From: Candidatus Sumerlaeota bacterium
GTDB taxonomy: Bacteria > Sumerlaeota > Sumerlaeia > JAFGJS01
DNA length: 29,819 nt
Assembly (NCBI GenBank): GCA_016928995.1
Contig: JAFGJS010000057.1
Span: forward strand, 1-29,819
Direction: 5' to 3'
Part shown: positions 1 through 29,819 of the stretch, one piece after another
How the letters are laid out: each line of letters begins with the position of its first letter
Numbering within the stretch: position 1 is the first letter of the stretch
Position numbers and translations under genes: made by a program
The notes under the pieces: generated by a model
Database searches by the model: none
What the model was told of the DNA's origin: nothing
Seen by the model: only the letters and a program-made list of their open reading frames with translations

Positions 1-303
1 CCGACGCTCAGCGGTCTGCACGATCTGGGGCGTGTCGCCGACGTGGCGAGGCATTTCGGCATCCCCGCGATGGTTTGCATCAATAAATGGGACATCAATC
101 CGGACGTCGCATCGCAAATCGAGCAAGAGGCGATCTCCCGCGGTCTGACGCTTGCCGGACGCGTCCGTTACGATTCCGCCGTAACGGCAGCGCAGATTCA
201 GAAACGCTCCGTTGTGGAACACAAGATCGATGGTTGCGCCCAGGATATCCGCGCGGTCTGGGAACGAATAAACACGATCTTGTTCGGGCAGAAGGCGCCC
301 TGA
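1..303 (+). CDS. MinD/Mrp-superfamily P-loop ATPase (ferredoxin-containing type), C-terminal fragment
   Basis: The reading frame is open from base 1 and ends at TGA 301-303, so only the last 100 codons are present; the Walker A region and any ferredoxin insert lie outside the window. The visible part reads PTLSGLHDLGRV, then a helix, then GIPAMVCINKWDIN. This matches the late part of MinD-like ATPases of the COG1149 type: the E/P-T-x-SGLHDL segment after Walker B and an NK-x-D nucleotide-base motif. The RVRYDSAVTAAQ stretch corresponds to the conserved 'RIPYDPAVTEAQ' segment. In this family the protein is a cytoplasmic ATPase thought to handle Fe-S or metal-cofactor chemistry; the exact substrate is unknown. 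The family assignment is fairly secure, the function is not. Confidence 0.75.
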   Translation, partial: PTLSGLHDLGRVADVARHFGIPAMVCINKWDINPDVASQIEQEAISRGLTLAGRVRYDSAVTAAQIQKRSVVEHKIDGCAQDIRAVWERINTILFGQKAP

Positions 304-611
304 AATAATATCCCGCTCGGAAAGCATAATCCGCACGGAGGATCATAATGATGGGCGCACCAACGCCAACTTCAAGCCGTTGACCAAACACATCAAAGTA
401 AAAATCTCTGTAGTGCAACGAAATTATTGCCTTTCAGGAAGATCTGGCTCACTACGCTTCAGAATCGGATGAAATGATTGACAACCAATGCACGTTCATC
501 GAAACTTCGGCCGCTGCGGTTGTTATTGCAGTTTGCGCATATGCTGGAATTGTCCAGCAGGCACGGTGATCGAGTTAAAATAATAATTTTCACATAGAAA
601 GGTGTGAACAC
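304..611. other. Intergenic leader before the thiazole synthase gene
   Basis: This stretch has no supportable gene. The one clear structure is a 7-bp hairpin at 542-559 (TGCTGGA / TCCAGCA, 4-base loop) about 50 bases before the next start; no T-run follows, so it is not a normal terminator. An AT-rich segment at 575-590 could hold a -10 element, but I found no matching -35. The conserved parts of a TPP riboswitch (CTGAGA and the distal ACCTGATCTGGATAATGCC-like block) are not visible. Confidence 0.5.
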
Positions 612-1382
612 ATGGATCATTTTAATGAAGTGGAAATTTCCAGAGCGATTCTGGATGCATATAACGCCAAATTCAGCAAGGCTTTGCAAAGCGACGTGGC
701 GATTGTCGGCGCAGGGCCTTCGGGCCTTGTCGCGGCCTGGCGGCTGGCGCAAATGAATTATCGGGTCGTGGTGCTGGAAAAACGGCTCAGCTCCGGCGGC
801 GGCATTTGGGGCGGAAGCATGGGCATGAACGAAGTCGTCGTGCAAAAAGAGGCTTTGCGCATTCTAGAAGAAGCGGGAATCCGGTATCAAGCCTATGGAA
901 ATCTTTACACGGTCGATGCGTCGGAACTGGCTTCGGGGTTGTGCATGAAAGCGCTTCACGCCGGCGCGATACTATTAAACCTGATCACTGTTGAAGATCT
1001 TTGCGTTCATGAGGGCCGCGTGACCGGAGTCGTCGCCAACCGGACCATGCTGGGCGACAACCTGCCGATCGATCCCATCATATTTGCATCATCGGTGTCG
1101 ATCGACTCCACCGGACATGACGCCGATCTGATCAATTACCTCATTCAGCGCGGCCTGCTGAAAAACGAATTTCCCGGCGAAGGTCCGATGGACGCTCCGG
1201 CCGGCGAGCAGTTCGTCGTCGATCACGTCAAGGAGATCTATCCCGGATTATGGACGACAGGCATGAGCGTCTGCTCCTCGATGGGCGGACCGCGCATGGG
1301 GCCGATCTTCGGCGGCATGCTCCTTTCGGGAGACAAGGTGGCCGCATGTGTGGCCGAAACGCTGAAGCAGGCGAAAGCTTGA
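612..1382 (+). CDS. thi4: Thi4-family FAD/NAD-dependent thiazole synthase (prokaryotic type)
   Basis: At 256 aa this matches prokaryotic Thi4 proteins, which build the thiazole half of thiamine from NAD, glycine and a sulfur source. A Rossmann GxGxxG (GAGPSG, about 33-38) is followed by the Thi4-specific GGGIWGG (62-68), the G-VVANRT stretch, an IDP motif at 153-155, TGHD at 167-170, and the C-terminal GPRMGPIFGGML. At the site where yeast has the sulfur-donating Cys205 and archaeal enzymes have His (H-V-D-P), this protein has Pro152 (P-I-D-P), so it can use neither known arrangement in the usual way. The ATG at 612 follows AGAAAGG at good distance. No other thiamine gene is visible. It could be a true thiazole synthase with altered sulfur delivery or a relative with another product. 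Confidence 0.85.
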   Translation: MDHFNEVEISRAILDAYNAKFSKALQSDVAIVGAGPSGLVAAWRLAQMNYRVVVLEKRLSSGGGIWGGSMGMNEVVVQKEALRILEEAGIRYQAYGNLYTVDASELASGLCMKALHAGAILLNLITVEDLCVHEGRVTGVVANRTMLGDNLPIDPIIFASSVSIDSTGHDADLINYLIQRGLLKNEFPGEGPMDAPAGEQFVVDHVKEIYPGLWTTGMSVCSSMGGPRMGPIFGGMLLSGDKVAACVAETLKQAKA

Positions 1383-1449
1383 TTCACGCATTTATATCGC
1401 TCGGACATTTCATCGTGTCCAATCATCCAAATACGGGAGAATAATCATT

Positions 1450-1830
1450 ATGACAGCATTGCCCGAAAGCGTTCGACAAGCCTGGGAAGATCGGGACGGT
1501 CCCGCTATATTTGCGACGGTGGATCCTGAAACCGGCGCTCCAAACATCATCTATGTGACCTGCGTCGCAATGCATTCCGGCGACTGCCTCGTTGTCGCCG
1601 ATAATTATTTTCATAAAACCCGTCACAATATCGATGCGGGCGGCAGCGGAGCGATTCTCTTTCGCGACAAGGCGGGCAAAGCGTACCAAGTCAAGGGACA
1701 AATTGAATATCATACCGAGGGCGAGATTTTCGACGAGATGAAAACCTGGAATCCGGCCCAGCATCCGGGGCATGCCGCTGCGGTTTTACGGGTCGAGCAG
1801 GTGTTTTCAGGCGCGGAGCAATTGGCGTAA
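1450..1830 (+). CDS. Pyridoxamine 5'-phosphate oxidase-like FMN-binding split-barrel protein
   Basis: This 126-aa protein has the size and pattern of small PNPOx-like flavoproteins: an N-terminal beta pair (GPAIFATVDPETGAPNIIYV), a middle segment ending DNYFHKTRHNI, a strand GAILFRDKAGKAYQVKG, then a C-terminal helix. Members bind FMN or F420 and act as small oxidoreductases or flavin sensors; substrates are usually unknown. The length is too short for a true PdxH, which is over 200 aa. The start at 1450 follows GGGAG. It lies 67 bases after thi4 and 24 bases before the radical SAM gene on the same strand, suggesting co-transcription. Confidence 0.75.
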   Translation: MTALPESVRQAWEDRDGPAIFATVDPETGAPNIIYVTCVAMHSGDCLVVADNYFHKTRHNIDAGGSGAILFRDKAGKAYQVKGQIEYHTEGEIFDEMKTWNPAQHPGHAAAVLRVEQVFSGAEQLA

Positions 1831-1854
1831 GGTGAAACCAAAGGACAGAGCGCG

Positions 1855-2775
1855 ATGAGTCACATCTTTGGCCCGGTTCCATCCAGAAGACTCGGACGCT
1901 CGCTCGGTGTGGATCTCGTACCGTTCAAGACATGCTCCTACGACTGCATCTACTGTCAACTCGGCCGGACAACGGACCTGACCGTTGAAAGACGGGAATG
2001 GGCGCCCCTGGACGACGTGCTGGCGGAATTGGAAGACAAGCTCGCGCTCAATCCCGACTACATCACGATGAGCGGATCGGGCGAGCCAACGCTTTATTCA
2101 CGGCTGGGCGAATTGATTGACCGCATCCGTTCGATGACCGGCGTTCCCATCGCCGTGCTGACCAACGGTTCCTTGTTGTCGCGGCCAGAAATCCGCGCGC
2201 AGCTGCTGAACGCGCAGCTGGTCATCCCTTCGCTGGACGCGGGAAGCGAGGAGCTGTTCCAGACGATCAACCGCCCGGAGCAAAGCCTTTCATTCGAGGA
2301 AATGCTGGAAGGGCTCATCCAGTTCCGCCGGGAATACCAGGGGCAGTATTGGCTGGAGGTGTTTTTTCTCGCCGGGCTAAACGACAGCGCGGACGAGGCG
2401 CATAAAATCATGGAGTGCGTCCGGCGGATCAAGCCGGACCGGACGCAACTCAATACCGCCACGCGCCCCACGGCGGAAAGCCATGCGATCCGGGTGGATG
2501 CGCGGCGTCTGGCCGAACTCGCGGCCGCGTTCGATCCGCCCGCCGAGGTCATCGCCGATTACCACGGCGTTCATGCGCAGAGCGACTTTCAATCCGCGAA
2601 GGAAAACGTGCTGGCCATGATTCAGCGCCGCCCCTGCACACTGGACGACATCGCGAGCGGCCTCGCCATGCATCGCAACCAGGTCGTCAAACACCTCGAA
2701 GAGCTTGAGGCTGAAGGCGCGTTGACGAAAAAAATCACCGGCGGCCGTCTTTATTACACTGGAGCACAACGCTGA
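1855..2775 (+). CDS. Radical SAM protein with C-terminal winged-helix domain (COG0731-like)
   Basis: The 306-aa protein begins with FGPVPSRRLGRSLGVD and carries the cluster-binding motif C27-x3-C31-x2-C34 (CSYDCIYC). A SAM-contacting GSGEP motif follows at about 74-78, then LTNGSLL as in the second half of the radical SAM barrel. After about residue 240 there is a winged-helix-like region (TLDDIASGLAMHRNQVVKHL, then EAEGALTKK) with the LYYT beta wing. Radical SAM proteins cleave SAM to start radical chemistry; the substrate of this subgroup is not known to me. The start at 1855 follows AAAGGA, 24 bases after the PNPOx-like gene. The helix-turn-helix may bind DNA, RNA or a partner. Confidence 0.8.
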   Translation: MSHIFGPVPSRRLGRSLGVDLVPFKTCSYDCIYCQLGRTTDLTVERREWAPLDDVLAELEDKLALNPDYITMSGSGEPTLYSRLGELIDRIRSMTGVPIAVLTNGSLLSRPEIRAQLLNAQLVIPSLDAGSEELFQTINRPEQSLSFEEMLEGLIQFRREYQGQYWLEVFFLAGLNDSADEAHKIMECVRRIKPDRTQLNTATRPTAESHAIRVDARRLAELAAAFDPPAEVIADYHGVHAQSDFQSAKENVLAMIQRRPCTLDDIASGLAMHRNQVVKHLEELEAEGALTKKITGGRLYYTGAQR

Positions 2776-2809
2776 AATACGAGCGTTGTCCGCGTTGCAT
2801 TGATCGATC

Positions 2810-3979
2810 ATGAGTCACTCAAACGACACGCAGAAATTTCAAACCGGCAAAGTCGCCCTGATTGCATTGTCGCATCTGGTGCATGACATCTATAGCTCGT
2901 TCCTGGCCCCGATCTTGCCGCTGTTGATCGATAAATTAGGCTTTTCCTATACCCTGGCCGGCCTCTTGACGGTCGCGCAGCGCTCGCCCTCTGTGCTGAA
3001 TCCGATTCTGGGGATCATCGCGGATAAAATCAGCGTGCGCTATTTTCTGATCGGCGCTCCGGCAATCACGGCCATCTCGATGAGTCTGCTGGGCGCCGCT
3101 CCTTCCTATCCCGTGTTGGTTATCCTGCTGCTCATCATGGGCCTTAGCGCCGCCTGTTATCACGTTCCGGCGCCAGTGATGATCAAACAGATTTCCGGCG
3201 ATCAAATCGGCAAGGGAATGAGCTTTTTCATGTTCGCCGGGGAGTTGGCCCGGATGATCGGCCCGCTGGTGATCATCGGCGCCGTGTGGCTCTGGGGGCT
3301 GGAGGGCACATACTGTTTGATTGCACCGGGGTTGCTGGCCTCGCTGTTGCTCTACCTGAATTTCAAAAATATCCCCGTGCAACGCCAAGCCAGCGCCGCC
3401 CGTCCCGCCGGTTTGGGACAAACGCTGATCAAGATGCGTAAAACTTTTATCGGCTTGACGGGCATCCTCATTTTCATGGGCGGACTGAAAGGCGCGATGG
3501 TTGTATTTTTGCCGGTGTATTTGACGGAAAAAGGCTCGAGTCTCGCGCTGGCGGGGATCTCGCTGTCGGTGCTGCAGGCCGGCGGAGTCGTTGGCGCGCT
3601 GGCGGCCGGGACGCTGTCGGACCGGCTAGGACGAAAATTCGTTTTGCTGGCGACGACACTCGCCGCGCCGGTGGTTACGTGGATTTTCCTGCTCAATCCG
3701 GCGTTCCTGACCGCGCCGATTCTGTTTATTCTCGGTTTCTTTCTGCTCTCGAACGGCCCGGTCATGCTGGCGATCATCCAGGAGAGCGACACGGAACGCC
3801 CGGCGTATGTCAACGGCGTCTATATGATGATCAATTTTCTGGCCGGTTCCGGAATGACCGTCCTGGCCGGCGCATCCAATGACTGGCTGGGGCTCGACAA
3901 AACCTGCTGGCTAGCGACATTCCTCTTTTTCGGCGCGATCCTCTGCCTTCCGCTGTTGCCGGGGAAATCAAGGGGCTAG
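2810..3979 (+). CDS. Major facilitator superfamily transporter, fosmidomycin-resistance-like
   Basis: The 389-aa hydrophobic protein has the spacing of twelve membrane helices in two six-helix halves. The beginning (LSHLVHDIYSSFLAPILPLL) is typical of the fosmidomycin-resistance branch of MFS exporters. The helix 2-3 loop GIIADKISVR and the second-half GTLSDRLGRK are MFS signature loops. It should sit in the inner membrane and export a small molecule; nothing in the sequence fixes the substrate. No convincing ribosome site precedes the ATG at 2810, but the gene starts 34 bases after the radical SAM gene and could be read by coupling. A palindrome at 4010-4027 may end the operon. Confidence 0.8.
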   Translation: MSHSNDTQKFQTGKVALIALSHLVHDIYSSFLAPILPLLIDKLGFSYTLAGLLTVAQRSPSVLNPILGIIADKISVRYFLIGAPAITAISMSLLGAAPSYPVLVILLLIMGLSAACYHVPAPVMIKQISGDQIGKGMSFFMFAGELARMIGPLVIIGAVWLWGLEGTYCLIAPGLLASLLLYLNFKNIPVQRQASAARPAGLGQTLIKMRKTFIGLTGILIFMGGLKGAMVVFLPVYLTEKGSSLALAGISLSVLQAGGVVGALAAGTLSDRLGRKFVLLATTLAAPVVTWIFLLNPAFLTAPILFILGFFLLSNGPVMLAIIQESDTERPAYVNGVYMMINFLAGSGMTVLAGASNDWLGLDKTCWLATFLFFGAILCLPLLPGKSRG

Positions 3980-4009
3980 CCCGCATTATTAATCGGCTTT
4001 TCGTTGTAG

Positions 4010-4037
4010 GGTGGGCCTTGGCCCACCGTCTTGTTTT
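4010..4037 (+). terminator. Perfect palindrome with T-rich tail after the MFS gene
   Basis: GGTGGGCC at 4010-4017 and GGCCCACC at 4020-4027 form a stem that folds as 7 bp with a CTTG loop, followed by GTCTTGTTTT. It could terminate the plus-strand operon. The same GTAGGGTGGGCC...GGCCCACC arrangement occurs as a dispersed repeat in many genomes, so it may equally be a repeat copy that happens to lie here. Confidence 0.4.
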
Positions 4038-4334
4038 AAACAGTACGGTGAACCGGCTGTAGCAGTTGTCATAAGTCGCGTCGCGCACCTCGCGCAGCCG
4101 GCCAAAGGCGTCCCAGTGCAGCGTGAAATCCTCCTCCAGGATCGGGCAAACGCCCTGCACCATGTTGCCATTGGCGTCATACCAATCCGGATCGAAGGCG
4201 CCATAATACCAATGCGGTATTTCGTTGAGATCCGTAGCGCCCTGCCAGTTCCCCAAGCCGTCCAGATCCCAATCCTCCGAATCGTCAATCGTGCTCATCG
4301 CCGAGCGCGCGATCTTATTGGTTACTTTTATCAT
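4032..4334 (-). pseudogene. Remnant of a YD/RHS-repeat protein
   Basis: On the minus strand, 4334 down to about 4032 encodes a peptide with LDGLGNWQG, DANGNMVQG and LHWDAFGRLREVRDA. These are the classic pieces of YD (RHS) repeats, where 'DANGNM' is followed by 'WDAxxRLxEVxD'. Such repeats belong to very large secreted or wall-associated proteins and polymorphic toxins of over 1000 aa. Here barely one or two repeat units remain, with no signal peptide, no core domain and no toxin tip. The similarity stops near the palindrome at 4010-4027, after which the frame runs antisense through the MFS gene and is not coding. I read it as a decayed fragment left by deletion or recombination. Confidence 0.6.
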
Positions 4335-4343
4335 CAGAATTAA

Positions 4344-4771
4344 GTAGGATCCCCGGCTGTGTTTTCTTCACATTCGGACAATACTATCGAGAGATGTCTA
4401 TCATCAGAAAGCGGCCTGAACGACCGCACGGAGCAAAGCCTAGGGCAAGCGCAACGCGCGCAGCCCTGGGTCAAGCCGGCCTCCACACCCCCAAGCCCTG
4501 AAAGGGCGCCACAAAAACGGACACGCTCAATCGCCACCGCTGTGGTTGCACATCATCGGTTAAAAGTTAAGAAGCATTATAACCTATTGCAGCAAACAAC
4601 TCCTCATGCTAAATCCGTATCATTAAACTATCGCGGCCCTACGGGCCGCAGGATCGTAGCCGAGGGTGACCGTAGGGAACCCCCGGAAGATCGTAAAATT
4701 GAATTGAGCCCCAACGGGGCGAAACAAAACCCGTCGAAAAGGCTACATATACATACCGCAAAAGACAGCCA
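4344..4771. repeat. Intergenic cluster of short GC-rich palindromes (REP-like)
   Basis: No believable gene lies here, although one long frame stays open by chance. Four hairpins occur within about 280 bases: CCTAGGG/CCCTGGG at 4439-4445 and 4464-4470 (one G:T pair), GCCCT-GAA-AGGGC at 4495-4507, GCGGCCC-TAC-GGGCCGC at 4633-4649, and GCCCC-AAC-GGGGC at 4708-4720. The short 5-7 bp arms with 3-base loops, and phrases such as 'agccctgaaagggcgcca', resemble dispersed repeats common between genes in planctomycete-like and candidate-phylum genomes. No transposase or flanking target duplication is visible. Confidence 0.5.
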
Positions 4772-4975
4772 ATGCGATTTTTGCTCACAACATCGATAAC
4801 CCTGCTTTTATTCCTGCCGGGAATCCGCGCCGCCGCCTCCACGCTGATCGTTGGTGATGGCGGCTATAATACTATTCAAAATGCCATCGACGCGGCAGTG
4901 GATGGCGATGAAATCATTGTAGAGCCAGGTGTGTACTACGAGAATATCGAGTTCAATGGGAAAACTTGTTACTGA
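4772..4975 (+). pseudogene. Truncated start of a secreted right-handed beta-helix protein
   Basis: Sixty-seven codons are open. The first 22 or so (MRFLLTTSITLLLFLPGIRA) form a signal peptide. They are followed by STLIVGDGGYNTIQNAIDAA and then DGDEIIVEPGVYYENIEF, the standard opening of pectate-lyase-like parallel beta-helix proteins, normally several hundred residues long. The frame stops just after the first coil at 4973-4975, so almost the whole domain is missing. Its end overlaps the tail of the convergent antiporter gene by 7 bases. The preceding ribosome site is weak. It is best read as a broken gene; a short secreted peptide cannot be excluded. Confidence 0.65.
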
Positions 4976-7014
4976 ATAAAGCGCGTGCAGTACCGGCGGC
5001 TAGCCGCGCGAGTGTTGCGCACGGGCGGCAAGTCCGCTCGTAATTGCAGTTGATGGCAACCGGGTCGGCGGCGCAGTTTCATGGCCAGCGCGCTGCGCGG
5101 GCTCCGCTGCGCCGCGCTGGCCGTTTGCGCCAGTTGCAGCCGCGCCAGCATGAGTTCCAGGTTTTCATTGCTTTCCGGCTCCTTGCCGGCATCTGCAGCG
5201 GCGGAATCCTTGCGCGCCGGAATTCCTGATTCGCCGCTTCGAATCAATTCGTAATCGTCCGCTTCAATACGCTGCCACTGTTCGTAGATTTGCCCTCTTT
5301 CCGCTCCGTAGGCGTGCATCACCGTCGCGGACATGGCCATCGCAGACTGGTATTCCTCCACCACGACGTCGTTCGCGCCAAGGCGGCGCAGCTCCGGGGC
5401 CTCCGCGTCGTAGCGGGTGCGCACGATGATCCGCAGCTCTTTGTTCACCGCGCGCGCGATGCCGACGATCTGCCGGGCGCTTGCCGGATCGCACGAGGCG
5501 ATGACGAGGGCCTTTGCTTTTTCCAGGCCGAGCTGCCGCAGCATCTCGTCGCGGCAGGCGTCGCCGTAAAACACCGGCTCGCCTTCCGCGCGCATCGTCC
5601 GCACTGTCTGCGGATTGAGCTCCAGCACGAGATAGCGAATTTTCAATTGCCGCAGCACACGAGCCACGCCGCGGCCGTTCGGGCCAAAGCCGACGATGAT
5701 CACATGGTCGCGCATCAACTTTGGATTGGCCACTTTCATCTTGCCATCCTGAATTTCCAGCCGATCCGGATCATCAACGCCGTTTTGCACGTTCTGCTTC
5801 CAATTGCGTCCGCCGAACCATCCCCAGCGATAAACCGTGGCGGAGCCGAACTGCATCAGGAACGGAGTCAGCGCCATCGTGGGCACCGCGACGGTCAGAA
5901 ACAGCTCAAACTGCGCCGTACTGAGCAATGCGAATTCCTTCCATCCAGCCGCGGCGACGACAAATGAGAACTCGCCGATCTGCGCCAGCCCCAGGGCCAT
6001 CAGCCACGACACACGCTGTCCGCGCTGGAACACCAGTCCGGCGATCAATACTATGAACGCTTTCACGATGACGATCGCAATGATCAGACCGATCAACAAA
6101 GCCGGCTGTTCAATAAAGGAGGCGGGCCGCACCAGCATGCCGATCGTGACGAAAAAGAGGCTCGAGAACGCATCGCGCAACGTGACGATTTCCGATTGAA
6201 TCTGCCGCGCATAGGGGGACTCGGCGATCAGCATGCCGCCCAGGAACGCGCCCAGCGCCATGGACATGCCGAATGCGCCGACGATCAGCGCCGCGCCGAA
6301 CGCCGTGAGCAGCACCGCCAGCGTGAAGATTTCCCGGCTGCGCACACTCACCACGCGCTCGAGCAGCCACGGGATGAAGATCCTCGCGCCCAGCGCCACG
6401 CCGCCCAGCACGGCAAGAGACTTCACGAATGCCAGCGCCGTCGATGTCAGCGAGAGATCGCCCCTGGGCGATAGCAGCGGCAAGGCCAGCATGATCGGAA
6501 TCACGGCCAGATCCTGCAACAGCAGCACGCCCAGCATGCCGCGTCCCTGCGGCGAATCCAGTTCTCCGCGCTGCTCCACCAGGCGCAACACGAGCGCCGT
6601 GCTGCTCAAGGCCAGCAGGAATCCCAGGAACAATCCCAATTGCCATGAAAATCCCAACGCCTGAGACAACACTGCCGCCACGCCAATCGAAAGCGCCAAT
6701 TGCACTCCGCCCACGCCAAAAGTCGCGGTCTTCATGCGCGCCATGTCGCGCAATGAAAATTTCAGGCCAACCGTGAAGAGCAGCAGCGTCACGCCGATTT
6801 CCGCCAGCGTTTCAATGTCCCGATGGCTATGGACTAAATCCAATCCTCCAGGGCCGATCAACACGCCGGCGGCCATGAAACCGATGATCGTGGGGATTTT
6901 CACCTTGCGCAACGCCCAGGCCGTGACCGTGGCCACGATCAGCACGATCGCCACATCGATCAGCAAGGGAGGCGGTCCTGCGCCCGCCATGAAATGCATA
7001 GCTGGAAAATTCAT
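4969..7014 (-). CDS. CPA2-family monovalent cation:proton antiporter with RCK domain (KefB/RosB-like)
   Basis: From the ATG at 7014 the product is 681 aa. Residues about 15-390 carry a dozen hydrophobic helices with family segments such as IPTIIGFMAAGVLIGP and LAEIGVTLLLFTVGL. A cytoplasmic RCK/TrkA-N domain follows at about 435-555, beginning HVIIVGFGPNGRG, a dinucleotide-binding GxGxxG. The protein should exchange K+ or Na+ for H+ across the inner membrane under nucleotide control. A TTG at 7089 would add 25 poorly conserved residues and has no ribosome site. The last 40 or so residues, rich in Arg and Ala, resemble read-through rather than a conserved domain, and overlap the broken beta-helix gene. 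It lies 143 bases downstream of oxyR on the same strand. Confidence 0.85.
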   Translation of the reverse strand: MNFPAMHFMAGAGPPPLLIDVAIVLIVATVTAWALRKVKIPTIIGFMAAGVLIGPGGLDLVHSHRDIETLAEIGVTLLLFTVGLKFSLRDMARMKTATFGVGGVQLALSIGVAAVLSQALGFSWQLGLFLGFLLALSSTALVLRLVEQRGELDSPQGRGMLGVLLLQDLAVIPIMLALPLLSPRGDLSLTSTALAFVKSLAVLGGVALGARIFIPWLLERVVSVRSREIFTLAVLLTAFGAALIVGAFGMSMALGAFLGGMLIAESPYARQIQSEIVTLRDAFSSLFFVTIGMLVRPASFIEQPALLIGLIIAIVIVKAFIVLIAGLVFQRGQRVSWLMALGLAQIGEFSFVVAAAGWKEFALLSTAQFELFLTVAVPTMALTPFLMQFGSATVYRWGWFGGRNWKQNVQNGVDDPDRLEIQDGKMKVANPKLMRDHVIIVGFGPNGRGVARVLRQLKIRYLVLELNPQTVRTMRAEGEPVFYGDACRDEMLRQLGLEKAKALVIASCDPASARQIVGIARAVNKELRIIVRTRYDAEAPELRRLGANDVVVEEYQSAMAMSATVMHAYGAERGQIYEQWQRIEADDYELIRSGESGIPARKDSAAADAGKEPESNENLELMLARLQLAQTASAAQRSPRSALAMKLRRRPGCHQLQLRADLPPVRNTRAASRRYCTRFIQ

Positions 7015-7031
7015 CCTTATGGTTCGTCTTT

Positions 7032-7069
7032 CGAGTACGCGTACGAATGATGAGAGCGAGTACGGGTAC
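7032..7069. repeat. Pair of 13-bp direct repeats upstream of the antiporter
   Basis: CGAGTACGCGTAC at 7032-7044 and CGAGTACGGGTAC at 7057-7069 differ at one base and are spaced 25 bp start to start. The first contains a perfect 10-bp palindrome, GTACGCGTAC, and the second the same palindrome with an altered centre. They lie 18-55 bases before the chosen antiporter start. Tandem palindromic half-sites in this position look like an operator. Confidence 0.4.
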
Positions 7070-7157
7070 AATCTGAAGGTGGATGACAATGATCAAAACA
7101 TACTTTGCCTGAGCATGCCGCAAGCGTCAATGCATGATCAACTTGAACCTGAGAAAA

Positions 7158-8078
7158 TCATCGTTTCGCATACTTGACGTTTTTTTCGATTTGCCTGGCG
7201 ATCAATTGCCCCAGCCAGTTTTTCAGCAAGGGCAGCCACTCCAGCCAGGCGGAATTGTTCCGCACCGCCAGGCCGAGATGCCGTTGCGGCGCGCCGTCGC
7301 GGAAGGGCAGGCAACGCAATTGGCGAAAGCCGCGCAAATCCGGCAGCGCCAGTTGCGGCATCAACATGTATCCGGCTTGCCATTGGAGACAATGGAGCAA
7401 TGTGCTGAACGAACAGGCCTGCAATGAACTAGGCTCGAACGACAGTTGCCTTCCGCACAGCGAGATCACCTGGTCGCGGAAGCAGTTTCCCTCCGTCAGG
7501 AAAAACCGCGTTCCCTTGGCCAGATCATCCAGCGAGATGGAGTCCTTTTCCTCGGATTTCCGTACGACCACCCAGATAGGATCCTCGGCGAGCGGCTCTT
7601 CCACGAGCATCGAATCCCGGACCGGCAGGCTCAGGATCGCCGCGTCCAGTTGACCTCGTTTGACGAGTGAAACCAGATGCGACGTGTAATCTTCCACCAG
7701 ATTGATTTTGATTTCGGGCAATTGTTTGGGCGGATTTCTGAAAAGTTCATCGGCGATGTACGGTCCGACGGTCGGGATGACGCCGAGCTGGATATCTCCA
7801 TTTGGCAGGATCTTTTCCCCACTTTCAGCAAATAAGTGCCGCCATTTGACCAGGATTTCACGGGCCTTGAAAATGAACCTTTCCCCGTCTGGCGTGGGGC
7901 GCACGCCGCCCGATGTGCGCTCGAATAGATCATAGCCCAGGTGCTCCTCCAGCTTTCGGATTTGCTGGCTTACTGTCGGCTGCGTCACATGGCATTCCCG
8001 CGCGGCCATGCTGAAACTTTGCGTGTCCGCCACGGCCGCCACGTATCGCAGCGTCATAATGTCTGATATAGGCTCCAT
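7158..8078 (-). CDS. oxyR: OxyR, LysR-type peroxide-responsive regulator
   Basis: The 306-aa protein has an N-terminal LysR helix-turn-helix (about 8-66: SMAARECHVTQPTVSQQIRK) and a C-terminal effector domain. Cysteines fall at 199 and 208 in EGNCFRDQVISLC, the same positions and spacing as the redox pair Cys199/Cys208 of E. coli OxyR, where peroxide makes a disulfide that changes DNA binding. TLRYVAAVAD and RTSGGVRPTPDG fit the family. The ATG at 8078 is preceded by TAGGAT at suitable distance; a later ATG at 8057 is possible. The divergent neighbour is catalase, a standard OxyR target, and the shared region holds a candidate operator overlapping the oxyR start, as expected for autorepression. 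Confidence 0.92.
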   Translation of the reverse strand: MEPISDIMTLRYVAAVADTQSFSMAARECHVTQPTVSQQIRKLEEHLGYDLFERTSGGVRPTPDGERFIFKAREILVKWRHLFAESGEKILPNGDIQLGVIPTVGPYIADELFRNPPKQLPEIKINLVEDYTSHLVSLVKRGQLDAAILSLPVRDSMLVEEPLAEDPIWVVVRKSEEKDSISLDDLAKGTRFFLTEGNCFRDQVISLCGRQLSFEPSSLQACSFSTLLHCLQWQAGYMLMPQLALPDLRGFRQLRCLPFRDGAPQRHLGLAVRNNSAWLEWLPLLKNWLGQLIARQIEKNVKYAKR

Positions 8079-8104
8079 CTATATATCCTATTGAGTATTT
8101 CGAT
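8068..8104. promoter_or_regulatory. Candidate OxyR operator, four half-sites
   Basis: Four half-sites occur at exact 11-bp steps: ATAG (8068-8071), CTAT (8079-8082), ATTG (8090-8093) and CGAT (8101-8104), each separated by 7 bases. This is the known OxyR tetramer pattern ATAG-N7-CTAT-N7-ATAG-N7-CTAT, with two perfect and two single-mismatch half-sites. The left pair overlaps the oxyR start codon. A weak -35/-10 pair for catalase (TTCAAT 8105-8110, TTAATT 8128-8133, 17-base spacer) begins right after the last half-site, which would suit direct activation. Confidence 0.6.
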
Positions 8105-8223
8105 TTCAATTATGGGTGCTGCACGGGTTAATTTCAAGTCTTGATTGAAGGGCGCCTTTGCTCTGCGACGCTGGCAGCGGCAGAGCCAAGCTATTTCTTG
8201 AGCAATTCAAAAGGAGTATTGAA

Positions 8224-9708
8224 ATGGGAAAAAGCAAAAAGAACAGACTAACCACCGCCGACGGTTGCCCGATTGCTGATAATCAAAATTCGCTCACCGC
8301 CGGACCGCGAGGGCCGCTGTTGATGCAGGACGTCCAGCTGCTCGAGCAAATGCAAAGTTTCAACCGTGAACGCATCCCGGAGCGCGTCGTGCACGCCAAG
8401 GGTTCTGGAGCGTATGGCACGTTCACCGTCACGAAGGACATTACGAAATACACCAAGGCGAAACTGTTCTCCAAAGCCGGCAAGCAGATGGAGACCTTCC
8501 TGCGATTCTCCACCGTGGCCGGAGAGCGCGGCGCCGCGGATGCTGAGCGCGACGTGCGCGGATTCGCCCTGCGCTTTTATACGGAAGAGGGCAACTGGGA
8601 CTTGGTCGGCAACAACACGCCGGTCTTCTTCATCCGCGATCCGTATAAATTCGCCAACTTCATCCACACCCAAAAGCGCGATCCGAAGACCAACATGCGC
8701 TGCCTGAACATGCAGTGGGATTTCTGGTCGCTCAGCCCGGAGAGCATGCATCAGGTCACGATCCTGTTCAGCGACCGCGGCATCCCGAAGAGCTACCGCC
8801 ATATGAACGGCTACGGCAGCCACACCTACAGCCTGATCAACGCCAAAGGCGAGCGCGTATGGTGCAAGTTTCACTTTAAAACCATGCAAGGCATCGAGTG
8901 CCTAACCGACAAGGAAGCGGCCGAAATCGTCGCTCAGGACCGCGAATCGCATCAGCGCGATCTATTTCACGCCATCGAAAAGGGCGATTATCCCAAGTGG
9001 AAGTTTTATATTCAGGTGATGACGGAGAAACAGGCGCAATCGTTCAAGTATAATCCGTTCGACCTGACCAAAGTCTGGCCGCACGCGGAGTATCCGCTGA
9101 TCGAGGCCGGCGTGCTCGAACTCAACCGCAACCCGGAAAATTATTTCGCCGAAGTCGAGCAGGCCTGCTTCAGCCCCAGCGCCGCCGTGCCGGGCATCAG
9201 CTGGAGTCCGGACAAGATGCTGCAAGCGCGGCTGATGTCCTACGCTGATTCGCATCGCTATCGCGTCGGCACGAACTACCAGCAGCTGCCCGTGAACAAG
9301 CCGCGCTGTCCCGTGATGCATTACCAGCGCGACGGATTCATGTCCACCGGGCAGGGCGGCAGCGCGCCGAACTACGAACCCAACAGCGATCCGGACAGCC
9401 CCAAGGAATCGCCGGAGTTCAAAGAGCCGCCGTTGCCGCTGGGCGACGTGGCCGCTGACCGCTACAATCATCGCGAGGGCAATGACGATTACACGCAGGC
9501 CGGCGATCTGTATCGCCTGATGACGCCGGAGCAGCAAAAGCGTCTATGTAAAGCCATCGCCGGCGGACTGGGCCAGACCCGCGAAGAGATTCAAATGCGG
9601 CAGTTGTGCCACTTCTTCCGCGCCGATCCGAAATACGGCGCCGGCGTCGCCAAGGAGCTTGGCGTCGATGTCTCGAAAATCGAGAAGCAATTGGCGCAGG
9701 CCAAGTAA
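8224..9708 (+). CDS. katA: Monofunctional heme catalase
   Basis: The 494-aa protein is a small-subunit haem catalase that breaks hydrogen peroxide into water and oxygen. Key residues are in place: distal His57 in [12 protein letters not shown], distal Asn130 in [15 protein letters not shown], and the haem-ligand Tyr341 in [12 protein letters not shown]; their spacing matches bovine catalase His74/Asn147/Tyr357. The length fits small-subunit catalases, without the flavodoxin-like extension of large ones. The ATG at 8224 follows AAAGGAG at 7 bases; the frame is open further upstream but without family similarity. There is no signal peptide, so it is cytoplasmic. It is divergent from oxyR with an OxyR-type operator between them, and is followed by a strong terminator. 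Confidence 0.96.
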
Positions 9709-9730
9709 GTTTCGCAGGTCTCACAGAATG

Positions 9731-9773
9731 AAAAAAGCGGGGACAGGATCTGATGTTCTGTCCCCGTTTTTTT
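9731..9773 (+). terminator. Rho-independent terminator after catalase
   Basis: A 9-bp GC-rich stem, CGGGGACAG at 9738-9746 with CTGTCCCCG at 9758-9766, is flanked by an A-run (9731-9736) and followed by seven T bases (9767-9773). The A-run on the other side means it can also act on minus-strand transcripts. Confidence 0.9.
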
Positions 9774-9792
9774 ATGATGCAATATCAGGTGT

Positions 9793-10197
9793 TCATTCCT
9801 CATCCGGATCGCCGATGAAGCCTGTGCCGCCTTCCGGGGCTTGGTTGCGCAGCTCTGTGATCTCTTCCTCGCTGAGTTGAGGCGGATCGTCCAACGGCAA
9901 TTCCGCGACAAGGCGCAGGCGCAAATCCCGCTGCGTTTGCCAGTGCGTCTGCGCGGTGTTTTTCAGATACTCCACATCGTCCGTGCTGACCGGCTCATCA
10001 ACGAGATATAAAAATCCGGGCAAGCGTCCGTTGTGTTTGATGTGCGAGCAATCGTCGTCCATTGAAATCAATTCCGGCTTATGCGCGAACGCTTTGGCCA
10101 GTTCTTTATACGGCGTAATCCAGCTATCAGCCAGAAGCGCGGTTAATTTTTCAGGGGAGCCATGATACCATGACGTGTTGTCTTCAAACAGATTCAT
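9793..10197 (-). CDS. Small acidic protein of unknown function, weak ADP-ribosyltransferase-fold resemblance
   Basis: I do not recognise a family with confidence. The 134-aa protein has no signal peptide or membrane helix and ends in an acidic tail (FIGDPDEE). The opening WYHGSPEKLTALLADSWITP followed by KELAKAFAHKPE recalls the 'YHGS/T...' strand and following helix of small ADP-ribosyltransferase-like folds such as Arr. A catalytic glutamate motif is not identifiable, so this is only a hint. The start ATG at 10197 has a weak ribosome site. It lies 43 bases downstream of the next gene on the same strand and ends against the catalase terminator. Confidence 0.6.
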   Translation of the reverse strand: MNLFEDNTSWYHGSPEKLTALLADSWITPYKELAKAFAHKPELISMDDDCSHIKHNGRLPGFLYLVDEPVSTDDVEYLKNTAQTHWQTQRDLRLRLVAELPLDDPPQLSEEEITELRNQAPEGGTGFIGDPDEE

Positions 10198-10240
10198 AGC
10201 TCAAATCGCCCGCCGGTTGCATTTGCATTTCGTGATTGCG

Positions 10241-10726
10241 CTAAATCGACTCTCGAAGATCCTGTGTTTTTGCGGAGAAAAACAGACGCCAAACTTCGCC
10301 TTCTTTTCTCCAGATGTTCAGGATTTCGTCCTCTGTCCTGACGCCTTCCTTGTTTACATGGATCGAGACTCCCGCTTCATAGGCGACGCCGCCTTTTACC
10401 GTGATCTTTTTTGTTTCACGCACGTGCTCTTTGGGCGGATTTTGCTTCAGCATCACGCTGAACGCGGCGCAGAACTGCTCGCGGTTCAGCGTCCGCCAGG
10501 CGGTTGGATTTTGCGGATTGGGCAGCGACGTGGTGAACGCTTCAGAGAGAACGTCGCGCATGATCTCCGCGCCGTTTCCGGAGCGCCAGGCTTCATTGAT
10601 CTTGGCGACTTGCTTCTGGATCGCCTGTTCTGCCGTATCGCCTTCGGCGGCTCGGGAAAATGGCGCCGCCGCAAATAATGCGATGATCGCAAACAAACAC
10701 AATCGGATCGTATTTTCACCCATCAT
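10241..10726 (-). CDS. Secreted NTF2-like / SnoaL-like domain protein
   Basis: The 161-aa protein starts with a signal peptide (charged MMGENTIR, hydrophobic LCLFAIIALFAAA, cleavage near SRAAEG). The mature part matches the DUF4440/SnoaL-like pattern: an amphipathic helix (AIQKQVAKINEAWRSGN), an LSEAFTT segment, then beta strands ending ILNIWRKEGEVWRLFFSA, where a late W-R strand is characteristic. These cone-shaped domains bind small ligands or form dimers; some are enzymes. The catalytic residues of known enzymes are not evident. AAAGGA precedes two adjacent ATGs (10726, 10723); either may be used. Confidence 0.7.
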   Translation of the reverse strand: MMGENTIRLCLFAIIALFAAAPFSRAAEGDTAEQAIQKQVAKINEAWRSGNGAEIMRDVLSEAFTTSLPNPQNPTAWRTLNREQFCAAFSVMLKQNPPKEHVRETKKITVKGGVAYEAGVSIHVNKEGVRTEDEILNIWRKEGEVWRLFFSAKTQDLRESI

Positions 10727-11014
10727 TATTTCCTTTCGATCGAGGGATTTAAAGGGATAGGTTAAAAAAAGACGGTATTAATTCTCCGCCGTTTTTCCTG
10801 CCATAGAGATCATGGATAGCGGATTCATGTCAAATCAATAAACGGATTCGAGGCGAGGATCGAGGTTCTGTAATTCCATCGGAAATTGATCTTCGATAAG
10901 GGATCGTTTTTTTTTGTAAGAAAAATAATCCGCTTGCGTCAATAATTGAGAGGATGCATGCAGAGTGCGCCAATTGGCAAGACGGCCGTCCAAATTTACG
11001 GGGATTGTGTTCTG
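10727..11014. other. Divergent intergenic region before the sigma factor gene
   Basis: This AT-rich stretch separates the minus-strand NTF2-like gene from the plus-strand sigma gene and must hold promoters for both. A good -10-like AATAAT lies at 10941-10946 but its expected -35 position is poor. I did not find a clear ECF-type promoter pair, so autoregulation cannot be claimed. An earlier ATG at 10958, with GAGAGG close before it, is an alternative start for the sigma factor. Confidence 0.4.
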
Positions 11015-11599
11015 ATGAAAAACAAATATGCGGAGTATGTCGCACAACAGCTCGAAGAGCACGGGCAAATGGTATTTGCGACCGCATATCGCATCCTTGG
11101 AAATGCGGATGACGCTGAGGATGCGATGCAGGAAGTGTTTCTGAAGGTTCTCAAAAAACTGACATGGTATCTGAATCCGGATAAGCCTCGTGATTGGGGC
11201 GCTTTCCTTCGAGTGATGGCGGCCCGGCAGGCGATCGATATCTTCCGTCGAAAGAAGAGCCGGAAGGAAACCGCTCTCGAACCTGTCGAACCATTTGTGC
11301 GATCAACAGGAAACAATCCCCGTCAAACCGCCGTGATGCGGGAAAGGATTGAGCAGCTTCGCGGCGCATTGAAAACCTTGCCGAAAAATGAAGCATGGGT
11401 CTTCGTCTTAAAATATATCGAAGGTTTATCTTATGATCAAATTGCGGCCCATACTGGTTTTAGCGTCAGTTTTACAGGCGTTCTGTTACATCGCGCGCGC
11501 AAACGCCTGAAAACAATTCTTGAACCATTGCCGGCCGCTGAAAATCAGCAGCAAAACTCAGGCGCACTCGCCGTCGGAAAGGAGAAAAGCCGTGCCTAA
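11015..11599 (+). CDS. ECF-family RNA polymerase sigma factor
   Basis: The product is 194 aa from ATG 11015. Region 2 runs from YAEYVAQQLEEHGQMVF through ILGNADDAEDAMQEVFLKVL, with the core-binding D-A-E-D-x-x-Q-E motif, to the -10-reading FLRVMAARQAIDIFRRKK. Region 4 follows a linker: LKTLPKNEAWVFVLKYIEGL, then the helix-turn-helix SYDQIAAHTGFSVSFTGVLL and ARKRLK. There is no region 1.1 or region 3, which makes it ECF type. The ATG at 10958 would add 19 residues without family similarity. Its stop overlaps the start of the next gene by 8 bases, so the two are translated together and that product is its likely regulator. Confidence 0.88.
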   Translation: MKNKYAEYVAQQLEEHGQMVFATAYRILGNADDAEDAMQEVFLKVLKKLTWYLNPDKPRDWGAFLRVMAARQAIDIFRRKKSRKETALEPVEPFVRSTGNNPRQTAVMRERIEQLRGALKTLPKNEAWVFVLKYIEGLSYDQIAAHTGFSVSFTGVLLHRARKRLKTILEPLPAAENQQQNSGALAVGKEKSRA

Positions 11600-12545
11600 T
11601 CGAAATAACAAGAATCAGATGCAAAGCCCAGAACAGCCCGATACGGATTTTCTCCGGGATTTCATCGACGACTTGCGCTCTGTAGGGCCGGATGCATCGG
11701 ATTACAATCAGGCCCGACGCAATTTGCTGCAAACATTGAGTGAAATTCCAAAGGAGAGCTTCATCATGAGTAAAATCGTCAAACCGATACAATCAAGCCC
11801 AATTAAATTGACGGCGACAGGGGTGTCGCTGCTGTTGGTCGCCATGCTGATCTCCATCAATCTGTTCGGCGGCAATAGCGGACAGGACGGCTATGCCCAG
11901 TTTGCAAAATCGATGAGTGATGCGAAAATCGTCACCTGCAACGTGGATTTGCAGCTCGACGAAAAATCCGGGCATGAACTGATGAAACTGGCGTTTAACC
12001 AGGACGGCGTTCAGCGTATCGAAACGGGTCCGGATGGGCACAAGCTCGTTCAAATCACCAATACGCAAGAGGGCAAAAACATCCTCATTATACCCGAGAA
12101 GAATGCATACATCCTGCGCGACGTTTCAGGAGTTGAATGGCAGGATAAGTTTCGGATGAAAGCGATCTACCTGGTGCAAAATGATCTCAAAAAAATGCCG
12201 GAGCAGGCGGACGAGATTTTGCCGGGGAAAAGCGTCAATGGGAAGAAAGCCCTGGGATACCGCGTGGAGGATCGAAGTTACTGGGTTGACAGCAAGACTA
12301 ATCAACTCGTGCTCGTGGATCTTAAATGGAACAAATCGCGCATGATCATGAGCAATTTCAGCATCAATCCGTCCGGCTACGATGAAAGCATGTTCAAACT
12401 CGTTGCGCCGAAAGGTTATATCGACGCCTCAGATAAGGTCAAGCCTGAGGCCAAAATGAAGGTTCCCGAGGGCAATATGGAAGTCAAACCGCAGCCCAAG
12501 GAAGGACCGGGAGGCACAGGCGAGAAGAAGGTGTGGAAGAAGTAA
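11592..12545 (+). CDS. Probable anti-sigma factor: single-pass membrane protein with LolA/RseB-like extracytoplasmic domain
   Basis: A GTG at 11592 with GGAG 7 bases upstream gives 317 aa. About 65 cytoplasmic residues (DTDFLRDFIDDLRSVGPDAS, then an Arg/Leu-rich helix) precede one membrane helix (LTATGVSLLLVAMLISINLF). The outside part is beta-rich with repeated hairpins (GVQRIETGPDGHKLVQI, NILIIPEKNAYILRD, KALGYRVEDRSYWVD, NQLVLVDLKW). This resembles the LolA/LppX/RseB fold that binds lipid or lipoprotein acyl groups. A low-complexity Lys/Pro/Glu tail ends the protein. There is no zinc anti-sigma HxxxCxxC motif. The overlap with the sigma gene and the topology make an anti-sigma role likely; the LolA-like reading is by pattern only. 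Confidence 0.7.
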   Translation: MPNRNNKNQMQSPEQPDTDFLRDFIDDLRSVGPDASDYNQARRNLLQTLSEIPKESFIMSKIVKPIQSSPIKLTATGVSLLLVAMLISINLFGGNSGQDGYAQFAKSMSDAKIVTCNVDLQLDEKSGHELMKLAFNQDGVQRIETGPDGHKLVQITNTQEGKNILIIPEKNAYILRDVSGVEWQDKFRMKAIYLVQNDLKKMPEQADEILPGKSVNGKKALGYRVEDRSYWVDSKTNQLVLVDLKWNKSRMIMSNFSINPSGYDESMFKLVAPKGYIDASDKVKPEAKMKVPEGNMEVKPQPKEGPGGTGEKKVWKK

Positions 12546-12632
12546 TGACGCTTCCTGATGAAAAGACCTGATGGCTTTTCAATACTCCTGATAAGAATCG
12601 GAAAACAGTTGGAACGCTGCCGGGAGTCTCTC

Positions 12633-12678
12633 AGTTGTCCTCAATCGTCTATTACGGGCGTTTGAGGACAATTGCTTT
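12633..12678. terminator. Hairpin between convergent genes
   Basis: TTGTCCTCAA at 12635-12644 pairs perfectly with TTGAGGACAA at 12662-12671 over a 17-base loop, extendable by one A:T and one G:T pair. It is followed by a short T-rich stretch (GCTTTT). It lies between the stops of the sigma operon (12545) and the minus-strand gene (12703), where a terminator is expected. The weak T-run makes it a moderate one. Confidence 0.6.
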
Positions 12679-12702
12679 TACATATGACGTCAGAGGAATG
12701 CG

Positions 12703-14580
12703 TTAGTCGCTCTTTTTCACAGGAGTGAGCTGCAGGTTGACATCGGTGCGGCGGGAGTCGAAATGAATGCTGATGAACAAAGTCTCCAGCCGGTTTGAAA
12801 GCAGGCGCAGGAAACTGAGCGCCGCTTGCGCGGAAAACTCGCCGATGCGCGCGCTGTCGATCATCCCGGCGGTCAATGGATTTTCCAGCGTCTCGATCGC
12901 GTTTTGTTTTTCACTGTCCATGCGCATGCCGAGGAAAATCTGCGGTTTCTCGTCGATAATTTCCCGCAAGGGTTTGAACTCCTGGTTGCTCGCGATGGAG
13001 GGTTTGCCGCCTTCCAGCGTATCGACCGCGAGCCGGATGGCGTCCTTGTCGCCGTAAGCCAGGTAGCGCTGATAGACCAGCGCCACGGGCATTTCGGCCG
13101 ATAGCGGGGTGGAATCGGCCGGCATGATTTCGAACATGCGGCCGCCGTGATGATCGGATTCCTTCAAGGTGAAAAGATCGCTGTTGAGTTTGGACATGAT
13201 GGTGCGAATGGTTTTTTCCATCGCCGCCGGATCTTGAATTTCCATGATCGAGCATTGCGCGAGGCGGGGATTCGCCTCGTCGCCCAACTCGACTGTGAAG
13301 CGCGCCAGGTCTCCCTGGCCCTGATTGATGATCTCTTTGCGATAATCCATCCCATATTGCTCACGAAAGGCCTTGCCGAATTCCGCGAGCATATCCGCAT
13401 CGGATTTGGTTCCGCTGCCGGATTCGAGCCAATCGAACAGCCGCGGCAAATGGATGCCCAGCCCCAGCGTTTCCTGGGCGTTCTGCGGAATGAAGCGAGT
13501 GATATTGGATGAAACCGGTTGGAAAGCTTTGAGCAAGTACCCCGGCGCCCCTTCCTCCGCATTGTCGTATAGCATGCTGCCATGGATGCGCAGCTGGCCG
13601 CCATCCATGGCCAGCGACGCGCCCAGGCCGGTGACGTGCTCCATCCCGCTCAATTGCTGTTCGGCCTTGCCGCCATACAACTCGCGCGCCTGATCGTTGC
13701 GATATTTGCGGTATCTGTCGAAATTCAACCACATCCGCATCAGCCACTCTTTATCGTGTTTGCGAAAGGCGTCTTCAAACGGCTCGAAATGCGCCAGACT
13801 GTTGTCATTGAGCCTCCGCAGCAAACGCACGAAGTCTTTTCCTGTCTGGTCGTCGCCGTCGCACAATAGAAAAACGCCGTCGATGAAGCCGTATTGGATG
13901 TTGCGGTCGAACTTTTCATGTTTGATTTCCATGTTCGCCCGGCGTTCTTCCGGGATCAGCTGACGCAGCTCTTCCAGTTGATCCTCGCGGATCGAGATGC
14001 CGTTGACGACCAGCATTTCCTGCGGATATTTGACCTGGTATATTTTGGCGTCCTCGATGGTGAGCACGTTTCGTTCGGCGCGCTCCGGGGCGTCTGCGCT
14101 GAAGAGCTCAGCGTATTTTTTGAAGGTCGCTGGCGGAACGTCGCGCATTTCCAGCAGCAGGGTCGCGTCGTAGACGTAACTGTCGCCCATTGGAAACAGC
14201 TCGCGAACGACGATCGCGGCTTGTCCGCCAAAGATCTGCCGCAGATCCTCCTCGCTGAGCTGCCCGTCATTGCGCTCCGTATGTTTCAGCATGTCGAGGT
14301 AGGAGCGAATTGTTTGCGTGAGGATCATCATGACCGGCTCATCCCAAACATTCGCCAGGGAAGTCTCCGCCCATTGCTTGCGCAGCTGCTCCAGGTTACG
14401 GGCTTGAAGGAGTATCGTGGAGTCTTGCGGCACGGCCTCGGCGAAATCATTGATCGTCGCGGCGGCCGGCGCGGGAGCGCACAGCGTAAAAATGATCGCC
14501 AGCGTGGCAAGTGCATATTTAACGAGGTTATTGGATCGGGCCGCTAGACCCGCAGAATTAGCCTGAAGGATCGTCAGCAA
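12703..14580 (-). CDS. Large exported protein of unknown function (DUF3352-like pattern)
   Basis: The 625-aa product starts at TTG 14580, chosen because AGAGG lies 8-9 bases upstream and no ATG occurs before residue 69. A hydrophobic segment (KYALATLAIIFTLCAPAPAA) serves as a signal peptide or anchor. The mature start INDFAEAVPQDSTILLQARN recalls the opening of DUF3352-type exported proteins. Later landmarks are GMEHVTGLGASLAMDGGQLR, FIPQNAQETLGLGIHLPRLF and AIRLAVDTLEGG, alternating strands and long helices of a repeated alpha/beta design. No catalytic motif is visible. It sits 49 bases downstream of a trypsin-like protease gene on the same strand, so the two form an operon and may work together. 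Confidence 0.7.
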   Translation of the reverse strand: MLTILQANSAGLAARSNNLVKYALATLAIIFTLCAPAPAAATINDFAEAVPQDSTILLQARNLEQLRKQWAETSLANVWDEPVMMILTQTIRSYLDMLKHTERNDGQLSEEDLRQIFGGQAAIVVRELFPMGDSYVYDATLLLEMRDVPPATFKKYAELFSADAPERAERNVLTIEDAKIYQVKYPQEMLVVNGISIREDQLEELRQLIPEERRANMEIKHEKFDRNIQYGFIDGVFLLCDGDDQTGKDFVRLLRRLNDNSLAHFEPFEDAFRKHDKEWLMRMWLNFDRYRKYRNDQARELYGGKAEQQLSGMEHVTGLGASLAMDGGQLRIHGSMLYDNAEEGAPGYLLKAFQPVSSNITRFIPQNAQETLGLGIHLPRLFDWLESGSGTKSDADMLAEFGKAFREQYGMDYRKEIINQGQGDLARFTVELGDEANPRLAQCSIMEIQDPAAMEKTIRTIMSKLNSDLFTLKESDHHGGRMFEIMPADSTPLSAEMPVALVYQRYLAYGDKDAIRLAVDTLEGGKPSIASNQEFKPLREIIDEKPQIFLGMRMDSEKQNAIETLENPLTAGMIDSARIGEFSAQAALSFLRLLSNRLETLFISIHFDSRRTDVNLQLTPVKKSD

Positions 14581-14629
14581 TGTGCCGCCTCTGCTTTCTG
14601 GGTTTGACGTTTGCGAATGAGCCGGCCGG

Positions 14630-15628
14630 TCATTCGATTTCAGTCATGGGATCGAGATAACGATAGCCGGACTTGCCGCTTTGTTTGTCGAATTCAAAGG
14701 ACTTGTCGTTTTGCAGGAAGAGGTGGATGTATTGCGCCGGCAGCGCGAAGGCGATTCCTTCCTGGAACGATGCCTTAAGCGTGACCAATCCGACGACTTC
14801 GCCGCGGCTGTTGATCATCGGACCGCCGCTGTTGCCCGGATTCACCGCCGCATTGGTTTGGATATATAGCAGATCGTTGATGTTGCGGTTCGGCGAGCTG
14901 ATGATGCCGTCCGTGACGGTGTATTCGAGGATCTTGTCGCCCATGCCGGGATTGCCCACGGCGTAAACCTGCTCGCCGGCCTGAAGACTGGGGCCGTCGT
15001 AAATGCGCAAAGGATGCAGTTGGAGTTTATCCAGTTCTTCATCCGGAATTTTCAGCAGCGCAATGTCCATCAGTTGGCTGGAGGCGAGCACGGGCGCCTC
15101 TTCGATTTTTACGCGCTCGACCTGCTTTCCGTTCAACTGCAGCAGGGTGATTTTTTGATACTTTTCTCCGCCGATCACGTGATTGTTCGTGATGATGTGC
15201 CCCAGATCGTCAATGATGAAGCCGGAGCCCAGGCCTTGGGCGTTGGAAACAACGACGACGCCGAGTTTGACGCGTTCGATCATTTCCTTGTGCCGCAAAC
15301 CGGGGTTGAACGGACGCACCGTTTGATACGGCATGGCGCCTTCGCGTTCAACGGTTTTGTAACTTTCCGTCGCGGCGCCGGAATCGGCGGTTGTATTCTC
15401 AATGAGCGTCTTGATCGCTTCAGCCACGCTCGAACGCGGGACTTTCAGGATATCGAAGCCCATATCGAGGAAATAATAATCGTCCGTTTCCTTGATCAAC
15501 TGGCCTTCCACTTGCATGCCGCTTTGCAGTTTGAAGCGCCGCACATTGTCGGTGTTGTCATCCGCGCCGCGAGCGGCGAGGGCTAGCCCAAGCAGAACCA
15601 GCCAAATAACAGCTTGATTTTTATACAT
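14630..15628 (-). CDS. Exported trypsin-like serine protease (S1C/HtrA-type, no PDZ domain)
   Basis: A signal peptide (IWLVLLGLALAARGA) opens the 332-aa protein. An SH3-like beta module (FKLQSGMQVEGQL, YYFLDMGFDILKVPRSSV) occupies about 30-70, and a trypsin-like domain about 115-310. The catalytic triad is intact: His150 in ITNNHVIGG, Asp188 in LMDIALLKI and Ser267 in NPGNSGGP. The chain ends soon after the protease domain, so the PDZ domain of DegP/DegS is absent and substrate choice must come from elsewhere. It should degrade or clip proteins outside the inner membrane. AAGAGG lies about 10 bases before the ATG at 15628. The gene is divergent from the FG-GAP protein and leads an operon with the unknown exported protein. 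Confidence 0.87.
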   Translation of the reverse strand: MYKNQAVIWLVLLGLALAARGADDNTDNVRRFKLQSGMQVEGQLIKETDDYYFLDMGFDILKVPRSSVAEAIKTLIENTTADSGAATESYKTVEREGAMPYQTVRPFNPGLRHKEMIERVKLGVVVVSNAQGLGSGFIIDDLGHIITNNHVIGGEKYQKITLLQLNGKQVERVKIEEAPVLASSQLMDIALLKIPDEELDKLQLHPLRIYDGPSLQAGEQVYAVGNPGMGDKILEYTVTDGIISSPNRNINDLLYIQTNAAVNPGNSGGPMINSRGEVVGLVTLKASFQEGIAFALPAQYIHLFLQNDKSFEFDKQSGKSGYRYLDPMTEIE

Positions 15629-15699
15629 GATATTTTAGCCTCTTACTAGAACATCGGAGATAAATGCTAACATGATGAGATCCTGTATGAAAGATAATT

Positions 15700-15728
15700 T
15701 TTTTATTAATGGAATCAGCGGAAGTCAA
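15700..15728 (-). promoter_or_regulatory. Candidate sigma-70-type promoter for the protease operon
   Basis: Read on the minus strand, TTGACT (15728-15723) is a five-of-six -35 match. After a 17-base spacer comes TAAAAA (15705-15700), a four-of-six -10 match in an A/T-rich tract. Transcription would begin near 15693, about 65 bases before the protease start. Confidence 0.45.
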
Positions 15729-15743
15729 CAGAAAGGAAACGAG

Positions 15744-18017
15744 ATGAAACAGCGCCGTTTTGCCAGCTCGCTGATCCGGATTTTACTTTTTGCGTCATTG
15801 TTTGCGGCTTCAGCGTCGCAACTTCAAGCGAAGACAATCGAGCATCTGCGTTTCGGCAAGCCCGTGAAGGCTGAGGCCGATTGGTCCAGCGAGATTATGC
15901 GTTGGGGCGATCTGAACGATGATAAACGCTTGGATTTTTTCACGATCAACAACCGGCACAGCGTGATCGAGGCGTATTATCAGCAGCCGAAAGACGCGGA
16001 ACTGCCGTTGGAAAAGAAGAAATGGGTGATCGAACGGACCGTGTCGGACGCCGTGCTGCTGGATATGGACGGCGACCGGCGCGAGGATATCGTGCTGGCG
16101 GGCGAGCCATGTTTTGTGCTGTATCAGGGAGACGACGGGGCCTTCGAGAAATCGCGCGATCTGTCGTTCGACGCGAAATACCTGTTCGTCGTCTCGCTCA
16201 ACGATGACAAGCTGCCCGATCTGGCCGGATTCGCGAATGAGGAACTGCTGCTGGCCACGCGGAAGGACAGCAAGACGCGGGAGTTTGACATCACCAAACG
16301 TCCGAACGGGCATTCGCCGGTCAACCGGCCGTTGCTGGCGGATTTGGACGGAGATGGGCTGGAGGATCTGGCCTACGTCAGCGCGACGAATCGCGATCAG
16401 GTCGTGATTCGCTCGCGTAACAAAGCCGGCGGCTTCAATCCGGAGCGGACCTACAAAACCGGACTCACGCTATCCATCGACGCGATGCGCGATGGCAAGC
16501 AAGGCGCATGGCTGGCCGCTGTGGAGGACAACACCCGTACGGCGAAAATTCTGGCGTTTGAACAGGCGTCGAAGGAGGAGATGGCGGAATTCCCCTTCGA
16601 TGACGTGCAGATTATTCCGTTCACGGGCTCTCCGGCAGGCGAGCATTTTGCCGTGGCGGATTTGAACGGCGACGGCGCGGACGAGGCCTTCCGCTTCTCG
16701 CCGGAAAGCGCGGAGTTGAATCGCTTCGCCTTCGGCCGCTCGCATGCGGAAACGTTCTCCGAGCATCCGATGTTTTCCGGGATCAGCAAGGCGCGTTTCC
16801 TGATGACTGGAAAACCGGTGATCCGGGAAATCGTGGTCATGACGTCGAAGGAAGAGGCGTTCGGCATCGTCCGGCCGAACGAGGACGGCGAGCCGGGATT
16901 GCCGGAGCCTTTCGACGCGGGGGGCAAACCGCTGGTTTTCGACTTGTGCGATATGAACGCTGACGGTCTGGATGATCTGCTTTGCGGCCTCAAAAACGAT
17001 GCGAACAACAAGGTGGCGTTCCATTATTTCCCCGGCCTGAACAACGGCGATTTTCAGAGTTCGCCGTCCGTGACGCTGGAATTTAAAGCGCCCCTGGGCG
17101 ACGATTTCGATCCGGAAGACATCATCGCGGGAGACATGAACGGCGACGGCCGTCCGGATCTCACGGTGTTTTTCACCTACAGTCCGCCGCAAATCTTCCT
17201 GCAACAGGAAGGCGGCGCGTTCAAGGCGCTGCTCACGCAATCCGGTCTGAAGAAAGGCTGGTTCAACGAGATTCGCGCAAGGCACTTCCGGTTGATCGAC
17301 TTCGACGGCGACGGAAAGGACGAAATCGCGCTGGCGCAAAAGGAATATGTGCGGATCATCTCGCTCTCGCCGGACGGCGAATTGGATCTGCTGGCGCAAT
17401 TCAACGGCGAAGACAGCCAGTCCGATCTGTTCGGGATTCTGGTCATGGACGCCAACGACGACGGTCAAAAGGAAGCGGTCGTATTGGACAAAGGCAACAA
17501 GCGGCTGCTGCTGTTCCATCCTGACGAACCGGAAGAGCCGTATCATACGGTGGACCTGGGATCCATCGAGGGCAAGGGGCTGCGGATCGCTGACATGAAT
17601 GGCGACGGCAAGAGCGATCTGGTGATCGAAGGCCGCAACAACCTGGGATTGCTGATGCATGGCGTTGCGCCGAAAACGCTGGAAACCCTGGCGCGCAATT
17701 CGACAGAGATCGAGGACGGCAAGTATATCACGGTGCGTTGCGCGGACATCAATGGCGACGGCCTGGATGAAGTGCTATTGATGGAGATGACAGAAAACAT
17801 CCTTGAGTTCTTTCAGTTCCATACGCCCAATGAATGGAACAAGGTTTTTCAATTCAAAGTGTTCCAGGGCGAAGGACCGACGTTCAGCGGCTACCGGCTG
17901 AAGAGCGAGATGAGCATGCCGCGCCAGATTGAGGCTGTGGACTATAACGGCGACGGGCTTGCGGATCTGGCGCTGTTGCTGCACAATATGCTGATTATCT
18001 ATCCCCAGGAGCAATGA
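15744..18017 (+). CDS. Exported VCBS/FG-GAP beta-propeller protein
   Basis: From ATG 15744 (AAAGGA 6-7 bases upstream) the product is 757 aa; an in-frame ATG at 15672 lacks a ribosome site and precedes a natural signal peptide (RILLFASLFAASASQLQA). The rest is a chain of FG-GAP/VCBS-type repeats, each with a calcium-loop motif: DLNDDKRLD, DMDGDRRED, DLDGDGLED, DLNGDGADE, DMNADGLDD, DMNGDGRPD, DFDGDGKDE, DANDDGQKE, DMNGDGKSD, DINGDGLDE and DYNGDGLAD, plus one degenerate copy (SLNDDKLPD). Such repeats fold into calcium-stabilised propellers that bind proteins or sugars at the cell surface. No anchor, sorting tail or catalytic domain is visible. Its stop overlaps the ATG of the next gene. Confidence 0.88.
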   Translation: MKQRRFASSLIRILLFASLFAASASQLQAKTIEHLRFGKPVKAEADWSSEIMRWGDLNDDKRLDFFTINNRHSVIEAYYQQPKDAELPLEKKKWVIERTVSDAVLLDMDGDRREDIVLAGEPCFVLYQGDDGAFEKSRDLSFDAKYLFVVSLNDDKLPDLAGFANEELLLATRKDSKTREFDITKRPNGHSPVNRPLLADLDGDGLEDLAYVSATNRDQVVIRSRNKAGGFNPERTYKTGLTLSIDAMRDGKQGAWLAAVEDNTRTAKILAFEQASKEEMAEFPFDDVQIIPFTGSPAGEHFAVADLNGDGADEAFRFSPESAELNRFAFGRSHAETFSEHPMFSGISKARFLMTGKPVIREIVVMTSKEEAFGIVRPNEDGEPGLPEPFDAGGKPLVFDLCDMNADGLDDLLCGLKNDANNKVAFHYFPGLNNGDFQSSPSVTLEFKAPLGDDFDPEDIIAGDMNGDGRPDLTVFFTYSPPQIFLQQEGGAFKALLTQSGLKKGWFNEIRARHFRLIDFDGDGKDEIALAQKEYVRIISLSPDGELDLLAQFNGEDSQSDLFGILVMDANDDGQKEAVVLDKGNKRLLLFHPDEPEEPYHTVDLGSIEGKGLRIADMNGDGKSDLVIEGRNNLGLLMHGVAPKTLETLARNSTEIEDGKYITVRCADINGDGLDEVLLMEMTENILEFFQFHTPNEWNKVFQFKVFQGEGPTFSGYRLKSEMSMPRQIEAVDYNGDGLADLALLLHNMLIIYPQEQ

Positions 18018-18019
18018 CG

Positions 18020-18901
18020 ATGATCGGCCGCAGGAGCCGCCAGTTTCATCGGAACATGGCGCTGCATTGGATCATTGTTTGCGCCGTGCTGGCATGCATG
18101 ACGGCGCATGCGCAGACAACGGCTGTTGATGCGGCTTCATCATCGCGCGTATTGGAGCAGACAGAGGACGCTCCGGAATCTTCGACGGAAGAACAAGCCA
18201 GTCATCAGTATGGCGATTTGCTGGGCGATCCGCGAGTGTTTGCTTATGAATTTGTTCCGCCGCTGGGAGTGGACGATTCGATCTATTTATTGCGTTCGGC
18301 GATGCTGTTGCTGAAGCCGGAAACGCGAAATTACGTGCCCCTCGACCGTCCGAAAATCATGCAAATGTTGAAAATCAATATCGATTACCTCCAATTGATG
18401 GACAACCGTTATTCGACGTTGCGTCATTACACCTGGATCGCCATCGGCGAGCAGGGCGTGGCCAAAGGCGGCAAGGATCGTGATGAATTCCGCCCCAGCA
18501 CGCCAATCGAGAACGTTTCGGCCATCGCTGTGCGCGTGGAGCATGAAGACGTTCGTCTGGAGCGGCTGGAGGTTTGGGATGTGAACCGGAATGGGATCGA
18601 GTTGCCCGTGACGGGCCGGATTTTCCCGCACGGCAAGCCGGCCCGGGATGTGATTTTCCTCAATCGGCAAGTGACGTTGGAACGGGTGAAGGTGACGGCG
18701 GCCTCGACTGATTCGAGCCGCGAAGCGGAACTGGTGATTGAGGCGGGCATCACATCGGAGCCGGAGCACGCCAAGTATGCGATTGATGAGATCAACACCG
18801 CGCGCAAGGATGTGCAGGAAGGCGCGGATGGCGAGGCGATCGAGTGTCTGAAAAGAGCATGGCGGCACTTGAACCGGTTCAAGGAGCAAGTCGGTCTCTA
18901 G
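18020..18901 (+). CDS. Exported protein of unknown function, coupled to the FG-GAP gene
   Basis: The product is 293 aa from ATG 18020, which has AGGAG 8 bases upstream; an ATG at 18014 overlaps the previous stop as ATGA but is too close to that site. A signal peptide (HWIIVCAVLACMTAHAQ) is clear. A Ser/Glu-rich linker is followed by a helical segment (SIYLLRSAMLLLKPETRNYV), beta-rich stretches (VSAIAVRVEHEDVRLERLEV, LNRQVTLERVKVTAAS), and a long C-terminal helix (IDEINTARKDVQEGADGEAI). I know no family for it. The tight coupling implies that it is made with, and probably binds, the propeller protein. Confidence 0.72.
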   Translation: MIGRRSRQFHRNMALHWIIVCAVLACMTAHAQTTAVDAASSSRVLEQTEDAPESSTEEQASHQYGDLLGDPRVFAYEFVPPLGVDDSIYLLRSAMLLLKPETRNYVPLDRPKIMQMLKINIDYLQLMDNRYSTLRHYTWIAIGEQGVAKGGKDRDEFRPSTPIENVSAIAVRVEHEDVRLERLEVWDVNRNGIELPVTGRIFPHGKPARDVIFLNRQVTLERVKVTAASTDSSREAELVIEAGITSEPEHAKYAIDEINTARKDVQEGADGEAIECLKRAWRHLNRFKEQVGL

Positions 18902-18944
18902 GCAGACGCATCAATCAAATGACTCGCGGGAAAGGCCGCATTTC

Positions 18945-21050
18945 ATGGCGCAGTTGAAAAAAATGCAGTTGATGAAAAAAGAGCTGAGTCTGCTCAGCAT
19001 CTTCGCGCTCGCGACGGGCGCCACGCTGAGTTCAGGTTTTTTTCTGCTGCCAGGGCTGGCCTTCGAGGATGCGGGGCCGGCGCTGAGCCTGTGCTATCTG
19101 ATCGCGCTGCTGCCGTTGATTCCGGCGATGCTCTGCAAGGTCGAACTGGCCACGGCGATGCCCCGCGCGGGCGGCGTGTATTATTTTCTGGATCGCAGCA
19201 TGGGGCCGCTGGTCGGCACGATCGGCGGCATCGGCACGTGGCTGGCTCTGACGCTGAAGACAGCCTTCGCGCTGATCGGCATGGGCGCGTATATCCATCT
19301 CTATTTGCCGTCGATGAACGTGCTTCCGCTGGCGGCGATTCTCGCCGTGCTGTTTGGCGTGGCGAACCTGTTCGGCTCTAAAAAAGCCGTCGGTCTGCAG
19401 ATCGGACTGGTCGCAGTGCTGCTGCCGATCTTGTTGTGGTTCACTGGCGCGGGATCCATGCAAATGGACACGAGCCATTTCCAGGGATTCTTCAACAAGG
19501 GCTTCGATTCAATCATCGCAGTGGCGGGCATGGTGTATATCAGCTACGTGGGCGTGACGAAAGTCATCAGCGTATCCGAAGAAGTAAAGGATCCCGAGCG
19601 CAATCTGCCTTTGGGCATTTTCCTGGCGGTGGGCGTGGCGGCGGCGATCTACACGCTGGGCTGCTCGGTGATGGTCGGCGTGCTTTCGCCGGATAAGTTT
19701 TACGGCAACACGACGCCGGTGGCTGACGCAGCGTTGATTATCGCTGGTCCTTGGGGCAAGGCCCTCGTGACGATTGCGGCGCTGGCGGCGTTTTTCGCCG
19801 TGGCCAATGCGGGAATCCTGAGCGCCTCGCGCTATCCGCTGGCGATGTCGCGCGATCATCTGGTGCCGACGATCTTCCGCCGCTTTAATCGCTTCGGCAT
19901 GCCGCATGTGAGCGTCATCCTGACGCTGGCCTGCGTGTTGACGGCGCTGCTGATCGATCCGCTGAAGATCGCCAAACTGGCCAGCGCGTTTCAACTGCTG
20001 CTGTTCGCCATGCAATGTCTCGCCGTGATCGTGATGCGCGAAAGCGAACTGGCGTCGTACGATCCTGGTTTCCGCGCGCCGTGGTATCCGTGGCTGCAGA
20101 TCTTCGGCATGGCCCTGCCGATGTGGATGATCTACGAGATGGGCTGGCTGCCGATGCTTTTCACCTGCGGACTGATCGTGGCTGGCGCGGCGTGGTATTT
20201 TTACTATGCTCGCGGGCAGATCGTCAGGCATGGGGCGATCTTCCATGTGTTCGAACGCATGGGGCGTTCGCGCTATGAGGCGCTGGACACCGAATTGCGC
20301 GGCATCATGAAGGAAAAGGGGCTGCGGGAGCAGGATCCTTTCGATGAGGTCGTCGCCCGCGCGCAAGTGCTGGACATGGAAGAAGCGGTTTCATTCACCG
20401 AGCTTACGCATCGGGCGTCGGAACTGCTATCCCGGCGAGTGCCCTTGAATGCGAAGCAACTGGCCGCCGGTTTTCTGGAAGGCACGGGCGTGGGCGCCAC
20501 GCCGGTCTCGCATGGAGCGGCCTTGCCGCATTTACGTGTGCAGGGGATCAAATCGCCGCAGATGTTGATCTGCCGGGTGTCGAAAGGCATCCGGATCGAC
20601 ATCGAGGGGCCGCTGGGGCCGCCGCCGGAAGAGCCAGTGTATGCAATCTTCTATCTGGTCAGCTCCTCGGATGACGCCGCCCAGCATTTGCGCATTCTGG
20701 CCCAGCTGGCGGCTCACATTGACAATGACGAGTTCATGAGCCGCTGGATGTCCGTGCGTCAGGAGCATGAGTTCCGCGAACTGCTGTTGCGCGATGAGCG
20801 GTTTATCATTTTGAATCTCAAACGCCTGACGCGCACGGAGACATTCATCGGTTTCGCCATTCGGGAAATCCAATTGCCGAAGGGATGCCTGATCGCATTG
20901 ATCCGGCGCGAGGAGCACTCTATTGTGCCGGACGGCGATACGGACTTGCACGAGGGTGATAACTTGACCATCATCGGCGATCCCAAGGGCATCCGTCATC
21001 TTTATGCGAAGTATATGGATGGCCTGCCGGAAGATACGCTGGAGGAGTGA
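18945..21050 (+). CDS. APC-superfamily permease fused to EIIA-like and TrkA-C domains
   Basis: The 701-aa protein has three parts. Residues about 12-425 are an amino acid-polyamine-organocation permease with some twelve helices; ALATGATLSSGFFLLPG is the unwound helix-1 signature and VISVSEEVKDPERNLPLG the conserved helix 6-7 loop. About 475-620 resembles a PTS EIIA-2 (nitrogen/fructose) domain, with the candidate phospho-acceptor His529 in GAALPHLRV. About 628-695 is a TrkA-C/RCK-C ligand-binding domain (FAIREIQLPKGCLIALIRRE, DLHEGDNLTIIGDP). It should import an amino acid or organic cation, gated by phosphorylation or a small ligand. The start at 18945 follows GGGAAAGG. No PTS genes are nearby. 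Confidence 0.85.
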   Translation: MAQLKKMQLMKKELSLLSIFALATGATLSSGFFLLPGLAFEDAGPALSLCYLIALLPLIPAMLCKVELATAMPRAGGVYYFLDRSMGPLVGTIGGIGTWLALTLKTAFALIGMGAYIHLYLPSMNVLPLAAILAVLFGVANLFGSKKAVGLQIGLVAVLLPILLWFTGAGSMQMDTSHFQGFFNKGFDSIIAVAGMVYISYVGVTKVISVSEEVKDPERNLPLGIFLAVGVAAAIYTLGCSVMVGVLSPDKFYGNTTPVADAALIIAGPWGKALVTIAALAAFFAVANAGILSASRYPLAMSRDHLVPTIFRRFNRFGMPHVSVILTLACVLTALLIDPLKIAKLASAFQLLLFAMQCLAVIVMRESELASYDPGFRAPWYPWLQIFGMALPMWMIYEMGWLPMLFTCGLIVAGAAWYFYYARGQIVRHGAIFHVFERMGRSRYEALDTELRGIMKEKGLREQDPFDEVVARAQVLDMEEAVSFTELTHRASELLSRRVPLNAKQLAAGFLEGTGVGATPVSHGAALPHLRVQGIKSPQMLICRVSKGIRIDIEGPLGPPPEEPVYAIFYLVSSSDDAAQHLRILAQLAAHIDNDEFMSRWMSVRQEHEFRELLLRDERFIILNLKRLTRTETFIGFAIREIQLPKGCLIALIRREEHSIVPDGDTDLHEGDNLTIIGDPKGIRHLYAKYMDGLPEDTLEE

Positions 21051-21397
21051 TTGAGGCGAGGACGATATCGTGGCAAAGCGTATAAAATCAGCGGATTATC
21101 GTGCAAGTCGCGGCGTTGAAACAAGAATGGACTGGATCGGATGCCGTTGTCAGGTGAATCTCTTCACAAACAGTGAAAATAAGAACTCGCATGTGGCTGA
21201 TTTTTATTGACCATACGCTTGGCATAACTCAAACATAGCGTTCAGCGTTTGGGGTTCGCTCGAATTGGCGGCCTGATTTGATATGATGTGGGGGCCGCCC
21301 TCGCCGGTTGTTAGCGCCGAAATCACGCCGGTCTGTTTTTTTGTGCGGCAATGCCGCGGATAATACAGTTTCTTCTACGCTGCAAGGAGCGTTTTTT
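21051..21397. other. Intergenic region and leader of the nitronate-monooxygenase-like gene
   Basis: I see no gene in these bases. Two hairpins lie in the probable leader: GGCGGCC at 21267-21273 with GGCCGCC at 21293-21299 (19-base loop), and GCGGC-AAT-GCCGC at 21345-21357. Neither is followed by a T-run. A TATGAT box at 21282-21287 has no good -35 partner, and TTGACC at 21207-21212 has no good -10. No riboswitch class is recognisable. Confidence 0.4.
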
Positions 21398-22822
21398 TTG
21401 AACTTTCCAGTGATCATTCAAGGCGGGATGGGCACAGGGGTGTCTAGCTGGATTCTCGCCAACACGGTCGCCTCCGCAGGACAGCTCGGTGTAGTCTCCG
21501 GCACTGCGATTGATAATATATTCATTCGGCGTTTGCAGCTTGGCGATCCCGGCGGCAACATGCGCCGCGCGTTGGAGCATTTTCCGTTTCCCGATGTGGC
21601 CCGGCGTCTATGCAATGAATACTTCATTGACGGCGGCAAATCCCCGGACAAGCCCTTCAAAACCGCGCCGAAGTTTGAGCTGCAGCCTTCGCGCGAGATT
21701 CAGGAACTTTTCATCGTCTCCAACTTCTGCGAAGTCTGGCTGGCCAAGGAAGGCCATGCTGGAGTCGTGGGCATCAACCTGATGGAGAAAATTCAGATTC
21801 CGAATATTTTCTCCTTATACGGCGCGATGCTGGCCGGCGTCGATTACGTGTTGATGGGCGCGGGTATTCCGCGCGATATTCCCGGCGTGCTGGACAGCCT
21901 GGCTGAGCATCGGGACACCTCGCTCCGTGTGCGCGTGGAAGGCGCTTCGATGGATTCGGATCACCGCGCCTGGCTGCGGCCGCGGGAACTTTTCGGCGAT
22001 GATTTGCCTCCGGTCAAGCGGCCGCTTTTTCTGGCCATCGTCGCTTCCGCCGTGCTGGCGAAATCCCTGGCGCGCAAGGCCACCGGACGCGTGGACGGCT
22101 TTGTGGTGGAAACGCCCTGGGCTGGCGGTCATAACGCACCGCCGCGCGGTCAGATGCAGCTTACTGAGAGCGGCGAGCCGATTTACGGCGAAAAAGACAA
22201 TGTCGATCTGGCTGATATGAAGGCGATCGGTCTGCCTTTCTGGATCGCCGGCAAGTGCGCCGATCCGGTCACGCTGCAAGAGGTGCGCGCCGCCGGAGCG
22301 CAGGGAATTCAAGTCGGCACGCTCTTCGCTTTTTCCGAAGAGTCGGCGATGGATGAGGCGATCAAGACCGAACTCCTGGCCCAGGCCCGGCGCGGCGAAT
22401 GCCGGATTTTCACCGATCCGCTGGCGTCTCCCACCGGTTTCCCCTTCAAAGTGGCGCAAATCGAGGGAACCAACTCGCAACAGGAAGTCTATCTGCAGCG
22501 CATGCGCGTGTGCGACCTAGGCTATCTACGGACGCCGTTTATCGCCGAGGATGGCGGCATTGAGTATCGCTGTCCCGCTGAGCCGGAGAAGCACTTCATC
22601 CAGAAAGGCGGCGCGCCGGGGGAATTGCCCGGCCGCAAATGCCTGTGCAACGGGCTGCTGGCGAACATCGGCCTTCCGCAAAAACGCGGCAAGCAAGGGC
22701 ATGAATTGCCGCTGGTGACTGCCGGCGACGACCTCAATAAGATCGCCGTTTTGACGCAAAACGGCAAAGAGAGCTACTCCGCGCTGGATGTGATTCGCTA
22801 CCTGCTTGGCGAAGACGTCTGA
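21398..22822 (+). CDS. Nitronate monooxygenase-like FMN-dependent TIM-barrel enzyme with C-terminal Cys-rich extension
   Basis: A TTG at 21398 with AAGGAG 8 bases upstream gives 474 aa and starts exactly at NFPVIIQGGMGTGVSSWIL, the usual first strand of this family (COG2070). The barrel continues with AGQLGVVSGTAIDN, DYVLMGAGIP and ETPWAGGHNAPPRG, where His245 occupies the catalytic/FMN-contact position, then GIQVGTLFAFSEES. Typical nitronate monooxygenases are 320-360 aa. This one has about 110 extra residues carrying Cys372, Cys392, Cys415 and Cys417 (CDLGYL, YRCPAE, RKCLCNG), possibly a metal or Fe-S site. The family oxidises alkyl nitronates but also includes enoyl-reductase-like enzymes, so the substrate is uncertain. 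Confidence 0.82.
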   Translation: MNFPVIIQGGMGTGVSSWILANTVASAGQLGVVSGTAIDNIFIRRLQLGDPGGNMRRALEHFPFPDVARRLCNEYFIDGGKSPDKPFKTAPKFELQPSREIQELFIVSNFCEVWLAKEGHAGVVGINLMEKIQIPNIFSLYGAMLAGVDYVLMGAGIPRDIPGVLDSLAEHRDTSLRVRVEGASMDSDHRAWLRPRELFGDDLPPVKRPLFLAIVASAVLAKSLARKATGRVDGFVVETPWAGGHNAPPRGQMQLTESGEPIYGEKDNVDLADMKAIGLPFWIAGKCADPVTLQEVRAAGAQGIQVGTLFAFSEESAMDEAIKTELLAQARRGECRIFTDPLASPTGFPFKVAQIEGTNSQQEVYLQRMRVCDLGYLRTPFIAEDGGIEYRCPAEPEKHFIQKGGAPGELPGRKCLCNGLLANIGLPQKRGKQGHELPLVTAGDDLNKIAVLTQNGKESYSALDVIRYLLGEDV

Positions 22823-23067
22823 GACTTCGTTTCTAAGTCAAAAGATGCTTGGCCATCCACTTCCAATGTGATCAACGACGACTCAGGAGATTTTTCCAGC
22901 GCACAGCAGCTAAAGGCAGGCTCCAAATCGCTGTTTTCTTAAGAACTGCTTCGATCTCACCACTGCGCGTCTGATATTTCATTTTTACAAGAGACAGCGC
23001 AGTTTCCTGTTGCATTTTGAGTTCGGCTTGGTTTGCATGAGCTTTTATCAACAATGGCGGTCAGGAT

Positions 23068-23733
23068 ATGGAACCCTATAAAGACGCATTCGTGGAATTC
23101 TTGGTTGAAACCGGGGCCTTGCGCTTCGGAGATTTTAAGCTGAAAAGCGGGCGTGAATCGCCCTATTTTTTCAACTCCGGGCTGTTCGACACAGGCGATT
23201 CGATCGCGCGGCTGGGGTATTTCTACACCTGCGCGATGGCCGGGCTCAGCGAAACGCCGACAGTGCTGTTTGGACCGGCGTACAAGGGCATTCCGCTGTG
23301 CGTGGCCACGGCGACGTGCCTGACGCAACGCTTCGGCACGAATGTGGCCTATTGCTTTGACCGCAAGGAGTCCAAGGATCACGGCGAAGGCGGACTCTTG
23401 GTCGGCCGCGTGCCGAAGGAAAGCGACACTATCTGCATCGTGGACGACGTGATCACGAGCGGCGCGACAAAGCTGGAGGCCATCGAGCGGCTGCGCTCGC
23501 AAACCCCGGCGAAGGTCGTTTCGCTGGTGATCGCGTTGAATCGCTGCGAGCAAGACGACGAGGGCGGCGATCCTGTGGCGAAGCTGGCGGAGCGCGCCGG
23601 CGTGGAAGTGCGCAGCATCGCGACGATCCATGACATCCTGCGTCACGTGACGGAGAGCGGCAATAAAGCCGCGGCAAACGCCATCCGGGCGTATCAAGAG
23701 CAATATGGAGTGGAGCCTTTATGTCAATCGTGA
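23068..23733 (+). CDS. pyrE: Orotate phosphoribosyltransferase
   Basis: The 221-aa protein is a normal-length PyrE, joining orotate to PRPP to make OMP in pyrimidine synthesis. It has ALRFGDFKLKSGRESPYFFN at the start, GPAYKGIPL, the flexible-loop RKESKDHGEGG with its catalytic lysine and histidine, and the PRPP-binding motif TICIVDDVITSGATK at 121-135. The ATG at 23068 has CAGGA very close upstream. The end overlaps metX by 13 bases. The roughly 245 bases before it contain no supportable gene and no obvious attenuator. Confidence 0.95.
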   Translation: MEPYKDAFVEFLVETGALRFGDFKLKSGRESPYFFNSGLFDTGDSIARLGYFYTCAMAGLSETPTVLFGPAYKGIPLCVATATCLTQRFGTNVAYCFDRKESKDHGEGGLLVGRVPKESDTICIVDDVITSGATKLEAIERLRSQTPAKVVSLVIALNRCEQDDEGGDPVAKLAERAGVEVRSIATIHDILRHVTESGNKAAANAIRAYQEQYGVEPLCQS

Positions 23734-24887
23734 ACGCCACGTTTCCGGAATCGCACACGGAATTTTTCACATTTGACGGCATGACGCTGGAGAGCGGGGA
23801 ATTCCTGGGGCCGATCACCATCGCCTATCAGACTTACGGCACACTTTCTCCCGCGAAAGACAACGCCGTGCTGCTGTTTCACGCTATGACGGGCAATCAG
23901 AACGCCGCCGGCTTCAATCCTGAAGTGCCCGGCTGCCCTTACTGGAACGACGAATGCCAGCAGGGCTGGTGGAACGGTTTCATCGGCTCAGGCTGCGCGC
24001 TGGATACGGACAAGGTCTTCGTGATTTGCTGCAACTACATCGGCGGATGCTACGGCTCGACGGGTCCGTCGAGCATCAACCCGCAAACGGGCAAACCCTA
24101 CGCCGGAGATTTTCCCAGCATTTCGCTCTCCGACATTGTGGATAGCCAGTTGAAAGTCATCGAGCACTTGGGCATTGAGACTCTGCTGATGGCGTTGGGC
24201 GGCAGTCTTGGCGGTTATATGGCCATGGACCTGGCGGCGCGCCATCCTGAGAAAGTGCGCGCCGTGGCGCCGATCGCCTCGGCCGCCCGCACGCCAGTGC
24301 TGAGCAAGGTTTCCAACTTTGAGCAGATCTTCGCGATTGAGGAAGATCCGAATTTCAACCGGGGCTTTTATTACGACGGCGAGGTTCCGCGCAAGGGGCT
24401 GTGCCTGGCGCGCATGATCGCCAATAAATATTTCGTTTCGCTGGGAGTGCTGGAAAACCGCGCCAAGCAGCATATCCTGCAGCATGAAGACGATCTGAGC
24501 GGCTATAAAATGAAACACCAGGTCGAGTCTTACATGCTCTATCAGGGCAAGAAATTCGTCGAGCGCTTCGACGCGAACACCTATTTGCGGATTAGCGAGG
24601 CTTGGCAGAATTATGATCTGATCGGCAAGCACGGCGGCGGCAGCCTGGCCCAGGCGCTGGCGCCCTGCAAGGATCAGAAGTGGCTGGTTTTCACGATCAA
24701 CAGCGATGTCTGCTTCTATCCCGAAATGCAGTATGAAATCGCGCAGGCGCTAAGCGACAATGGAATTCATCACCAGCACGTGACGGTGCATAGCGAAAAA
24801 GGCCACGACGCGTTTCTGCTCGAACCGCATCGCTTCACGCCGCATATCCATTTCCTGGCTAACGACGTGCTGAAAAGCATCCGCTGA
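23721..24887 (+). CDS. metX: Homoserine O-acetyltransferase (MetX)
   Basis: The 388-aa alpha/beta hydrolase has the MetX hallmarks: FHAMTGNQNAAG, GCYGSTGPSSINP, the nucleophile elbow GGSLGG with Ser162, Asp329 in INSDVCFYP and His362 in EKGHDAFLL. It activates homoserine by acylation for methionine synthesis by direct sulfhydrylation. The acyl donor may be acetyl- or succinyl-CoA, since some MetX proteins prefer the latter, and I cannot decide by eye. The ATG at 23721 lies inside the end of pyrE, with GGAG 6 bases upstream, so translation is coupled. No other methionine gene is in the window. Confidence 0.93.
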   Translation: MSIVNATFPESHTEFFTFDGMTLESGEFLGPITIAYQTYGTLSPAKDNAVLLFHAMTGNQNAAGFNPEVPGCPYWNDECQQGWWNGFIGSGCALDTDKVFVICCNYIGGCYGSTGPSSINPQTGKPYAGDFPSISLSDIVDSQLKVIEHLGIETLLMALGGSLGGYMAMDLAARHPEKVRAVAPIASAARTPVLSKVSNFEQIFAIEEDPNFNRGFYYDGEVPRKGLCLARMIANKYFVSLGVLENRAKQHILQHEDDLSGYKMKHQVESYMLYQGKKFVERFDANTYLRISEAWQNYDLIGKHGGGSLAQALAPCKDQKWLVFTINSDVCFYPEMQYEIAQALSDNGIHHQHVTVHSEKGHDAFLLEPHRFTPHIHFLANDVLKSIR

Positions 24888-24899
24888 AATTGAGGCGCA

Positions 24900-25169
24900 T
24901 CACACGGAGCTATGATAGGACATTTGCTCCGGAAGCGCTTTCAATTCGACGCTGCCATCCGGATAAAAATCCATCATGATCGCCCAGAAACTGCCCCCCT
25001 CCACGTCGACGCGGATCTTGCCTTGATCCTCGCCGGGCGTCATGCCGGCGAGTTTGCGCAGCTCTCTCAGCAGGAGCGGATGCGCTTGTTCGCCTTCTAA
25101 AATGTAGTGGCGTTTGGCCGATTGGAGCAGGAGCGGGATGAACCTGTTGACAATTTGACGAGCATTCAT
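24900..25169 (-). CDS. Small protein of unknown function
   Basis: An 89-aa cytoplasmic protein with an amphipathic N-terminal half (RQIVNRFIPLLLQSAKRHYI) and a C-terminal beta hairpin (IRVDVEGGSFWAIMMDFYPD, SVELKALPEQ). I do not recognise it. It is supported as a real gene by AAGGG about 10 bases before the ATG at 25169 and by a near-consensus promoter just upstream. It converges on metX with only 12 bases between the stops. Confidence 0.6.
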   Translation of the reverse strand: MNARQIVNRFIPLLLQSAKRHYILEGEQAHPLLLRELRKLAGMTPGEDQGKIRVDVEGGSFWAIMMDFYPDGSVELKALPEQMSYHSSV

Positions 25170-25208
25170 AAAACGCTACCCTTCTCATTCATCACAAGAC
25201 ATTACTGA

Positions 25209-25237
25209 ATTATCTACACTAGGGGCGCGATTGACAA
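25209..25237 (-). promoter_or_regulatory. Near-consensus sigma-70-type promoter
   Basis: On the minus strand, TTGTCA (25237-25232) and GATAAT (25214-25209) each match five of six consensus bases, with a 17-base spacer. A transcript would begin near 25202, about 33 bases before the start of the small unknown gene at 25169. Confidence 0.65.
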
Positions 25238-25287
25238 GAAAAAAGGCAAGAGAGAAGAAAAGATTGTGAGAATTTTCACTGTTTCTG

Positions 25288-27360
25288 CTAACCCATGCTG
25301 GCCAAGCGCCGCAGGTCTTCCTCGGCGCCCATCAACAGCATGGAATCGCCCTCGTGCAAGACGAATTTCGGGCTGAGCGGCTGCATTTTTTCGCGGCCAT
25401 CCACCATGCGCTTCACCACCAGCACCGTCGGTCCGTACTTCCGGCGGATGTCCGCCTCATCGAGCGTTTGATTAAAGAAGCGGGAGGGAACCTTGAGTTC
25501 CATCATGCTGAGGCCCTCCACGCCCGGAACCTGCATCGCCGGAGCGCCCTTGCTCACGGCCACGGCCATATTGTGCGCCATGTCGCTCTTGATCAGCTCT
25601 TCGTTGTAGGTCTGGATCACATCATCCGGCCAGACGGCGCCGATCAGTTTGCCGTCTTCCACCACGGGAATCTCCGTGCGTTGATTGCGCTCCATCAGCC
25701 GCATCGCCGTATCGAGATTTTCATGCGGCGCGATTTGAGGGATGTCTTCCGTGATCATTAATTCCTGGGCGATCATGAGCTGCTTGAAGGATTCCACTTC
25801 GTCCAGCAGCGGACGGATGTCGTCGATCGAGATGCGCCCCAGGAAGCGTCGTTCTCCGTCGATGACGAAAACCGATGAAACTGTGCGCGCGACAAAGTGC
25901 GAGAGGATCACGGTGAGCGAGTCACGAAGCCCGCAGGTGGCCACTTCCTCGCGCATAATCTCACGTACGGGGATATGGCGCAGCAAATTGACATCGCGGC
26001 CGGCGTGCAGATCGATGCCGCGCCGGAGGAGTTTCAGGGTGTAGATGCTTGGATCAAACAGTTTCATCGCCAGCACATTGGCGGTGATCACGCTGACCAT
26101 CAACGGCAGGATGATCTTATAGTCGTTCGTCATTTCGAAAATCATCAGAATCCCGGTGAGCGGGGCGTGCATGCTGCATCCCAGCACGGCGCCCATGCCG
26201 ACCAGCGCATACGCTCCTGGCGCGGCGGTCGATTCCGGCCAGATGCCGTGGACGATGCAGCCAATGAATCCGCCGAGCATGGCGCCGATAAACAGCGAAG
26301 GCGAAAAGACGCCGCCCGAACCGCCCGTGCCGAGGGTGACGCTGACAGAGATCATTTTGATGAGTACGAGCAGCGCCAGAATACCCCAGGTCATCTCGTT
26401 TTTCAGGGCAAGCAGGATGGCTTCCTCGCCCGAACCAAAGATGTGCGGCAGTTTCAGCCCGATCAAGCCGATGGCGAGTCCGCCGAGCATCGTGAGCAAC
26501 GGCGGCCAGATTTTGATTTTTTCAAAGAAGTCTTCCGACCAGTACAGCGTCTTGATAAAGGCGATGGCGGCGAATGCGGCCGCGACGCCCAGCACGGCGT
26601 AAGCGAAAAGCTCCATCGGATTTTGCAGCTGATAGTGAAACAGCCGCACGTCGGTCAAGCCGAGGCCGGGCATGGTGAACGCCGGGGCGTCGCCGAGGAA
26701 GAAGCGCGCGACGACCGTGCTGCAGACCGAGGCGATGACGATGGGGGAGAAGGAGGTGACGGCGAAATCGCCCAGCACGACCTCAGCGGCGAAGATCGCG
26801 CCGGCGATGGGCGCGTTGAAAGTGCCCGCGATGCCGGCCGCCGCGCCGCAGCCCACGAGCGTACGCAGTCGGCGTTCGTCGATGCGCAGCCATTGACCCA
26901 CGGCGGAACCAAGCGTGGCGCCGATATGCACCACCGGGCCTTCCTTGCCGACCGAGCCGCCCGTGGCGATGCAGAGTCCGGAGGCGATCATGCGCGTCAG
27001 GATCACGCTCGGATTCAACCGGCCGCCGTGCAGGGCCACGGATTCCATCACTTCCGGCACTCCGTGTCCCTTGGATTCGCCTGCGACGTATTTAATGAAG
27101 AGACCGACCGTGAGGCCGCCCAGCGTCGGGACGCCGATGATCCAGTACCAGGGAAGCTCCTTGAAGTGTTCCAGGTTGTATTCTTCCGCCAGGTTCCAAA
27201 CGATGGTTTGCACGAAATGGATCAAGTGAAAGAATACGACGACGGAGCATCCGCCGAGGAGGCCGACGATCAGCGCCAGCAGCATCAGGTAGAAATTTTC
27301 GGATTGCCGCCAGTGGTCATGCCATCGGCGGACGCACTGGAACATCGAGTGAACTTGCAT
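25288..27360 (-). CDS. CLC-family chloride channel/transporter with CBS pair and TrkA-C domain
   Basis: The 690-aa protein has an N-terminal CLC membrane domain (about 20-445), two CBS domains (about 460-585) and a C-terminal TrkA-C domain (about 608-690). CLC pore motifs are present: KGHGVPEVM (97-105), GKEGP with gating Glu140, GTGGSGGVFSP (343-353) and pore Tyr439. His99 replaces the central-serine position of E. coli ClcA (GSGIP). The inner proton glutamate E203 of ClcA aligns with Val194 (FAAEVV), as in CLC channels. It should move chloride or another anion across the inner membrane, gated by nucleotides at CBS and perhaps a ligand at TrkA-C. It begins 30 bases after the M16 gene; the start has no strong ribosome site. 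Confidence 0.9.
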   Translation of the reverse strand: MQVHSMFQCVRRWHDHWRQSENFYLMLLALIVGLLGGCSVVVFFHLIHFVQTIVWNLAEEYNLEHFKELPWYWIIGVPTLGGLTVGLFIKYVAGESKGHGVPEVMESVALHGGRLNPSVILTRMIASGLCIATGGSVGKEGPVVHIGATLGSAVGQWLRIDERRLRTLVGCGAAAGIAGTFNAPIAGAIFAAEVVLGDFAVTSFSPIVIASVCSTVVARFFLGDAPAFTMPGLGLTDVRLFHYQLQNPMELFAYAVLGVAAAFAAIAFIKTLYWSEDFFEKIKIWPPLLTMLGGLAIGLIGLKLPHIFGSGEEAILLALKNEMTWGILALLVLIKMISVSVTLGTGGSGGVFSPSLFIGAMLGGFIGCIVHGIWPESTAAPGAYALVGMGAVLGCSMHAPLTGILMIFEMTNDYKIILPLMVSVITANVLAMKLFDPSIYTLKLLRRGIDLHAGRDVNLLRHIPVREIMREEVATCGLRDSLTVILSHFVARTVSSVFVIDGERRFLGRISIDDIRPLLDEVESFKQLMIAQELMITEDIPQIAPHENLDTAMRLMERNQRTEIPVVEDGKLIGAVWPDDVIQTYNEELIKSDMAHNMAVAVSKGAPAMQVPGVEGLSMMELKVPSRFFNQTLDEADIRRKYGPTVLVVKRMVDGREKMQPLSPKFVLHEGDSMLLMGAEEDLRRLASMG

Positions 27361-27390
27361 TTGCGCCGTTGCTTTTTCCCGTCAATGAAT

Positions 27391-28737
27391 TCATTCCATT
27401 CGAGGACCGACTTGCACGATGACCGGCGTCTTGAAATATTGCCGGGCCGCGGCCTGAACGTCCTGGGCCGTGACACGCCGGATGTCTTCTTCAAAGAGCT
27501 GATCGTAGGCCGCTCCCAGGCCCAGCTGGTCGTAGCTGCCGAGGATGCTCACGCATGCCATGTTGGTCTGATGCGCGATCTGGAATTTGCCGATGATGTA
27601 GTTTTTCGCCCGCTCCATTTCCGCGTCTGACGCCTGCTCTTCCTGCAGGCGGTCGATTTCACTGCTGATCCCGTTCACCGCGCGCATGGAGTTTTGCGGC
27701 TGCGTGCCGATGTAAAAGATCACGTTCGCCGCTTCGCGCCGGAGCGACAGCCGTCCGCCGACCTGATAGGCCAGCCCTTGCTTGTCGCGGAGTTCCGTGA
27801 ACATGCGCGATGACATTCCCTCGCCGAGGATCGCCGTGGCGACGCGCAAGGCCGGGATGTCCGGGTTGTTCGCGGCGCAGACGGGAAATCCATAGCAGAT
27901 GAATTGCTGTTCGACGTCGCGATCAAACTGCTTCATGCTGTAACGCTGGCTGAAACTCTTCGAGACCTTGATCGTGCGGCCCGGGTCATTGCTGAACTCG
28001 CCGAAATATTGTTCGACTTTCCGTCCGAAGCCGCCGGCCTCGAAATCGCCCATCGCGACGAGCGTCAGACGCGCGGGTTGATAATACTGCCGGTGAAACT
28101 GCTTCACGTCCTCGCGGGTCAATTGAAGCAGCGTCTCCGGCTCGCCCAGCACCGGGCGGCCGTAGGAATGGCCGGGATAGATTTCTTTGTTAAATTGCTT
28201 CAGCGCGAATGTGGGGGGCTGATCTTCGGCGATGCGGATGCGCGAGAGAACGAACTGCCGTTCCTTATCCAGTTGCTCCGCGGGAAATGCCGGCCGGAAA
28301 AGGCAGTCTGCGATCAGCTCGAGCGACAGCTCGGCTTGATCGATTGTGGCGATGACGGCGATCTCGCTGTAATCATGCTGCACGGAGACGCCGATAGAGC
28401 CGCCGACGGATTCGATGGCCTCGGAGATTTCCTCGGCGCTGCGCGTTTGAGTGCCCTTGAGCAGCAACTGATGCGTCAGATTGGAGAGGCCGCTCTGCTC
28501 CGCCGGTTCGAGCATGAGGCCGATGTCGAGAAATCCCTTGATCGCTAAAACCTGATTGCTGGAATTCGGCACGAGCATGACGCGAATGCCGTTGTCTAAT
28601 TCCATCGTCTCCAATCTTTCCGCCAAACCTCGGTTTTCACGCTCGCTGCCGGATGTTTCCTCGTTCTGGGCCGGAGCGCTGGTCAGCGTCCATGCAATGA
28701 GCGCGATGATTCCTAAAAGCAACCGGCGATTTGGCAT
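27391..28737 (-). CDS. Exported M16 (insulinase/processing-peptidase) family protein, catalytically inactive
   Basis: The product is 448 aa from ATG 28737, with AAGGAAG 8 bases upstream; the frame is open further left without similarity. A signal peptide (LLLGIIALIAWTLTSAPAQ) is followed by two M16 halves: LDNGIRVMLVPN and QSGLSNLTHQLLLKGT in the first, FGRKVEQYFGEF and LGEGMSSRMFTELRDKQGLA in the second. The zinc motif HxxEH of active members, in the context GLAHFLEHMLFKGT, reads here N86-L-T-H89-Q90, so both zinc histidines and the catalytic glutamate are lost. Such proteins act as non-catalytic partners of an active M16 subunit, usually encoded next door; none is in the window. It is probably co-transcribed with the CLC gene. 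Confidence 0.88.
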   Translation of the reverse strand: MPNRRLLLGIIALIAWTLTSAPAQNEETSGSERENRGLAERLETMELDNGIRVMLVPNSSNQVLAIKGFLDIGLMLEPAEQSGLSNLTHQLLLKGTQTRSAEEISEAIESVGGSIGVSVQHDYSEIAVIATIDQAELSLELIADCLFRPAFPAEQLDKERQFVLSRIRIAEDQPPTFALKQFNKEIYPGHSYGRPVLGEPETLLQLTREDVKQFHRQYYQPARLTLVAMGDFEAGGFGRKVEQYFGEFSNDPGRTIKVSKSFSQRYSMKQFDRDVEQQFICYGFPVCAANNPDIPALRVATAILGEGMSSRMFTELRDKQGLAYQVGGRLSLRREAANVIFYIGTQPQNSMRAVNGISSEIDRLQEEQASDAEMERAKNYIIGKFQIAHQTNMACVSILGSYDQLGLGAAYDQLFEEDIRRVTAQDVQAAARQYFKTPVIVQVGPRME

Positions 28738-29031
28738 GATAGAGTCTTCCTTGATTGAGCGCAGCACAATCTTGGCGTTGTGTTTCCGGCCGGTCAGTTC
28801 AATTTGCGGTGATTTTCGTGATGACGATGACGGCGGCCAAGGTTGTCTTTTTGCCAGAGCGGCAAAGCATCCGCAAGAGAATTTCACCCTATCGATCTTT
28901 GGGCGCAGGAACGCTCTCGATGGTTTTATTTGAGATACTGCGCATTGAACAAGGGATAATCGCGCGCCGTGCAACGCAGGGCTGGAGCTCAATTGCACTT
29001 AAGCCGTCTGCGTTTCAGCGAGCTGCCCGTT
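28738..29031. other. Region between the PilZ and M16 genes
   Basis: No gene is supportable here. A 6-bp hairpin, TTTGCC at 28850-28855 with GGCAAA at 28861-28866, lacks a T-run on either strand. I found no convincing promoter for the M16 gene; it may be read from the PilZ promoter. Confidence 0.35.
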
Positions 29032-29406
29032 TCAAGCCATCGTGGTGAGGAGATGCTCGAAATCCGGCGGAAGCAGTCCGACAAATTTAATGCCTGCTTC
29101 AAAGGCAGACTGAGGCATATTTCCGGAGCCGTTGCGCTCGTTGCAATAGAGCGCCTTGCCGAGCACAAAGATGCCAAAATTCCGGTTGGGGATGCTGATA
29201 TTGAGCTGAATCATGATGGGCGTTGAGATCGATTCGTCCAGCAGGAGCCGCGCTCCGCCGCGGCTGATGTCCATCGTAAGACACTTGCCGAACTCGAACG
29301 GCGTCGCGCCTTTTCCGGATAGCACGCTGAATGACACCTTGAATTTGCCAGCGTATCGCTTATATTTCCGGTTTTCATCGGACGAATTGTTGATTGTAAT
29401 TCGCAT
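29032..29406 (-). CDS. PilZ-domain protein (probable cyclic di-GMP receptor)
   Basis: The 124-aa protein is essentially one PilZ domain. Both cyclic-di-GMP motifs are present: RxxxR as RKYKR (13-17), and (D/N)xSxxG as DISRGG (46-51). The beta-barrel strands ARLLLDESIS, IMIQLNIS and FEAGIKFVGL follow. PilZ proteins bind c-di-GMP in the cytoplasm and alter motility, polysaccharide export or secretion; no partner domain or neighbour reveals the output. GGGAG lies about 9 bases before the ATG at 29406. The leader contains a perfect 8-bp hairpin. Confidence 0.88.
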   Translation of the reverse strand: MRITINNSSDENRKYKRYAGKFKVSFSVLSGKGATPFEFGKCLTMDISRGGARLLLDESISTPIMIQLNISIPNRNFGIFVLGKALYCNERNGSGNMPQSAFEAGIKFVGLLPPDFEHLLTTMA

Positions 29407-29441
29407 TCGCTTACGCTCCCGAGGTCAAAATATCCGTTGGC

Positions 29442-29460
29442 GCGTCGAACCTTTCGACGC
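29442..29460. promoter_or_regulatory. Perfect inverted repeat in the PilZ leader
   Basis: GCGTCGAA (29442-29449) and TTCGACGC (29453-29460) form an 8-bp perfect stem around a 3-base loop, 36 bases upstream of the PilZ start. No T-run follows on either strand, so it is not a terminator. It could be an operator or an RNA hairpin affecting translation or stability. Confidence 0.45.
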
Positions 29461-29537
29461 TTGATTTGGACAGATGAGGATGTGGTTTGGATCTGGCGTG
29501 GTCTGTCGCGCCTTCCCATGAAACAACACGAATCTTG

Positions 29538-29568
29538 ATTATAATTCGATCAATAGCGCAACATGCAA
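29538..29568 (-). promoter_or_regulatory. Possible PilZ promoter
   Basis: A perfect TATAAT on the minus strand (29543-29538) has TTGCAT (29568-29563) upstream at a 19-base spacer, longer than the ideal 17. The transcript would carry a leader of about 125 bases that includes the hairpin at 29442-29460. Confidence 0.35.
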
Positions 29569-29795
29569 GGAAAAAAGCCGGACAGATGGCGCCGCGGAAT
29601 GATTTCTCTGTTCCCGGTCCTATCAGGAGGAGCGATGCAATCCTATTGGATCGGAGGTTTAGGGATGAGGCGGATGCTTGACACCTCATTTTACTGGCGT
29701 TGCCAGTTATTCCAAGATTGCCGGTTGGATAATATAGAGCTAATTTAAAAATAGGCCAAACGTCGAATTTTAAAGACATCAATTGGAGAGTCTGC

Positions 29796-29819
29796 TTGAT
29801 TCAGCCCCAGCCTTACGCC
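29796..29819 (+). CDS. Possible start of a gene cut by the window edge
   Basis: A TTG at 29796 has GGAG at 29785-29788, 7 bases upstream, and opens MIQPQPYA before the sequence ends. Eight codons cannot identify a family. Support comes only from the ribosome site, the lack of other features, and the use of TTG starts with good ribosome sites elsewhere in this window (14580, 21398). Confidence 0.25.

Follow-up and report, generated by a model that had tools for sequence, protein, structure and literature searches.

The exported proteases HtrA, DegP and DegS (Do family) possess a trypsin-like domain with an H-D-S triad and the motif GNSGGP, and carry PDZ C-terminal to that domain. A functional analogy is offered by NlpI-Prc of E. 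coli, an exported protease with a dedicated recognition subunit that is encoded by a gene of its own (PMC5686067). In Streptomyces avermitilis, one protein (NP_825221.1) has been reported to carry three to four FG-GAP repeats behind the trypsin domain of the same chain (PMC2605481); this is a single actinomycete case, for which neither separate-gene forms nor DUF3352 were reported.

Here we describe a locus whose protease has the trypsin-like domain, triad, GNSGGP motif and, apparently, the export of the HtrA proteases. Different from HtrA, DegP and DegS, however, it lacks PDZ, as do 15 of its 15 relatives, and its match is far under the family cut-offs; an FG-GAP propeller, separate or fused, occurs in the PDZ position, and a DUF3352 protein is an additional partner. 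The locus also differs from NlpI-Prc, whose components have other folds (a TPR lipoprotein adaptor and a PDZ tail-specific protease) and are not known to be accompanied by DUF3352. The open-access papers searched yielded no description of such a module, nothing on FG-GAP with trypsin-like proteins in Planctomycetes and nothing on DUF3352. The module is apparently undescribed.

Organization of the Locus

The window, by which we mean the whole analysed stretch of 29,819 nucleotides, is one whole contig of a 4.5-Mb, 161-contig assembly of a Candidatus Sumerlaeota bacterium. In the set of 39 genomes that represented the class, no other belongs to the same family. The four open reading frames (ORFs), their divergent arrangement and the 115-base gap are as a previous sequence-only reading gave them (Table 1). 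They are real genes rather than chance ORFs, because homologues of each occur in other genomes. The gap length holds provided that the propeller gene starts at 15744; this start gives the protein a hydrophobic N-terminal stretch and is preceded by AAAGGA. The propeller ORF and the fourth ORF share 4 bases. Judged by eye, all four proteins have signal-like N-termini, in agreement with the export signals assigned to them before. Promoter and terminator scans of the locus gave scores no higher than those of shuffled sequence, so that it is geometry alone that suggests a shared control region. Rfam and tRNA scans gave no matches.

Table 1. Coordinates of the features of the locus in the window.
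Feature	Position	Strand	Remarks
DUF3352 protein gene	12703..14580	-	625 aa from a TTG start, with a signal-like N-terminus; third module member
PDZ-less HtrA-like trypsin-family protease gene	14630..15628	-	332 aa
Catalytic Ser267 codon, motif GNSGGP	14828..14830	-	S in 76/76 aligned proteases
Catalytic Asp188 codon	15065..15067	-	D in 76/76 aligned proteases
Catalytic His150 codon	15179..15181	-	H in 76/76 aligned proteases
Divergent intergenic region	15629..15743	.	115 bases, from sequence
FG-GAP beta-propeller protein gene	15744..18017	+	757 aa; 11 D-x-[DN]-x-D type loops
Fourth gene	18014..18901	+	295 aa; local neighbour

Other genes of the window flank this locus. At 10946–12545 on the forward strand, a gene for an ECF-type sigma factor overlaps that of an anti-sigma-like membrane protein, much of which is exported, and the two converge on the DUF3352 gene. 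An ECF gene (30% identity) comes after the propeller gene in one class-mate, G002; the ECF sigma factor was rejected as a module partner, being found beside the locus in that genome only. A LysR-type regulator gene diverges from a catalase gene at 7158–9708, by sequence an ordinary OxyR-catalase arrangement. Finally, 18945–21050 encodes an amino-acid-permease-like transporter whose long C-terminal extension resembles, by eye, PTS EIIA plus TrkA-C.

Features of the Encoded Proteins

The description of the protease as trypsin-like and PDZ-less was borne out. It matched Trypsin_2 of Pfam at 1.7e-28, its H150, D188 and S267 triad is intact and invariant among the aligned proteases (Table 1), and no PDZ match was found in it or in any of 15 relatives. 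TIGR02037 matched residues 126–305 at 9.1e-40, with a score of 136.9 bits that is below the curated NCBIfam cut-off of 416.2 bits. A short N-terminal domain that appears beta-rich/SH3-like by eye precedes the catalytic domain at about residues 30–75.

The multi-repeat FG-GAP propeller was likewise recognized by Pfam, with FG-GAP_3 (PF13517) matching at 5.3e-40 in 10 stretches and PF01839 in 6. From the spacing of its calcium-type loops, the propeller probably has about 14 blades. A PDB sequence search with the propeller profile returned generic FG-GAP proteins only, which were secreted esterases and integrins.

Two of the four proteins had been thought to belong to no family. This holds for the fourth protein, which had no significant Pfam match, but not for the 625-aa protein, which matched DUF3352 (PF11832) at 28.7 bits against a Pfam gathering cut-off of 26.8; thus, only one of the four is without a family. 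Of 15 class relatives, 8 also matched DUF3352 (E up to 0.01). Among PDB sequences, the DUF3352 profile gave no significant match. The predicted model of this protein (pLDDT 74) matched TP0453 of Treponema pallidum best among PDB structures, with a Z score of 11.9 and an rmsd of 5.1 over 218 residues. Different from TP0453, to which it is about 9% identical, the DUF3352 protein is more than twice as long and has no clear lipobox. Further fold matches, with Z scores of 4 to 7, paired the first half with DcrB, TiME and PsbP, and the second half with the extracellular domain of PknH. The model hints at tandem PsbP/LpqN-like domains, a fold that does not give the function.

The fourth protein was modelled as a beta-sandwich with helices (pLDDT 82), and a fold search with it gave numerous weak beta-sandwich matches, none of which was decisive. 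Its homologues were found in 24 other genomes of the class. Among 20 of their loci, the gene lies behind cinA in 11 and ahead of tsaD in 5, and no homologue was beside a propeller or protease gene (0/20). Thus, the fourth gene is a local neighbour and was rejected as a member, and the four-gene composition proposed for the locus is not retained. The family itself consists of exported proteins without a Pfam match that are linked to the cytoplasmic housekeeping genes cinA and tsaD.

Distribution in the Class of the Window Genome

Close relatives of the protease were identified in 16 other genomes of the class and those of the propeller in 17. A DUF3352-like gene is directly after the protease gene in 15 of the 16 class-mates (in one of which it is cut by a contig end), and the protease and DUF3352 genes therefore form a conserved operon. 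The remaining class-mate, G037, has two DUF3352 genes on other contigs. The propeller gene is unlinked from the protease gene in most genomes of the class. In G002, the protease-DUF3352 pair is divergent from the propeller gene with one gene between. In G038, the protease seemed to be fused as well (open frame 1015), but this was dismissed as mere read-through upstream of the start.

On a class tree of ribosomal proteins from 33 genomes, the deep branches of which are weak, the presence of protease and propeller required four changes (3–4 in bootstraps), and it is these weak deep branches that underlie them. The two genes were gained or lost jointly, with the exception of G036 (80% complete), in which no protease was found. 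Given that the genes are mostly unlinked in the class, physical linkage does not explain their joint presence and absence.

Distribution in a Second Phylum and Beyond

A scan of genome contigs outside the class identified one close protease, L155 of G099 (recorded as Planctomycetaceae), where the order is propeller (-), 141 bp, protease (+) and DUF3352 (+), the same as in the window. The phylum of G099 was searched as the second phylum, with 392 genomes and cut-offs of E up to 1e-30 for the propeller and up to 1e-58 for the protease. Of these genomes, 83 carry the propeller and 104 the protease. The two occur together in 79, the propeller alone in 4 and the protease alone in 25, and 284 lack both (Fisher p 5e-55, a value that ignores relatedness). 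Two of the propeller-only genomes, G104 and G449, were discounted, their protease being cut off by contig ends. The protease-only genomes do not count as evidence against the association either. For 20 of the 25 the locus was fetched, and a more divergent propeller adjoins the protease in 19, so that most protease-only calls arose from the strict propeller cut-off of 1e-30. The sequence-only reading had taken the two halves of the locus to belong together and had named their never co-occurring as the outcome that would speak against it. They do belong together: they co-occur in 79 of the 83 propeller genomes, are neighbours within 5 kb in 51 and share one ORF in four.

The arrangements within 5 kb were 33 divergent, 10 with the propeller followed by the protease, 9 with the protease followed by the propeller (fusions included) and 1 convergent, where G146 and G204, which carry two copies, are each counted twice. 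In the 33 divergent cases, the gaps ranged from 97 to 606 bp, except for one of 1742 bp, with a median of 240 bp. DUF3352 genes were near the protease or propeller gene in most loci of the second phylum, and their positions varied, being behind the protease, behind the propeller or between both. The propeller tree required 15 changes of arrangement, compared with 47 for shuffled labels. The gene orders thus reshuffle while the trio remains together. Other recurrent neighbours were found only among close relatives. In G146 and G204 (L370, L365 and contigs C65, C143) and in G280, of the two copies of the module one is divergent and one is a tandem protease-DUF3352-propeller array; those of G280 are partly cut by contig ends.

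Among 386 genomes sampled around that of the window, mostly from other phyla, the full-length propeller family was restricted to the class and G705, whose match coordinates are identical to those of G149 of the second phylum. Weak partial FG-GAP matches of about 1e-23 were found in four more genomes.

Protease-Propeller Fusions

Four second-phylum genomes (G177, G227, G418 and G181) encode protease and propeller together in a single ORF, 1010 to 1123 codons long, such as the 1111-aa protein of L393. The triad motifs are kept, about 8 to 24 residues separate the two profile matches, and a DUF3352 gene comes after the fused ORF; the Pfam run covered three of the four fused proteins. In the fused ORFs, the propeller is C-terminal to the protease, where the HtrA proteases carry PDZ. 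The four fused proteins form one clade in the propeller tree (SH-aLRT 100), so that the fusion is a single evolutionary event. We know of no fusion between NlpI and Prc.

Discussion

The association of protease, propeller and DUF3352 is well supported, as the three are linked or co-occur across two phyla. Given that the trio stays together in two bacterial groups and that fusions exist in a few genomes, the three proteins probably act as a single proteolytic machine of the cell envelope. Our reading, to which we assign a probability of roughly 0.55, is that the three genes form a cell-envelope module, in which a PDZ-less HtrA-like protease has the propeller as its dedicated partner and DUF3352 as the third member. 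All three proteins are apparently exported. The propeller would stand in for PDZ in position and probably also in function, binding or placing the substrate or gating the active site; its position suggests substrate binding rather than demonstrating it. The DUF3352 protein would be the third subunit and might serve as an adaptor or chaperone near the membrane, as may be judged from its linkage and from the fold match of a model of pLDDT 74. We infer that the proteins form a physical complex with these roles, acting on a substrate in the periplasm rather than at the surface.

An unlikely alternative is that the propeller is itself the substrate of the protease, in which case it would be exported for a surface or adhesion role and be matured, shed or quality-controlled with the assistance of DUF3352. 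The co-occurrence and the divergent or tandem linkage would equally fit a dedicated protease-substrate pair, and FG-GAP propellers are frequent in surface and adhesion proteins, in keeping with the esterases and integrins matched in the PDB. However, the propeller stays on the protease chain across four diverged genomes, which better suits a working subunit, self-processing being nevertheless possible.

Less probable still is that the propeller, the DUF3352 protein or both inhibit or latch the protease until a cue, for example calcium or stress on the envelope, releases it. The partner genes are dedicated, the propeller has calcium-type loops and the DUF3352 gene is within the protease operon, all of which would suit such a role, whereas the fold search with DUF3352 returned no inhibitor-like fold and TP0453 as the best match. 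By sequence alone this alternative and the module with the propeller as a working partner are inseparable. Finally, that the exported genes are unrelated and stand together by chance or shared ancestry, with no functional link, holds for the fourth gene and would fit a propeller mostly unlinked from the protease in the class, but for protease, propeller and DUF3352 it is strongly disfavoured, and very improbable, in view of adjacency in 51 genomes plus 19 more, reshuffled orders, fusion, and joint presence and absence while unlinked.

Returning to the three-gene module, we propose tentatively, at somewhat less than even odds, that it may be a new envelope protease machine, in which a propeller, probably a double one, replaces PDZ for recognition and control and DUF3352 is obligate. 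Among the genomes sampled, about one quarter of those from the second phylum, probably Planctomycetota, would have it, as would some members of the class of the window genome. DUF3352 and a family of FG-GAP propellers are thereby placed in a context that is concrete and testable, and the fused forms, being single chains, are suited to structure and activity tests. Our results suggest that, in bacteria with unusual cell envelopes, a propeller-coupled protease exists beside the usual PDZ-coupled HtrA.
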